This document shows, in pieces, positions 1 through 64,000 of a stretch of DNA of 64,000 nt. The position numbers and the translations under genes are program-made. Source of the DNA: Actinomycetes bacterium (lineage in GTDB: Bacteria; Actinomycetota; Acidimicrobiia; Acidimicrobiales; Palsa-688); assembly GCA_021828475.1 (NCBI GenBank), contig JAJZIY010000002.1:1-64000 (forward strand), in the 5' to 3' direction. How positions within the stretch are numbered: the first letter of the stretch is position 1; every line of letters starts with the position of its first letter. The notes under the pieces were generated by a model. It was not told where the DNA came from. It did no database searches and saw only the letters and a list, made by a program, of their open reading frames with translations.

Positions 1-382
1 CCATGCCCGGGGCACCGGCACCGGCACCGGCACCGGCAGCGGCACCGGCCGCTCCGCTCGACGCCGACGCCGCCCTCCTGCCGTCGTCGCGAGGACCGGC
101 CCTCCTGCCTTCCACCTCTCCGGTGTCGCCCCTGGCCGCCACCCATCGAGCGCGCAGGCCCGGCAGGCCTGCCACCGCCCCCGCCACAATGGCAACGGGT
201 GCTCCCGCGCCCTCCCCTGGCACGGACGGCCCACCGGCACCGCTCCCCGGACCGCTCGTGTCGTAGAGCTGCACCCGGCCGGCACCGTCGCGCACGACCA
301 CCTCCTGGAAGGGCACCCGTATACCGCCGGGCCCCTCCTTGTAGACCTTGCGCCTGGTCGTCACCATTTCGCTCCCCGTCAT
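1..382 (-). CDS. thiC: Phosphomethylpyrimidine synthase ThiC, N-terminal part (runs off window)
   Basis: Only the first 127 codons are in the window. ThiC is a radical SAM [4Fe-4S] enzyme that converts aminoimidazole ribotide to hydroxymethylpyrimidine phosphate in thiamine synthesis; the catalytic core lies beyond base 1. The visible part has the family's N-terminal landmarks: RKVY, IRVPFQEV, LYDTSGPG (usually LYDTSGPYTDP) and GLPGLRARWVAARGDT near residues 75-90. The ATG at 382 overlaps the thiD stop (ATGA), so it is the last visible gene of the riboswitch-controlled operon. After ARGDTGEVEGR the protein runs into a Gly/Ala-rich stretch encoded by a GGTGCC repeat at the window edge, an unusual low-complexity insertion for this family. 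The identification is firm although the gene is partial. Confidence 0.9.
   Translation of the reverse strand, partial: MTGSEMVTTRRKVYKEGPGGIRVPFQEVVVRDGAGRVQLYDTSGPGSGAGGPSVPGEGAGAPVAIVAGAVAGLPGLRARWVAARGDTGEVEGRRAGPRDDGRRAASASSGAAGAAAGAGAGAGAPGM
11..46. repeat. Six-bp GGCACC tandem repeat inside thiC
   Basis: Six consecutive GGCACC units, one of them GGCAGC. On the minus strand they encode an alternating Gly-Ala run in the N-terminal part of ThiC. Being a multiple of three, the repeat can change length without shifting the frame. Confidence 0.85.
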
Positions 383-1176
383 ACGTCCTCCTTCCATCCG
401 AAGTGGTCCAGCGGTCCGGGACCCGCACCGAGGTGCCAGCCCGCACCGCCCGCCAGGGCCGCGTGGACGAAAGAGTTGGCCTGCTCCAGGGCCGCTCTCA
501 CCCCCAGCCCGAGCGCCAGGTTGGCCGCGATCGCGGCCGAGAAACTGCAGCCGGACCCGTGCGTGTTACGGGTCCTCACCCGCGGGCGGTCGATCTCCCA
601 GAGGTCGGAGCCGTCCCACACGACGTCAACCGACCGCTCGGGGTCGTCGAGGTGGCCGCCCTTTACCACCACGACGGGCGCCAGCTCACCTAGCCGCCTG
701 GCCGCCCGGCGGGCGTCCCCGAGAGAACGCAGGTCCTCCTCCAGCAGGGCGGCCGCTTCGAGAAGGTTGGGGGTGACGACGGTGGCCAGCGGGAACAGCT
801 CGGTGCGGTATGCGCCGAGCGTCGAACCGTCCGTCAGCGCTGCGCCGCTCGATGCCACCAGGACCGGGTCCACCACCAGGACCGGCAACCGCTCGGCGAG
901 CGCAGCAACCTGCTTCACCATCGCCTCGGTGCCCAGCATGCCGGTCTTGGCTGCAGCCACGGGCAGGTCGTCGAGCACCGCCGCCACCTGTTCGGCCACC
1001 ATGCCGGGCGGCACGACGTGCACGGCCCGCACCTCGGTCGTGTTCTGCGCCGTGACGCAGGTGACGGCCATCGTCCCGAACACGCCGAGCGCTGCGAACG
1101 TGCGCATGTCCGCCTGGATACCGGCACCTCCGCCCGAGTCCGAGCCGGCAATGCTGAGAGCAACTCTGGGTGTCAT
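379..1176 (-). CDS. thiD: Hydroxymethylpyrimidine/phosphomethylpyrimidine kinase ThiD
   Basis: A 265-residue ribokinase-fold kinase that phosphorylates HMP and HMP-P to HMP-PP, the pyrimidine half of thiamine. The start MTPRVALSIAGSDSGGGAG is the classic ThiD N terminus, followed by AQNTTEV, DPVLVASSG near residue 110 and the C-terminal anion-hole/catalytic motif HGSGCSFSAAIAANLA near residue 215. Start and stop overlap the neighbours by 4 nt (ATGA at 1173-1176 with the ThiE-like gene, and at 379-382 with thiC), so translation is probably coupled. The frame stays open for about 520 bases upstream, but that part is antisense-like and overlaps a real gene; the ATG at 1176 is the family start. 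Confidence 0.96.
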   Translation of the reverse strand: MTPRVALSIAGSDSGGGAGIQADMRTFAALGVFGTMAVTCVTAQNTTEVRAVHVVPPGMVAEQVAAVLDDLPVAAAKTGMLGTEAMVKQVAALAERLPVLVVDPVLVASSGAALTDGSTLGAYRTELFPLATVVTPNLLEAAALLEEDLRSLGDARRAARRLGELAPVVVVKGGHLDDPERSVDVVWDGSDLWEIDRPRVRTRNTHGSGCSFSAAIAANLALGLGVRAALEQANSFVHAALAGGAGWHLGAGPGPLDHFGWKEDV

Positions 1177-1802
1177 ACGGCCACCTCCAAGCAGGCAAGG
1201 ATCCTCTCGACCTCGACGGCCACGTCGGCAGCCGCCATGACCGCTCCCATGACCACCACCCCGGAAGCCCCGGCCCCAAGGCAGTGCGCTGCGTTCGCAC
1301 TCGTAACGCCGCCGAGGGCGAGGACACCCGGGGCCGGCCGGTCGGCCGGGGCACCGGGTGCGGGCTGCACCGCTGCGACCATCGCTGCCAGGCCGCCCAG
1401 GCCCAACGCCGGGCCGTACCCGGGCTTGGATGCCGAAACGAACACGGGAGAAACGGTCGCCCACGAGCACCCCTCCCGAACCGCCCGGTCCAGCTCGGCC
1501 ATGTCGTGGCACGAACGGCCGAAGGGCTTGCCGTCCTCCGGCACCGTCGCCCCGGCACCCAGCTGGTAGGCGTCGGCGAGGTCGCTCCCAGGCCCGGGAC
1601 TGGCGACGAGGCACGCCCCGGCGGCACGGACTATGGCGGCCAGCCGCTCGACGAGCGCGCGCCGCTCGCGGGGCGGCGACGCCTTCTCCCTGACCCACAC
1701 GGCCGGAGCGCCCCCCCGCACGGCTTCGCCCACGACCTCGGCCAGCGGCCGGCCGGCCGTGGCCGAGCTGTCGGCCACCACCGTCAACCTGGGCGCCTTC
1801 AC
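1173..1802 (-). CDS. ThiE/TenI-like protein (second thiamine phosphate synthase homologue, possibly thiazole tautomerase)
   Basis: A 209-residue TIM-barrel protein of the ThiE/TenI superfamily lying between thiG and thiD. It keeps the motif SPVFVSASKPGYGPALG near residues 120-136 and a phosphate-loop-like ALGGVTSANA near 167. It lacks the usual ThiE segment DRVDIAL...GVHLGQ, having instead LADAYQLGAGATVPEDG. Because a better-conserved ThiE opens the operon, this copy may be a TenI-type thiazole tautomerase or a divergent ThiE; sequence reading cannot decide. The stop overlaps the thiD start by 4 nt, and thiG ends 13 nt upstream of its ATG. It is clearly co-transcribed with the other thi genes. 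Confidence 0.8.
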   Translation of the reverse strand: MKAPRLTVVADSSATAGRPLAEVVGEAVRGGAPAVWVREKASPPRERRALVERLAAIVRAAGACLVASPGPGSDLADAYQLGAGATVPEDGKPFGRSCHDMAELDRAVREGCSWATVSPVFVSASKPGYGPALGLGGLAAMVAAVQPAPGAPADRPAPGVLALGGVTSANAAHCLGAGASGVVVMGAVMAAADVAVEVERILACLEVAV

Positions 1803-1815
1803 GGCCTGCCCCGCC

Positions 1816-3048
<1,233 letters not shown>

Positions 3049-3052
<4 letters not shown>

Positions 3053-4254
3053 ACGGTGCCCTCGTGGCCCGGGCCAGTCACAGCAGCGCTCGCCGGACCG
3101 GCGGCCGCGAAGCGCAGGGCCGGGAAGGCCGCTGCGGGGCCGCTCACGGGACGGCCCTGCATGAGCTCGGACAGCGCCGCCGACGTGGCGGGGGCCAGGA
3201 GCACGCCGTGGCGGAAGTGCCCGGTGGCCACCAGCAGGCCCGCCGTCAGGCCGTGCCCGATGAGAGGCCCGTTGTCGGGCGTCCCCGGCCGCGACCGTGC
3301 GGTCGCCTCGGACAGGCTCGCCTCGGCTACGTCCGGAACAGCCGCCAGCGCAGCCCGCAAAAGATCGTGGACCGCTCCGGCCGTCACCGTGGTGTCGTGC
3401 CCGAGCTCCTCCATCGTCGCCCCAACCACCAGTTCGCCGTGCACGCGGGGGACCAGGTACACGTGGCGGCCCTGGACCTCGGCCCGGACCGTCCGGGTGA
3501 GCAGCGGCTCGTCGGGGTTGGTCTGAAGCCGGAGGATCTGGCCCTTGACGGGGCGCACGGGGGGGACCTCGTCGGGCTGGAGACCGGCCAGTTCGCCCGA
3601 GCGGCAGCCCGCCGCCAACACGACGGTGCCGGCCTCGACCAGATGGCCCGTCCTCGTCTGCACTCCGAGAGCCCGGCCGCCTTGCACGACGAGGCGCGAG
3701 GCGCTCTCGGCCAGCATCGTCACTCCGGCGTGGTCGAGGCACGCGAGCAGCGCCCGCAGCACCGCCCGGGTGTCCACCTGGTTGTCTCCGGGGTTGAAGG
3801 CACCGCCCGTCACCCTGGGGCTGAGAGCGGGCTCCAGCCGGCGGCACTCGCGAGCGCCGAGCAGCTCGGCCTTGCAACCCATCGAGATCTGGACGTCGAC
3901 GACCTCGGCCAGCGCCCGCAGGTCGTCAGGGTCGAAGGCCACGCTCAGGGCGCCCTCCTGGCGCAACCCGACGGCAACGCCGGACTGTTCCTCGAGCCGG
4001 GCGGCGAACTCAGGCCAAGCTGCGGCCGACGACTCGGCCAGAGCGTGCAGCCTCCGCTCTCCCGGCCGGGCCTCAGCCGTCGGCGCCAGCATCCCGGCCG
4101 CCGCAAACGAGGCACCCCCGGCCGGCTCGGGGTCGCACACCGCCACGGAAAGTCCCAGTGCAGCTGCCTCCCGGGCGGCGCACAGGCCCACCACACCGGC
4201 GCCCACCACAACCACGTCCGCACGTGTGCGCCGATCAGGCCCGGTGCCGGTCAC
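3049..4254 (-). CDS. thiO: Glycine oxidase ThiO (FAD-dependent)
   Basis: A 401-residue DAO-family flavoprotein that oxidises glycine to dehydroglycine for ThiG, the aerobic alternative to ThiH. The N-terminal FAD-binding Rossmann motif VVVVGAGVVGLCAAREAA is followed by AAAGMLAPTAEA, typical of ThiO, and the C terminus has RPGTPDNGPLIG and TGHFRHGVLLAPATS, matching the flavin-contacting end of the family. The GTG at 4254 overlaps the thiE stop (GTGA). An upstream in-frame extension overlaps thiE and is not supported. Confidence 0.95.
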
Positions 4255-4934
4255 AGCCCCCCTCCCGTCACACCCGGGAGCGTCCCGGGACCGGCCTGCC
4301 CACCCCGCTCGGCGGCGGCCTCGACCACTTCGACCAGGGTTCGGGCCGCACCGGCTGGGTCCCGGGCAGCGGCGATTGCAGCGATGACGGCCACCCCGTA
4401 GGCGCCGGCAGCAACCAGCTCGGCCGCCCTGCCGGCGTCGATGCCGCCGATGGCGATGACCGGGACGTCCACCGCCTCCACGACGGATGCGATGCCCTCC
4501 GCCCCGATCGGCGCGGGCAGCCCGGCCTTGCTCAGCGTCGGGTAGCAGGGCCCGACGCCCACGTAGGTGGCCCCGGCGGCGACCGCCCGGGCCGCCACGT
4601 GCGCTTCCCGGGCGGACGCACCCAGTACCGCCAGCGGCCCGAGCAGGCGCCGGGCCTGGGCCACGGGCATGTCCTCCTCGCCGACGTGGGCGCCATCGGC
4701 GGCGGCGGCGAGGGCTATGTCGACCCTGTCGTTGACCACGCAGGTGGCACCGGCCTCGTGGCACAGGGCGACCACGGCCGCCGCCAGCTCGTAGCGCTCC
4801 CCGTCAGGGCAGTCCTTCGAGCGCACCTGCACACAGCGCACCCCGCCCTCCATGGCGGCCGACACCAGGTCGAGCACGGCCGCGGGAGCGCGACCACCAC
4901 GGTGGTCGGCGATGAAATGCACACGTCCCAGCAA
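4251..4934 (-). CDS. thiE: Thiamine phosphate synthase ThiE
   Basis: A 227-residue TIM-barrel enzyme that joins HMP-PP and thiazole phosphate. It keeps the canonical motifs: VQVRSKD, VNDRVDIALAAAADGAHVG near residues 67-85, GASAREAH, YVGVGPCYPTLSK near 120 and VIAIGGIDAG near 160. It is the first gene after the TPP riboswitch. The start appears to be a TTG at 4934, about 5 nt after a GGAGG that is itself the 3' end of the riboswitch; a GTG four codons later is the only other choice. It overlaps thiO by 4 nt. Confidence 0.95.
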   Translation of the reverse strand: MLGRVHFIADHRGGRAPAAVLDLVSAAMEGGVRCVQVRSKDCPDGERYELAAAVVALCHEAGATCVVNDRVDIALAAAADGAHVGEEDMPVAQARRLLGPLAVLGASAREAHVAARAVAAGATYVGVGPCYPTLSKAGLPAPIGAEGIASVVEAVDVPVIAIGGIDAGRAAELVAAGAYGVAVIAAIAAARDPAGAARTLVEVVEAAAERGGQAGPGTLPGVTGGGL

Positions 4935-4940
4935 GTAAGC

Positions 4941-5056
<116 letters not shown>

Positions 5057-5106
5057 GCAAAACAGCTTACCCGCCGCGGGCCCTGTCCATGGCCACGCCG
5101 CCGGGC

Positions 5107-6480
5107 CTACGTGAGCGCTGCGTACGCACAGGCTCGAGCCACGAAGCTCTCGGCCAGCGCGGGGTTGCCGGCGAGGTGTTGGTGGAGGTAGCCGGCGAAC
5201 AAGGACTCACTGGAGAAGCCCCCCAGGCCGCTCCCGAACCTCCCGCTGAGAGCGAGCGCGTCACCGGCGGGCACGGTTTCGGACCGGTGGAACTCGTGGC
5301 CGCGCAGCGAAGTGCCCGCCGGGCCGAAGAGCCCGGGTCGACGCAGCGTCGCCTCCCGGTAGCCGATGGTCAAGCGTTCAGTCATTCGGGCATGCACCCC
5401 CTCGAGGGCGCCCGACATCGGGGAGCCGTCGAGGGACTCGCAGAGCAGAAGCAGGCCGCCGCACTCCGCCCAGGTCGGCAGCCCGCCCCTGACGCGCTCA
5501 CCCAGCTCGAGCAGCAGCTTGCGGTTGGCACTCATCTCGGCTGCGAAGACCTCCGGGAAGCCTCCGCCTGCGTAGAGGGCCGCGCAGCCCTCCGGTAGAG
5601 CTTCGTCCTCGAGCGGGTCGAAGGGCACGAGCTCCGCCCCGGCCTGCCCGAGCAGGGCGAGGTTGGCCGGGTAGTAGAAGCCGAAGGCGGGGCCTGAAGC
5701 GAGCGCCACCGTCGCATCCCCGATCTTGTCTGCCCTGGGAGCGGGGTCGGCCCACGCTTTGGGCGCCCGGGCGGCGAGACCGAGGAGGGCGTCGAGGTCG
5801 ATGCTCCCCGTCACGACGTCGGCCAACCGTTGGAGGGAACGTCTTACGGCGTCCGGGCCCTCCACGACCGGCACCAGGCCGAGGTGGCGCTCGCGCCAGG
5901 CCAGTCGGTCGTCGTTCACGAGGTGGCCGAGCACCGGCACGCGCAGTGGGGCAAGGGCCTCCTCGAGCAGGTCAGCATGAGCCTGGCTGCCGACGCGGTT
6001 GAGCACGACCCCGGCGATGCGGACGGCGGGGTCGAACGTGGCGAACCCATGCACGAGCGCCGCAACCGAACCGCTCATGGCGGACGCGTCCACAACGAGG
6101 ACAACAGGTGCACCGATGAGCCTGGCGACCTCTGCAGTCGAACCTGCTGCGGGAGCACCGACAACAGACGACGTGCCGTCGAAGAGCCCCATCACACCTT
6201 CGACAACCAGGATGTCGGCGGTGGCGGCGGCCTCAGCCGCCATGGCGCGCACCACCTCGGCGTCGTGCAGGTACAGGTCGAGGTTCTGGGACGCACGGCC
6301 GGTGGCTGCGTGGTGGTAACCGGGATCGATGAAATCGGGGCCGACCTTGGCCGCTGCTACCCGCAGGCCCCGGCGTGCCAGGGCGGCCATCAAGCCCGTT
6401 GCGACGGTGGTCTTGCCCACCCCTGAGTGTGTACCGGCCACGACGATGCGGGCAGCGAGAGCAGGCATGTGGCCCAGCAT
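5107..6480 (-). CDS. cobB: Cobyrinate/hydrogenobyrinate a,c-diamide synthase (CobB/CbiA family)
   Basis: A 457-residue enzyme that amidates the a and c side chains of the corrin ring using glutamine and ATP. The N-terminal dethiobiotin-synthetase-like domain has the P-loop GTHSGVGKTTVATGLM (about residues 16-31) and KVGPDFIDPGYH. The C-terminal class I glutaminase domain has LYAGGGFPE, the nucleophile cysteine in WAECGGLLLLCES and the catalytic histidine in GHEFHRS. The start is the ATG at 6480, with a second Met four codons later. It stands alone: no other cobalamin gene is visible, and neighbours are thiamine and arabinose genes. Confidence 0.93.
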   Translation of the reverse strand: MLGHMPALAARIVVAGTHSGVGKTTVATGLMAALARRGLRVAAAKVGPDFIDPGYHHAATGRASQNLDLYLHDAEVVRAMAAEAAATADILVVEGVMGLFDGTSSVVGAPAAGSTAEVARLIGAPVVLVVDASAMSGSVAALVHGFATFDPAVRIAGVVLNRVGSQAHADLLEEALAPLRVPVLGHLVNDDRLAWRERHLGLVPVVEGPDAVRRSLQRLADVVTGSIDLDALLGLAARAPKAWADPAPRADKIGDATVALASGPAFGFYYPANLALLGQAGAELVPFDPLEDEALPEGCAALYAGGGFPEVFAAEMSANRKLLLELGERVRGGLPTWAECGGLLLLCESLDGSPMSGALEGVHARMTERLTIGYREATLRRPGLFGPAGTSLRGHEFHRSETVPAGDALALSGRFGSGLGGFSSESLFAGYLHQHLAGNPALAESFVARACAYAALT

Positions 6481-6552
6481 CCTCGCACGGGCGTCGTGCT
6501 CAGGTACACGCGCCCCGGCTCTTGGCGCCGCCCGCCCGGGCCGTCCTCCCGT

Positions 6553-6568
6553 GGCCCCGTAGGGGGCC
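6553..6568 (-). terminator. Possible hairpin at the end of the ara operon
   Basis: GGCCCC-GTAG-GGGGCC forms a perfect 6-bp stem just past the stop of the alcohol dehydrogenase gene. There is no following T-run, so it is only a candidate terminator or mRNA-end stabiliser between the ara operon and cobB. Confidence 0.35.
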
Positions 6569-6576
6569 CCGACCGC

Positions 6577-7563
6577 TCAGCCTTCTGGCACCACCACGAC
6601 CTTGAGGCCGTCGCGCCGTGCGGCCGCTGCCAGGGCCTCGCGCGTCCGGGCCAGCTCGAAGGTCGCCGACACGAGCCATTCGAGGTCGATGACATTGCGG
6701 CGGGCCACGTCGATGGCCCGAGGGTAAGCCTCGTTCATGCGCCGGGTCAGCTTGATGGTGAGGCCCTTGCGCCTGGCCTCGGCGGCCGGCAGCACCGTGC
6801 GGTCGTCATCCGGGATGCCGACGAGCACGAGGCGACCACCAGGCCGGACGAGGGACACTGCGGCGGCTACGGCAACATCGTTGCCGGCCACCTCGATGGA
6901 CAGGTCGACCTCGGGCAGGCGCCCGGCCTCCTCCGGGCCGACCACCTCGTCCGCCCCGGCGCGCAGTGCCGCAGCGCGCCGGTGCTCGAGGGGCTCGACT
7001 GCCACCACCCGCGAGGCGCCGGCCGCCCTGGCCAGCTCGACCAGCATGAGGCCTATGGGCCCGCAGCCCACGACGGCAACGCTGGCGGCGAAGCGCTTCC
7101 AGCCAAGGTCGAGGGCGTGCAGCGCGACCCCGAGGGGCTCGAGGAGGGCGACGGTCGCCGGGCTGAAGTGGTCGGGGACGGGCTCGAGCTCGGTGGCCGG
7201 CCAAGCCATGTACTGGCGCAAACCTCCGTCCGTGGCGCCGTGACCGGCGAACCGGCCGTGAGGGCACAGGTTGTAGTAACCCTCGCGGCAGCGCTCGCAG
7301 CGCCCGCACGGCACGGCCGGGTCGACAGCCACCGCCCGCCCCTCCAGGGGCCCGCTCTCCGCCACTCCCGCAATCTCGTGACCGAGCACCAGGGGCCGCG
7401 AAAGTACGGAGCCACCGATACGGCCCTCGCCGAACCAGTGCAGGTCCGAGCCGCAGATCCCTACCGCCGTCACCCGTACGAGGCACTCGCCCGGGCCGGG
7501 TAGGGGCGCCGGCTCCTCCACCATCCTGACATCCCCGGGGCCGAAGAGCCGCGCCGCCTTCAC
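6577..7563 (-). CDS. Zinc-dependent medium-chain alcohol/polyol dehydrogenase
   Basis: A 328-residue MDR-family dehydrogenase of the sorbitol/threonine dehydrogenase type. Catalytic zinc ligands are visible in ICGSDLHW (Cys) and LVLGHEIAG (His-Glu). The structural zinc lobe is CGRCERCREGYYNLC. The NAD(P) Rossmann motif VVGCGPIGLMLVELARAAGA lies near residues 164-183. The start overlaps the araD stop by 4 nt, so it is the fourth gene of the arabinose operon. Substrate cannot be read from sequence; context suggests a pentose or pentitol such as arabinitol or arabinose. Confidence 0.88.
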   Translation of the reverse strand: MKAARLFGPGDVRMVEEPAPLPGPGECLVRVTAVGICGSDLHWFGEGRIGGSVLSRPLVLGHEIAGVAESGPLEGRAVAVDPAVPCGRCERCREGYYNLCPHGRFAGHGATDGGLRQYMAWPATELEPVPDHFSPATVALLEPLGVALHALDLGWKRFAASVAVVGCGPIGLMLVELARAAGASRVVAVEPLEHRRAAALRAGADEVVGPEEAGRLPEVDLSIEVAGNDVAVAAAVSLVRPGGRLVLVGIPDDDRTVLPAAEARRKGLTIKLTRRMNEAYPRAIDVARRNVIDLEWLVSATFELARTREALAAAARRDGLKVVVVPEG

Positions 7564-8261
7564 CGAGGCACCGCCTTCTGTCCGTAATAGGCGTCAGGAC
7601 CGTGCTTGCGCGAGAAGTGGCGCTGCACGATGTGCTCGGGCAGCGGCGACGCCGCCTGCTCCAGCACCGACGACAACCACGCCATCTTCGCCACCTGTTC
7701 CAGGGTAACCGCCGCCTCCACCGCTGCCGCGGCGGACACCCCCCAGCAGAAGGGCCCGTGACCACCCACCAGCACCGCCGGGATCTCGAGAGGGGGCCGT
7801 CCCCCCAGGGTGCGCAGGATGGCTTCGCCGGTAGCCACCTCGTAGCCCGCCTCCACCTCCTCGGGAGTGAGCTCCTCGGTGACCTCCACGGGCAGCGGGG
7901 AGAAGTCGGCGTGGGTGGTGCCGAGCAGGGGGACCGGACGGCGCGCCTGGGCCCAGGCCGTCGCCCACGTCGAGTGGGTGTGCACGATCCCACCCACCTC
8001 GGGCAGGTCCCGGTAGAGGACCAGGTGGGTGGGGGTGTCGGTCGAGGGGCGGGCTTGGCCTTCGACCACCTCTCCCGAGGGGCCCACCACCACCATCAGG
8101 TCTGTGCTCAGCCTGGAGTACGGCACTCCGGACGGCTTGATGACCACGAGCCCGCTCCCCGGGTCCCGGCCGGAGACGTTGCCCCACGTCAGCCTTACGA
8201 GGCCGGCGCTCGGAAGTTCGAGGTTGGCCTCCAGGACCTGGCGCTTCAGCTCCTCCAGCAT
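7560..8261 (-). CDS. araD: L-ribulose-5-phosphate 4-epimerase
   Basis: A 233-residue class II aldolase-fold enzyme that converts L-ribulose 5-phosphate to D-xylulose 5-phosphate, the last step of the classical arabinose pathway. It shows TWGNVSGRD, IKPSGVPYSRL, the zinc-histidine motif VHTHSTWATAWAQ near residue 95, THADFSPLPVEVTEEL and GGHGPFCWG with a further metal histidine. It lies 4 nt after araA and overlaps the dehydrogenase by 4 nt. The alternative L-fuculose-phosphate aldolase family is less likely given araA and araB next to it. Confidence 0.95.
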   Translation of the reverse strand: MLEELKRQVLEANLELPSAGLVRLTWGNVSGRDPGSGLVVIKPSGVPYSRLSTDLMVVVGPSGEVVEGQARPSTDTPTHLVLYRDLPEVGGIVHTHSTWATAWAQARRPVPLLGTTHADFSPLPVEVTEELTPEEVEAGYEVATGEAILRTLGGRPPLEIPAVLVGGHGPFCWGVSAAAAVEAAVTLEQVAKMAWLSSVLEQAASPLPEHIVQRHFSRKHGPDAYYGQKAVPR

Positions 8262-8265
8262 GTCG

Positions 8266-9666
8266 TCAGAACTCGACCAGGGGCAGCTCCAGCAGCTCCG
8301 CCAGGTAGCGCCAGCGCTCGGTGTGCAACCCCAGGTTGGTGCAGAAATGATGGGTGCCGCCGTTGCGCAGCCAGGTGTTCATGAACGGGCGCAGACCGGC
8401 GTCGGGCCGGAAGTGGAAGTAGGGCATCTCCACGTGGGCCATCTCCGGCGTGTCGAGCACCTCGCCTGTGGCGACGAGCAGCCGGTAGTCCTCGCCTTCG
8501 AGCGGCACCAGGCTGGCCGTGGTGGCCGGGCCCGGCTGTGCCGAGAAGACCGCTGTGGGAGGGTTGCCCAAGCCGCCGATGCCGAGCGGGCGGTCGATCA
8601 GCCTGACCGGGCGGTCGGTCCGGGCCACCTTCCAGTTGCCCTCGCCCATGTGACTGATCAGCACCGAGCCCTGCTCGAAGTCCATGGCGTACATCTCGGA
8701 GAAGTGGGCATCCCCGACGAGCAGGTGGCTGGCACACATCAGGGTGGCCGTGTTGGTGTCACCCTCCGCCCCGTAGCCGTAGCCCTCCGCCATAAGGTCC
8801 GAGGCAGCGAGCAGCGGCAGTTGCTCGAAACGGCCGTCACGGCCGACCGGCTCGAAGTGCACGGCGAAACCGCTGTAGCCGCCGGCTTCGAGCACCGACC
8901 GTATGGCCAGCTCGAAGCGTACCGCGTACTCGTGGGGCCCGGTCCCGAGCGCGGGACTGACCTCGAAGACCTCGTGGTGGCGGGCCAGGACCTCAGCCAC
9001 TTGCGCCGAAGGGACCTTGTCCATCAGGCGGTGGACGTCGCCGAGGTTCTCGTTGACGATGACGGGACCGAGCCTGCGGGCCAACGCAGGCGCGTCGTAG
9101 AGCACGTCGCCCATACCGTTCATCGGGTACCCGAAGAGGGCGATCTTGACGGCCTTCATCTCGGACGCCGTCATGGCGGCCCGGGCCCATGCGCCGAAGT
9201 CAGCGCGGAACTCCTCGCTCTTCCAGTCACCGGTGATCACCGAGTAGGGCAAGCCGGCGCGCAGGAACAGGTTGGACTGGTCCTGAGCGCCGTGGATGCC
9301 CTGGTTGTAGGTGAGGTCGGCCATGTCCCAGGTGCCGCTCACCTCCCTCTCGGGCTGGACGTTGGCCAGCAGGACGGGCAGCGGGTTCTCCATGAGCGCC
9401 CGCAGGGTCCTCATCGCCGGCCCGTAGGTCAGCATCACGACCATGATGCCGTCGACGCCGGCAGCCCGCAGCTCCCTGGTCAGCGCCTCGACCCCGGCGC
9501 GGTCACGCGCCGCCCTGAGGAACACCACCTCGGCCTGCTCGGACAGGGACGCAGCAAGCTGGCGGGCGAACGACTCCTGGTGCTCCGTGATGCCGGGCAG
9601 CATGTCGTCGTAGAGCTCCTGCATTATCCCGAGCAGGCCGATCTTGGGTCTTTCCCGCAGGTTCAT
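8266..9666 (-). CDS. araA: L-arabinose isomerase
   Basis: A 466-residue enzyme that isomerises L-arabinose to L-ribulose. Beginning MNLRERPKIGLLGIMQELYDD, it contains VVMLTYGPAM, an acid motif in GAEGDTNTATLMC near residue 300, HMGEGNW near 330 and GGTHHFCTNLG near 430, the regions that carry the metal-binding Glu/His residues in this family. The ATG at 9666 overlaps the araB stop (ATGA). An upstream open extension overlaps araB and is not coding. Confidence 0.95.
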   Translation of the reverse strand: MNLRERPKIGLLGIMQELYDDMLPGITEHQESFARQLAASLSEQAEVVFLRAARDRAGVEALTRELRAAGVDGIMVVMLTYGPAMRTLRALMENPLPVLLANVQPEREVSGTWDMADLTYNQGIHGAQDQSNLFLRAGLPYSVITGDWKSEEFRADFGAWARAAMTASEMKAVKIALFGYPMNGMGDVLYDAPALARRLGPVIVNENLGDVHRLMDKVPSAQVAEVLARHHEVFEVSPALGTGPHEYAVRFELAIRSVLEAGGYSGFAVHFEPVGRDGRFEQLPLLAASDLMAEGYGYGAEGDTNTATLMCASHLLVGDAHFSEMYAMDFEQGSVLISHMGEGNWKVARTDRPVRLIDRPLGIGGLGNPPTAVFSAQPGPATTASLVPLEGEDYRLLVATGEVLDTPEMAHVEMPYFHFRPDAGLRPFMNTWLRNGGTHHFCTNLGLHTERWRYLAELLELPLVEF

Positions 9667-11351
9667 GACTCCTCCTTCGTATGGTCGGCCCTGGCCTTGA
9701 CGGCCTGCGCCCGTAGTCTCTTGAGCTCGTGCAGCACCCGTGCGTGCTGCCGGCCGGCCGCATCGTGCAGCTCGGTCCACAACCCGTACAGTTCCCGGTA
9801 GACGGCCCCGGCGTAGGCTCCCGGCTTGTAATCCTGAGCCGTGGCCGGGGACAGCGCGCGGGCGGCTTCGGCGATGCCGGCGAAACCGCTCCTGTGTTCT
9901 CCCGCCGCCACCGCGCCGTACAGGGCCGAGCCGCGCGCCGGTACCTGCTCCGACGCCGGCACCCTCACCGGCAGGCCACTCGCATCGGAAACCAGTTGCA
10001 TCAGCAGCGGGCTCTTGTCCGCGATGCCACCGCAGGCGACGATCTCGGTCACAGGTAGGCCGTTGGCCACGAAGGCGTCGACGATGGCGGCGTTGCCGAA
10101 AGCAACGCCCTCCAGCAGCGAACGGTAGATGTGCGCCGGGCCTGTGGTGAGGGTGAGCCCGGCAATCAGGCCTGAGAGGTCGGCGTCGCCCAGCACGCTG
10201 CGGTTGCCGTTCCACCAGTCGAGGGTGAGCAGGCCGCTCTCCCCCGGTTCGAGCTGGGCCGCCGCAGCCTCGAGGGCGGCGAGGTCGTACGGCGTACCCG
10301 CAGGCGATGTCGGAGCTAGCCCCTTGGCGAACCAACCGAACATGTCGCCCACCGCTGCCTGACCGGCCTCGTACCCGTAGAGCCCGGGCAGGATGCCGTC
10401 GGGCGCCACACCCGTCATGCCGGGCACGCCCCGTTGCTCCCGGCCGACGACCATGGAGCACGTCGAGGTACCCACGACCATCACGTAACTGCCAGGGCCG
10501 TCGGCACCTGCCCCCGGGAAGGACACGAACGAGTCCACGTTGGCCACGGCGACCGCTGTGCGCTCAGGCAGGCCCAGCCGCTCCGCCACAGCGGGCAGTA
10601 GGTGGCCGGCGCTCGCTCCCGGGAGGTGGAAGGTGTCACCGAGCCTCGAGCGGTAGCCGGTGAAACCGGGGAAGACCGCCTCGAAATAGCCGCTGTCGGG
10701 TAAGCCTGCACCGGGAGCCCACAGCGCCTTGTACGACGCGGCACACGCCGCCCTGGCCTCCACCCCGGTGAGCTGCCACACGACCCAGTCGCCGACTTCG
10801 AGGAAGCGCTCGGCGGCGTCGTAGACCTCCCTGTCCTCGTACCAGATCTCGGCCAGCTTGGGGAAGTACCACTCCGAGGAGATGTGGCCTCCGTAACGCG
10901 CCAACCACTCCTCGCCCCTGTCGAGGGCAACCTCGTTCATGCGGTTGGCAAGGCCCTGAGCTGAGTGGTGCTTCCAAAGCTTGAGCCACGAGTGCGGGCG
11001 GCCCCGCCATGCCGGCTCGGCGCACAGGGGCGTCCCGTCCGCCGTGGCGGGCAGCACGGTGCAGGCGGTCGTGTCGATGCCGATGCCCACGACATGGGGC
11101 GCCGCCCCGGGCTCAACCCGCAGGACCTCGCGTATGCCTGCCTCCAGCACCGTCATGTAGTCGGCCGGGTCGTGCAGCGCCCAGTCCGGTGGCAGGCGCA
11201 TCCCCCCCTCCGGTAATTTGTCAGCGATAACACCGTGTGGGTAGGCGAGCTCGCAGAGCGCCGCCTCGTCACCCGAGCGCAGGTCCAGAAGGAGCACCCG
11301 TGCTGACGCAGTCCCGAAGTCGGCGCCGATGGCGAAAGCCGGTAGGGTCAC
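9663..11351 (-). CDS. araB: Ribulokinase (FGGY family)
   Basis: A 562-residue FGGY kinase that phosphorylates L-ribulose. The N terminus has IGADFGTASARVLLLD (phosphate-1 loop) and VVGIGIDTTACTVLP, which is typical of AraB rather than xylulokinase; GGHISSEWYFPKLAEIW and the C-terminal VTEIVACGGIADKSPLLMQ complete the fold. The GTG at 11351 has no ribosome site, but a TAACAT hexamer ends 7 nt upstream, so the transcript may be leaderless with the GTG at +1. The LacI-type operator at 11359-11374 covers this hexamer, implying direct repression. Confidence 0.94.
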   Translation of the reverse strand: MTLPAFAIGADFGTASARVLLLDLRSGDEAALCELAYPHGVIADKLPEGGMRLPPDWALHDPADYMTVLEAGIREVLRVEPGAAPHVVGIGIDTTACTVLPATADGTPLCAEPAWRGRPHSWLKLWKHHSAQGLANRMNEVALDRGEEWLARYGGHISSEWYFPKLAEIWYEDREVYDAAERFLEVGDWVVWQLTGVEARAACAASYKALWAPGAGLPDSGYFEAVFPGFTGYRSRLGDTFHLPGASAGHLLPAVAERLGLPERTAVAVANVDSFVSFPGAGADGPGSYVMVVGTSTCSMVVGREQRGVPGMTGVAPDGILPGLYGYEAGQAAVGDMFGWFAKGLAPTSPAGTPYDLAALEAAAAQLEPGESGLLTLDWWNGNRSVLGDADLSGLIAGLTLTTGPAHIYRSLLEGVAFGNAAIVDAFVANGLPVTEIVACGGIADKSPLLMQLVSDASGLPVRVPASEQVPARGSALYGAVAAGEHRSGFAGIAEAARALSPATAQDYKPGAYAGAVYRELYGLWTELHDAAGRQHARVLHELKRLRAQAVKARADHTKEES

Positions 11352-11358
11352 GGTAGGG

Positions 11359-11374
11359 ATGTTAGCGCTCTCAT
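11359..11374. promoter_or_regulatory. LacI-family operator in the araB promoter
   Basis: ATGTTAGCGCTCTCAT is an imperfect palindrome centred on GCGC and lies between divergent araB and the LacI-family regulator gene. On the minus strand it overlaps the presumed -10 (TAACAT) of araB. A near-identical palindrome occurs at 12523-12538. LacI regulators normally bind such CG-centred palindromes; assignment to the adjacent regulator is inference. Confidence 0.75.
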
Positions 11375-11428
11375 CACACACTTGCCACAGGCACCTGCCG
11401 GGCCCGGTCGCCCCGACGGGGCACACCC

Positions 11429-12502
11429 ATGGCTGAACGGCGGGCGGCCACCACCGGCGTCGCCTCGACCAACGGCGGCGCGCAGGCCCCGCCCCGGCCG
11501 GCCGAACGCCCACCTTCGATCGCTGATGTCGCCCGCTTCGCCGGCGTCTCCTTGCAGACGGTCTCCCGTGTCGTCAACGACCACCCGAGCGTACGGGACA
11601 TAACCCGCTCCCGGGTGCTGGCCGCCATCGAGCAGCTCGGTTACAGGCCCAACCCCGCAGCCAGGGCGCTGGCCAGCGGGCGCTCCAAGACCATCGGCGT
11701 CGTCGCCCTGGGCACCAACTACTACGGCCCTGCCTCCACCCTGCTCGGCATCGAAGCCGCGGCCCAAGAGCACGGCTATTTCGTTTCCGTTGCCGCCGTC
11801 CACAACCTCGACCGCCAGTCCGTGCGCCAGGCACTGCGCCGCCTGACGAGCCAGTCCGTCGAGGGGCTGGCCCTGATAGCCCCCTACACGTCGGCCCACG
11901 AGGTGGTCTCCTCGCTGCCGAGAGGCTTCCCCGCCGTGGTGGTCGAGGGCAACCCCAACGGGCACGTGCCCGTCGTCTCCGTGGACCAGGCCCTCGGGGC
12001 CAGGCTGGCCACGGAGCACCTGCTGGCCCAGGGCCGCGGGGAGGTCTTCCACGTCGCCGGGCCGGACAACTGGCTCGACGCCCAGTTGCGCGCCGAGGCC
12101 TGGACGAGCGTCCTGCGAGAGGCCGGCCTCACCGTGAACCCCCCCATCGTCGGCGACTGGACTGCCCGGTCGGGCTACGAGGCCGGGCAGTTGCTGGCCC
12201 AGGTGCCCAACGCCCGGGCCATTTTCGCCTCCAACGACACGATGGCTCTCGGCCTGTTGCTGGCGCTGCAGGAACGTGGCCGGCGCGTGCCGGACGACGT
12301 CGCCGTCGTCGGCTTCGACGACAGCCCCGAGTCTGCCTACTTCCTCCCGCCCCTCACCACCGTGCGCCAGGACTTCGAGCGGGCGGGGCAGGTAGCGGTG
12401 CGAGTGCTGATGGAGCAGCTGGCGGGTACCGGCACGCCGGACCAGCAGTTGATAGCCCCAACCCTGGTGGTCAGGCAGTCGACAGGCGCAACGGCAGGCT
12501 GA
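11429..12502 (+). CDS. LacI-family transcriptional regulator, likely arabinose repressor
   Basis: A 357-residue regulator divergent from araBAD. After about 28 Ala/Pro-rich residues comes the LacI helix-turn-helix SIADVARFAGVSLQTVSRVV and hinge YRPNPAARALASGRSKTIGV. The remainder is a periplasmic-binding-protein fold with VVVEGNP, FHVAGPDNW, AIFASNDTMALGLLLAL and VAVVGFDDSPESAYFLPPLTTVRQ, as in sugar-responsive LacI members. The neighbouring operators make it the probable local arabinose repressor, functionally an AraR but unrelated to E. coli AraC. The start ATG at 11429 has no clear ribosome site. Confidence 0.92.
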   Translation: MAERRAATTGVASTNGGAQAPPRPAERPPSIADVARFAGVSLQTVSRVVNDHPSVRDITRSRVLAAIEQLGYRPNPAARALASGRSKTIGVVALGTNYYGPASTLLGIEAAAQEHGYFVSVAAVHNLDRQSVRQALRRLTSQSVEGLALIAPYTSAHEVVSSLPRGFPAVVVEGNPNGHVPVVSVDQALGARLATEHLLAQGRGEVFHVAGPDNWLDAQLRAEAWTSVLREAGLTVNPPIVGDWTARSGYEAGQLLAQVPNARAIFASNDTMALGLLLALQERGRRVPDDVAVVGFDDSPESAYFLPPLTTVRQDFERAGQVAVRVLMEQLAGTGTPDQQLIAPTLVVRQSTGATAG

Positions 12503-12522
12503 GGCCGGCGCCGAAGGCGTCC

Positions 12523-12538
12523 ATGGTAGCGCTAACAT
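12523..12538. promoter_or_regulatory. Second LacI-family operator, 3' of the regulator gene
   Basis: ATGGTAGCGCTAACAT matches the araB operator at 12 of 16 positions and is the better palindrome. It lies 20 nt past the regulator stop and just before the purL 3' end, where no promoter is expected. Centre-to-centre distance to the first site is 1,164 bp, compatible with a looping auxiliary operator. Its role is inference. Confidence 0.7.
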
Positions 12539-12549
12539 CCCTTCGGGCG

Positions 12550-14784
12550 CTACTGCGGGGTCAGCGAGAAGATCTCCGGGAGGGCGTCGTGCCATGAGGC
12601 GGTGGCCGTCTCCAGCGCCACGTCCAGCTCGTCCCCGATCACCAGGCGGTCGCCCCCGGCCGTCCCGAGGCGGCGGGCCGGCACCCCTGCCGCCACAGCC
12701 CGCTCGAGGATCGCGGCCACGCACGCTTCCGGCACACTCAGCAGCACTCGCGAAGGCCCCTCGCCGAACAGGGCGGCGTGGCCGCCGATCGCCGCGACCC
12801 TGAAGCCGGTGCCCCCGCTGACAGCCATCTCAGCCAACGCCACAGCGACGCCCCCGTCCGAGATGTCGTGCACGCCGTCGACCAGCCGCTCGTTGACGAG
12901 CGAGCTCACGAGGCGCAGTACCGCCACGTGGAGGCCGAGGTCGAGACCGGGCAAAGTACCCCCGAGGTGGCCGGCGCGCTCAGCGGCCCACCTGCTGCCA
13001 GCGAGGGAGACCGCGCCCGGACCGTCCGGGCCGAGCAGCACGATGGCGCTGCCGGCAACCAACCTGGCTGTGGGCACGCCGGGGGCGAGGTGCTCGATGA
13101 GGCCGACGGTCCCGACGACCGGTGTGGGGTCGATGTCACCGCCCCGGCTCTCGTTGTAGAGACTGACGTTGCCGCCGACCACCGGTATGCCGAGAGCAGT
13201 GCAGGCCTCCGCCATCCCGTCGATCGCCTCGGAGAGCTGCCACATCACCTCGGGGTGCTCGGGGTTGCCGAAATTGAGGCAGTTGACCAGCGCGACCGGG
13301 CGGGCACCCGCACAGGCCAGGTTGAGGGCGGACTCTGCAACCACGAGCCGGGTGCCGTGGCGAGGGTCCAGGGCGCACCAGCGCTGGTTGCCGTCTGTCG
13401 ACATGGCCAGGCCCCGCGGGGGGGAGCCGGCGGGCGGCCTGGCACCTGGAGCGGACAGCCGCAGCACGGCCGCATCGGCACCCGGGGCCACCACGGTGTT
13501 GAGGAAGAGCTGGTGGTCGTACTGCCGGTAGGCCCAGGCGGGGTCGGCGAGCATCGCCAGCAGGTCGGCTTGCAACCGCGCGCCCTCAGGAGCAGGCAGG
13601 CGGGACGGCCCGTCCGCAGCCCTCTCGTCCGCCCAGGCCGGGCGGGCCATGGGCCGGTGGTAAAGCGGGGCATCCTCGTGCAGGCTGGCCGCCGGGACGT
13701 CGGCCAGGACCTCACCGTCCCAGCCGGCCAGGATCCGCAGGCGTCCCCCGTCCGTCACACGCCCGACGACAGTGGCCGTCACCTCCCAGCGCCGGCACAC
13801 CTCCATTACGGCATCGAGGTCGCCCGGCGTGACGATTGCCAGCATGCGCTCCTGGCTCTCACTGGTCATGACCTCGAACGGCTCCAGGCCCGCCTCGCGC
13901 AGCGGCACTGCCTCGACGTCGACGTCCATACCGACACCCCCGCGCGAAGCCGTCTCGCTGGTTGCGCAGGTCAGCCCGGCGCCGCCGAGGTCCTGGATGC
14001 CGACGACGAGATGACGGTCCAACAGTTCGAGGGTCGCCTCGATGAGCCGCTTCTCCTCGAAGGGGTCCCCGACCTGGACATTTGGCCGCTTGGCTGCCTC
14101 GGCCTCGGCGTCATCGGTGAAAGCCGCCGAAGCCAGCACGCTCACGCCACCGATGCCGTCCCGGCCCGTCCGCGAGCCGAGCAGGACCGCCAGGTTGCCC
14201 ACGCCGGCCGCCCGCCCCAGCACCAGCCGGTCCTTGGGTAGCAGGCCGACGCAGAGCACGTTGACAAGCGGGTTGCCGGAGTAGCAGGGCGCGAACTCCA
14301 GTTCGCCTCCGACCGTCGGCACGCCGACGGAGTTGCCGTAACCGGAGATGCCGCTCACCACACCGCTCGCAACCCATCGGTTGCGGGCATCGGACGGGGG
14401 CCCGAAGCGCAGGGGGTCCATGAGAGCCACAGGCCGGGCGCCCATCGTGAAGATGTCGCGGATGATCCCTCCCACCCCGGTGGCCGCCCCCTGGTAGGGC
14501 TCGATGGCGGAAGGATGGTTGTGGCTCTCGATGCGCACCGCCACGGCGATGCCCTCGCCCGCGTCCACGACACCGGCGTTCTCCCCGGGGCCGACCAGGA
14601 CCCCCGGCCCGTCGGTGGGCAGCCGGCGCAGGTGCACCCGCGAGGACTTGTAGGAGCAGTGCTCGCTCCACATCACCGCGTACATGGCCAACTCCAGATG
14701 GTTGGGGCCACGGCCCAGGATGCGCTCGATCGACTCCGCCTCGTCATCGGTCAGGCCCAGTTCGCGGTGGATTGGAGTACCCAT
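12550..14784 (-). CDS. purL: Phosphoribosylformylglycinamidine synthase subunit PurL (short form)
   Basis: A 744-residue ATP-dependent subunit of FGAM synthase, which works with PurS and PurQ in step four of purine synthesis. The start [17 protein letters not shown] is typical. Motifs include [44 protein letters not shown], a second-half [11 protein letters not shown] and [10 protein letters not shown]. The length fits the small PurL that lacks a built-in glutaminase domain, and both partners are encoded nearby. The ATG at 14784 is preferred; the frame stays open upstream but into the divergent promoter region. Confidence 0.97.
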
Positions 14785-14945
14785 TGCCAACAGCGTAAAG
14801 GCGCTGGCTCCGGGGCCGAAAGTCCGGCCTTCCCCGCCGGTGGCGGCCCGTCCGGCGGCACACCGCATCCCCGGCGCGCCCTGGCGTCGCGGGGCCGCCG
14901 GGTGCGGCAACGGTCCTCACCGTCGGTTGCGGGCATAATGCGGTT

Positions 14946-16244
14946 GTGACCACCACGAGCTCCCGAGGCGACGGCCCGCCGCCCGAAGGCGTCGCGTGGG
15001 CCGGCGCCCCGCCCGGGTCGGCTCTCAGCCGGGCTGAAGCCGGCCGCGTCCTGCACGCTGCCCTCGAGGACCGGGTGCAGGGTGAGCGGGTCCTGGTCCT
15101 GGTACCGGACCGGACACGCGACGTCGCCATGGCCGAGCTGTTCCCGGCCGTCCTCGCCGCGATGCACAGAGCCCGCTCCGTCGAGGTGATGGTTGCCCTG
15201 GGCACCCACCCGCCGATGGACGAGCACGACATCGCGGCGATGCTCGGCCTAGACGCCGGTGCCCCGCTGCCGGCTCGCGTGACGGGACTGCGCAACCACT
15301 CGTGGCGTGAGCCTGGCGCGCTGGCGCAGATCGGTACGGTGGCGGCCGAGCGGATCCGCCAGATAGCCGGGCCCACGTGGCACCCCTCCCTGGGCGGCGA
15401 CCTGGTGGTGAGGGCCAACCGGCAGGCGGTCGAGGTGGACAGGGTGGTGGTTGTCGGCCCCGTCCTCCCCCATGAAGTCGCCGGGTTCTCCGGGGGGACC
15501 AAGTACGTCTTCCCGGGGATCTCGGGCCCGGAGATGATCGACGTCATGCACTGGCTGGGCGCCCTGTCCGGGGTCCTGGCCACGATCGGGGTGCGCGACA
15601 CCCCTGTGCGCGCCCTCATCGAGGAGGCCGCGTCCATGCTGCCGGTCCCTGTGACCCTCGTGGCGGTGGCCACTGAGCAGGGCCGGACCGCCGGCCTGTA
15701 CGCCGGCGAACCCCGGGCAGCCTGGGAAGCCTGCGTCGGGCACGCAGCCAGGCTGCACGTGGAGCAGGTCGAGCACCCCTACGACAACGTCATCTCCTGC
15801 CCGATGCCCATCTACGACGAGCTGTGGACGGCAGGCAAAGCCATGTACAAGCTGGAGCCCGTCGTCGCCGACGGTGGCCGGCTGGTGATCTACGCGCCGC
15901 ACCTGTCGCAGGTCAGCGTCACCCATGGCACCGACATCTTCCGCGTGGGCTACCACCCGCTTGCGTACTTCGTGGGCCAGTGGGACAGGTTCGAGGCCGA
16001 GCCTCTTGCCGTGCTCGCCCACTCCAGCCACGTGAAGGGCGCCGGCACGTACGACGCCGCCTCCGGCCGGGAAAGCCCGCGCATCGACGTCGCCCTCGCC
16101 ACGGGCATCTCCGAGGAGGACTGCCGCCGCCTCAACCTGTCCTACGTCGACCCGGCCAGTGTCGACCTGGCGACGGCGGCGCTGGACGGCTCCACCCTCG
16201 TGGTGCGGCGCTCGGGCGAGACGCTCTACGGCGTCCGTTCGTGA
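14946..16244 (+). CDS. LarA-family (nickel-pincer) lactate racemase-like protein
   Basis: A 432-residue protein of the LarA/DUF2088 family, whose characterised member racemises lactate with a nickel-pincer nucleotide. Recognisable active-site segments are VPDRTRDV (Asp and Arg), ALGTHPPM (His), LPHEVAGFSGGTKYVFPGI (His and the cofactor-linked Lys) and DELWTAGKAMYKLEP. Substrate may differ from lactate, since the family is broad. No larB, larC or larE is visible. The GTG at 14946 has no ribosome site but follows a CATAAT hexamer by 6 nt, suggesting leaderless translation. It is divergent from purL. Confidence 0.85.
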   Translation: MTTTSSRGDGPPPEGVAWAGAPPGSALSRAEAGRVLHAALEDRVQGERVLVLVPDRTRDVAMAELFPAVLAAMHRARSVEVMVALGTHPPMDEHDIAAMLGLDAGAPLPARVTGLRNHSWREPGALAQIGTVAAERIRQIAGPTWHPSLGGDLVVRANRQAVEVDRVVVVGPVLPHEVAGFSGGTKYVFPGISGPEMIDVMHWLGALSGVLATIGVRDTPVRALIEEAASMLPVPVTLVAVATEQGRTAGLYAGEPRAAWEACVGHAARLHVEQVEHPYDNVISCPMPIYDELWTAGKAMYKLEPVVADGGRLVIYAPHLSQVSVTHGTDIFRVGYHPLAYFVGQWDRFEAEPLAVLAHSSHVKGAGTYDAASGRESPRIDVALATGISEEDCRRLNLSYVDPASVDLATAALDGSTLVVRRSGETLYGVRS

Positions 16245-16332
16245 ACACCGGCCCCTCACCCCGTCTGCACATCGCGCCCGACCTGACGGGCGGCCGGACC
16301 AGCGAGCCCCGTTGCCCGAGCGGCGCGGGCCC

Positions 16333-17034
16333 TCAGCCCGTCACCGCCACCGGTGGACCAGCAGTACCGGCCCCCGACGGCTCCAGCAGCGCCCGGAGCA
16401 GGACCGCACCGTCGGTCGAGCCGAGGAGCTCGCTCGAGGCCCGCTCCGGGTGGGGCATGAGCCCGACGACGTTGCCTGCCTCGTTGCAGATGCCGGCGAT
16501 GTCGTTCGCTGACCCGTTGGGGTTGTCGACGTAGCGCAGCACGACCCTGCCCTCGTCCTCGAGGCGGCGCAACACCTCCGGCGATGCCGTGTAGTTACCC
16601 TCGAAGTGGTTGACGGGCACCCGCAATCGGCGGCCCGGTGCGATGCCGCGGGTAAGGACCGAACGGTCGCTGCTGACAACCAGTTCGGTCATCTGGCACA
16701 GGAAGCTCAGGTGCCGGTTCTTCTGCAGGGCACCGGGCAGGAGGTGGGCCTCTGTCAGGACCTGGAAGCCGTTGCAGATGCCCACGACCGGGGCACCGGC
16801 TGCGGCCATGTCGGCCACGGCGGCCATGACCCTGGAGAAGCGGGCGATGGCCCCGGGCCGCAGGGCGTCACCGTGGGCGAAGCCGCCCGGTAGGACCAGG
16901 GCGTCCACGCCCCGGAGGTTGTCGTCGCCGTGCCAGACCAGCTCGGCCACCCCGCCGAGGGACTCCACCGCTTCCACCACGTCGTGCTCGCAGTTGGTGC
17001 CCGGGAACACGACAACTCCGATACGGGGAGGCAT
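16333..17034 (-). CDS. purQ: Phosphoribosylformylglycinamidine synthase glutaminase subunit PurQ
   Basis: A 233-residue class I amidotransferase that supplies ammonia to PurL. It begins RIGVVVFPGTNCEHD and has LVLPGGFAHGD, the nucleophile cysteine in VVGICNGFQVLTE near residue 87 and the catalytic His-Glu pair in GLMPHPERA near 200. In many bacteria purQ abuts purS; here about 2.3 kb containing two plus-strand cytochrome genes separates them. The start ATG is at 17034. Confidence 0.97.
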   Translation of the reverse strand: MPPRIGVVVFPGTNCEHDVVEAVESLGGVAELVWHGDDNLRGVDALVLPGGFAHGDALRPGAIARFSRVMAAVADMAAAGAPVVGICNGFQVLTEAHLLPGALQKNRHLSFLCQMTELVVSSDRSVLTRGIAPGRRLRVPVNHFEGNYTASPEVLRRLEDEGRVVLRYVDNPNGSANDIAGICNEAGNVVGLMPHPERASSELLGSTDGAVLLRALLEPSGAGTAGPPVAVTG

Positions 17035-17274
17035 ACCAAGAGGCTACCAAGGGCCGGGCGGAGCCCTGCTGGGCGGGAGCGGGAGCCCTGTCGGGAGGGG
17101 GTGCGGGCGGGGGAACCCGGGGTGGGAACCAGGCGGGGTGGGCCGGCCCGGAGGGCGGCCCGGCCGGCGGCCCGGCCGGGACCGGATGGGCTGCGCAGGG
17201 CGGGCCCGGCGTGAGCCGTGGTAGATATGACCCAGATGCAGCACCTGCCCTAACGCCCAACCGGGGAGCCCACC
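17035..17274. other. G-rich divergent intergenic region
   Basis: No gene is seen in these 240 bases between purQ and the cytochrome b gene. The first half carries many runs of three or more G on the plus strand (roughly 17050-17145) that could form G-quadruplexes, then CCGGCC/GGCCGG inverted repeats. A GGGGAG ribosome site lies 6 nt before the cytochrome b ATG. A TAGATATGAC segment near 17221 could hold a -10, but this is weak. Confidence 0.5.
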
Positions 17275-18165
17275 ATGCCAACCACAGTCAGCTTGGCCAC
17301 AGGTCGCCCAGCAGCGGCCGGCGCCATAAACCTCAACCACCCCGACCACTACTTCCACTGGGGCTTCGTGATCATCTCCCTGGCCAACCTGGTTGTCATC
17401 GTGGTGTTGATCGCGCTGTTCATCGCTGCACTGCTGGTGCCGTTCATGAAACCCAGGCCGGTCCCGGCCCCCGAGGTGGACGAGACGGAGCCCGCCGTCC
17501 GGGCGCAAGCCGCCGCAACCGGGGAGCCCACCTGGACGGGTGCCGTGCGCAGGCTCGGCCTGCGGTTCCTGCCCCCCGCCAAGCTCCTACCGGACTACCA
17601 ACCGGCGTACGTGGCATCGTGGGCGTACGTGTTCGGGGTGGCCACCCTGACCGCCCTAATGGTCGTCATCTTCTCCGGGCTGGCGCTCGCGTTCGAGGGA
17701 CCGGCCTGGTGGCACATCTCGTCCGCCGGTCACTTCGTCAACTCCATCCACCTGTGGGCGGTGGAGCTGTTCATGGGCTTCATGACCGTGCACCTGTGGT
17801 TCAAGTTCTGGATGGCCTCCTGGAGGGGCCACCGCCAGGCGACCTGGATGACCGGGGTACTGTGCTTCCTGGTGGCGATCTTCGAGGCATTCACCGGTTA
17901 CATCTCCCAGACCAATTTCGACTCGCAGTGGATCGCCTTCGAGGCCAAGGACGCCTTCGCCTCGAGTGGTATCGGGGCCCTCATCAACCCCCTGAACTTC
18001 GGCCAGGCCGTGATGCTGCACATCTCCCTGATCCCCGCCGCCGTGCTGGTGCTGGTCGCTGTGCACGTACTGCTGGTACGGGTGCACGGGGTGGCGCCTC
18101 CGATAGAGGCACGGGCCGAGCACCTGAGCACCCCCGCGCCGGACAGCGCGGAGGTGGCCCGATGA
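17275..18165 (+). CDS. Cytochrome b6-type N-terminal domain protein
   Basis: A 296-residue di-heme cytochrome b. After an N-terminal TM helix (about residues 30-58) and a soluble linker comes a four-helix core. Its heme ligands are H159 and H173 in one helix and H249 and H264 in another. The spacings of 14 and 15 match cytochrome b6 rather than mitochondrial cytochrome b (14 and 14). It should carry electrons across the membrane from a quinol. It overlaps the next gene by 4 nt (ATGA). No Rieske protein or cytochrome c gene is adjacent, so the complex it serves is unknown. Confidence 0.85.
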   Translation: MPTTVSLATGRPAAAGAINLNHPDHYFHWGFVIISLANLVVIVVLIALFIAALLVPFMKPRPVPAPEVDETEPAVRAQAAATGEPTWTGAVRRLGLRFLPPAKLLPDYQPAYVASWAYVFGVATLTALMVVIFSGLALAFEGPAWWHISSAGHFVNSIHLWAVELFMGFMTVHLWFKFWMASWRGHRQATWMTGVLCFLVAIFEAFTGYISQTNFDSQWIAFEAKDAFASSGIGALINPLNFGQAVMLHISLIPAAVLVLVAVHVLLVRVHGVAPPIEARAEHLSTPAPDSAEVAR

Positions 18166-19172
18166 GCGCGCCCGAGGCACAGGTGCCAGCGCACGTGGAC
18201 CGCAGGACCGAGGCGAGGAGGAGAGCGGCGGCCGAGGGGCAGCCCTGGAGAGGACCTCTACGCCACTACGACATCATCAAGGAGGCCACGATCGCCTTCG
18301 TGGTCGTGGCAGTACTCGCGGTCGCCCTGGCCGCGCTCTTCTCGTCGCCCGACCAGCCGCCGGTCACCCTGCGCCAGTGGGCCAATGCCCAGCCGGCCGG
18401 GTTCACCCAGGTGGCGCTCTCCGAGTTGCAGGGCACCTCCACCAGTGCCACGTACGGGCCTCCCTTCAACGGGCAGAGCGGTTCCGTGCAGTCGCTGGGG
18501 CCCGTCTCCATCCAGAAGTTGCTCGGGGTGGCGTGGCCGCTGCACCCGGACCTGGCGTTCGTGATCGACCCCCTGTCCACGCTGCCCACGGACCCCGCCC
18601 TGGGCTCGGCCATCCGCACCTGGGAGAGCGCCGGCGCAGCGCAGCAGAAGAGCTGGACGGCCGCCTATGCCAAGGAGGTCGGCAAACTCGGTCTCGGCGC
18701 CTCCATCCCATCGCGGGTCAGCGGGGCCGGGCCGGTGCCGCAACTCCTCTCCTCACTGCTGGCGATGGCCAGGACGGGGGCGTTGGACGCCGCCCTGGTC
18801 AGCCACGGGACCTTCTACAGCTCGGACTACACCAACGCCATCATGTTCCTGGGGGATTCGGCCACCTCGCAGGACCACTCCTACTGGAACGAGATCGTCA
18901 CCGCCGAGCACCTCCAGGGTTCCCAGTGGGGAGTCATGAACGAGACGGGTTCGTGGCCCGGGCAGCCCTGGCTCTGGCTCTATTCGATGTGGTACCAGGT
19001 ACCGCCCATGAACAGTTCGCACAACGCCGACATCCTGGTCGTCGCCATCGTAACGATCCTCAGCCTGGCGCTGCTCTTCCTGCCGTTCATCCCCGGCCTG
19101 CGCTCCATACCGAAGTGGGTACCGCTTCACCGGGTCATCTGGCGGGAGTACTACCGCCAGGCTCCACGCTGA
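18162..19172 (+). CDS. Unknown membrane-anchored partner of the cytochrome b protein
   Basis: A 336-residue protein with one TM helix near the N terminus (about 43-62), a soluble domain of about 220 residues and a TM helix near the C terminus (about 285-306), followed by a basic tail RSIPKWVPLHRVIWREYYR. It contains no cysteine, so it cannot hold c-type heme or Fe-S through Cys. I do not recognise the domain. Its 4-nt overlap with the cytochrome gene means the two act together; it may fill the subunit IV position or act as a sensor/assembly subunit. The soluble domain probably faces outside. Confidence 0.75.
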   Translation: MSAPEAQVPAHVDRRTEARRRAAAEGQPWRGPLRHYDIIKEATIAFVVVAVLAVALAALFSSPDQPPVTLRQWANAQPAGFTQVALSELQGTSTSATYGPPFNGQSGSVQSLGPVSIQKLLGVAWPLHPDLAFVIDPLSTLPTDPALGSAIRTWESAGAAQQKSWTAAYAKEVGKLGLGASIPSRVSGAGPVPQLLSSLLAMARTGALDAALVSHGTFYSSDYTNAIMFLGDSATSQDHSYWNEIVTAEHLQGSQWGVMNETGSWPGQPWLWLYSMWYQVPPMNSSHNADILVVAIVTILSLALLFLPFIPGLRSIPKWVPLHRVIWREYYRQAPR

Positions 19173-19192
19173 GCCCCGAGCCCCGCCAGCCC

Positions 19193-19225
19193 GGGCCTGG
19201 GGCCTGGGGCCTGGGGCCTGGGGGG
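19193..19225 (+). repeat. GGGCCT tandem repeat with G-quadruplex pattern
   Basis: Five G-runs of three or more bases separated each time by CCT lie 20 nt after the stop of the cytochrome partner gene. This is a textbook G-quadruplex pattern in the 3' untranslated region of that operon, between convergent genes. It may act as an RNA end structure in place of a terminator. Confidence 0.7.
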
Positions 19226-19344
19226 CATTGCGTCGCGGCTGTCGCCGGCCAGGAGGCGCCAGTGCGCCAGTGCGCCATGCTGCCGGGCGGCGCCGCCCGC
19301 CCGGGCATCAGGGGAGCCCGCCCGGGCATCGGTGGGAGCCCGGC

Positions 19345-19602
19345 TCAGTCCTCGGTGAGGATGGTCACCAAGGAGTCTTCGATCACGGGGTTGGCGAGCA
19401 GGCGGTCACACAGAGCCGTGGCGGTGGCCCGGGCCTCGGCTGCGTCGCGCGCTTGCACCGCGAAGCGGAAGGACTTGCCGGCCCGCACGCCGGTCACACC
19501 GGAGAAGCCCAATGCCGGCAGCGCTCTTTCGATGGTCGCGCCCTGCGGGTCGGCAATGCCCGGGCGTAGCCGGACCTCGACGACCGCGCTGAACACGGCC
19601 AT
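19345..19602 (-). CDS. purS: Phosphoribosylformylglycinamidine synthase subunit PurS
   Basis: An 85-residue small subunit that links PurL and PurQ in the FGAM synthase complex. It contains VEVRLRPGIADPQGATIERALPALG-like segments (VEVRLRPGIADPQG, then IERALPALGF) and RAGKSFRF, the usual PurS pattern. Its ATG shares one base with the purC stop (TGATG), so it is the second gene of a purC-purS pair. Confidence 0.95.
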   Translation of the reverse strand: MAVFSAVVEVRLRPGIADPQGATIERALPALGFSGVTGVRAGKSFRFAVQARDAAEARATATALCDRLLANPVIEDSLVTILTED

Positions 19603-20486
19603 CAGCGCCCAGCCCCCGGCCAGTCGGCAAAATGGAGACCGGTGAGGCGCTCGTACGCCTGCACGTACCGCTCCCGGGTCGAAGCGATCACATCAGCGGG
19701 CAGGGGGGGCGGCGGGGGGGTCTTGTCCCATCCCGACGCCTCCAACCAGTCACGCAGCGGCTGCTTGTCGAACGACGGAGGAGTGGCACCCGGCTGCCAC
19801 TCGTCCGCCGGCCAAAAACGCGAGGAGTCGGGCGTCATCACCTCGTCGCAAATGGCCAGCCGGCCGTCTATGAAACCGAGCTCGAACTTGGTGTCGGCGA
19901 TGACGATGCCGCGCTCAGCCGCCCATGCCGCTCCGCTGCGGTACGCCTCGAGGGAGATCTCCCGGGCAGCCGATGCCGTCTTCTCCCCCACCAGCTCGAC
20001 AGCCTGCTCGTAGGAGATGTTCTCGTCGTGGCCCGACGTCGCCTTGGTGGACGGAGTGAACACAGGCTCGGGGAGCTGGTCGGACTGGCGCATCCCGGCA
20101 GGGAGCTCGGCGCCGTGCATGGTCCCGGACCGCTTGTACTCGGCCCACGCCGACCCGGACAGGTACCCGCGTACTATGCACTCGATGGGGAGCATCTCGG
20201 CTCTGCGCACCAGCATCGAACGCCCCTCTGCGTAGGCAGGGTCGATGCCGGCTTCCGACAGGTCGACCCCACCGGGCACACCCGTCTCGACCAGGTGAGA
20301 GGGCGCCAGCTTGTCCAGGTGGGCAGCCCAGAACGCCGTCACGGCGGTCAGCACACGGCCCTTGTCCGGTACCGGCTCGGCCATCACCACGTCGAAGGCC
20401 GACATGCGGTCCGAGGTGACGAACAGCATGAGGTCCTGGTCGACCTCGTAGATGTCGCGTACCTTTCCCGAATAGACGTGCTTCAT
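19602..20486 (-). CDS. purC: SAICAR synthetase PurC
   Basis: A 294-residue enzyme that condenses CAIR with aspartate. It starts MKHVYSGKVRDIYEVDQD and contains TSDRMSAFDVVMAEP, IECIVRGYLSGSAWAEYK, FTPSTKATSGHDENIS and IVIADTKFELGFIDG, all PurC hallmarks. The ATG at 20486 is the family start; the frame remains open far upstream but overlaps no recognisable domain. It is translationally coupled to purS. Confidence 0.97.
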   Translation of the reverse strand: MKHVYSGKVRDIYEVDQDLMLFVTSDRMSAFDVVMAEPVPDKGRVLTAVTAFWAAHLDKLAPSHLVETGVPGGVDLSEAGIDPAYAEGRSMLVRRAEMLPIECIVRGYLSGSAWAEYKRSGTMHGAELPAGMRQSDQLPEPVFTPSTKATSGHDENISYEQAVELVGEKTASAAREISLEAYRSGAAWAAERGIVIADTKFELGFIDGRLAICDEVMTPDSSRFWPADEWQPGATPPSFDKQPLRDWLEASGWDKTPPPPPLPADVIASTRERYVQAYERLTGLHFADWPGAGR

Positions 20487-20714
20487 CGATCGGCCTCCTC
20501 CGCCGACCAAGGTAGCTGGCGCGTCGGGGTTGTCACCAAGCGAACAGGGACCGCGGCGGCTGTGCCGGCGACCGGGGGCGGCACCGCCGTGCCAGTCGGC
20601 CACCGGCGCCCAGGACCGGCCCGTCGAAGTTCGCCCGGGCTCTCCCCCGCGCCTACGCTGGGCGGGGATGGCCGACACCCTCCCGGGCCTCACCGCCGTG
20701 ACCGGCGGGCCCTG

Positions 20715-21026
20715 ATGCCGCCGAACTACCGCGAACAGCAGGGCCGTTCGCTCTCGGCCAACGAACGCAAAGGGGCGATGATGCTGGTGGGCACCTTGGC
20801 TGCCGCAGCCGTGGGTGTGGGCGTCTGGGCAGGAGTCTCGACCGGGGGCGCGCCGGCCGGCTCCAAGTGCGTCAGCGTGGTGGTCCCCAGTTCCACCGGT
20901 GGGGGCTACATCACCCGGTGCGGCGCTCGGGCACGAGCGTGGTGCGCAACGGAACCAACCGGCACCGGGCAACTGGCGACCCTGGCGCTGCAGGCCTGCC
21001 GGGCCGAGGGCCTGCCGGCGCGCTGA
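20715..21026 (+). CDS. Small predicted membrane protein, function unknown
   Basis: A 103-residue protein on the plus strand between purC and purE. After a polar N terminus (YREQQGRSLSANERKG) comes one TM helix (about residues 22-43), then a small exported domain with three cysteines in CVSVVVPSSTGGGYITRCG and WCAT that could form a disulfide. I do not recognise a family. The start is chosen at the ATG at 20715, which overlaps the stop of a tiny 15-codon frame (20669-20715, TGATG); no strong ribosome site is seen. Coding potential is moderate. Confidence 0.6.
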   Translation: MPPNYREQQGRSLSANERKGAMMLVGTLAAAAVGVGVWAGVSTGGAPAGSKCVSVVVPSSTGGGYITRCGARARAWCATEPTGTGQLATLALQACRAEGLPAR

Positions 21027-21064
21027 GCGCCGCCGTGCGCCCGCAAAGGTCGAGGTCGAGGCTC

Positions 21065-21514
21065 TCAGCGCTTGGCGAAACCCGCCCTGTAGGCGGCGAG
21101 CCGCTCCGCCACCTCGCCGTCACCGACAGCGATTATCTCGGCAGCCAGTAGGGCGGCATTGGCAGCCCCGTCTATGGCGACCGTAGCGACGGGGAAACCC
21201 TTGGGCATCTGCACGGTGGCGTAGAGCGAGTCAACCCCGCTGAGCGCGCTGCCCGACAGAGGCACGCCGATGACAGGCAGTGTCGTGCGGGCAGCCACAG
21301 CGCCGGCCAGGTGTGCAGCCATCCCGGCACCGCAGATGATCGCAGCGAAGCCGGCCTCCCTGGCCGAGGCGGCGAAATCGCTCACTACCTGAGGTGTCCG
21401 GTGCGCCGACATGACCTCCTCCACGGCCTCGATGCCGAGCTGGCCGAGCATCTCGGCTGCAGGCGCCATCTTGGCCTTGTCGCTGGCAGAGCCCATGAGC
21501 ACTGCGACTTTCAT
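21065..21514 (-). CDS. purE: N5-CAIR mutase PurE (class I)
   Basis: A 149-residue enzyme that rearranges N5-CAIR to CAIR. It begins [16 protein letters not shown] and has [13 protein letters not shown] near residue 36, [16 protein letters not shown] and [26 protein letters not shown], matching class I PurE. The ATG overlaps the purD stop by 4 nt (ATGA). A class I PurE normally needs PurK, which is not in this window. Confidence 0.96.
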
Positions 21515-22749
21515 GCCACACCCCCTGTTTGCATCGCGATGTCCGAGCGCACGACCATGTCCGGCCACGAAACCATGCCGGCGACCCTGTAGGCAAGCTG
21601 GCGGGCCTGAGCCAGGTCGGCGCCGGTACCGACAGCGTTGAGCACGCGCCCGCCCGCCGTCACCAGCCGGCCGCCTGCGTCCCGGCTGACGCCGGCTGCG
21701 TAGAGGCTCGCACCGGGCACGGCCCGCGCTGCCTCGATGCCCTCGATCACGGCACCGGTCCTCGGTGCCTCGGGGTAGCCTGGCGCCGCCAGGACCACGC
21801 ACACGGCAGCGTGTGCGGAGAAGCGCGGTTCGTCGACATCCGACAGCGCGCCCTCGGCCGCCGCAGCCAGTGCGCCGGCGACGTCGCCCTCCCAGCGCGT
21901 GAAGAGCACCTGGGCTTCGGGGTCGCCGAAGCGGGCATTGAACTCGAGCACCTTGGGACCGTCCTCGGTCAGCATGAGCCCGGCGTAGAGGGCACCGCGG
22001 TAGTCGGTCCCGCGTTTGCGCAACGCATGCAGAGTAGGCAGGACGGCGCGCTCCATGACCTGGCCCACGACCTCGTCGTCGGCGAAGGGGACTGGTGAGT
22101 AGGCGCCCATGCCGCCGGTGTTGGCCCCGGTGCCCCCGTCGCCCACCCGCTTGAAGTCCTGGGCAGCAGCCAGCGGGTAGGCACGCTTGCCGTCGCATAT
22201 GGCGATCACCGACAGCTCCGGGCCGTCGAGGGCCTCCTCGACCACGACCCTGCGACCGGCGTCGCCGAACGCCTGCCCGCTCAGCTTGGCCCGTATGTCC
22301 GCCTCGGCTTGTCGCCTGGACGAGGTGACGAGGACACCCTTGCCCGCCGCCAGGCCGTCGGTCTTGACCACCCACGGCCCGGGCAGCGAGGAGAGGTAGT
22401 CCAGGGCGGGCCGCTCCTCGGAGAAGGTGCGCGAGGCAGCCGTGGGCACCCGGGCGGCGAAGAGCAGATCCTTCATCCACGCCTTTGAGCCCTCCAGCCT
22501 GGCACCGTCGGCGCCCGGGCCGAAGACCAGGCCACCTCTGGCACGTACCCGGTCGGCTAGGCCGTCGACGAGCGGCACCTCGGGACCGATCACCCACAGG
22601 TCGGCCTCCACCAGTTCGGGCGAGACGTCGGTGCGCTCGAAGCCGTCCATCCCGGGGTTGCCGGGTGCGAGCACCACGTCGGCACTGCGGGCGACGGCGG
22701 CGGCGATGGCGTGCTCGCGGCCCCCGCTGCCGACAATGCAGACCCTCAT
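21511..22749 (-). CDS. purD: Phosphoribosylamine-glycine ligase PurD
   Basis: A 412-residue ATP-grasp enzyme that makes glycinamide ribonucleotide. Signatures are MRVCIVGSGGREHAIA, VIGPEVPLVDGLADRV, VVKTDGLAAGKGVLV, GGMGAYSPVPF and VLEFNARFGDPEAQV. The call uses the ATG at 22749, which gives the family N terminus; a GTG at 22767 overlaps the purA stop (GTGA) and would add six residues. Neither has a strong ribosome site, so the upstream GTG with coupling is possible. Confidence 0.95.
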   Translation of the reverse strand: MRVCIVGSGGREHAIAAAVARSADVVLAPGNPGMDGFERTDVSPELVEADLWVIGPEVPLVDGLADRVRARGGLVFGPGADGARLEGSKAWMKDLLFAARVPTAASRTFSEERPALDYLSSLPGPWVVKTDGLAAGKGVLVTSSRRQAEADIRAKLSGQAFGDAGRRVVVEEALDGPELSVIAICDGKRAYPLAAAQDFKRVGDGGTGANTGGMGAYSPVPFADDEVVGQVMERAVLPTLHALRKRGTDYRGALYAGLMLTEDGPKVLEFNARFGDPEAQVLFTRWEGDVAGALAAAAEGALSDVDEPRFSAHAAVCVVLAAPGYPEAPRTGAVIEGIEAARAVPGASLYAAGVSRDAGGRLVTAGGRVLNAVGTGADLAQARQLAYRVAGMVSWPDMVVRSDIAMQTGGVA

Positions 22750-22763
22750 GCGGCCCCGCGGCG

Positions 22764-24116
<1,353 letters not shown>

Positions 24117-24203
24117 TCACGGCCGCCGTGCCGAGTCGAAGGGACCTGCCCGCTCGGCAGGGGCCGGGCCGGGACCGGGAGGCGCTCCTAGCGGCCCCGG
24201 GAG

Positions 24204-24222
24204 GCGCCGGCCCTGCCGGCGC
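24204..24222 (-). terminator. Hairpin after the nickel permease gene
   Basis: GCGCCGGC-CCT-GCCGGCGC is a perfect 8-bp GC stem with a 3-base loop, 25 nt past the permease stop. No T-run follows, so it is a terminator candidate only. Confidence 0.45.
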
Positions 24223-24247
24223 ACCCGTGCGGGCCGGGCGGCTGGGT

Positions 24248-25396
24248 TCAGGCGTCCGCGTCGGCCGGCTTCAGGCGGGCGCTCCAGCGCTCCTCCACCC
24301 GCCCGTACCGCCAGACGAGAGCGGCCACGGTCCAGGTCCCGACGAACAGCCCGACTATGACGAAGCCTGCAGTGTTGACGTTGAAGTTGTACATGAAGCC
24401 CCAGAAACCGTGGTGGTGGCTGAGGCCGCGCACTTCCTGGGCCAGCAGGCCCAGCACCTCGATGCCTCCGATGAAGAAGCAGATCGCAACCGAGAGCGTG
24501 GTTATGGCCAGGTTGTAGAAGACCTTGCGGACAGGGTTGAAGAACGCCCAACCGTACGCGGCGTTCATGAAGAGCCCGTCGGTGGTGTCCATGAGCGTCA
24601 TCCCGGCAGTGAACAGCACCGGTAAGCAGGCGATGGCGTACCAGGGCACGTGCTGGGTGGCGACGTAGGCGGTGGTCGCCAGGAAGGCGACCTCGGTGGC
24701 GGTGTCGAAACCGAGGCCGAAGAGCACGCCCACGGGGTACATGTGCCACTCCTTGTCGATGACGCTCATCCAGCGGCCGCAGAAGCGGTAGAAGAAACCC
24801 CGGTTGTCGAGCTGGCGCTCGAGCTCCGCCTCGTCGAAGCGCCCACGGTGCATGGCCCGGAAGACCTTGAGGATGCCCGCGAGCACGACCAGGTTGAGCG
24901 AGCCGATGAGGAATAGGAACGTCGCCGACACGACGGTGCCGAACAAGCCGCCGAACTGGTGCAGCGAAGAGCTCTGGTTGGTGATGGCGGAGAAAACCGT
25001 CTTCTCGGCCACGATGAGCGCGGCTCCCATCGCGACCACGATGCTGCTGTGCCCCAGCGAAAAGAAGAAGCCGTACGACAGGGGCCGCGGGCGGCCGGTC
25101 CCCTTGCGCTGTGCTATCGACTTGCGGGTCGTGTTGTCGATGGCCGAGATGTGGTCGGCGTCGAAGGCGTGGCGCATGCCGAGCGTGTAGGCCAGCAGGC
25201 TCACGCTGATCCCCAGGCCCCGGTAATGGGCCGGGACGACGAAGAGGGCGAACACGGCGAAGCCGAGCACGTGGAGGGCGACGATCACTCCGTACATGGC
25301 CAGCACCCGGCGCCGCTCGAGCGGCGTGAACGAGGCGTACGCCGAGCGCATCACCTTCAGCGCGCTGGAGGAAGAGCTGGTGGCTGGCGTGCTCAT
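24248..25396 (-). CDS. High-affinity nickel/cobalt permease (NiCoT family)
   Basis: A 382-residue inner-membrane transporter with about eight TM helices. The NiCoT signature RHAFDADHISAIDNTTR (HX4DH) lies near residues 75-90, followed by FSLGHSSIVV, LGFDTATEVAFL and GMTLMDTTDG, the other conserved metal-path motifs. It imports Ni2+ and/or Co2+. A strong AGGAGG site precedes the ATG at 25396. It is divergent from a Fur-family regulator, and a Nur-like box covers the predicted -35, so it is probably repressed when nickel is abundant. Nickel rather than cobalt is suggested by that regulator and by the LarA-family gene in the window. Confidence 0.93.
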   Translation of the reverse strand: MSTPATSSSSSALKVMRSAYASFTPLERRRVLAMYGVIVALHVLGFAVFALFVVPAHYRGLGISVSLLAYTLGMRHAFDADHISAIDNTTRKSIAQRKGTGRPRPLSYGFFFSLGHSSIVVAMGAALIVAEKTVFSAITNQSSSLHQFGGLFGTVVSATFLFLIGSLNLVVLAGILKVFRAMHRGRFDEAELERQLDNRGFFYRFCGRWMSVIDKEWHMYPVGVLFGLGFDTATEVAFLATTAYVATQHVPWYAIACLPVLFTAGMTLMDTTDGLFMNAAYGWAFFNPVRKVFYNLAITTLSVAICFFIGGIEVLGLLAQEVRGLSHHHGFWGFMYNFNVNTAGFVIVGLFVGTWTVAALVWRYGRVEERWSARLKPADADA

Positions 25397-25450
25397 CCGA
25401 CCTCCTGTGAGCGGACGGGATGGGGCCCGCCTCCCGCCAACCTACCGCAG

Positions 25451-25467
25451 ATGCGAGCAGATCGCAA
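25451..25467. promoter_or_regulatory. Nur-like operator between the nickel permease and Fur-family gene
   Basis: ATGCGA-N5-TCGCAA is an inverted repeat with the 6-5-6 layout of the actinobacterial Nur box (TTGCAA-N5-TTGCAA). On the minus strand its TTGCGA is spaced 17 bp from TAGGTT, a plausible permease promoter. On the plus strand TCGCAA is 17 bp from TATAGA (25485-25490), a plausible regulator promoter. One bound dimer could therefore control both genes. Confidence 0.7.
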
Positions 25468-25514
25468 TAGGTCTCCACGCATCATATAGAGGTTTACCTC
25501 GTCACCTTGCCGAG

Positions 25515-25557
25515 GTTAGGGCCACCGGGAGCAACCCCTGTCGCCGCCGGCCCTAAC
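25515..25557 (+). promoter_or_regulatory. Inverted repeat in the leader of the Fur-family gene
   Basis: GTTAGGGCC (25515-25523) and GGCCCTAAC (25549-25557) are perfect 9-bp arms with a 25-nt loop, ending 11 nt before the regulator ATG. A second perfect palindrome, GAGGT-TT-ACCTC, lies at 25489-25500. The large stem could fold in the mRNA over the start region or serve as a second protein site; the function is unknown. Confidence 0.5.
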
Positions 25558-25568
25558 GTGGTGTCGCG

Positions 25569-26051
25569 ATGACCAAGCCCCCGGCCCCCGTACGCAAGGC
25601 CGTCGGGCACGCTCCGAGCTCGGTGGAGGACGTCATGGAGCTGGTACGGGCACGCGGCGGCAGGGCGACACCTTCCCGGCGGGTGCTGCTCGAGGTCCTC
25701 TTCGAGGCGAGGGCCCACTTGAGCGCCGAGGAGCTGGCCACGGCGGTGCAGGAACGCGCACCCGACGTGCACCTGTCGACCATCTACCGCAATGTGGAGG
25801 ACCTGCAGAAGCTGGGCGTTGTGGTCCACTCCCACATGGGTCACGGCCCGGCCACCTACCAGCTGACATCGGCGGCCCACGCCCACTTCATCTGCGAGGA
25901 CTGCGGGGCCACGCTGGAGGCACCGGACGAGCTCTTCGCCGACCTGGCCCGCACCGTGCGCGACACCCTGGGCTTCGCCATCCATCCGCACCACTTCGGC
26001 ATGCTGGGCCTGTGCGCCCGCTGCCAGGAGCGCTCCCGGACCTCCTGCTGA
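25569..26051 (+). CDS. Fur-family metalloregulator, probably Nur
   Basis: A 160-residue Fur-fold regulator. The winged helix contains GGRATPSRRVLLEVL and the recognition segment HLSTIYRNVEDLQKLGVV; the dimerisation domain has HAHFICEDCG and LCARC, two CxxC pairs for structural zinc. The family also includes Fur, Zur, Mur and PerR, which sequence reading cannot separate with certainty. Its divergent position to a NiCoT permease and the intervening Nur-like box favour a nickel-responsive repressor. The ATG at 25569 was chosen as the only start compatible with the domain. Confidence 0.87.
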   Translation: MTKPPAPVRKAVGHAPSSVEDVMELVRARGGRATPSRRVLLEVLFEARAHLSAEELATAVQERAPDVHLSTIYRNVEDLQKLGVVVHSHMGHGPATYQLTSAAHAHFICEDCGATLEAPDELFADLARTVRDTLGFAIHPHHFGMLGLCARCQERSRTSC

Positions 26052-26072
26052 CTGGACGAAGGAGCGCCCCGC

Positions 26073-28592
26073 TCAGCGCATGACGAGAGCGCCAGCGCCG
26101 TCACCTTCGGTGCCCCCGCCGTCAGGGGCCGCATCGACGGTGACCGTGTCGCCGTCGACGTACTTGCCCTCCAGTAGCGCCAGAGCCAGGTTGTCCCCGA
26201 TCGTGCGCTGGATCAACCGCTTGAGCGGCCGCGCACCGTACACCGGGTCGTAGCCGAGGTGCGCAAGCCAGGCCTTCGCCGGCTCGGTTACCACCAACGC
26301 GAGGCGGCGGGCAGCCAGCCGCTTGTCGAGGTCCCGCAACTGGATGTCCACGATCTTCGCGATGTCCTGCTCCGTCAGCTGGCGGAAGCGGACGATCTCG
26401 TCGATGCGGTTGAGGAACTCGGGCTTGAAAGCCTCACGCAGGTCGCCGTGGTAGTTGGAGGTCATGATCAGTACGGCGTTGGTGAAGTTGACCGTGCGCC
26501 CCTGCCCGTCGGTCAGGCGACCGTCGTCGAGCACCTGGAGCAGGATGTTGAACACGTCGGGGTGCGCCTTTTCGATCTCGTCGAGCAACACCACCGAGTA
26601 GGGCCGCCTGCGCACCGCCTCGGTCAGCTGGCCCCCCTCCTCGTAGCCGACGTAGCCGGGCGGGGCACCCACCAACCGGGCGACGGAGTGCTTCTCCATG
26701 TACTCGGACATGTCGATGCGGACCATGGCCCGCTCATCGTCGAAGAGGAAGTCGGCCACAGCCCGCGCCAGCTCCGTCTTGCCCACCCCGGTAGGGCCGA
26801 GGAAGAGGAAGCTGCCGATCGGCCGGTTGGGGTCCGAGAGGCCGCTGCGCGAACGCCGGATGGCATTGGAGACGGCCTTGACCGCCTCGTCCTGGCCGAC
26901 CACCCGGTCGTGCAGGACGTCCTCCATCTTGACCAGCTTCGCCACCTCGCCCTCTAGCAGGCGGCTCACCGGCACTCCCGTCCACTTGGCGACGACCTCG
27001 GCCACGTCCTCCTCGTCGACCTCCTGCTTGAGCATCTTCTGGCCGGACTGCAGCTCCTCCAGCCGCTTGGTGGCCTCATCGGCCTGGCGGGACACCTCGG
27101 GTATGCGCCCGTAACGGATCTCCGACGCCTTTGCCAGCTCGCCGGTACGTTCGAAGCGCTCCGCCTCGCCGCGCAGCGACTCCAGCTGCTCCTTCAGGTC
27201 CGTGATTGCGGTAATGGCGTCCTTCTCGGCCTGCCAGTGGGCCTTCATGCCGTCGGAGGACTCCCGCAGGTTGGCCAGCTCCTCGTCGAGCCTCGCCAGG
27301 CGCTCGCGCGACGCCTCGTCGGCCTCCTTGGCCAGGGCCACCCGCTCGATCTCGAGCTGGCGGATGCGGCGCTCCACGACGTCGATCTCGGTCGGCATCG
27401 AGTCGATCTCGATGCGCAGCCGGCTGGCCGCCTCGTCGACGAGGTCGATCGCCTTGTCGGGCAGGAAGCGCGCCGTTATGTAGCGGTCCGAGAGCACCGC
27501 TGCTGCCACGAGGGCAGAGTCGGTGATGCGCACCCCGTGGTGGACCTCGTAGCGCTCCTTGAGGCCGCGCAGGATGGCGATGGTGTCCTCCACCGAGGGT
27601 TGGCCGACGTACACCGGCTGGAACCGCCTCTCCAGCGCCGCGTCCTTCTCGATGTGCTTGCGGTACTCGTCGAGGGTCGTGGCCCCGATCATCCTCAGCT
27701 CGCCCCTCGCCAGCATCGGCTTGATCATGTTGCCGGCGTCCATGGCGCCTTCGGCACCACCCGCGCCCACGATCGTGTGCAACTCGTCGATGAAGGTGAT
27801 GACCTCACCGCCAGCATCGGAGATCTCCTTCAGGACAGCCTTCAGGCGCTCCTCGAACTCGCCGCGGTACTTGGCTCCCGCCACCATCGAGCCGAGGTCG
27901 AGCGAGAGCACCCGCTTTCCCCGCAGGCCTTCCGGCACGTCTCCCTCCACGATGCGGCGCGCCAGGCCCTCGACTATGGCCGTCTTGCCGACCCCGGGCT
28001 CGCCGATGAGCACGGGGTTGTTCTTGGTGCGACGGGAGAGCACCTGGATGACCCGGCGTATCTCCTCGTCGCGCCCGACGACCGGGTCGAGCTTGTTGCG
28101 CCGGGCCTCCTCTGTCAGGTCGCGACCGTACTTCTCCAGGGCCTGGAACGTCTCTTCCGGGTTTTGGCTCGTCACCCGGTGGCTGCCCCGCACCTGGCGT
28201 ATGGCGTCGAGCAGGTCGTCACGGGCCACGCCGACCCTGGCCGCCAGAGCGAGCAGGACGTGCTCCACGGACAGGTACTCGTCGGAGAGGTTCTGGCGCT
28301 CGCGGTCGGCGCGCTCCATGAGGTCGCGGGCATCGCGGGACATGGCCCCGCTGTCGCCCCCGTAGCTGTGGGGCAGCTTGCCCAGGGCGTCCTCGACCCG
28401 GTTGCGCAGCGGGAGGGTAGCCACGCCGACCTTGGTGAGCACAGGCAGTACGGCCGTCCCCTCCTGGCCGATCAGGGCCATGAGCAGGTGGTCCGGAGTC
28501 GTCTCGGGGTTGTGACGGGCCTTGGCGTCGGCCAGTGCCGCGCCAACTGCCTCCTGGGTCTTCTGTGTCCAACGGTTCGCGTCCAGCGCCAC
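26073..28592 (-). CDS. clpB: ATP-dependent disaggregase ClpB
   Basis: An 839-residue Hsp100 chaperone that rescues aggregated proteins with DnaK. It has the N domain (to about 150), AAA-1 with Walker [16 protein letters not shown] near 200, the coiled-coil M domain (about 395-510; Arg/Glu-rich repeats such as [19 protein letters not shown]) and AAA-2 with [14 protein letters not shown] near 590 and [20 protein letters not shown]. The M domain separates it from ClpA/ClpC. It starts 23 nt after hspR on the same strand, so it is probably the last gene of the HspR-controlled dnaK operon. Confidence 0.97.
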
Positions 28593-28615
28593 CGTCGCCT
28601 CCTCTGCTCAGATCT

Positions 28616-29053
28616 TCAACGTTGCGGGAGCCAACGGACCGGGCTCATGTCCAGCGGGACCAGGTCACGGCGGTAGTGCCGGTGGACCTGGTCGACGGCA
28701 GCCCGGGCCTCGGCACGCGCTTTGGCCAGCTCCTGGCGCAGGCGGTCCACCTCGGCCTCCAGTTCGATCACGCGCCTCACGCCTTCGAGATTGAGGCCGG
28801 CCGCTGTCAGGTGCTGTATCCGGCGCAGGATGTCGATGTCCTCGTCGCTGTAGCGCCGGCTGCCACCGAGTGTCCGCGCCGGCCCGAGCAGGCCCTTGCG
28901 CTCGTATATGCGCAGGGTCTGGGGATGGACACCGGCGAGCTCGGCGGCCACGGATATGACGTAGACCGCCATCGACTGGTCACGATGGGCGCTGCTGCGC
29001 CCAGGCGGCCGTCCGGGGGCGCTCCCCGACGGTGTCTTGGCTGCATCGCTCAT
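28616..29053 (-). CDS. hspR: Heat-shock repressor HspR (MerR family)
   Basis: A 145-residue MerR-type regulator. After a polar 28-residue N terminus comes the winged-helix segment VYVISVAAELAGVHPQTLRIYERKGLL and GGSRRYSDEDI, followed by a coiled coil (about 90-125). HspR binds HAIR sites and, with DnaK as co-repressor, represses chaperone genes in actinobacteria. Its ATG overlaps the dnaJ stop (ATGA). The HAIR at 32791-32811 ahead of dnaK is its expected target, giving autoregulation. Confidence 0.95.
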   Translation of the reverse strand: MSDAAKTPSGSAPGRPPGRSSAHRDQSMAVYVISVAAELAGVHPQTLRIYERKGLLGPARTLGGSRRYSDEDIDILRRIQHLTAAGLNLEGVRRVIELEAEVDRLRQELAKARAEARAAVDQVHRHYRRDLVPLDMSPVRWLPQR

Positions 29054-30207
29054 GCGCCACCTGCCCCCAATTTGTCACGCAACTTCTGGCCCTCCTCAGC
29101 TGAGGCCCGGGCCAGGGCCTCGACGGCCCTACGCTCCTCGGCCGAAAGCTTGGTCGGCACGTCTATGTCGAAAGTGACGAGCAGGTCCCCGGGCTTTCCG
29201 GGTACCGGGACACCCTGCCCCGCCACCCTGAAAGTGCGCCCGGTGCGGGTGCCTGCCGGCACCTTCACCGTCACCGTCCTGCCCGACAGCGTCGGGACGG
29301 CCACGGAGGCGCCCAGTGCGGCCTCTGCGAAGGTGATCGGCACCTTGACCAGCAGGTCACGCCCCTTCTGGGTGAAAACGGGGTGCGGGGCCATGTGGAC
29401 CACGACGAACAGGTCGCCCGGCGGCGCCCCGAACCGGCCGGCGCCTCCCCGGCCCTTGACCTTGATCCGCTGGCCGTCCACGACCCCGGCAGGGATACGG
29501 GCTTTCACCTGGCGGGCCCGGCGCTCGACACCGCGGCCCTTGCAGGCCGGACAGGGCACCTCGATCTGCATCCCGGTGCCGCCGCAGGCGACGCAGGGAT
29601 GGCTGAAGCTGAACATGCCCTGGTTTTCGTTGACGACTCCCTTGCCGGCGCACACGGCGCAGACCGAGGGGGCCGTGCCCGGAGCCGAACCCGAACCCCC
29701 GCAGGTCGAACACGGCATGTCCGACACGACGTTGACCGTGGTGGTCACACCCTGTACGGCCTCCACGAAGGACAGGTGCAGCTCGGCCTCGACGTCCTGG
29801 CCACGCTGGGGCCCCGCCGCCTCGGCGGCCTGCCCGCCGGGGTGGCGCCGACGACCACCTCCGCGACCGAAGATGTTGCCCAACAGGTCCCCGAGGTCGT
29901 CGACCCGGAAGTTGTTGAAGCCGGGAGCACCGCCTGCGCCACCCGCTCCGGCGAAGGGGTTGCCGGCGAAACCGTTCTCGCTGAGAGTGCGGACCTCGTC
30001 GTACTCCTTACGCTTTGCCTCGTCACCGACCACGTCGTAGGCGGCGGATATCTCCTTGAACTTCTCGTCCGAGCCGGGGTTGGCGTCGGGGTGGTACTGC
30101 TTGGCCAGCTTGCGGTAGGCGCGCGCGACTTCCTTGGCCGAAGCCGTCTTCGGCACACCGAGGACCTTGTAGTAGTCCTTCTCCAACCACTCGCGCTGCG
30201 CCGCCAT
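29050..30207 (-). CDS. dnaJ: Chaperone DnaJ
   Basis: A 385-residue type I Hsp40. The J domain (about 10-75) has the DnaK-stimulating HPD in QYHPDANPGS. A Gly-rich linker (FAGAGGAGGAPG) follows, then four zinc repeats CSTCGGSG, CAVCAGKG, CVACGGTG and CPACKGRG, and two substrate-binding domains. It overlaps hspR by 4 nt and lies 4 nt after grpE. The zinc domain distinguishes it from CbpA-like proteins. Confidence 0.97.
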   Translation of the reverse strand: MAAQREWLEKDYYKVLGVPKTASAKEVARAYRKLAKQYHPDANPGSDEKFKEISAAYDVVGDEAKRKEYDEVRTLSENGFAGNPFAGAGGAGGAPGFNNFRVDDLGDLLGNIFGRGGGRRRHPGGQAAEAAGPQRGQDVEAELHLSFVEAVQGVTTTVNVVSDMPCSTCGGSGSAPGTAPSVCAVCAGKGVVNENQGMFSFSHPCVACGGTGMQIEVPCPACKGRGVERRARQVKARIPAGVVDGQRIKVKGRGGAGRFGAPPGDLFVVVHMAPHPVFTQKGRDLLVKVPITFAEAALGASVAVPTLSGRTVTVKVPAGTRTGRTFRVAGQGVPVPGKPGDLLVTFDIDVPTKLSAEERRAVEALARASAEEGQKLRDKLGAGGA

Positions 30208-30211
30208 CTGC

Positions 30212-30825
30212 TCAGCCCCTCACCTTGACCATGGCCGGGCGCAGGACACGACCCTTCCACAGGTAACCGGCCCGCAGGACCTCGCTGACCTCGGGCTGGG
30301 GGGGTGCACCGGCACCATCGGCGGGCTCGTGCGCCACCGCGTCGTGGTGCTCGGGGTCGAAAGGCTGCCCCTCGGGCACTATCCGCTCGAGGCCCTCCTT
30401 CGAGAGGACGTCGAACAGCGCCCCGGCCACGTGCTTGACATCCTCGCCGGCGCCGTGGGCGAGGGCGAGGTCGGCTGTGTCGAGGATGGGGAGCAGCTTT
30501 TTGACCAGGGAGGTGGCAGCCAGCTCGACCGTCTCCAGCCGCTGGCGCTCGACGCGCTTGCGGTAGTTGTCGAACTCGGCCTGCAGCCTCAGCAGGCTGT
30601 TGTAGTAGTCGTCGCGCTGGCGCTCGACCTGCGCTGCAGCACTCAGCAGCTCGGCCTCGGCCACCAACTCCGCCTCGACGGCGTCCACCGTCAGCTCGGC
30701 TTCGTCGCCGACCTGGCCGCCGGTAGCGACACCGTCCGCAACCGGCTGCCCGTCTTGCTCTTGGGGCCCCAGGGCCTCGTCCCGGTCACCCGGAGCGCCA
30801 CCCGCGCCCGCACCTGCTGGCGCCA

Positions 30826-30826
<1 letters not shown>
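30212..30826 (-). CDS. grpE: Nucleotide exchange factor GrpE
   Basis: A 204-residue GrpE with an acidic/Gly-rich N terminus, a long helix (about residues 55-115 including LLRLQAEFDNYRKRVERQR) and the beta domain ending VLRAGYLWKGRVLRPAMVKV. It releases ADP from DnaK. The ATG shares one base with the dnaK stop (TGATG), so translation is coupled. Confidence 0.96.
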
Positions 30827-32685
<1,859 letters not shown>

Positions 32686-32790
32686 TTGGCTCCTCCTTGT
32701 GGAGGCCGACCGCCCTGGGGCCGGCACTCGTTTGCTTGCGTGAGACGTCTGCCGAGCAGGTCAGACTGCTCTGGATGCCAGAGTAGCAAA

Positions 32791-32811
32791 GTTGAGTGCC
32801 TTGGTATCAAG
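32791..32811 (-). promoter_or_regulatory. HAIR element (HspR operator) and dnaK promoter
   Basis: On the minus strand CTTGATA-N7-ACTCAAC matches the HAIR consensus CTTGAGT-N7-ACTCAAG at 11 of 14 half-site positions. The TTGATA inside it could be the -35, with TACTCT (32780-32785) as a -10 at a long 19-bp spacing. Binding would block RNA polymerase. hspR, the matching regulator, is fourth in the operon. Confidence 0.85.
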
Positions 32812-32874
32812 AAAGTTTGCACGGGACGAGAGAGGCCGCGAACCTCCTGGCAGGACGGGACGTTCGGCTCGGCG

Positions 32875-32940
32875 GCGGGGGCCGGGGGGCGGGGGGCGGC
32901 CCCGGTCCTGGCCCCGGCCCCGGCCCCGGCCCTGGCCCTG
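32875..32940. repeat. G-rich then C-rich low-complexity tract upstream of dnaK
   Basis: The tract begins with long G-runs on the plus strand (GGGGG, GGGGGG, GGGGGG) and continues as GGCCCC-type repeats, which are G-runs on the minus strand. Both strands thus have quadruplex patterns. It lies between the HAIR/dnaK promoter and the 3' end of the DUF2142 gene; no gene is seen in 32812-32984. Confidence 0.7.
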
Positions 32941-32984
32941 CGTGCCCGGCTCCGCGAGCGCTCGTGCCCGGCGAGGTCCCCGGG

Positions 32985-34643
32985 TCAGGCACCCGGGCCG
33001 CTCACCGCGCCCCATCCCTGGGAGGGGGAGGGGGAGGGGGAGCCGGCCTTGTGCCTGGCGGCGGTCAGGCGTGCGTTGGCACCCAGGGCACCCAGGAGGA
33101 GCGCCGTACCCCCCACGGCCACGACGAAGAGCGCTGTCAGCACCGGGCCTGGCACGGGCGGGGCCCAGCCGCCGGCGACGTGGGCAAAGGGGTCCATCGG
33201 GCCCTCGAGGCCGACGTCGTAGCGGCGCATCACCCAGTAGAAGTCGGCAACCTGGCAAACGGCCGCGGCCGCCGGCAGGGCGTAGCGCGCCGCCCCCGCC
33301 AGACTGCGCAACCAACCGGGCAGCGCCGAGGGGCGCACGCACACCCCGGCCACCAGGGGCATGCCGACAGCCAGACCGAGGAAGTCGCGGCCCTGGCCGA
33401 CCAGCCCGTGGCTCGGCACCATGGCCCAGACGAAGAGGAAGCAAAAAGCGGCCCACGCCAGCCCAGTGCCCACGATGGCGGCGACCTGGCGGCGCCTGGC
33501 CGACAGGAGTGCCAGCGCGGCGAGCAGGCCGAAGCCCGCTGTCCAGGCCGTGACGACCCCGAGCGGGGACGGCGTGTCGAGCCAACCGAACTGGCCGATG
33601 CTCGATACCGCTATCAGGTGCATCCGGTCGATCACGGCGTGGAGCAGGGCGGCCTCGTCGGCGTGCTCGGGCAGCGCCATGCCGGGCTGCAGGCGCAACG
33701 CCCCCGCCGTCATGTCCCAGGCGAGGCCCAGCCCGGCCGCCACCACGCCTGCGAGCATCCACCGGCGCACCGCCCGGCGCCTCAACAGGGCCGCAACCTC
33801 GCGCCACGGCCTCAGCACGACCAGCACGGCCAGCGCCGCCAGCACCCACAGGGGGGCCAGGGAGCGCACCAGCATGAGGCACATGGCCGGCACCCCCAGC
33901 GCGGCGAGCACCGCCGGGCCGACCCGCTCGAGCGGGAGCGACGCCAGGGCGAGCGCACCGCTGAAGACCGCCACGGCGGCGGACACCTCGAACCCGCTCG
34001 GGTTGAGCATCCCGGCCATGTACAGGACCATCGGGGTGACCGCCAACGACAGGCCGGCGCCGAACAGCGGCCGGCCGCGGCAGCGGCGCACCGAGACGAC
34101 GGCCAGCGCCAGCATGGCGGCAGACAGGGCAGCGCTGACCAGGCGGGCGGCGTATATGCCCTTCACCGAGACCAGAGCCAGCGTGGGCAGGCCCACAAGG
34201 GCGTAATAGAGGGGCGGGTAGCGGCCTACGTAGGTCTCGACGGGCTGGCTGACCGTCGAACCCCCCAGCGGCAACTGGCAGCCCGCCGGTTTCCACGGGT
34301 TCACGTCGAAACAGCTCACGTCGTTGGCGAGGGCAGCGAACACCTCGGGCACCTGCACCACTACGACACTCCCCTGGGCGGCGCCGGCGCCCGGCAGGGC
34401 ACGCCCGACCAACTGGCCCCGTACCAGCGAGGCGGCCCGTATCAGCTGGGCCGGCTCGTCAGGCGACGAGCCGAGGGGGGCCGCCAGGGACCACGACCCG
34501 GCGGCGACGAACAGCAGCACGAACGCAAGCAACCACGTTGCCAGCCCGCCCTCCCGGGAAGCGGCGGGCCGGGTGGCAGGCGCGAGGTGCGCCGGGCGCA
34601 CCACCTGCGCGGCCTCCGCCGGCACCGGGGTCGTCTGGGCCAC
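32985..34643 (-). CDS. DUF2142 family polytopic membrane protein
   Basis: A 552-residue protein with about ten or more hydrophobic helices. The short loop after the first TM contains [19 protein letters not shown], the DUF2142 signature that resembles the acidic metal-binding loop of GT-C glycosyltransferases. A large extracytoplasmic loop follows (about 75-140), including VGRYPPLYY. It is likely a polyprenyl-sugar-dependent transferase or related envelope enzyme, but no member function is assumed. The last residues are Ser-Pro repeats encoded by a GGGAG repeat (33019-33045). No operon partner is visible. Confidence 0.82.
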
Positions 34644-34730
34644 CCGCCGAGCTTAGGGCCCTTGGACGGGGGCCTTACCGCCCGTGCGCCCCGGCTGGGC
34701 CCTCAGGCTGGCCAGGTAGGCTCGGGGACC

Positions 34731-35474
34731 ATGCCCACCCTTCTTCTCGTGCGTCACGGACAGAGCCTCTGGAACCTGGAGAACCGCTTCACCGGCTGGT
34801 GGGACGTCGACCTTTCGCCCACCGGCGAGCAGGAGGCACGCCAGGCCGGGCGGCTCCTGGCAAACGAGGGCCTGCTGCCTGACGTGGCGTTCACCTCGCT
34901 GCTCACGCGGGCTATCAGGACCCTCAACATCGTCCAGGAGGAGACGAAGCGGCTGTGGATCCCGGTCCAACGGCACTGGAGGCTCAACGAGCGCCACTAC
35001 GGGGGGCTCACCGGGCTGGACAAGGCCGAGACCCGCGACAAGTACGGGGACGAGCAGTTCAAGCTGTGGCGGCGCAGCTACGACGTCCCACCGCCCCCGA
35101 TGCCGGTTGGCGGTCCATACGACCTGAGCGGTGACCCGCGTTACCTACCCGGGGTGGTACCCGCCACCGAGTGCCTGGCCGACGTCGTCGTGCGCATGGT
35201 GCCGTACTGGTACGACTCGATCGCCCCCGCCCTCCTGGGGGGCAAGGTGGTACTCGTCGCCGCACACGGCAACAGCCTCCGGGCGCTCATCAAGCACCTC
35301 GACCAGATGGGCGGCGACGAGATCGCCAAACTCGAGATCCCCACCGGCGTACCCATCGTTTACGACCTGGACGAAGACCTGCGCCCGCTCCAGGCGGGCG
35401 GTCGCTGGCTCGGGGACCCCGAAGCCATCGCGGCAGCAGCCGAAGCAGTCCGCCTCCAGGGCCAGCACAAGTAA
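34731..35474 (+). CDS. gpmA: 2,3-bisphosphoglycerate-dependent phosphoglycerate mutase
   Basis: A 247-residue histidine-phosphatase-fold enzyme of glycolysis and gluconeogenesis. It starts [20 protein letters not shown] with the phosphorylated His of the RHG motif, and has [29 protein letters not shown] and [18 protein letters not shown], all diagnostic of dPGM. The ATG at 34731 is the family start; the much longer open frame upstream is antisense to the DUF2142 gene. Confidence 0.96.
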
Positions 35475-35477
35475 CAG

Positions 35478-35530
35478 CACCGGCCGCGGTAGGCGCACCG
35501 GTCGCGGTAGGCACACCGGCCGCGGTAGGG
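35478..35530. repeat. Three 18-bp tandem repeats between gpmA and the DUF3048 gene
   Basis: Three units of the form CACCGGCCGCGGTAGGCG, differing at one or two positions, fill most of the 100-base gap. They lie just before the DUF3048 start, where a promoter would be expected. The function is unknown. Confidence 0.8.
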
Positions 35531-35574
35531 CGGCTGGCTGGTGCCCTGCGCCGCCGGGTATCGTTGGGCCCGAT

Positions 35575-36672
35575 ATGAGAGTGCCATTCGGCGGGCGCCG
35601 AGTGGCCGTCCTCCTCGCCACCTCTGCCTCATTGGCTCTGGTCGCGGGCTGCGGCGGCCCGGGCAAGAAAGCCGCTGTTCAGCGGGGCGATGCGGCGACT
35701 TCGACGAGCGGCCCGGCCACGACCACGACCACCAAGGTCTCCCTGCTCAGGACGCACGGGCACACGTGCCCCCTTACGGGGGCCCCTCCCGCTTCCGGTC
35801 CCGTGCCCCGGCGCACCGCCCTGGCCGTGAAGGTCGAGAACCTCCCCCAGGCACGGCCGCAGTGGGGACTGGACCACGCCGACATCGTCTACGAGGAGCC
35901 GGTCGAGGGCGGTATAACCCGGTTCATCGCCGTGTACCAGTGCCAGGGCGCGCCTCGCATCGAGCCCGTGCGGTCGGCCCGGCTGGTGGACATCCAGATC
36001 CTGCGCCCGCTCGGCAAGATCCTCTTCGGCTACTCAGGTGCGATCCAGCCCGTGCTGAACCAGGTCGACTCCCCGGGCTCCCTCTTGGAGGACGTGGGCG
36101 GCAACAAGGCGGGCTACGCCTACTACCGCGACCCCACCCGCTACGAGCCGCACAACTTCACCACCTCCACCAAGGCGCTGTACGCCGCGGCCAAATCCCT
36201 TGGCTACAACGTGGAGCTGCCACCCCCGCCCCAGTTCAGCTACGGCAGGACCCGCACGGGCGCGGCACCGGCGGCCTCGGTGGCCATCCATTTCCCCCTC
36301 GACGTCACCACTTGGACCTGGGATCCCAAGACCCGCAGGTACCTGCGTTCCTACTCCGACACCGGACCGGCGGTGCAAGGTGACAACGTGCAGATCTCGG
36401 CCACCAACGTGGTCCTCATGTGGGTCACCGAGTACGCGACCCAGTACGTCGAGGACTCGACCGGCGCCCACGAGAACGACCTCGTGCTCACCGGTACGGG
36501 CCCGGCCTGGGTCGTGCACGACGGGGCGGTGTTCAAGGGCACCTGGAAACGGCCGTCACTGGCATCTCCTGCCACTTTCGTGGGGACCGGCGGCACCACC
36601 ATCAAGCTCTCCCCCGGCAACACCTGGGAAGAGCTGCTACCGACGAGCACCCAGGTCAAGCTCGAGGGCTGA
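35575..36672 (+). CDS. DUF3048 (YerB-like) lipoprotein
   Basis: A 365-residue secreted protein. The signal peptide ends in a lipobox, ALVAGCGG, so Cys26 should be lipidated and the protein anchored outside the membrane. After a Thr-rich linker come the DUF3048 segments CPLTGAP, ALAVKVENLPQARPQWGLDHADIVYEEPVEG-like stretches (KVENLPQARPQ; DIVYEEPVEGGITRF), EPVRSARLVDI and GYSGAI, then the C-terminal domain with HNFTTSTKAL. YerB-family function is not established. Start ATG at 35575. Confidence 0.87.
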   Translation: MRVPFGGRRVAVLLATSASLALVAGCGGPGKKAAVQRGDAATSTSGPATTTTTKVSLLRTHGHTCPLTGAPPASGPVPRRTALAVKVENLPQARPQWGLDHADIVYEEPVEGGITRFIAVYQCQGAPRIEPVRSARLVDIQILRPLGKILFGYSGAIQPVLNQVDSPGSLLEDVGGNKAGYAYYRDPTRYEPHNFTTSTKALYAAAKSLGYNVELPPPPQFSYGRTRTGAAPAASVAIHFPLDVTTWTWDPKTRRYLRSYSDTGPAVQGDNVQISATNVVLMWVTEYATQYVEDSTGAHENDLVLTGTGPAWVVHDGAVFKGTWKRPSLASPATFVGTGGTTIKLSPGNTWEELLPTSTQVKLEG

Positions 36673-36729
36673 GGCGGCGGGCAGCCGCCGTCGACCTCCC
36701 GGCAACACCGACGGCTGGCGAGCGCCCTT

Positions 36730-37089
36730 TCAGCGGGTGTCCCAGTCGAGGTGCATCCGCCAGAGCTTCCACGCGAACGCTGACCACGCCAAGCTGATGA
36801 GGGCCCACAGGCCACCGAACGCGGTCCTGCCGTCCAGGAAGAACGTCATGCAGAGCCCGACCGCGAGCAGGGCGAACACCGCCATGATGCGCCAGCCCCA
36901 CGGCGACATGACGACTGCTCCAAGGGCCGAAGCGCCACCGCGTGCCGCCGGCGCGTCGGCGCGTGCTGCTGGCACTGGGGTGCGACGCCCCGGGCGCACG
37001 GCCCTGACCGGGCGGGCGGCCCCCCCGCCCACCGGGACGGAGGAGCCGTAGCCGTTACGTTTCTTCACTGCGTTGCCACGCCGGGCCAT
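36730..37089 (-). CDS. Small two-TM membrane protein, function unknown
   Basis: A 119-residue protein with a basic N terminus (MARRGNAVKKRNGYG, Pro/Ala/Arg-rich to about 60), two hydrophobic helices (about 66-84 and 92-108) and a short tail WRMHLDWDTR. I do not recognise a family. It lies 37 nt downstream of glnK on the same strand and may be read through from the amtB-glnK operon, though that does not prove a nitrogen-related role. Confidence 0.7.
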   Translation of the reverse strand: MARRGNAVKKRNGYGSSVPVGGGAARPVRAVRPGRRTPVPAARADAPAARGGASALGAVVMSPWGWRIMAVFALLAVGLCMTFFLDGRTAFGGLWALISLAWSAFAWKLWRMHLDWDTR

Positions 37090-37126
37090 CGTCAGGACCT
37101 ACCCCGGGTGCGGTGGGGCTCGCTCA

Positions 37127-37465
37127 TCAGATGGCGCCCGGCCCGGTCTCACCGGTCCGGATGCGGGTGACGGAGTCGACAACGGTGACCCAGATCTTGC
37201 CGTCCCCGATCTTCCCTGTGCGAGCCGCCTTGGCAATCGCTTCCACCACGTCGTCGGCCATCTCTGCCGCTGTCAGGACTTCCACCTTGAGCTTGGGCAC
37301 GAAGTCGACCTTGTACTCGGCGCCCCGGTAGACCTCGGTGTGCCCCCTCTGGCGCCCGAAACCCTTCACCTCGGAGATCGTCATGCCGGCGATGCCGACA
37401 TAGGACAGGGCTTCGCGCACAGGGTCGAGAGCGTGCGGCTTTATCACTGCGGTGACCAGGATCAT
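37127..37465 (-). CDS. glnK: Nitrogen regulatory protein PII (GlnK/GlnB)
   Basis: A 112-residue PII signal protein. The T-loop includes GFGRQRGHTEVYRGAEYKVDF, with Tyr51 in place as the residue that is uridylylated or, in actinobacteria, adenylylated. The C-terminal half has KIGDGKIWVTVVDSVTRIRTGE, the ATP/2-oxoglutarate-binding B and C loops. The ATG shares a base with the amtB stop (TGATG). Coupling to amtB and a glnD gene next door indicate the usual PII block of ammonium uptake when nitrogen is plentiful. Confidence 0.97.
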   Translation of the reverse strand: MILVTAVIKPHALDPVREALSYVGIAGMTISEVKGFGRQRGHTEVYRGAEYKVDFVPKLKVEVLTAAEMADDVVEAIAKAARTGKIGDGKIWVTVVDSVTRIRTGETGPGAI

Positions 37466-38970
37466 CAGGCTCCTCCTCCCACGACGGCGCTGGCCGTGGC
37501 ACCGACAGGCACGACCGGCAAGACCGGTACCGCCTCACCGTAGCCCGGCAGGGCACGGGACACACCTTCGCTGTCGGGATAGGCCTCCTCGTCGTGGATG
37601 GCGAGGTCGCCGACCTCGAGCTCGGCATCGGTCATGCGCAGCGGGGTGAAGAGGCTTATGACCTTGAGTATGAGGAACGTTACCAGCGCGTCCCACATGA
37701 TGACGGTGACAGCGGCGAGGAACTGGATGAGGATCTGCTTGGGGTAGCCCCCGAATATCCAGCCCTTCACAACGATCGGGCTACCGGCGACACTGCGGTA
37801 CACCACGACCGAAGGGTCAGCGAAGACCCCGACCATGATGCCCCCGAAGAAGCCGGCTATGCCGTGTGTGTAGATGATGCCCATGGCGTCGTCCACCCGT
37901 TTCATGAACCTGGCCCGCGACAGGTAAGTCCAAGCCATCCACACGATGGTGGAGTCGATGGCGCCGATCATCAGGGCACCGGCACCGTTGACGTAGCCGG
38001 CGGACGGGGTGATCGCGACCAGGCCAACGACCATGCCGTTGATCGCACCGAGGAACGTCGGCTTCTTGGCAGGGCCGGCCACCATGTCCCAGATCACCCA
38101 CGTCATGAGCGCAGCGACCGTGGCCAGGTTGGTGTTGACGATGGCAGCAGCGGCGTTGGCGCTGGCGAAGTAGGGATCCCCGCCGTTGAAGCCGTTCCAA
38201 CCCAGCCATATGATCCCTCCCCCGATGGCGACCAGCGGCAGGGAGTGGGGGATGGCGCGGTCGCGGTCGCGCTTGAGGCGCGGCCCGACCATGGCGGCGG
38301 CGACGAACCCGCTGACACCTGCGGCGAGGTGGATGACGTAACCACCGGAGTAGTCGGCAGCCCCCTGCTGTGCCCAGTACCCGCCCCCCCACATGAGCAT
38401 GGCGTTCACGGCGTAGGCGAAAGTCGTCCACAGGGGCACGAAGATCAGCCACACCTTGAACTTGATGCGCGAGAGCACGCTGCCGAGGAACAGCAGCGGG
38501 GTGATGGCGGCGAAGACGAACTGGAAGTAGACGACGCTCGCCTGGGGCAGGGCGAAGCCGGTGGGCGCCGGTCCCGGCATCCCGCCGTTGACGAGCGGGA
38601 TACTGGCCTGGCGGGTCAGCGTCGGGCCGCTCAGCACCGTGCCCGGGCTACCGACGAAGTTGGCGAAGAAGTTGGTTATCGGGTCACTGCCCGCCTTCCA
38701 GTGGGCGCCGTGGCCGAGCGGGGTGCCGAAACCCATCTTGTAGGCCCACAGGACCCACACCAGGAGCACGACGGCGAAGCCCGAGAAAGTCATCAACATG
38801 GTGTTGACGACCCATTTCTTCTGGACCAGGCCGGCGAAGAGCACCGCCAGGCCCGGGACGCTCATGAGAGCGACGAAGGTGGCGGCCGTCATCTGCCAAG
38901 CGTTGTCACCAGTGTTGAGGTAACTCTGGTCGGACGCATTGGGCGGCGCGGCGGCGGCCAGCAGGTGCAT
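37465..38970 (-). CDS. amtB: Ammonium transporter AmtB
   Basis: An Amt/Mep channel of about 501 residues with eleven expected TM helices. AWQMTAATFVALMSVPGLAVLFAGLV opens the core (short pieces such as VALMSVPGLA and FAGLVQKKW are diagnostic); YVIHLAAGVSGFVAA holds the first twin-His residue, and THGIAGFFGGIMVG the second. The C-terminal tail is about 50 residues longer than usual. The start is uncertain: ATG at 38970, or TTG at 38985 just after a GAGGGAGGG tract. A GlnR-type operator lies about 100 bp upstream. Confidence 0.94.
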   Translation of the reverse strand: MHLLAAAAPPNASDQSYLNTGDNAWQMTAATFVALMSVPGLAVLFAGLVQKKWVVNTMLMTFSGFAVVLLVWVLWAYKMGFGTPLGHGAHWKAGSDPITNFFANFVGSPGTVLSGPTLTRQASIPLVNGGMPGPAPTGFALPQASVVYFQFVFAAITPLLFLGSVLSRIKFKVWLIFVPLWTTFAYAVNAMLMWGGGYWAQQGAADYSGGYVIHLAAGVSGFVAAAMVGPRLKRDRDRAIPHSLPLVAIGGGIIWLGWNGFNGGDPYFASANAAAAIVNTNLATVAALMTWVIWDMVAGPAKKPTFLGAINGMVVGLVAITPSAGYVNGAGALMIGAIDSTIVWMAWTYLSRARFMKRVDDAMGIIYTHGIAGFFGGIMVGVFADPSVVVYRSVAGSPIVVKGWIFGGYPKQILIQFLAAVTVIMWDALVTFLILKVISLFTPLRMTDAELEVGDLAIHDEEAYPDSEGVSRALPGYGEAVPVLPVVPVGATASAVVGGGA

Positions 38971-39065
38971 GGTCAAGTGCAGCAAAAGCCCTCCCTCTGG
39001 GTAGGTAAGCCTCGCCTCGCGACCGTGCCGGTCCGAAGGCTTGCAAACGAACGTAGAAGGTGCTT

Positions 39066-39103
39066 GTTTCCGAGCCGCGACCGCTATGTTTCGGCCGCGT
39101 TAC
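39066..39103 (-). promoter_or_regulatory. GlnR-type operator upstream of amtB-glnK
   Basis: Reading the minus strand: GTAAC-N6-GAAAC-N6-GTCGC-N6-GAAAC, with every spacer exactly 6 nt. This is the a-b-a-b box arrangement of actinobacterial GlnR sites (gTnAC-n6-GaAAC). It lies 81-133 bp before the amtB start and overlaps the stop codon of glnD. GlnR would activate ammonium uptake under nitrogen limitation. No glnR gene is in the window. Confidence 0.85.
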
Positions 39104-41652
39104 GACTTCTGGGGGGCACCGGCGGCTTCGAGTGCCGCCTGCAGTGCCAGGCGCACCTGCTCGACGTCGGCCGGGCCGGGGAGCTTGTCGCCCTGGGCCT
39201 TCACGTAGAAAGTGTCGATCGCGGCGTTGCCCAGTGTCGAGACCCGGGCGGACACGATGTCGAGCCGGAGCCCCGCCAGTACGGCGCTCACGCGGTGCAG
39301 GAGGCCGGGAGCGTCGGGGGCACGCACCTCGACCACCGTGGCACTCGTCGAGGCGTCGTTGTCGACGCTCACGTGCACGGCCGGGGCTGGAAGGGCGGCA
39401 GCGCGCCGCTCCCGCACCGCCGTGCCGCGCCGCGCCAAGGCCTCTGTCACGTTGAGGCGCCGTTCGGCGACGGCCACGACGTCAGCGGTTATGCGCTCCC
39501 AGCGCGGCTCTGCGCCCTCGGGCAGGTCCAGGACGAACCTGTCGAGCACCTGGCCCGACTCGCTGTGGGCTCTCGCCTCGAGCACTCCGATCCCGTGCAG
39601 CGCCAGCACTCCGGTCAGGTCGCTGAACAACCCGGGACGATCGGCGGCAACCACGACCAGGTCGCCATGACCGGGCAGCACCCGGGTACCGCCCGCTTCG
39701 AGCAGGCGGCGCTGCTCGGGCGACGGGAACGGTGGCCCGGTAGGCACCGGCCTGCCCTCCAGCACCGCACCGGCACGCTGGACCAGCTCGGCCACGAGGC
39801 CGGCCTTCCACGCCGTCCATGCCGCCGGGCCCGTGGCGCCGCCGTCGGCGTCCGCCAGCGCGCCGAGCAACTCCAGGGTCGTGACGTCGCCTACGGCGTC
39901 CGCCACGAGCGCTGCCGTGGCCGGGTCGTCCAGGTCGCGGCGGGTCGCCAGATCGGGGAGCAGGAGGTGGTGCAGGACCACCCGTTCGAGGACCCGACGG
40001 TCTTCGTCCTCGAGCCCGAGGCGGCGCAGTAGCGGCCGGGCTATGCGCACGCCGGCCTCGGAGTGGTCCCCGCCGGCACCCTTGCCGATGTCGTGCAGTA
40101 GAGCACCGAGCAGGAGCAGGTCGGGCCGGCGGACCTCCAGGGCGTTGCCCGCAGCGCCCGCGACAGCTTCGAGCAGGTGCCTGTCGACCGTCCAGCGGTG
40201 GTAGGGATTGAACTGCGGCCGGTTGCGGACCGCCCCCCACTCGGGCATGTAGCGTTCCCAGACGCCCAGCTGGTCGAGGGTCTCCACGGCGGGTACCCCG
40301 GCGTGCCCTGTGGAGAGCAGCTTGAGGAAGGCTCGCAGTACCTCGGGCGCCCAAGGCTGTGCCGGTTGGGGAGCCTCCTTGGCCAAGCGCTCCATGGTGG
40401 GGCGGGCAAGCGGCGAACCGGACTCGGCCGAGGCGGTGGCCGCCCGCAACGCCAGGGTCGGGTCCGACCTCACAGCGTACTGGGCGGGCACGGCGACCTC
40501 GCCGTCACGCAGCACCAGGCCCGCACCGAGGGCCCGGTCGGCCGAACCACCCCTCCCCCGGGGCCCGGCGACCCAGGACAGGACCCGGCGCGAGGCGTCG
40601 TCCATCAGCCAACCGACGGTGCGCGCAGCAGCCGCCAGCGCCCTGGCCAGCTCTTCCCTGCCCCCGTAACCGAGCGCTTCGCCCACCCGGTCCTGGTCCT
40701 CCAACAGGAGCCTCTCGCTGCGCTTGCCTGTGGGGCGCTGGAGCTCGACCCGGACGGAGTGGAGCAGGTTGCCGGCATCGGCGAGGCGGGGATCGGCCAC
40801 GACAGCCGAAACGACGGGCGTCACCTTGGCCATGACAGCCAGGGCCTGAAGGTCACGCAGGCCACCCCGGCCCTCCTGGAGCTCCGGCTCGAGGAGGAAG
40901 GCAACGTCGCCGTGGGGCACCCGGGCACCCTCCCTCGCCCTCAGGAGCTCCGGTAGCCACCTCGTGGCCCTCTTCGCCCACAGCCTGTCCCCGGTCCGTA
41001 CCACCTCGGCGGCCAGCTCGGCGTCGCCGGCAACGAGGCGGGCCTCGAGGAGCCCCAGGGCGACGCGCAGGTCCGACTCGGCCGCCTGGCCCACCTGGGC
41101 CGGCGTGCGCACGCTGTGGTCCAAGGGCATCGGGTCGTCCCAGATCGGGTACCAGAGGCGGTCCGCCAGCGGGCCGAGCTCGTCCTGGCCGGAGTGCACC
41201 AGGAGCAGATCCAGGTCGCTGCCGGGAGCAACGTCACCCCGCCCGAGGCTCCCCACCGCCAGCAGTGCCACTCCTGTCCGCTGGCGGCCCGACGTGGCGG
41301 CGGGGGTCGCCCTGCCCGCCTCCCGCCTGGCCCGCCAGCCTCCGAGCAGACCCCGGCCTGCCCCTCCTCCACCGGTGCCGGAGGAGGCCACGGGGTCCTC
41401 AGCTGCGGCCGGCCCGGTCCCGGCCTCAGCTCCGGTGCCGGTACCGGCACCGGAGCTGAGCGCCGAGGCGAAGAGGGCAGCCAGCCAGGTGTCTGCTGCC
41501 CGCGTGGCAGCCAGGCTCCAGGCTCGGCCCTGGAGGGTGGGGTCCTCGCGCAGGCGGGCCCACTGCTCGCTCAGCCTCGCCGCCGCCGGGGGTACCTCGG
41601 TGGGGGCGGGTCGGCTGGAGGGGGCCGCGCCGGCAGGGTCCACACGAGGCAC
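39100..41652 (-). CDS. glnD: PII uridylyl/adenylyltransferase GlnD
   Basis: An 850-residue bifunctional enzyme that modifies and demodifies PII according to glutamine level. The nucleotidyltransferase domain has GSLGRGDVAPGSDLDLLLVH (about 133-152); the middle region has PELQEGRGGLRDLQAL and YGG; the HD domain has LLLGALLHDIGKGAGGDHS near 535; two ACT domains end the protein (about 660-740 and 775-850). A Gly/Ala/Thr-rich insert of about 45 residues (about 65-110) splits the N-terminal domain and contains a perfect DNA palindrome. It lies just upstream of amtB-glnK on the same strand. Confidence 0.96.
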   Translation of the reverse strand: MPRVDPAGAAPSSRPAPTEVPPAAARLSEQWARLREDPTLQGRAWSLAATRAADTWLAALFASALSSGAGTGTGAEAGTGPAAAEDPVASSGTGGGGAGRGLLGGWRARREAGRATPAATSGRQRTGVALLAVGSLGRGDVAPGSDLDLLLVHSGQDELGPLADRLWYPIWDDPMPLDHSVRTPAQVGQAAESDLRVALGLLEARLVAGDAELAAEVVRTGDRLWAKRATRWLPELLRAREGARVPHGDVAFLLEPELQEGRGGLRDLQALAVMAKVTPVVSAVVADPRLADAGNLLHSVRVELQRPTGKRSERLLLEDQDRVGEALGYGGREELARALAAAARTVGWLMDDASRRVLSWVAGPRGRGGSADRALGAGLVLRDGEVAVPAQYAVRSDPTLALRAATASAESGSPLARPTMERLAKEAPQPAQPWAPEVLRAFLKLLSTGHAGVPAVETLDQLGVWERYMPEWGAVRNRPQFNPYHRWTVDRHLLEAVAGAAGNALEVRRPDLLLLGALLHDIGKGAGGDHSEAGVRIARPLLRRLGLEDEDRRVLERVVLHHLLLPDLATRRDLDDPATAALVADAVGDVTTLELLGALADADGGATGPAAWTAWKAGLVAELVQRAGAVLEGRPVPTGPPFPSPEQRRLLEAGGTRVLPGHGDLVVVAADRPGLFSDLTGVLALHGIGVLEARAHSESGQVLDRFVLDLPEGAEPRWERITADVVAVAERRLNVTEALARRGTAVRERRAAALPAPAVHVSVDNDASTSATVVEVRAPDAPGLLHRVSAVLAGLRLDIVSARVSTLGNAAIDTFYVKAQGDKLPGPADVEQVRLALQAALEAAGAPQKS
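41425..41460. repeat. Perfect 36-bp palindrome inside glnD
   Basis: The 18-base arm CTCAGCTCCGGTGCCGGT is followed directly by its exact reverse complement, with no loop. In glnD it encodes part of the low-complexity Gly/Ala/Thr linker near residues 65-77. Codon constraints do not require such symmetry. Confidence 0.9.
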
Positions 41653-41732
41653 GGTAGCCGCTGGACCGGTGCCCCCCGGACCGCCGACTGGGGGACAGGT
41701 AGCCGCTCAGGCCGTCCGATGGCGCCCTCCGG

Positions 41733-43601
41733 CTACCTGCGCAGGCGCCGGGCCAGGCCCGAGGCGCGGGCCACAGGTCGCGCGATGGCGACCTCCAGGG
41801 CCTCGCGGCTGGAGACGACGAGGACACGCTGCCTGGCGCGGGTGAGGGCCGTGTACAGCAGCTCGCGGGTGAGGATGCGCGAGGTGGGCCCGGGCAGGAG
41901 GACCGCCACGTCCTCGAACTCCGAGCCCTGAGCCCTGTGCGCCGTGATGGCGAAGGCGGTAGCCACCGCCCCGATGCGCGCCGGGCTGACGGCCTGCACC
42001 GCCAGCCCCCGCTGGAACACCACGTGCAGGCCGCCGTCGGGGCGGCGCACCGCTACGCCCGTGTCGCCGTTGAACAGGCCCAGGCCGTAGTCGTTCTCGG
42101 TGATCACAACCGGGCGCCCCGCATACCAGGCCCCGTCACCGTGGACATCGGCACCGGCCTCCGCCAGCCACATCTCCACCTGAAGGTTCCAGGTGCTGGC
42201 GCCGGAGGGGCCGTCCCTGTGGGCGCAGAGCAGGCGGGCACGCCCGAGGGCGTCCAGAGCGCCGGCTATGTCGCCCGCGGATGCGGCGGCCGCCAAGACT
42301 CCCGCCGCAGTGGTAGCCGAGGCCCGGAGACCGCCGAGCTCGGCGCTGTCAGCTGCCACCTCGTCCAGGTCCGCCTCGACCCACGACAGGGTGCCATGTC
42401 CTCCCGAGGCGAGCAGCTCGACGGCCCTCGGAGCGTCGCCCTCCCTGACCGCCGCCGCCACCTCCGCCAGCGGCCCCCCGAAGCGATGGTTGACCTGGAG
42501 CACCGTGACCGACGAGCCCAGCGCGGGCGGCGACTCGGCAACGGGCGAGAGCGCGCCGACGACGTCCGCCAGCACCGCGCCGGCCTCCACGGAGGCCAAT
42601 TGCTCGGGGTCTCCGAGCAGCACCAGGCGGGCATCCGGGCGCACTGCCTCCACCAGCCGGGCCATCAGGGGCAGCGACATCATCGACGTCTCGTCCACGA
42701 CGACGACGTCGTGGGGCAACTGGTTGGTCCGGTCGTGGCGGAACCGGTTGAGGCCGGCGGGATGGCGGCCGAGGAGCCGGTGGACTGTGGATGCGTCCAG
42801 TCCCAGCAACTGCGCCCTGACCCGCTCTGGTACCGCCAGGTGGCGAGCCTCCTCGTGCACCGCCTCCGCCATCCGGGCGGCGGCCTTGCCCGTCGGCGCG
42901 GCCAGGGCCACGAGGGGCCAGGGCGCGCCCTGTCTGTCCGCCACCAGGTAGAGCAGCGCCAGTGCCCGGGCGACCGTGGTGGTCTTGCCCGTGCCAGGCC
43001 CCCCGACGACGATGCTCAGCAGGCGGCGAGCGCACGTCTCGGCTGCTCGGGCCTGCAAGCCGTCCTCCCCTCCCGGGAAGAGGTCGGCCAGGACCTGTTG
43101 CAGCCATGCCCCGTCGAGGTCCACTACGGGCGCGTCGGCACGCGCGAGGAAATCGGCGGCCACGCGCCCCTCGTCGCGCCAGTAACGCTCCAAGTAGAGG
43201 TTGCCTCCGACCAGTCGCAGAGGCCTCGGAGGCTCCTCGCCCTCACCGACGTTGACCAGGGGGCTCCCCTCCAGGGCCTCGGCCCAGGCAGCGGGAGAGG
43301 GCCAGGGGAGCGAGCCCACTTCGGTGCCGTCCGTCGCTCCCGCTGCGCCCTCGGCCACCACCGTCGAAGCCACGGTGGCCAGGTCGACAAGGACGTGGCC
43401 GGCCCGCGGCCCACGGGCGGCCAGTGCGGCAGCCAGTGCCACGAGCGGGTCAGAACACCCGCCCAGGCGCTCCATGACCCTGGCGGCGTGGACGTCTGCC
43501 GGGACCAGGACCCCAGCCCGGTTGAAGTGGCGGAGCAGGTCATCGGGTGCCAGCTCGAGAACCAGGGCGGGGCTGTAGCGGTCCTCCTTTGGCTCGCTCA
43601 C
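41733..43601 (-). CDS. recD: Exodeoxyribonuclease V alpha subunit RecD
   Basis: A 622-residue 5'-3' helicase subunit of RecBCD. Walker A is VVGGPGTGKTTTVARAL near residue 195, Walker B VVVVDETSMMSLPLMARLV near 290, then LLGDPEQLASVEAGAVLADV and the C-terminal FAITAHRAQGSEFEDV and YTALTRARQRVLVV of superfamily 1B. The GTG at 43601 overlaps the recB stop (GTGA). It is the third gene of recC-recB-recD. The RecD2 type, which stands alone, is excluded by context. Confidence 0.95.
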   Translation of the reverse strand: MSEPKEDRYSPALVLELAPDDLLRHFNRAGVLVPADVHAARVMERLGGCSDPLVALAAALAARGPRAGHVLVDLATVASTVVAEGAAGATDGTEVGSLPWPSPAAWAEALEGSPLVNVGEGEEPPRPLRLVGGNLYLERYWRDEGRVAADFLARADAPVVDLDGAWLQQVLADLFPGGEDGLQARAAETCARRLLSIVVGGPGTGKTTTVARALALLYLVADRQGAPWPLVALAAPTGKAAARMAEAVHEEARHLAVPERVRAQLLGLDASTVHRLLGRHPAGLNRFRHDRTNQLPHDVVVVDETSMMSLPLMARLVEAVRPDARLVLLGDPEQLASVEAGAVLADVVGALSPVAESPPALGSSVTVLQVNHRFGGPLAEVAAAVREGDAPRAVELLASGGHGTLSWVEADLDEVAADSAELGGLRASATTAAGVLAAAASAGDIAGALDALGRARLLCAHRDGPSGASTWNLQVEMWLAEAGADVHGDGAWYAGRPVVITENDYGLGLFNGDTGVAVRRPDGGLHVVFQRGLAVQAVSPARIGAVATAFAITAHRAQGSEFEDVAVLLPGPTSRILTRELLYTALTRARQRVLVVSSREALEVAIARPVARASGLARRLRR

Positions 43602-46600
43602 GGTGCCTCCAGCCCCTCGGCCGCCACCTGCCGCCCGGCCAGCCATCGGGAGGTCTCGACCACCAGCTCCGGCGGGGGCTGCCACCAGAAGACGCCGGCA
43701 GGCGCCGGTACGACGCCCGCGAGGGCCGGGCCCTCCTCGTCCCCGCCGGGGCCCGGCATGCCCCGCAGGAAGAGGTAGACGGCGCCGCCCAGATGCCGTT
43801 GCGGCTCGTAACCCGGCAGCCTCCAGCGCAGGTAGCGGTGCAGGGCCACCAAGTAGAAGATGGCCTGCAACGGGTAATGGGCCGTGACCATCTCGCGCCC
43901 GAGTGCTTCCTCGCGGTAGTGCCACGCCGTGAGCTCGCCACCGGGGGGCCCGAGCCAGTTTGTCTTGTAATCGGCCACGAAGTACCGGGTGGCACCCCTT
44001 GTCTGAGCCCGGACGACGAGGTCCAGGCTGCCGGTGAGGTAGCCCCGCAGGAGGTCCTCGCCGGTCGCCCGAGCCTGGTCCGCCAGCGCTGCCAAAGCCT
44101 CCGGGTACAGGCCGAGAGGCCCGTCCGGGTCGACGTGCTCTCGGAGGATGGCCACCAGACCGGCGAGTGCTGTCCGCCCGGACGGCCGGTCCCCTCCCGC
44201 CAAGGGGAGCTCGAAGCGCATCTCGTCGACCCGGTCACAACGCCCGAAGCCGCGCAGTGCCAGGCTCCCGAGAGGCCCGCCAAGTGGCGTTGTCACGGCG
44301 GCTGTCAGCCCCTCTTCGACGAGGGGCAGCTGGTCGGGCAGCCCGGGGTAGCGGCCGGCGGCCCCCTCCACGACGGCTGCGACCTCTGCCTGCAGATCCG
44401 GCGCGGCGAAGTCGAGCTTCTCTAGCAGGCCGTGGACGAAGGTGCCCACCTCCGCGCCACCCGGTACCCCCCACCACGCCGTGACGGGCAGCCGGGCCGT
44501 GCCCCCGGCCACCTCGGGTGCACCAGGGAGGCCAGCCGTACCCATGCCAGGTGCAGCCTCGTCCGTGACACCCTCGTCCTCGGGCTCACTGGTGACGAGT
44601 GCCTGCCGGCGCCCGTCGCCGTGGGCTGCAGCGGTGACACCCGTGTAGGACGTCCTGCGCCACAGTGAGTCGATACCGCGCTCGAAGGCGGCGGCATGCA
44701 GCCCGTCGTCCCCGGTGCGCGAGTTGCGCCGTCCCCCCTCTCGGGCGCGCTCCGCCCCACCCGGTACCACCTCCCGCCGCCCACGAGCGTCGATGGCAGC
44801 GAACAGCGCCGGGACGCTGGCCTGCTCGACGCTCACGAGCCCGGGCGCCAGAGCGGCCACCTTGTCGAAGGCCGTGCGCACCTGCTTGTCCCTGGGCTCA
44901 CCGGAGAGGCCGCTTGCGGCCACGTCGCCACTGGGCTGGCGGGAGAGCAGGAGGCGGCCGAGAGCTGAGTGCTGGCAGTCCTGAGCCGGCGCCCACCAGA
45001 CGACCACCTGGTGGCGCGCTCTGGTGAGCGCCACGTAGAGGTGGCGCAGATCCTCGCCGCGACGCTCGTCCAAAGCCTGGCGGTAGTGACGCGCGTACAC
45101 GGGCCCGTCCTCCCTGCCCACGTCAAGCTTACGCCGGTCCCCGTCCTCGGCGTCGTGGTAGACGACCGGGCCACCGGCCCGGTCCCCGCCGCCGGGGTCC
45201 CAGGCGTAGGGCAGGTACACCACCGGGAACTCGAGGCCCTTTGCCCGGTGCACGGTCAGGACCTGGACGGCGGGCTCGTCGGAATCGAGGCGGCGTGTGC
45301 GCTGCTCGGCCTCCGTCCCGTCGGCTGCCTCCTCGCCGCACCGGCGAGCCAACCAGGTACGCAACGCCGCCAGGCCCAGCTGTGACCGGGTTGCCTGGGC
45401 GTGCAGGAGCTCGGCGACGTGGGAGAGGTCGGTGAGGCGGCGTTCGCCGTCGGCGTGGGCAAGCAGCCGGCCTGGAAGGTGCTGCGTGGCGCTCACGTGA
45501 GCGTAAAGGCTGGCGACACCGGTCGAGCGGACGAGAGCCGACCATTCGTGGAGGCTGGCATGCAGGCTCTCCCATGCCAACTCGTCCGCAGTGGCGATGC
45601 CGTCGCCGGTCATGCCAACGAAGTCGGTCAGGGCCGCAGCCACCGCCAGGGACCGCGACGCAGGCTGTTCGAGGGCCTGCAACAGTGCCAGCCAATCGCG
45701 GGCCGAGGCGGTCGAGAGCACGCTCTGGGCTCCCGAGACGACCACCGGGACGCCGGTGGCACGCAGGGCGGCCTGCACTATCGCCGCCTGCCGGTTGGTC
45801 CGCACGAGCACTCCGATGTCCTGGGGGCCGATGCTGCGGCCGGCGGCGCCATCGCGCCCGGCCAGCCGAGCGCCCTCAGCCAGCAGCTGGCGGATGTCGG
45901 CAGCCAGGTCCCGGGCCACTGCGGACACAGCCGAACCCTTTTGGACCAGGCCCCTACGGGTGCGGGAGAGGTGAGCGTCGTCCCGGTCCAACAACCGGGC
46001 ACGCAGGGGCGCGCCGACCGGCGCCCCGGACAGGACGGGGGCCCGGTGCCCGGGCGGCGTCGTCGGCCGCCTGTAGACGATCTCAGGGTGCCCGAGGTGC
46101 GCCGGCGACAGCAGAGCGTCCAGGGCCTCGACAAGGGGCTCGTCAGACCGCCAGTTTTCGTTGAGGGTGAAGCGCTGTGGAGGTGGCGCCGTCCTGGCCG
46201 CCTCGAGGTAGGCGTAGACGTCGGCACCGCGGAAGGCGTACACGGCCTGCTTGGGGTCGCCGATGAGCACGAGCCGGGACCGCCCTGTACCGAAGGCGCC
46301 ACGGACCACCTCCCACTGCACGAGGTCGGTGTCCTGGAACTCGTCGACCAGCACGACCTCGTAACGCTCGGACAGGCGGGCGCAAGCCGTGGCCCCCCGC
46401 CCCGGTGCGCTCAGCGCCCCGGCCAGGCGGACCAACAGGTCGTCGTAGGTCAACATGTTGGCTGCCAGGAGGCGCCCGGCCACCTCAGCGCGCGCCCCCT
46501 CGGCCAGGCGCCTCAGCAGGCCGGCCGGGCTGCCGTCACCACGGACGGCGGGCGGGCCCAGGGCGGTGCGGGGGTTGGTGACAGCCTGCCATGCCGCCTT

Positions 46601-47212
46601 GCGGGCTTCGCTGCGCCCGAAGGGGAGCGGCCCACTGCGCAGCACGTGGCGCACGTACAGGTCGTCGACGGCCTGGTCCACCAGGTCGGTCGGATCCTCC
46701 AGCAGGACGGCGCCGGGCGCCACCTCGCCCCAGGAACCGAGGGCTCCGAGCACCCGGTGGCAGAAGCCGTGGGTGGTCGTGATCGTCGCCGCGTCGAAGT
46801 TGGCCAATGCCCTTGTGAGCCGGTGGAAGCGCTCACGGACCTCGGCCGCGCCATCGGGCGCTGCCGGCGAAGGTGTGGCCAGGAAGCGCTCGACGTCCGA
46901 GCCGGTAGCAGGCGGCGCTCCCGTCTCGACCACCCGCCGGAGCGCCTGCTCTGCGCCGACGAGAGTCTCCCGGGCGCGCTGGCGCAGCTCTCCGGTGGCC
47001 ATGCGGGTGAAGGTGACGACGAGGAGCTTGTCGAGGGGGACGCCCTCGGCCACGAACCGGGTCACCAGGTTGGCGATGGTGAAGGTCTTGCCTGTGCCAG
47101 CGCTCGCCTCCAGTACCGTCACCCCGGGGCCGGGCAGCGGGCCGCAGAGATCGAACGTGCGCGCCGGGGGGATGGCCCCGGTGGGCGCCACGACCTGCTC
47201 GTTGGCTGTCAC
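43598..47212 (-). CDS. recB: Exodeoxyribonuclease V beta subunit RecB
   Basis: A 1,204-residue helicase-nuclease. UvrD-type helicase motifs include VLEASAGTGKTFTIANLV (Walker A), VVLVDEFQDTDLVQWEV, LVLIGDPKQAVYAFRGADV, TVHRAKGLEFPVVYLPYAW and LYVALTRARHQVVVWW. The C-terminal nuclease domain has GSLDLVVRA and VADYKTNWLG near residue 1095, carrying the metal-binding Asp and catalytic Lys. The GTG at 47212 overlaps the recC stop by 4 nt. With RecC and RecD it processes double-strand breaks for RecA. Confidence 0.96.
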   Translation of the reverse strand: MTANEQVVAPTGAIPPARTFDLCGPLPGPGVTVLEASAGTGKTFTIANLVTRFVAEGVPLDKLLVVTFTRMATGELRQRARETLVGAEQALRRVVETGAPPATGSDVERFLATPSPAAPDGAAEVRERFHRLTRALANFDAATITTTHGFCHRVLGALGSWGEVAPGAVLLEDPTDLVDQAVDDLYVRHVLRSGPLPFGRSEARKAAWQAVTNPRTALGPPAVRGDGSPAGLLRRLAEGARAEVAGRLLAANMLTYDDLLVRLAGALSAPGRGATACARLSERYEVVLVDEFQDTDLVQWEVVRGAFGTGRSRLVLIGDPKQAVYAFRGADVYAYLEAARTAPPPQRFTLNENWRSDEPLVEALDALLSPAHLGHPEIVYRRPTTPPGHRAPVLSGAPVGAPLRARLLDRDDAHLSRTRRGLVQKGSAVSAVARDLAADIRQLLAEGARLAGRDGAAGRSIGPQDIGVLVRTNRQAAIVQAALRATGVPVVVSGAQSVLSTASARDWLALLQALEQPASRSLAVAAALTDFVGMTGDGIATADELAWESLHASLHEWSALVRSTGVASLYAHVSATQHLPGRLLAHADGERRLTDLSHVAELLHAQATRSQLGLAALRTWLARRCGEEAADGTEAEQRTRRLDSDEPAVQVLTVHRAKGLEFPVVYLPYAWDPGGGDRAGGPVVYHDAEDGDRRKLDVGREDGPVYARHYRQALDERRGEDLRHLYVALTRARHQVVVWWAPAQDCQHSALGRLLLSRQPSGDVAASGLSGEPRDKQVRTAFDKVAALAPGLVSVEQASVPALFAAIDARGRREVVPGGAERAREGGRRNSRTGDDGLHAAAFERGIDSLWRRTSYTGVTAAAHGDGRRQALVTSEPEDEGVTDEAAPGMGTAGLPGAPEVAGGTARLPVTAWWGVPGGAEVGTFVHGLLEKLDFAAPDLQAEVAAVVEGAAGRYPGLPDQLPLVEEGLTAAVTTPLGGPLGSLALRGFGRCDRVDEMRFELPLAGGDRPSGRTALAGLVAILREHVDPDGPLGLYPEALAALADQARATGEDLLRGYLTGSLDLVVRAQTRGATRYFVADYKTNWLGPPGGELTAWHYREEALGREMVTAHYPLQAIFYLVALHRYLRWRLPGYEPQRHLGGAVYLFLRGMPGPGGDEEGPALAGVVPAPAGVFWWQPPPELVVETSRWLAGRQVAAEGLEAP

Positions 47213-50200
47213 AGCTCGCACAGCTTCTCGTGCTCGAGGACGGGGCCCCACAGGCGCACCGCCAACCGACCGAGACGGGTCCGCTCGGCCGGCCAGCCAG
47301 GCCCTGCCTCACCGTCGACCGGCGCCTCGGCGAGCAATTGCTCCAGGTCCACGCCGGCACCGAAGACCGCCAGGTGCTCGGGGTCGTAGGCCTCGCCCCG
47401 CTCGTCATAGGGCGACGACCAGCGCGGGCGTGCCCGCTCCTGTGCATTGTCGCCCTGGCGGACCGCCTCTGCCCATGCGGCGGAGGTGGCGCAGTAGAGC
47501 GGGAGCGGCTCTCGCATCCCCCGGTCGAACAGGTCGACCAGCTGGACGAGCAGTCCGAGCGCCCGGACCTGCCTCTCCTGTTGGCCTCCGCCGAAGGCGG
47601 TAAGTGCCTGGGCCCGCAGGCGGGGGCGGTCGGGGCTGCTGCCCTCCGCCTGCCCCAGGGTGACAGCTCCCGGGCTCAGCTCGGGGTGAGCGGCGCTGAG
47701 GGCGACGAAGTGCGCCCAGGCCCGCAGCCGGTGCTTGGCCCCGAGCTTCGAGTACACGGCCCGCACCACGGTCCCGTCGTGGACTCCGGGCACGCTGCCG
47801 ACCACCGCCCGCCCGTCCGGGAGGGCCACGTTGACCTCGAGTGGGCGTGGGGGCACTCGGGCCTGGGGTACGGCCTCCAGCAGGGCGACCAGGGCCGCCA
47901 CGACACCTCGCACCTCCTCGATGGCCGCCTGCCCGAGCGCGCCGGGCGGCACCAACCCCCGGCCCTGCTCAGCTGCCACCGCCTTGTCGAGGTCCCCGCC
48001 GGCGGCTGCGACAGCGAGTAGGCGATCACCGAGCGACCAGCGCTCCAGCGGGCCCAGCTCGAGCGAGAGCGCATCGGATAGCGGCTCTGGGACGTCGCCC
48101 GGGTAGTAGCCGAGGCGCGTACGCAGGAAGGCGCGCACCGGGTGCTCGAGGAAGCGCACCAGCGATGCCAGCGGGACAACCCGGTCCTCCAGGGGTGGGA
48201 GGCGCCCCGAGAGGAACGGCGGCCGCTCCGACCGTGGACCGGTCGCGGCGCGAGCTCCGTCGAGTTGGAGCCGGTCGAACCTCCACGGGCCCGGCCCACC
48301 CAGTCGGCCCGGCAGGAAGTTGTCAACGTGGAAGGGCTGCAGCGGGTGCTCCACGAGCACCGCCCGCCTGGCCGGAAGCCCCTCGTCCGTGCCCGCCGGC
48401 GGCCATCGCACCGTCCGGTCGACGACGTCGAGCAGCTCGGCGACCGGTACTGCAGGCGGCCGAGGCTGGTTGAGATGCTGGTCGTGGCCTTCGAAAGTGA
48501 TGACGAGGTGGTCGATCGCCGCCATCACGGCGTCCAGCAGCATCTGGCGGTCCTCTGCTGGCGGGTCCCGGTCGCCCACCATGGGCTTGCAGGCCAGCAG
48601 GTCGTCGCCGTCGTCGGCTACCGGACGGGGGAACACGCCGTCGTCCATGCCGAGCAGGCACACGACCCGGTGGGGCACCGAGCGCATGGGCAGCAAGGTG
48701 CACACGGTGACGTCGCCGGTGCGGAAGTTGGCCCGGGTCGGGCGACCCTCGAGCTCGTCCTCGAACAGGGCTCTCGCCTCGGCCAGCTCCAGCAGCGGTC
48801 CTCCCATGGCGGCCGCGCCGCCGGACGGCGGCGCGGCCGCCGCCCGGGCTGCGACATCGGAGAGTTGGCGACGGAACTGCTCGACCTGCCACTCCTCGCC
48901 CCTCTCGGGGCAGCACAGCTCCAAGGTCGAGCGGGCCAGTGCGTCGGCCCAGCCGGTCACGCTCAGCGGTCCGGCGAGGCGGCGCATGGCTGCACCGAGG
49001 CGCGACACGAGCTCTGCCAGCCGGCCGGCCAGGTCCACTTCCGGCCCGGCCAGGTCCCCATAGGGCAGGACTCCACCGAACAGCTCCCCCTCGTCGTCCA
49101 TCGCCACCCCGAGCAGGAGGCGCTCCATGCCGGCCTTCCAGGTCGAGGCCTCGAAGCCCGGCATCTTCCAGATGGCCCGATGGTCGCCGTCCATGCCCCA
49201 GCGCACCCCGGTGCCCTCCGTCCAGCGCTCCAACTGGGACAGGTCGTCCTCGTCGAGCTGGAAACGCCGGCTAACCGGGGCCCTCGAGACGAAGTCGAGG
49301 ACCTCGGCCGCGCCCGCACGCCCGGCGGCCAGCTCCAGCAGATGAGCGGCCACGCCAAGGACCGGGTTGGTCTGGCGCACGGACCGGTCGGCCACCCGTA
49401 CGGGGAGCACCGGCCCCCCGTCGAGGCCGGCAGTGCCGAACACGGCATGGACCAGTGGAGCGAACTCCTCGATGTCAGGGCACATCACTATGACATCGCG
49501 CGGCTCCAGTGACGGGTCGAGCGCCAGCAGCTGCAGCACCGCCTCCCGTACCACCTCCACCTGCCGGCCGCGTCCATGGCAGGAGTGGACCTGCAGGCTG
49601 CGGTCGTCGCCGCCCAGGAGCGGCCGGCGGTCCGGCTCCCCCTGGTGCGGGGGGCCGGGCGGCTCGCGGTCCTCGCGGATGTCCGACTGGACGAGGCTCA
49701 GCAGGGTCGGCGGGCGCTTGTCCGCAACGTCCCTGTGGCCAGCGGCCACGAACCCGTGCGCCTGGAGCAGCAGCTGCAGCTCCCTGCAGTCACGGCCCCA
49801 CGAGCGCAACAGCGGGTTGACGGCCGTCTCGGCCCCAGGGCCCTCCTCACGGGCCAGCCCGACCTCCCCGCTGGCGCGGGAATGCCCTGTCCCGGCCGCC
49901 CCGGTGCTCTCGGCAACCCTGCGCCACAGCGTCGGGGACGGATGGAGGAGGAAGAGGTGCACGTCCCTTGCCTCAGCCAAGGCCGCGAGGACCTCGAGGT
50001 GCACCTCGGGGAGACGGGTCAAGCCGAAGCAGCAAACGCGCTCGGGCAACCGGCTGGCCTCAGGCCGCTCAACAAGGACCTCGACCGCCTGGGCCGCCAG
50101 CTCGGCAGGGCTCGGCTCGCCGACCTCCGCGCGCAGCCGGCTCCACAGGCTCGACTGCCAGGCGACGTCGTCGAGGCGCCCGGGAGGCACCCAGCCGTCG

Positions 50201-50814
50201 AAGCGCCCAGGTGGCGCGCTGTCCCCACCCGCGGTGAGCGCTGACCACTCGCGTACCATCCGAGGCCGGTAGAGGCTGTAGCGGTCGAACAGCTCGGCCA
50301 GGTGCCGTACCGCCCCGAAGCGACGCTGTCGTCCGGACGGCCCGGGCGGTGACGAAGCCCGTAAGTGGGCCGCCAGTACGGCCAAGCTGGGGTCGTCGAG
50401 GTGCCGGTCGACGATCTGGACGAGCGGCCACACGCAGACCTCCGGCGCCCACGGCCCGCTGCGCCGGGCCCCTCCGGCGTAGCCCGTGACCTCCCTCACC
50501 AGACCTGTGACCAGGGACGAAGGCGAAGGCCAGTCGACGTTGGCGCAAGTGCCGTCGCCGCCTGCCGTAGCGGGCTGGCCGGCCACGGCAGCGGGCCCGG
50601 CTGCACCGAGGGGGCCGGCTGCACCGGGGCCCGGCACCGGTGCAGCGGTTGCGCCGAGGCTGTGGCCGAGGCGCTGGCTGAGCCATCTCTCGACACCTCT
50701 GGTGGGGACTGCGACGACTTCGGTCGCCAGGGCGTCCCGGAGGGGCTCGGCAAGGACCTCGGCCATCATCTCAACCAGGTAGTCGGCTCGGGCGGCACGG
50801 TGGACTAGCAGCAC
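47209..50814 (-). CDS. recC: Exodeoxyribonuclease V gamma subunit RecC
   Basis: A 1,201-residue RecC. It begins VLLVHRAARADYLVEMMAE and has VVAVPTRGVERWLSQRLG, a family N-terminal signature, VCCFGLTRLPEVHLEVL, DVIVMCPDIEEFAPLVHAVFG and CLLGMDDGVFPRP. RecC recognises Chi in characterised complexes; the sequence used by this organism is unknown. The GTG at 50814 is preferred, as it gives the family start; no ribosome site is seen, and TACCCT ends 8 nt upstream, suggesting a leaderless message. It is first in the operon. Confidence 0.94.
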   Translation of the reverse strand: MLLVHRAARADYLVEMMAEVLAEPLRDALATEVVAVPTRGVERWLSQRLGHSLGATAAPVPGPGAAGPLGAAGPAAVAGQPATAGGDGTCANVDWPSPSSLVTGLVREVTGYAGGARRSGPWAPEVCVWPLVQIVDRHLDDPSLAVLAAHLRASSPPGPSGRQRRFGAVRHLAELFDRYSLYRPRMVREWSALTAGGDSAPPGRFDGWVPPGRLDDVAWQSSLWSRLRAEVGEPSPAELAAQAVEVLVERPEASRLPERVCCFGLTRLPEVHLEVLAALAEARDVHLFLLHPSPTLWRRVAESTGAAGTGHSRASGEVGLAREEGPGAETAVNPLLRSWGRDCRELQLLLQAHGFVAAGHRDVADKRPPTLLSLVQSDIREDREPPGPPHQGEPDRRPLLGGDDRSLQVHSCHGRGRQVEVVREAVLQLLALDPSLEPRDVIVMCPDIEEFAPLVHAVFGTAGLDGGPVLPVRVADRSVRQTNPVLGVAAHLLELAAGRAGAAEVLDFVSRAPVSRRFQLDEDDLSQLERWTEGTGVRWGMDGDHRAIWKMPGFEASTWKAGMERLLLGVAMDDEGELFGGVLPYGDLAGPEVDLAGRLAELVSRLGAAMRRLAGPLSVTGWADALARSTLELCCPERGEEWQVEQFRRQLSDVAARAAAAPPSGGAAAMGGPLLELAEARALFEDELEGRPTRANFRTGDVTVCTLLPMRSVPHRVVCLLGMDDGVFPRPVADDGDDLLACKPMVGDRDPPAEDRQMLLDAVMAAIDHLVITFEGHDQHLNQPRPPAVPVAELLDVVDRTVRWPPAGTDEGLPARRAVLVEHPLQPFHVDNFLPGRLGGPGPWRFDRLQLDGARAATGPRSERPPFLSGRLPPLEDRVVPLASLVRFLEHPVRAFLRTRLGYYPGDVPEPLSDALSLELGPLERWSLGDRLLAVAAAGGDLDKAVAAEQGRGLVPPGALGQAAIEEVRGVVAALVALLEAVPQARVPPRPLEVNVALPDGRAVVGSVPGVHDGTVVRAVYSKLGAKHRLRAWAHFVALSAAHPELSPGAVTLGQAEGSSPDRPRLRAQALTAFGGGQQERQVRALGLLVQLVDLFDRGMREPLPLYCATSAAWAEAVRQGDNAQERARPRWSSPYDERGEAYDPEHLAVFGAGVDLEQLLAEAPVDGEAGPGWPAERTRLGRLAVRLWGPVLEHEKLCEL

Positions 50815-51333
50815 TGGGCAACAGGGTAGGGCCGGCTTGGGACAGCCGGGAGCCGTCGCCGTTGGGCCGCTCCGACCAGGTGCGCGCACCTGGCCCCGGC
50901 CCGCCGGGGGCGCTGTCGGGGCCGTGCACGCTTGGCGGCCGCCGGCGCCCTGCGGTGCCGGCAACCTGGCCACCGCGGGGGCTCGGCCTCCCTGAGCGCG
51001 GTGGCCCTCGTCCATGACGGCGTCCGGCTGCAGCCGGCTCCTTCCCTCTGTTGCCCGGCAGGTATTGCCGTCCCCATAAAGGGCGGCTACCCGATAACGC
51101 TACAATTTGTATTGGCGCGCCGCTCCTGAAGGGATTTGCATGTCAACCGGGTTGGAAAGGGGCCAATGTCCCTACTGACGGCACGGGCGGGCACGAGCCG
51201 GCGACGTACAATTGCGCCGTGCCCCCGGGGAAAGTCCTCCCCGCCGTCGGTGCCTGGCGAAGTCAGGTCGCCAGGGCCTCCAACAAAGGTGGCGCGGCTG
51301 CATACCGCAGCGGGCGCGAGGAGAGTTGCTGCA
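50815..51333. other. Intergenic region between recC and an unknown membrane-protein gene
   Basis: I see no convincing gene here. It is locally less GC-rich around 51085-51145, with TACAAT hexamers at 51101-51106 and 51207-51212 on the plus strand and TTGACA (51141-51146) on the minus strand. These are candidate divergent promoter parts, though none has a well-spaced partner. In-frame extension of the downstream gene to an ATG at 51166 is possible, but its composition looks noncoding. Confidence 0.5.
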
Positions 51334-51900
51334 GTGCCCAAGGTGGTCGTGCTTGCGTTGTGGGCCCTTTTGGCCGCCGCGCCCGCCTGCATGATCGGGG
51401 CGGCGCTGGCAGGAGGCGCTCCGTGGGCAGCAGGCACCCCTCTCGCCGGGCGCGTCCCGTGGCTCTTGGCGGCGATGGTCTGCACCGTGGCGGCCCTGGC
51501 CGTCCTCTGGCTGTTGTGCCTGCGGGCGCCGGCGCAGCAGCCCACGATCGACCTGCTGACCGGCCACACGCGCCTGCGTGAAGGTTGCGGCTGCGCCGCT
51601 GTCCTCGAGCTCGGCTCCCTACACGTCGGCGGGGCCTACTGCCTTGGGACGGAGATCTTGGCCTACTTCGAGCAGCCCTTGGACAGCGGTTGCGAGCCGC
51701 TGGCTCTCTTCCTCAGCTGGAGGGTAGGCAACAGGCACCTGGCCCTGCGCCAGTGGCGGCAGCTGGCCCGGTGGCAGTCGCTCGGCACGGCGCTGCGGCT
51801 GTCAGCGGCCAGTGGCCTTCCAGCGTTCGTGGTGCAGGACGCGATGACCTGGCTCAGCCTTCCGGAGCTTCACCTCAGGGGGGCTCGCCCGGTGATCTGA
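51334..51900 (+). CDS. Two-TM membrane protein of unknown function
   Basis: A 188-residue protein. Two hydrophobic helices (about residues 2-24 and 37-60) precede a cytoplasmic or external domain of about 125 residues containing TGHTRLREGCGCAAVLELG and WRVGNRHLALRQW. I do not recognise the family. The GTG at 51334 is chosen because AGGAGAG lies 8 nt upstream; an ATG at 51166 would add 56 residues of Arg/Pro-rich, low-quality sequence. It is convergent with the FlbD-family gene. Confidence 0.6.
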   Translation: MPKVVVLALWALLAAAPACMIGAALAGGAPWAAGTPLAGRVPWLLAAMVCTVAALAVLWLLCLRAPAQQPTIDLLTGHTRLREGCGCAAVLELGSLHVGGAYCLGTEILAYFEQPLDSGCEPLALFLSWRVGNRHLALRQWRQLARWQSLGTALRLSAASGLPAFVVQDAMTWLSLPELHLRGARPVI

Positions 51901-51908
51901 GCGCAGGC

Positions 51909-51943
51909 CCCCTGTGCGTGCGGCCCCCCCTGTGCGTGCGGCC
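51909..51943. repeat. Pair of identical 17-bp direct repeats
   Basis: CCCCTGTGCGTGCGGCC occurs twice, at 51909-51925 and 51927-51943, in the short gap between the convergent unknown gene and the FlbD-family gene. No hairpin with a T-run is visible. Confidence 0.8.
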
Positions 51944-51964
51944 CCGGGCGTGGCTTCGCCGGGT

Positions 51965-52261
51965 TCAGCCCCGGCCTCCCGGCCCGCCACCCCCGGGAGG
52001 CCGACCGTCGGTGGGCAGGAGCCTCAGGTGCCGGCCCCGTGCTGGGGACTGGCGAGGGAGCCCCTCGAGCCTCGAGGCTGCCACCAGCACAGACGCCCGG
52101 TACGAGCAGGCCCGTTCGACGACCTCGTCGACGCTCTCGCGCACCGTGACCTGGCGGCCGTCGACGAGGAAGAGCACCGTGCCGGGAGTCGCCTCGACCC
52201 GTTCGACCAGGTCGGCATTGACCGCGAGCTCGCGCCCGTCTTCGGTGGTCAACACGATCAC
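51965..52261 (-). CDS. FlbD-family protein (orphan)
   Basis: A 98-residue protein whose first 60 residues match the FlbD pattern: VIVLTTEDGRELAVNADLVE, RVEATPGTVLFLVDGRQV and VRESVDEVVERACSYRA. FlbD is usually encoded inside flagellar operons and its biochemical role is unclear. No flagellar gene is in this window. The last 35 residues are Pro/Gly/Arg-rich and not part of the domain. The GTG at 52261 has GCAGGAG 8 nt upstream, a strong ribosome site that supports the gene. Confidence 0.8.
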   Translation of the reverse strand: MIVLTTEDGRELAVNADLVERVEATPGTVLFLVDGRQVTVRESVDEVVERACSYRASVLVAASRLEGLPRQSPARGRHLRLLPTDGRPPGGGGPGGRG

Positions 52262-52742
52262 TGTCGCCGCTCCTGCCGTGATTTGCCGGTGCCACGCACC
52301 GGCGTAGCCGTGCCTTCCCGCTCGGCACCGCTCCGGCACTCCTGAGTTGCCGGGCGGGATATGTGGCACAAGGCTCGGCACCCTGGGCAACAGAACCCTA
52401 TGCGGCCTCCGGTCCGGGCACCGGGCCCAGCGGGCCCCTCCTCCACCGGCCGCCCGCGTCCCAGCCGGCATGCTCCCAACGCCAGCCGGCATGCCCGACT
52501 TCCGTTCCCGGGCCGGCAGTGGCCTGGGCCCCCGACGCGCTCAACACTGCCCGCCCGCCGCCCCGAGGCTGTACCCGCCGGCGGCCGCCCGTCGCCGCAC
52601 GACCCAGGCCAGGGACGCAGCGACAGCCACCGGACCGATGGCGAACGCCAAGACCAGGAGCCTGCTGCATGACATTTGTCATCGGCAATTCCTGACCGAT
52701 CTCACTGGCGTGCCGGCGCCGGCCGGGCAATCGTATTGAGCC
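52262..52742. other. Divergent intergenic region with a leader hairpin and a palindrome
   Basis: No gene is seen between the FlbD-family gene and the ABC operon. Near the FlbD side, GCCGGTGC-CAC-GCACCGGC (52285-52303) is a perfect 8-bp hairpin in the presumed leader of that gene. Near the ABC side lies the palindrome at 52669-52682. The middle is GC-rich without recognisable signals. Confidence 0.55.
52669..52682. promoter_or_regulatory. Perfect palindrome ATGACA-TT-TGTCAT ahead of the ABC-2/DesKR-like operon
   Basis: A perfect 6-2-6 inverted repeat 60 nt upstream of the ABC ATPase start, in an otherwise GC-rich region. NarL/DesR-type regulators bind short palindromes, and the operon's fourth gene encodes one, so this is a candidate autoregulatory site. 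The link is inference. Confidence 0.6.
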
Positions 52743-53666
52743 ATGGCAAGCACCATGCACGGCCCGCCCGGCATCCTCGTGAGCGGGCTGCACAAGTCGT
52801 ACGGGCCGGTCGAGGCCGTCCGGGGCGTCGACCTCCGCATCGACCCGGGCGAGACCGTTGCCCTGCTCGGCCCAAACGGTGCGGGCAAGTCGACGACCAT
52901 CGACGTCGTGCTCGGCCTGGCACAGCCCGACGCCGGACAGGTCAGCGTGTTCGGCACGACGCCGGCCGACGCAGTGTCGGCAGGCAGGACCGGCGGGATG
53001 CTCCAGACGGGCTCGCTCATAGAGGGGCTCTCGGTGCGAGAGCTCGTGACCATGGTGGCCTCTCTTTACCCGCACCCCCTCGACGTGGGGCAGGTCCTGG
53101 AGACCACGGGTGCCGAGAGCTTCGCAGCCCAGAGGACGACCAAGCTCTCAGGGGGCCAGGCGCAGCGGGCCCGCTTCGCGCTGGCGCTGGTGGGTGACCC
53201 TGACCTCCTGGTCCTGGACGAGCCGACGGCCGCCCTCGACGTCGAGGGCCGCCACGACTTCTGGGGCTCGATGCGCGATATCGCCCGCAACGGCAAGACG
53301 GTCGTCTTCGCCACCCACTATCTCGAGGAGGCGGACGCATACGCGGACCGCATAGTCGTCATGGCCCGGGGCCGCGTCGTAGCAGACGGCCCGGCAACGC
53401 AGATAAAGGCTCGGGCCGGTGGCCGCACGATACGCGCGACACTCCCGTACGCCGACCTCGGCGCCCTGAGGGCCCTGCCAGGGGTCACCGGTGCGGACCT
53501 CCGTGGGGAGGCCGTTGTGCTGGCCTGCAGCGATTCCGACAGCGCGTTGTGGGCGCTGCACAGTGCCTTTCCCGACGCACACGACATCGAAGTCCGCGGC
53601 GCGGGGCTCGAGGACGCTTTCCTCGAGCTCGTCTCCGGCGACCAAAGCGAGGTTGCGGCACCATGA
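52743..53666 (+). CDS. ABC-2 transporter ATP-binding protein
   Basis: A 307-residue ATPase. Walker A is LLGPNGAGKSTTIDVV near residue 42, the Q-loop lies in GGMLQTGSL, the signature is KLSGGQAQRARFALALV near 135, and Walker B is LLVLDEPTAALDVEG, followed by the switch His in FATHYLEEAD. A C-terminal domain of about 90 residues follows, as in drug and lipid exporter ATPases. The stop overlaps the permease start (ATGA). It is first in a four-gene operon with permease, histidine kinase and response regulator. Confidence 0.94.
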   Translation: MASTMHGPPGILVSGLHKSYGPVEAVRGVDLRIDPGETVALLGPNGAGKSTTIDVVLGLAQPDAGQVSVFGTTPADAVSAGRTGGMLQTGSLIEGLSVRELVTMVASLYPHPLDVGQVLETTGAESFAAQRTTKLSGGQAQRARFALALVGDPDLLVLDEPTAALDVEGRHDFWGSMRDIARNGKTVVFATHYLEEADAYADRIVVMARGRVVADGPATQIKARAGGRTIRATLPYADLGALRALPGVTGADLRGEAVVLACSDSDSALWALHSAFPDAHDIEVRGAGLEDAFLELVSGDQSEVAAP

Positions 53667-54397
53667 GCCACGCCACCTACCTGCGCTACGAGCTGGTCCG
53701 CACCTTCCGCAACCGCCGCTTCCTCTTCTTCTCGCTCGGCTTCCCTCTATTGATGTTCCTGCTGATCGCCGGTGCCAACCAGTCCAAGAGGCTCGACGGC
53801 ATACCCTTCCCCCTCTACTACATGACCGGGATGGTCTCGTGGGGAGCGATGATCGCCATCATCTCGTCGGGCACCCGCATCTCGGCCGAGCGCCAGATCG
53901 GTTGGGCGCGCCAGCTCAGGATCACACCGCTCAGCACACGGACCTACTTCCGTTCCAAGGTGGTCGGCGGCTATGTCATGGCACTGCTGACGATCGCCGT
54001 CCTCTACGTCGCCGGCTCGATGCTCTCGGTCCACCTCGATGCCAGGCAGTGGGCGCTCATGACGCTCCTTCTCCTGATCGGTCTGGTCCCCTTCGCCGTC
54101 CTCGGGATCATGCTCGGGCACCTTCTGAAACCGGACTCCCTCGGCCCGGCTGTCGGTGGGGTGACTTCTCTTTTCGCCCTGCTGGGAGGAGCATGGGGGC
54201 CGCTGTCCACGAGCACGACCTTCGTCGACATCGTCAAGTGCATCCCGTCGTACTGGTTGGTGCAGTCGGGCAAGGTCGCCCTCGGTGGCCCGGGCTGGCC
54301 CCCGCTCCAGGCATGGGTAGTCCTGGCGGTGTGGACAGCCGCCCTCGCCTGGCTGGCCGTGGCCGCCTTCAGGCGTGACACGGCACGGCTCACCTAG
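53663..54397 (+). CDS. ABC-2 type permease
   Basis: A 244-residue membrane protein with about six TM helices (LFFSLGFPLLMFLLIAGA near residue 24 is the first) and the ABC-2 pattern including ISAERQIGWARQLRITPLS, the coupling segment after TM2. It pairs with the upstream ATPase. Substrate is unknown; in related operons with DesKR-like systems these exporters respond to membrane or antibiotic stress. Confidence 0.9.
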   Translation: MSHATYLRYELVRTFRNRRFLFFSLGFPLLMFLLIAGANQSKRLDGIPFPLYYMTGMVSWGAMIAIISSGTRISAERQIGWARQLRITPLSTRTYFRSKVVGGYVMALLTIAVLYVAGSMLSVHLDARQWALMTLLLLIGLVPFAVLGIMLGHLLKPDSLGPAVGGVTSLFALLGGAWGPLSTSTTFVDIVKCIPSYWLVQSGKVALGGPGWPPLQAWVVLAVWTAALAWLAVAAFRRDTARLT

Positions 54398-54521
54398 CGG
54401 CACGACAGGCAACCCTGGCCGTGTACGACGGACATTCGGCACCCCTCCCCTACCAGCCGGGCCGGAGGACCGAGTGCCCCGTGACGGACATGACGGGCAC
54501 ACGGGGCTAGCTTTGAGCGGC

Positions 54522-55661
54522 ATGGCAACTGGCGCAGCCCCGGCTGGGCCGAACGACGCGGCGTGGCTCGAGGACCAGCGCAAGTGGGCGCGTGGATGGC
54601 GCGGGGTCGTGTTCCCGGTCGTCTTCCTGGCGTGGCTGGTCGAGCCGGCAGCCGCCATCCCTGCAGACGTGCACAGCCCGGCGGCACGTGCCGCCGGCTT
54701 CGCTGTCCTCGCCGCCTTCTGTGCCTGCTACATAGCCATGCTCGCCGGCCGTCGCAGCACCCGCCGGGTGCACCTTTTGCTGATGGCAACCTCGATTGCC
54801 CTCACTCTTGCCGAGCTCCCGTTCGCTCATGCCGACGCCATGGTCATGGCCGTCTTCGTCTGCGCCGCCGGCCTGATGCGCTATGCCGAGAAGGGAGCGT
54901 TCCTGGTCGTGTTCTTCACAGCGCTGGCGGTGTTGCTGCCCCCTTCGGTGCCCTCGTGGCACGATAGCTTCGGTACCTGCCTGCAAAACGGGACCATATT
55001 CGCCATCCCCCTCACCGGCCTGGCGATGTTCGGCTTCGGCCGGCTCCTGCGTGGCAACATCCTCCTCGCCGAGGCGAGGACAGAGCTGGCCCGCCTGGCC
55101 GCCGAGAACGAGCGCAGCCGGATAGCGCGAGACCTGCACGACCTCCTCGGGCACTCGCTGACGACCATCGCCGTGAAGGCGACCCTGGCCGACAGGCTGA
55201 GCGGCCAGGATCCCGCAGGCGCCGCCAACGAGATCCGCGAGGTGGCAGCACTGAGCCGGCGGGCCCTGGCCGACGTACGCGCCGCCGTGTCCAACTACCG
55301 GGAGGTGACGCTGGCCGGCGAGCTGGCGACGGGACGCGAGCTCCTGCGGGCGGCAGGCATCGTCGGGGAGCTGCCGCCGTCCGTCGACGTGGCGGACAAC
55401 GCCAGGCAGGAGCTGTTCGGCTGGGTGGTCCGGGAGGGCCTGACGAACGTCGTGCGGCATTCTCATGCCCGCACCTGCCGGGTCCGGATCTCCGCCGATG
55501 CCATCGAGATCGTCGACGACGGCACCGGAGGCGCGGCCGCCTGCGGCAACGGTCTCACGGGCCTGCGCGACCGCGTCGCAGACCTGGGCGGGGCGATCGA
55601 GGCCGGCCGCATCGAGCCGCGCGGGTGGCGCCTGGCTGTGAACCTTCCAGGGGCGCAGTGA
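54522..55661 (+). CDS. DesK-like sensor histidine kinase
   Basis: A 379-residue membrane kinase. About five hydrophobic helices fill residues 25-175, followed by a coiled coil (LAEARTELARLAAENERSR) and the HisKA_3 phospho-acceptor box RIARDLHDLLGHSLTTIAVKA, with the His near residue 205. The ATPase part has EGLTNVVRHSHA and DDGTGG. The ATG at 54522 is preferred over an in-frame start overlapping the permease end. The stop overlaps the regulator start (GTGA). Confidence 0.92.
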   Translation: MATGAAPAGPNDAAWLEDQRKWARGWRGVVFPVVFLAWLVEPAAAIPADVHSPAARAAGFAVLAAFCACYIAMLAGRRSTRRVHLLLMATSIALTLAELPFAHADAMVMAVFVCAAGLMRYAEKGAFLVVFFTALAVLLPPSVPSWHDSFGTCLQNGTIFAIPLTGLAMFGFGRLLRGNILLAEARTELARLAAENERSRIARDLHDLLGHSLTTIAVKATLADRLSGQDPAGAANEIREVAALSRRALADVRAAVSNYREVTLAGELATGRELLRAAGIVGELPPSVDVADNARQELFGWVVREGLTNVVRHSHARTCRVRISADAIEIVDDGTGGAAACGNGLTGLRDRVADLGGAIEAGRIEPRGWRLAVNLPGAQ

Positions 55662-56266
55662 CCATACGGTTGCTCCTTGCCGACGACCAGGAGCTCATAC
55701 GCTCGGCGCTGGAGCGCTTGCTTGACATGGAGGAAGACTTCTCCGTGGTCGCCTCGGTCGGCAGGGGCGACCAGGTGGCGGACGCCGCCCGGCGCACCCA
55801 GCCCGACGTCGCGTTGCTCGACGTCGAGATGCCCGGTCTCGACGGTCTGGCGGCAGCAGCCCTCCTGGCCCAACACGCCCCCGGCTGCCGTACCCTCATC
55901 CTCACGACGTTCGGGCGACCGGGCTACCTGCGCCGGGCGATCGAGGCGGGAGCCGCCGGCTTCGTGGTGAAGGACTCGCCCGTGGACGAGCTGGCCGTGG
56001 CCATCCGCCGGGTGGCGGCGGGCGAGCGCGTCATAGACCCGGCCCTGGCAGCGGCGACGATTGCCCACGGCCGCTCCCCTCTCACCCAGCGTGAGCGCGA
56101 CGTACTGGTGGCAGCCCGGTCGGGCACCACCGTGGCCGACATGGCCGGCCGTCTGTTCCTATCGGAGGGCACGGTGCGCAACCACCTTTCTGCGGTCATC
56201 GCCAAGACCGGGGCGAAGAACCGCTTCGACGCCCTACGGATCGCCGAGGAGCGGGGCTGGCTCTGA
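55658..56266 (+). CDS. NarL/DesR-like response regulator
   Basis: A 202-residue regulator. The receiver domain has LLLADDQELIRSALERLL, the phospho-acceptor Asp in VALLDVEMPGLDG near residue 53, the Thr in LILTTFGR and the Lys in FVVKDSP. The LuxR-type HTH is LTQRERDVLVAARSGTTVAD with GTVRNHLSAVIAK, ending IAEERGWL as in DesR-like proteins. The GTG at 55658 overlaps the kinase stop by 4 nt. The palindrome ahead of the ABC operon is a candidate target. Confidence 0.94.
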   Translation: MTIRLLLADDQELIRSALERLLDMEEDFSVVASVGRGDQVADAARRTQPDVALLDVEMPGLDGLAAAALLAQHAPGCRTLILTTFGRPGYLRRAIEAGAAGFVVKDSPVDELAVAIRRVAAGERVIDPALAAATIAHGRSPLTQRERDVLVAARSGTTVADMAGRLFLSEGTVRNHLSAVIAKTGAKNRFDALRIAEERGWL

Positions 56267-56276
56267 CGACCGCCCG

Positions 56277-58142
56277 TCAGCCACCCCGCAGGCCGCCACG
56301 GCTGTGCAGGCGCCAGGCCACCGCACCCAGCAGCACGGCGACGACGGCGAGGGCGGCCAGCAGCAGGGTGTTGGTCCCGCCAGCGCCACCGTTGGCACCG
56401 CCTACCGCCCCGCGTCGGCCTTGGCCCGACGCCAGCGGTGCCGTCGTCTGGCTGCCCGGTGGGCTGCTGCCGGCCGGCGTGGTCGTGGGGGATGTAGCGG
56501 ACGTGGTCGGCGTGGTGGTCGGCGTGGTGGTCGGCGTGGTGGTCGGCGTGGTGCTCGACGTTGGCGCACCGGCCACGGCGGAAGTGCTCGTCGGCGGGGT
56601 GGTGGTGCTGGCCCCGGCTCCCGTGCCGCTGGGACTACTTGCGGCAGCAATCACGCTCTCGGCCGTCAGCGCCGCGCCACAACCGGCGGTGGGCACTGCC
56701 ACCACGACCGGAGGAAGCTGCGGCGCCTCGGGCAACCCGAAGAGCGTGGTAGGTATGGCGTTGGCCATAGCAGTCTGGCCTGCCACGTTGGGGTGCAGGT
56801 TGTCGGCGTTGAAATAGGGCGGGTAGGGGGCCCAGGGCTGGCACTGCCCGGCGTACACGTCCCCCATCACCGCCGCCAGGTTGATCACGCCGTCGAACCC
56901 GCTCCCGGGCGCAAGTGCCCACGCGTCCACGGCCTCGAGCGTCGCCTGCTCGGCTGGGCCCCATTCCTCCGCTCGGCAGTTGCCGGGCTGCGTGCAGGGT
57001 GGGGAAGTCAACCTGGGCAGCAGGGGAACGCCGTACACCTTGAGGCCGGCCGCGTGGACCTCGGCGATGAGCTGCTTCATCCCCCCGATGATCGAGGCTG
57101 CGCTGCCGTACGGCGGGTCGTTGTCCGTGTAGCCGAACCATATGTCGTTGGTGCCGAGGAGCACGACCACCGCCCTGACACCGGGGAGGTCGAGTGCGTC
57201 CCGGCCCAGCCGCTCCAGTCCCGGCGTGCCGCCCCCGGACGCCGCAAAGGTGTTGTCCTCGCCGCTCGAGTTGTGCCCGGGCGGGAACGCGGTGAGGGTG
57301 TTGCCCGCGATGCCCTCGTTGACGACAGCCACCTGTTGGTCGGCCGGCAGCTGGGCGATGCGCTGGTTGAGCGCCCCCACCCACGAGAAGCCTGCTGTCT
57401 GGTAGCCGAAGCCATCAGTGATCGAATCACCCAAAGCGACGACGGTGCCCTGTGCCTGGCTGCCACCAACCTCGACGGCCGAGAGCCAGCGGTCCCACCA
57501 GTCCTTGCCAGTGAAGACAGCCCCGCTCAACGACGCCGTCCGGTCGCCACCTCCGTTGCGGGTGTAGTAGGAGACGACCCGGCCCTGACAGCAATCGTGG
57601 ACGCTCACAGGGGCCACCCCCGGCACCCAGATGCTGACGACAAGGGTCTCACCCGCCGTCACTGTGAGCGCAGCGGAGTCGCTCGTCACATCCTGGCCGG
57701 CTGGGACGGTGACCGATCGGCTCCCGCCGAAGGTCACCGGGACGAGAGTGCCCGGGACCGCCCCGGCGCCGGTGGTGCCGTCCCTCTCGGCCACGCTCAC
57801 AGCGCCGACGGTGAGCGGCACCGGCCCCCAACCGTTGGACAGCCGCAGACGGACCGAGGTACCTCCCACGGCAACCGTGGCGATCTCCCTGACCGTCGTG
57901 TTGTCCGCCGACACTCGCGGGAACGGCTGCAGCAGCAGGTCCATCGGCGATGTCCAGGCTGTCATCTCCCCGCCCGTCGCGCCGCCGGCCGGAGGCCGGC
58001 TCCCGGACGCCGGGCCGGCCGAGACAACCGCAGTGGGGGTGCCGGTGCTGCGCGGCGTGGCCGATGCAGGCGCCCCGCCCGTTGCGACCACCAGCAGGCA
58101 GGCGGCCAGGGCACCGGCCCAGCACTGCCACAACCTGCTCAT
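56277..58142 (-). CDS. Secreted SGNH/GDSL hydrolase with C-terminal membrane anchor
   Basis: A 621-residue exported protein. Signal peptide (about residues 1-28), then a beta-rich N-terminal domain (about 60-225), then the SGNH catalytic domain: GDSITDGFG holds the Ser, NEGIAGN the Gly, LLGTNDIWFG the Asn and NADNLHPNVAGQ the catalytic Asp-x-x-His. A Thr/Pro-rich stalk (about 500-580) includes a TPTT repeat, and a TM helix with basic tail ends the protein. It probably acts on an envelope or external ester or polysaccharide. The ATG at 58142 is preferred for the signal peptide; in-frame GTG starts exist upstream. Confidence 0.88.
   Translation of the reverse strand: MSRLWQCWAGALAACLLVVATGGAPASATPRSTGTPTAVVSAGPASGSRPPAGGATGGEMTAWTSPMDLLLQPFPRVSADNTTVREIATVAVGGTSVRLRLSNGWGPVPLTVGAVSVAERDGTTGAGAVPGTLVPVTFGGSRSVTVPAGQDVTSDSAALTVTAGETLVVSIWVPGVAPVSVHDCCQGRVVSYYTRNGGGDRTASLSGAVFTGKDWWDRWLSAVEVGGSQAQGTVVALGDSITDGFGYQTAGFSWVGALNQRIAQLPADQQVAVVNEGIAGNTLTAFPPGHNSSGEDNTFAASGGGTPGLERLGRDALDLPGVRAVVVLLGTNDIWFGYTDNDPPYGSAASIIGGMKQLIAEVHAAGLKVYGVPLLPRLTSPPCTQPGNCRAEEWGPAEQATLEAVDAWALAPGSGFDGVINLAAVMGDVYAGQCQPWAPYPPYFNADNLHPNVAGQTAMANAIPTTLFGLPEAPQLPPVVVAVPTAGCGAALTAESVIAAASSPSGTGAGASTTTPPTSTSAVAGAPTSSTTPTTTPTTTPTTTPTTSATSPTTTPAGSSPPGSQTTAPLASGQGRRGAVGGANGGAGGTNTLLLAALAVVAVLLGAVAWRLHSRGGLRGG
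56502..56553. repeat. 12-bp tandem repeat encoding Thr-Pro stalk
   Basis: About four copies of GTGGTCGGCGTG. In the hydrolase gene on the minus strand they encode PTTT repeats of the stalk. The repeat is in frame, so copy number can vary without breaking the protein. Confidence 0.85.
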
Positions 58143-58248
58143 CGTCCTCGTCCGCTCCCCCGTCACCGGTGCACCTCTGCGCAAGCCTGCCTCCAAGCGG
58201 GCATGCGTCACCCCCCCGACGCGGCGCCGCCGGCGGGGACAGGCCCGG

Positions 58249-59310
58249 CTAGCCGAAGAGCTCCAGCTGGGCAGCCTCGGTACCGGGCGGGGCGGCCTCG
58301 CCCGCTGGGGCCGTCCGCGTCCGTGATCCTATGGGATGGCGCCGCCCGCCCAGGGGACGCTCTGGCCGCTCCCCCATCACCTCGGCAACGAGGGCGGTGA
58401 GGTGCCGCTGGACCTGCCTGGGCTGGTAGGCACGGTGCAGGAAGCGCCGCTCGTACATCTCCACGAGCTCGGGGCGGTTGGCGGCCAACCAGGACAGGTA
58501 GTGCTCCCTCACTCCTGGGCGCAGGTGCAGCGCGACCGGCGTCACGGACACGGCACCCGCCTCGCTGCAGGCTTGTGCCACCGCCCTGACCTGGTCGTCT
58601 CCGTCCGACAGGCCGGGCAGCACGGGCGCAAGCAGGGCCCCGCACGCAATGCCTGCCTCCCGCAGCCGCCTCAGGGCTTCGACCCTCTTCTCCGGGGGCG
58701 GCGTGCCCGGCTCCGTGAGGCGCCAGACATCACGGTCCAGGGTGCCGATCGACAGGTTGACCCTCACGAACCCGCGCCTGGAGGCTGCTGCAAGCAGGGG
58801 GAGGTCGCGTAGCACGAGGGTCGACTTGGTCAGGATGCTGAACGGGTTGCGCATCTCGGCAAGGACCTCGATGATCCCCCTGGTCAGGTGGTACTTGCCC
58901 TCGGCTGCCTGGTACGGGTCGGTGTTGGTCCCCATGGCGATCAGGTCGCAGGACCACCGTGGTGAGGACAGCTCCGCTCGCGCCCTCTCCACGGCGTTGA
59001 CCTTGACCACCACCCGTCGCTCGAAGTCCTCGGCCGGGTTGAGACCGAGGAGCTCGTGAGTCGGCCGGGCGAAGCAGTACGTGCAGGCATGCGAGCAGCC
59101 TCGGTAGGCATTGATCGTGTACCTGAAGGGCATCCGAGACGCTGCGGGGGCCCGGTTGACGATCGTGCGTGCGTTGACGTGGAGGAACTCGAGGCCGCGG
59201 TACTCGCCTCGGCCGACATGGCGCTCGAAGGGCTGGTAGGCGAAGAGCCGCCCGGCGTCCTCCTCGTCCTCCAGCGGCCATCTGAACCCCTCCGGCGCCC
59301 TCCCAGCCAC
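58249..59310 (-). CDS. Rv2578c-like radical SAM protein, SOS-controlled
   Basis: A 353-residue radical SAM enzyme of the spore-photoproduct-lyase-like group. The cluster motif is GCSHACTYCFAR (CX3CX2C) near residues 71-82, followed by AMGTNTDPYQ, NPFSILTKSTLVLRDL and VNLSIGTLDRDVW, typical of this family. The protein ends QLELFG; QLELF fits the clamp-binding consensus QLxLF. The GTG at 59310 lies 6 nt after TAAGCT, a TANNNT hexamer, suggesting a leaderless message. A LexA box sits at the expected -35. Together these suggest a DNA-damage role; the reaction is unknown. Confidence 0.88.
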   Translation of the reverse strand: MAGRAPEGFRWPLEDEEDAGRLFAYQPFERHVGRGEYRGLEFLHVNARTIVNRAPAASRMPFRYTINAYRGCSHACTYCFARPTHELLGLNPAEDFERRVVVKVNAVERARAELSSPRWSCDLIAMGTNTDPYQAAEGKYHLTRGIIEVLAEMRNPFSILTKSTLVLRDLPLLAAASRRGFVRVNLSIGTLDRDVWRLTEPGTPPPEKRVEALRRLREAGIACGALLAPVLPGLSDGDDQVRAVAQACSEAGAVSVTPVALHLRPGVREHYLSWLAANRPELVEMYERRFLHRAYQPRQVQRHLTALVAEVMGERPERPLGGRRHPIGSRTRTAPAGEAAPPGTEAAQLELFG

Positions 59311-59333
59311 CGGTCCAGCTTACCTGGTTGGAG

Positions 59334-59345
59334 GAACATATGTTC
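59334..59345. promoter_or_regulatory. LexA box (SOS box)
   Basis: GAACATATGTTC is a perfect 12-bp palindrome matching the actinobacterial/Bacillus-type SOS box GAAC-N4-GTTC. It lies 24 nt before the GTG of the radical SAM gene and overlaps the predicted -35 (TAAGCT at 59317-59322 as -10). LexA binding would block the promoter until DNA damage. Confidence 0.88.
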
Positions 59346-59351
59346 GATCAA

Positions 59352-60995
59352 CTAACCAAGCTGCAAATCCCGGCGCAGGAGGCCGCGCCAACCGACCAGT
59401 GCCATGAGGACGCCGGCTCCCACGACGATCCCGTCAGCCTTCCAGTCCACACCGACGGCCGGCGCCGCCGCCATGTGGTGGAAGAGCGAGGTGTCGAGCA
59501 CCCAGTGGCTCTGGGGTGTGAAACCTGCCACCAGGTCGACCAGCGCCGACCACCCCAGCACGGCGTACATCACCGGAACAGTCGCGCGAGGGAGCACACC
59601 GAAGGCAAGGGTGCCGGCTCCCATGACGAAGATCGATGGGGCGAGCATGTTGACGCCTGCGGCCATGACCGACCAGAAGCCGGCTCGTGCACCCTGTAGC
59701 GCCACACCCGCCCAGGACGCTGCGCCGGCAACAAGGCAGCTGAGCACGAGGGAGCCGGTGGCCACGGCCAGCCACGCACCGAACCAGCCGGAGCGGGAGA
59801 CCGGTCCGGCCAGCAGGTGCAGGGCACGGCCCTCCACCTCCTCCCGCCGGGCTGTGGCGACATGGGCCACCGCCTGGAAAGCCACGACCATGGCCAGGAT
59901 GACGAAGGCCACCCCGAGGAAGGCGGCGGCACCGCTCCCCGTAGCACCCAGTCGCGAGAACACCTGGCGGACCGACGACCCCACGATGGTCGTGCCGGAA
60001 GCCTTGGCGACCGTGCCCAGGAGCACGCCCGACGCCGCTAGCACGCAGGCCCACCAGGTGACAGCCGGCCGTGCCAGCCGGAGCGTGAAAGCCAGCGGCC
60101 CGGAAAGCAGTCCCAGCCGTGGCACCCGGGACGAACGGTCGGCCAGGGTCGACCCTCCGACGTCGCGCCGGCCCGCCAAGCACACCGCCGCCCAGGCCGA
60201 CAGCAGCGTTGCGCCCACGATGGGTGCGAAGGCCCAAGGTTGGGGTGCTGTAAGTGGCCTCAGCTGCTCGACCCAGCCCAGAGGCGAGAGCCATACGAGC
60301 CAGTGCAGCCCGCTGACGGCGTCGCCCACCATCCGCAGCCCATAGCTCACCCCGAGGACGACGCCGGCGTAGGAGGCCGCCTGGCGCCGGCTGGCAGCCA
60401 GCTGGCTCGTGAGGGCACCGAAGCCGAGGAAAAGGGCGGCCCCGGCCGTGAGCGCCGTGGCGAAGTACACCGCCGCGGGCGCGCCGACGTGCAGCGACCA
60501 CCGTCCCACAGCGACCACCGCCACCGCGGTGAGCGCCCATACGACGCAAGCAGCTACGGCCAGGCCGCACAGCCCCTGCGTCGCGGCACCAGCCAGATCG
60601 GTCTCGCCGCTGGCGAGCAGCTCCCAGCGGCCGGCGTCCTCCTCCCCGCGCAGCAGACGCGTACTGGTGAGCAGGCCCCACACCGCACCTATGACCATGA
60701 CTGTCATGGACGACTTGAACACCGTGAAACCGGCGACATCCTGCAGTTGCCGGGCAGGGCCGAACAGTGCGCCGGCGGCCAGGTTGTGGCCGAACGCCAC
60801 CTCCAACTGACGGCGCTCGGCAGCCGTCTTGTAGATCCCGGCGTAGCTGACGGCGGAAGACACCACCGTGATGCCGAACACGTAACCCCAGAGCACGGCC
60901 GAGCGCACGGATTTGCGCACCGTCCTCCTGGCGATGACGGTACGGGCAATCAACCGGGCCCACGCCGGAGGCCCCGGTGCGAGCTCAGCCTGCAC
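59352..60995 (-). CDS. ABC-2 exporter permease (polyketide-exporter type)
   Basis: A 547-residue protein with about twelve hydrophobic segments in two similar halves, resembling the large permeases annotated as polyketide antibiotic exporters. The middle loop has LLRGEEDAGRWELLASGE and the second half has TARREEVEGRALHLLAGPVSRSGW, the same E-E/W-R type motif repeated. The GTG at 60995 overlaps the ATPase gene by 11 nt. The substrate is unknown; TetR control suggests drug or toxic-metabolite efflux. Confidence 0.87.
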   Translation of the reverse strand: MQAELAPGPPAWARLIARTVIARRTVRKSVRSAVLWGYVFGITVVSSAVSYAGIYKTAAERRQLEVAFGHNLAAGALFGPARQLQDVAGFTVFKSSMTVMVIGAVWGLLTSTRLLRGEEDAGRWELLASGETDLAGAATQGLCGLAVAACVVWALTAVAVVAVGRWSLHVGAPAAVYFATALTAGAALFLGFGALTSQLAASRRQAASYAGVVLGVSYGLRMVGDAVSGLHWLVWLSPLGWVEQLRPLTAPQPWAFAPIVGATLLSAWAAVCLAGRRDVGGSTLADRSSRVPRLGLLSGPLAFTLRLARPAVTWWACVLAASGVLLGTVAKASGTTIVGSSVRQVFSRLGATGSGAAAFLGVAFVILAMVVAFQAVAHVATARREEVEGRALHLLAGPVSRSGWFGAWLAVATGSLVLSCLVAGAASWAGVALQGARAGFWSVMAAGVNMLAPSIFVMGAGTLAFGVLPRATVPVMYAVLGWSALVDLVAGFTPQSHWVLDTSLFHHMAAAPAVGVDWKADGIVVGAGVLMALVGWRGLLRRDLQLG

Positions 60996-61914
60996 TGGCG
61001 GGCACCGCCTCGGGTTGCTGCGGGCTCTCGCCGTAGAGGGCGAGGAAGAGCTCCTCGAGCGACGGTTCCCTCACCACGAGGCGGGACACCCCGGCCTGGG
61101 CGATGACTGCCAAAAACGGCTCGATACGACCACTCACGCTGGCGCGCAGAACGCCGCCTTCGACCACGGCGCCATCCACCCCTTCCAGGCCGGACAGGTC
61201 GGGCACCCGGCCGGCGAAACGGGCTTCGACGGAAACGGCCGAGAGACGGCGCATCTGGTCCAGGGTGCCGCTCTCGACCAGCCGTCCCTGCCTCAGGATG
61301 GCGACACGGTCACACAGCGCCTCGACCTCGCTCAGGACGTGGGAGGACAGGAAGATGGTCTGGCCCCTGTCACGTGCCTCGGCCACGCTGGCCCGGAACG
61401 CCTGTTCCATCAGAGGGTCGAGGCCGCTCGTGGGCTCGTCGAGCACGAGCAGGTCCGCCCGGGTCGTCAACGCGGCCACCAAGAGCACCTTTTGCCGGTT
61501 CCCCTTGGAATAGGCCCTCACCTTCTTCGAAGTGTCGAGGTCGAAGCGCTCCACCAGCCGGTTGCGGTAGGCCTCGTCCACCCGGCCGTGGACCTGGCCC
61601 AGGACGTGAAGGGTCTCGGCTCCGGTCAGCTCCGGCCAGAGGTTGGCCTCTCCCGGCACGAACGCCAACCGCCGGTGCGCCTCGACGGGACGGCGCTGGC
61701 AGTCCACGCCGAACACCTCGGCCCGGCCCGCCGTAGCCCGGGCGAGCCCGAGCAGCAGGCGGATCGTTGTCGTCTTGCCGGCACCATTGGGGCCCAGGTA
61801 GCCCACGACCTCGCCCGGGGCGACGTCCAGGTCCAGGTCGACCAGGGCGCCCACGTCACCGTAGAACTTCGACAGGCCTTCGATGTGAACCGCGCTGAGC
61901 GATGTCCCGGTCAA
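60985..61914 (-). CDS. ABC-2 transporter ATP-binding protein, TetR-linked
   Basis: A 309-residue ATPase. Walker A YLGPNGAGKTTTIRLLLG near residue 42, signature AYSKGNRQKVLLVAAL (divergent, with SKGN in place of SGGQ), Walker B LLVLDEPTSGLDPLMEQAF and switch FLSSHVLSEVE; a C-terminal domain follows. The TTG at 61914 overlaps the TetR stop (TTGA) and has GGAG 4 nt upstream. The SKGN signature recurs in actinobacterial exporter ATPases and is not a sign of decay. The frame is open upstream but overlaps the tetR gene. Confidence 0.91.
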   Translation of the reverse strand: MTGTSLSAVHIEGLSKFYGDVGALVDLDLDVAPGEVVGYLGPNGAGKTTTIRLLLGLARATAGRAEVFGVDCQRRPVEAHRRLAFVPGEANLWPELTGAETLHVLGQVHGRVDEAYRNRLVERFDLDTSKKVRAYSKGNRQKVLLVAALTTRADLLVLDEPTSGLDPLMEQAFRASVAEARDRGQTIFLSSHVLSEVEALCDRVAILRQGRLVESGTLDQMRRLSAVSVEARFAGRVPDLSGLEGVDGAVVEGGVLRASVSGRIEPFLAVIAQAGVSRLVVREPSLEELFLALYGESPQQPEAVPASAG

Positions 61915-62666
61915 GGTGCTCCGCCTCCTCTGCCTGCGCGCCCCTGCTCTGCGCGCCCCTTGACTGCACCCCCACTGGCCGGGCCCCCACTGGCCGCTCG
62001 CCCCGTGCCCGAACGCCGGCGCACCGAGTGCTCGCGCTCGAGCCTGTCCAGCGCCTTGTAGGCCAACTCGGCCGACCCCTCGTCCAGCAAGGGCTTGGAG
62101 TAGAACTCCAGCTTCGCCCGCGACAGCCGCAAGTGGCCATCCGGGCCGAGGATGTCGGCGCCGAGCTGGCGCGACACCTGAGCCCGCATCACCAGTAAGC
62201 CCACTTCGGTCGCCACCAGCAGTGAGGCGTACGCCCCGGGGTCGGCGACACGACCGCCATGGTGCTCCTGCACCCAGCGCTGGGACGAACCCACCAACTC
62301 GGCGAACATGGCGTCGGCGGCCGGGGAGCCGTCGGCAACAGAGCGGGCGAAATAGCGCAGCAGGAAAAGCACCACCGGGTGAGCTCCCGGCATCGGCCCG
62401 GCACCGGGCTGCCGGCCGTCGAGCAGGATCTCCTCCTTCAGGCGCATGAGGCGGTCCAGTACGTAGGCGTCGCACGCCGCCCGGAGGTCCTCCTTGGAGC
62501 CGAAGTGGTGCCGCACCAGACCCAGCGACACACCGGCCTCGGCGGCGATCTCACGCACCGAGGTGCCCTTTATCCCCCTCTCGGCGAAGAGGCTGACAGC
62601 GGCGTCGCGTATGCGCGCCCGAGCTGTCATGTCCTCACGGGAAGGCGCACCCAACGGACCGCTCAC
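61911..62666 (-). CDS. TetR-family transcriptional regulator
   Basis: A 251-residue regulator. The HTH domain runs RIRDAAVSLFAERGIKGTSV with EIAAEAGVSLGLVRHHFGSKEDL, the TetR signature near residues 20-60. The ligand domain follows; the last 35 residues are a Gly/Ala/Arg-rich tail. It heads the operon with the ABC ATPase and permease and probably represses it. The GTG at 62666 has GAAGGGG 7 nt upstream; an ATG at 62630 is an alternative that loses 12 residues. Confidence 0.92.
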   Translation of the reverse strand: MSGPLGAPSREDMTARARIRDAAVSLFAERGIKGTSVREIAAEAGVSLGLVRHHFGSKEDLRAACDAYVLDRLMRLKEEILLDGRQPGAGPMPGAHPVVLFLLRYFARSVADGSPAADAMFAELVGSSQRWVQEHHGGRVADPGAYASLLVATEVGLLVMRAQVSRQLGADILGPDGHLRLSRAKLEFYSKPLLDEGSAELAYKALDRLEREHSVRRRSGTGRAASGGPASGGAVKGRAEQGRAGRGGGAP

Positions 62667-62698
62667 CCGAACGCCCCTTCACTCAGCTACCAGGCTGA

Positions 62699-62709
62699 CT
62701 ACACTGTAG
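62699..62709. promoter_or_regulatory. Candidate TetR operator
   Basis: CTACA-C-TGTAG is a perfect palindrome 32 nt upstream of the tetR start, in an AT-richer patch (62694-62735) that also repeats ACTGTA once more. Position and symmetry suit an autoregulatory TetR site; this is inference. Confidence 0.5.
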
Positions 62710-62753
62710 CATCGTTGACTGTACGCGTGTATAGGGTCAGAGGTCAGCCCTGT

Positions 62754-63425
62754 TCAGCTGTCGTCGCCTGGCCGGACGATCCCCGACTCGTAAGCCAGGA
62801 CGATGGCTTGGGCCCGGTCCCGCAGGCCCAGCTTGGCCAGGATGCGCCCGACATGGGTTTTGGTTGTCTGGTCGGCGATGTAGAGCCGGTGACCGATCTC
62901 CTGGTTGGACAAGCCCTTGGCCAGCAAGCGGAAGATTTCGTTCTCCCTGGGGGTGAGCTCGCCCAGGTCGGCAGCGGGACGCTCGTCGTGTGCCCGCAGC
63001 CGGGAGAAGTCGGCGATGAGCCGGCGAGTCACCGAAGGCGCCAGCAACGCGTCACCGGCCGCCACGACCCGGACGGCGCGCAACAGGTCGTCGGCTGGGG
63101 CGTCCTTGAGCAGGAAGCCGCTGGCGCCCGCCCGAAGCGCCTCGTACACGTACGCGTCCAGGTCGAAGGTGGTCAGCACCAGCACCCGGGCGTTGATGGC
63201 GGCTGGGTCCGCCAGGATCTGGCGGGTCGCCTCCAGGCCGTCCATCACCGGCATGCGCACGTCCATGAGCACGACATCGGGATGCAGTTGCCGCCACAGC
63301 CCGACCGCTTCGGCTCCGTTGGCCGCCTGGCCGACCACGGCCATGTCCCCTTGCGCCGCGAGCAGCGCGCCGAAGCCCTGGCGCACCATGGCTTGGTCGT
63401 CGGCGACCAAGCACGTGATGGTCAC
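62754..63425 (-). CDS. NarL-family response regulator
   Basis: A 223-residue regulator. The receiver has CLVADDQAMVRQGF, the phospho-acceptor Asp in VVLMDVRMPVMDGLEATR near residue 53, VLVLTTFDLD and FLLKDAP. The LuxR-type HTH is LTPRENEIFRLLAKGLSNQEI with TTKTHVGRILAKLGLRDR. The GTG at 63425 overlaps the kinase stop (GTGA). The target genes probably lie beyond the window or include the downstream exporter operon; sequence does not show which. Confidence 0.94.
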   Translation of the reverse strand: MTITCLVADDQAMVRQGFGALLAAQGDMAVVGQAANGAEAVGLWRQLHPDVVLMDVRMPVMDGLEATRQILADPAAINARVLVLTTFDLDAYVYEALRAGASGFLLKDAPADDLLRAVRVVAAGDALLAPSVTRRLIADFSRLRAHDERPAADLGELTPRENEIFRLLAKGLSNQEIGHRLYIADQTTKTHVGRILAKLGLRDRAQAIVLAYESGIVRPGDDS

Positions 63426-64000
63426 CGGGGGCCGCTGGCGACCGGCTCTTCCAGCGGCAAGGCGGCGCTCACGACGAACCCCCCGTCGAGAGTGAAAGTG
63501 GCCAGGGACCCGCCGAGCATGCTCACCCGCTCACGCATCCCGACGAGGCCATGACCAGGCCGCCCGGAGGCCAGCCCTGGGACGGGCCCGGCGGGAGCGC
63601 CGTTGGCCACCTGCAGCCGCAACTCTTGGGCGACCCGCTCCACCCGTACCTCGACGGCGGCGCCGGGGGCATGGCGTCCGGCGTTGGACAGCGCTTCCTG
63701 CAAGATGCGATAGGCACACACCCCCACGCTGGGCGGCACGGGACCGGTGTCGTCCGCCATGGCCAGGCTGACCGGCATCCCCGCCCGCCGGCTGGCCGAC
63801 ACCAAGGTGGCGACGTCGTGGAGCGCCGGCTGGGGGGCGCGGTCAACGGGAGCGTCGTTGCGCAGCACGCCAAGCAGCCGGCGCATGTCGGTGAGCGCCG
63901 TCCGGGCCTGAGCGCTGATCGAGCCCAGTTCGCCGAGCGCAGAGTCGGGTAGGTCACCGACGCGGTACCGAGCCGTTTCGGCTTGCACGGCTATGAGCGA
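63422..64000 (-). CDS. NarL-type sensor histidine kinase, C-terminal part (runs off window)
   Basis: The last 192 residues of a HisKA_3-type kinase. The visible part starts in SLIAVQAETARYR, just after the phospho-acceptor helix region, and has ISAQARTALTDMRRLLGVLR, the N-box RILQEALSNAGRHA, and GHGLVGMRERVSMLGGSL of the ATPase domain. The phospho-acceptor His and any membrane domain lie outside the window. It is coupled to the response regulator by a 4-nt overlap. Confidence 0.93.
   Translation of the reverse strand, partial: SLIAVQAETARYRVGDLPDSALGELGSISAQARTALTDMRRLLGVLRNDAPVDRAPQPALHDVATLVSASRRAGMPVSLAMADDTGPVPPSVGVCAYRILQEALSNAGRHAPGAAVEVRVERVAQELRLQVANGAPAGPVPGLASGRPGHGLVGMRERVSMLGGSLATFTLDGGFVVSAALPLEEPVASGPR

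Follow-up and report, generated by a model that had tools for sequence, protein, structure and literature searches.

A radical SAM gene behind a predicted LexA operator in an actinobacterium encodes a probable clamp-docked DNA repair enzyme with the fold of spore photoproduct lyase

The window, the 64-kb stretch of actinobacterial DNA that was analysed, contains on its minus strand a gene for a radical SAM protein of 353 residues. The gene is preceded by a palindromic box of the type GAAC-N4-GTTC, and its product ends in a short motif of the kind that binds the replication sliding clamp. The features of the locus are:

58249-59310, minus strand: radical SAM enzyme gene, an open reading frame of 353 codons with a GTG start at 59310
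59334-59345, no strand assigned: predicted LexA operator (SOS box) GAACATATGTTC, read as TCGAACATATGTTCCT on the minus strand; a perfect palindrome, assigned from SOS genes of the same genome and from homologues
59074-59097, minus strand: codons of the radical SAM signature CxxxCxxC (C72, C76 and C79), invariant in 81 of 81 homologues
58270-58374, minus strand: linker, residues 313-347, poorly conserved by pairwise identity and predicted to be disordered from pLDDT
58252-58269, minus strand: QLELFG, clamp-binding-type motif, residues 348-353, assigned from the conservation of Q348 and L351 and from enrichment over permuted tails

The protein is, as the original prediction had it, a radical SAM protein ending in QLELFG, with CxxxCxxC at residues 72-79. 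In a profile search, the superfamily model PF04055 scores 65 bits, above its gathering cut-off of 29.5. The best NCBIfam match is the Rv2578c family (NF038135), nearly the whole profile of which is aligned, with a score of 379.6 bits, below the curated cut-off of 430. The Rv2578c family is the closest family, and its homologues have the box and the tail in common with the gene described here; the 353-residue protein is a close relative and not a filed member, and no function is assigned to that family. The second-best functional family is PA0069 (NF033668, 248 bits). Its proteobacterial members also have the C-terminal motif and LexA-type boxes, but in LexA dialects of their own, and their sequences have diverged to about 35% identity. 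In many of the homologues from Actinobacteria (L120, L121, L123, L125 and others), a single open frame of ~700 aa includes an insertion of ~350 residues. The insertion fits the intein-containing model NF038136, and the enzyme seems to be a frequent intein host.

The perfect palindrome claimed upstream of the gene was found as GAACATATGTTC. It sits in the 41 bp that separate the GTG start codon from the ABC-permease gene upstream, which ends at 59352; the distance to the GTG is 24 bp for the near edge of the box and 35 bp for its far edge. The claimed position over a predicted -35 element was not confirmed: no sigma-70-type promoter match was found upstream of the radical SAM gene. A TAAGCT located by eye 6 nt before the GTG makes a near-leaderless transcript possible, with the box over the -35 or spacer region. 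The window contains three perfect GAAC-N4-GTTC boxes, with 0.37 expected. The other two are at 14293-14304 and at 61396-61407, the latter within an ABC-ATPase reading frame (60985-62475, minus strand) and probably there by chance. Genome-wide, the pattern is mildly over-represented, with 34 occurrences compared with 27 of a reversed control pattern. Therefore, a single box in isolation proves little, and position and conservation are decisive.

Perfect boxes of the same genome precede lexA (two boxes), dnaE2 (27 bp before the start), uvrA (30 bp), ruvC (6 bp) and imuA' (34 bp), with imuB located behind imuA'. The box of recA has one mismatch. The presence of perfect boxes before these known SOS genes identifies GAAC-N4-GTTC as the LexA operator of this genome, which bears out its earlier assignment as an SOS box. 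Judged by its operator sequence, the radical SAM gene belongs to the textbook SOS regulon of its genome, and LexA is predicted to bind at GAACATATGTTC. A gene for an HNH endonuclease of 403 aa (L003 1598-2806) also has a perfect box, ACGAACATACGTTCTG; it resembles mycobacterial 13E12-repeat genes, which we take to be LexA targets. The sequence GAACTGCCGTTC lies about 84 bp upstream of dnaN, the sliding clamp gene (L012), in poor flanking context. It is possibly a chance occurrence, or a sign of SOS control of the clamp itself.

Conservation of the box and tail was evaluated in 173 homologues. Eighty loci were collected with peptide patterns derived exclusively from the enzyme core, with none from the tail or promoter, and a selection bias toward tail or box can therefore be rejected. 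A further 70 loci were sampled evenly across the phylum, and plasmid-borne and chromid-borne relatives were included. Boxes were counted up to 200 bp upstream of the 151 actinobacterial genes for which the upstream sequence was long enough, and compared with dinucleotide shuffles. A perfect GAAC-N4-GTTC is present at 114 of the 151 (0.70 expected), and one with at most one mismatch at 135 (11.7 expected). The boxes concentrate at a distance of about 20-60 bp from the start codon, and their extended form, TCGAAC-NNNN-GTTCGA, is that of LexA sites. Chance is ruled out as the origin of the box at the radical SAM gene by the operator status of the pattern in its own genome and by this conservation. 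Rv2578c itself presumably also stands in early lists of the M. tuberculosis LexA regulon.

The LexA operators of alphaproteobacteria and gammaproteobacteria are not enriched upstream of the 151 actinobacterial homologues. Seven of ten alphaproteobacterial relatives have a perfect GTTC-N7-GTTC, with 0.05 expected, and none of the ten has a perfect GAAC-N4-GTTC. The PA0069-type gene of Aeromonas has a perfect CTGT-N8-ACAG, CTGTATATATAAACAG, 31 bp upstream (L129 2344-2360). Predicted SOS control of the enzyme thus recurs in three LexA dialects, which argues that its function is tied to DNA damage. Some actinobacterial genomes encode PA0069-like versions (L166-L170, scores of about 235-260) that have QPSLF or QPTLF tails and no GAAC-N4-GTTC, indicating that the tail and SOS control can separate.

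Control of splB genes by LexA has been published for alpha- and betaproteobacteria but was not seen in gammaproteobacteria (PMC3323433), a group whose box is nonetheless perfect at the PA0069-type gene of Aeromonas. LexA control of a splB-like gene has also been published for Bacteroidetes (PMC8565304). In Streptomyces venezuelae, the radical SAM gene vnz_31145 is bound by LexA in ChIP-seq, is induced ~20-fold by mitomycin C, and was described as similar to thymine-crosslink repair enzymes (PMC9380542). We infer that vnz_31145 is the orthologue of the gene studied here. The damage induction predicted for the gene studied here is thus backed by publication in the presumed streptomycete orthologue.

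The AlphaFold model of the protein has a core with pLDDT above 90, followed by residues 321-353 with pLDDT of about 50, a tail that is predicted to be disordered. The best fold match of the model is spore photoproduct lyase (SPL, SplB; PDB 4fhc and variants), as determined by Foldseek and by VIA-align, which aligned 256-269 residues with a Z-score of 19.6 and an rmsd of 3.6-3.8. The next family by VIA-align is NifB, with a Z-score of 16.3. SPL is also the best match of the sequence profile to the PDB (E 3e-5). The protein thus has its fold in common with SPL, its closest structural and profile match. The only invariant cysteines in 81 homologues are the three of the cluster; C223 is shared by 43 of these homologues and C248 by 23. 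The hydrogen donor of SPL, Cys140, mutated as C140 in PDB entries, has no conserved counterpart in the 81 homologues; its placement by profile alignment is ambiguous, and this reading is based on there being no other invariant cysteine. SPL chemistry is therefore not simply transferable, and the lesion or the last step probably differs. The likely reading of these results is a lesion-reversing enzyme that is SPL-like but differs from SPL in its last step or in its substrate.

It is also conceivable that the enzyme is a true analogue of SPL, using the SPL mechanism to reverse 5-thyminyl-5,6-dihydrothymine or dimers related to it. The fold and profile matches agree with this, and published authors have named relatives splB, but the SPL family model TIGR04070 scores only 20.3 against a cut-off of 400, and the donor cysteine lacks a conserved counterpart. 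Moreover, most hosts of the homologues are not endospore formers and do not have the SASP-bound spore DNA that favours the spore-photoproduct lesion. We consider a true SPL analogue unlikely, and an SPL-like enzyme with an altered last step or substrate remains our preferred reading.

The core is connected to the C-terminal motif by a linker that varies in length and sequence among homologues and has diverged too far for alignment. In an alignment of 81 sequences from Actinobacteria, Proteobacteria and more distant relatives, pairwise identity is 0.23 in the linker and 0.48 in the core. Q348 is nevertheless kept in 73 (0.90) and L351 in 69 (0.80) of the 81 sequences, and the distance of the glutamine from the C-terminal end is, with few exceptions, five or six residues. 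QLELF matches the QL[SD]LF type of clamp peptide and is located, according to sequence and model, in a predicted flexible region. Tail statistics were calculated for the last 9 residues against permuted tails, using non-redundant homologues in place of a phylogeny correction. In this way, the strict form Q[LM]xL[FL] was found in 43 of 126 actinobacterial homologues (permutation mean 0.02) and any clamp-type form in 87 of the 126 (0.07 permuted). Clamp-type tails are also present in 7 of 8 alphaproteobacteria, 2 of 2 gammaproteobacteria and 3 of 6 distant relatives. The permuted tails and the divergent linker before the motif rule out a motif that arose by chance.

The observed tails include QLTLL, QLRLL, QLALF, QLSLF and QPTLF, as well as the hexapeptide-like QLALPL and QLGLSL. 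Pentapeptide and hexapeptide-like forms are the two known classes of bacterial clamp binders. The mycobacterial-type QPTLF and some tails ending in L, V or I are less canonical. Roughly 30% of the non-redundant homologues from Actinobacteria have no clamp-type form in the last 9 residues; the motif is slightly upstream in some of these and absent from others. Outgroup radical SAM proteins from Haloarcula, Nostoc and Runella, from Priestia, and the mobile-pair protein B of Selenomonas lack the tail motif. Box and tail are conserved jointly, as would be expected if the original prediction were right: 107 of the 151 actinobacterial homologues combine a clamp-type tail with a box of no more than one mismatch, 28 have the box only, 13 the tail only, and 3 neither.

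The tail resembles that of actinobacterial NucS/EndoMS, a repair enzyme whose extreme C-terminal ...LF tail binds the clamp; the sequence [E/K][L/Y][T/R]LF is required for clamp binding and function in Corynebacterium (PMC8228993). NucS/EndoMS differs from the radical SAM enzyme in being an unrelated nuclease that acts on mismatches. The clamp motif of ImuB is QLPLWG (PMC10421592). Archaeal SplB-like proteins offer a further comparison, since their genes adjoin nreB, and NreB is a relative of NreA, which binds PCNA and acts through it in mitomycin repair (PMC4929162). The archaeal case differs in that the clamp motif, which is less clear there, belongs to the neighbouring protein NreB and not to the enzyme, and the bacterial-type tail is absent from the distant haloarchaeal radical SAM proteins that were checked. 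The archaeal splB-nreB adjacency is a separate, independent connection of SPL-like enzymes to sliding clamps. Our search, which covered literature outside subscription journals, found no link between radical SAM enzymes and clamp-binding motifs; the archaeal NreB review (PMC4929162) was the only relevant paper in it to connect SPL with a sliding clamp. The clamp-type tag and its cross-phylum conservation appear to be new within the literature searched. LexA control of splB-like genes, in contrast, was already known in parts.

The enzyme could be SOS-regulated and yet use its QLxL[FL] tail to dock on another partner, such as a mutasome protein or an electron donor. The motif is a consensus match only, its terminal residue varies among F, L, I and V, and mycobacterial-type tails read QPxLF, all of which leaves room for a different partner. 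On the other hand, actinobacterial NucS uses a like motif at its extreme C terminus to bind the clamp (PMC8228993). Pentapeptide and hexapeptide-like forms of the tail replace one another, and Actinobacteria and Proteobacteria have the motif in common. Whatever the partner is, it must therefore be conserved from phylum to phylum, which is true of the clamp. A mutasome partner was assessed from over-cut-off DnaE2 calls only, as the DnaE2 model also matches DnaE1. The radical SAM gene is present in genomes whose highest-scoring match to the DnaE2 model falls short of the cut-off (G193, G128 and G023) and absent from genomes with over-cut-off DnaE2 (G031, G091 and G113), which makes an obligate mutasome partner unlikely. 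Altogether, docking on a partner other than the clamp appears quite improbable.

A damage-induced radical SAM enzyme might instead modify a target other than DNA, for example a tRNA, a peptide or a compound of the nucleotide pool. The superfamily is chemically diverse, and other radical SAM folds also match the model. SPL is nevertheless clearly above these folds, and SOS control in three dialects combined with a clamp-type tail is hard to explain for an enzyme that does not act on DNA, so that we regard a non-DNA target as very unlikely. A tail motif packed on the enzyme's own core would agree with its fixed distance from the C terminus, but is highly improbable given the variable length and sequence of the linker and the pLDDT of about 50 for residues 321-353.

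We consider it likely that the gene encodes an SOS-regulated radical SAM enzyme with the SPL fold, which acts on damaged DNA while docked to the clamp by its QLELF tail. In several bacterial classes this little-studied enzyme is nearly always found with both a LexA-type box and a clamp-type tail, which makes a role in DNA repair, induced by damage and linked to replication, very probable. In the proposed mechanism, LexA bound at GAACATATGTTC would repress the gene for this [4Fe-4S]/AdoMet radical enzyme, and RecA-stimulated cleavage of LexA after DNA damage would release it. The globular core, which spans approximately residues 22-312, would then perform a radical-based reaction on its presumed substrate, damaged DNA, most likely one in which a covalent base lesion, for example an intrastrand crosslink, is reversed directly. 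The flexible tail of ~35 residues would insert QLELF into the hydrophobic pocket of the beta clamp. Such docking may deliver the enzyme to forks or gaps, in a manner comparable to the C-terminal tail of NucS and the motif of ImuB.

More tentatively, we speculate that the Rv2578c/PA0069 group as a whole may be a widespread bacterial class of radical SAM enzymes that, tethered to the clamp and controlled by the SOS response, act at stalled forks and there directly reverse a DNA lesion that is common and not specific to spores. The lesion could be, for example, an inter- or intrastrand crosslink, and its reversal would be error-free where translesion polymerases otherwise act. To our knowledge, few enzyme classes reverse lesions directly, namely photolyases, alkyltransferases, AlkB and SPL. 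An SOS-induced, clamp-docked radical SAM group would be a further such class, broadly distributed and with members among the relatives from mycobacteria and streptomycetes. The tail, being conserved, provides a handle, as its mutation would separate recruitment from catalysis, and through mitomycin and UV phenotypes the role of SplB-like enzymes outside endospores would become directly testable.
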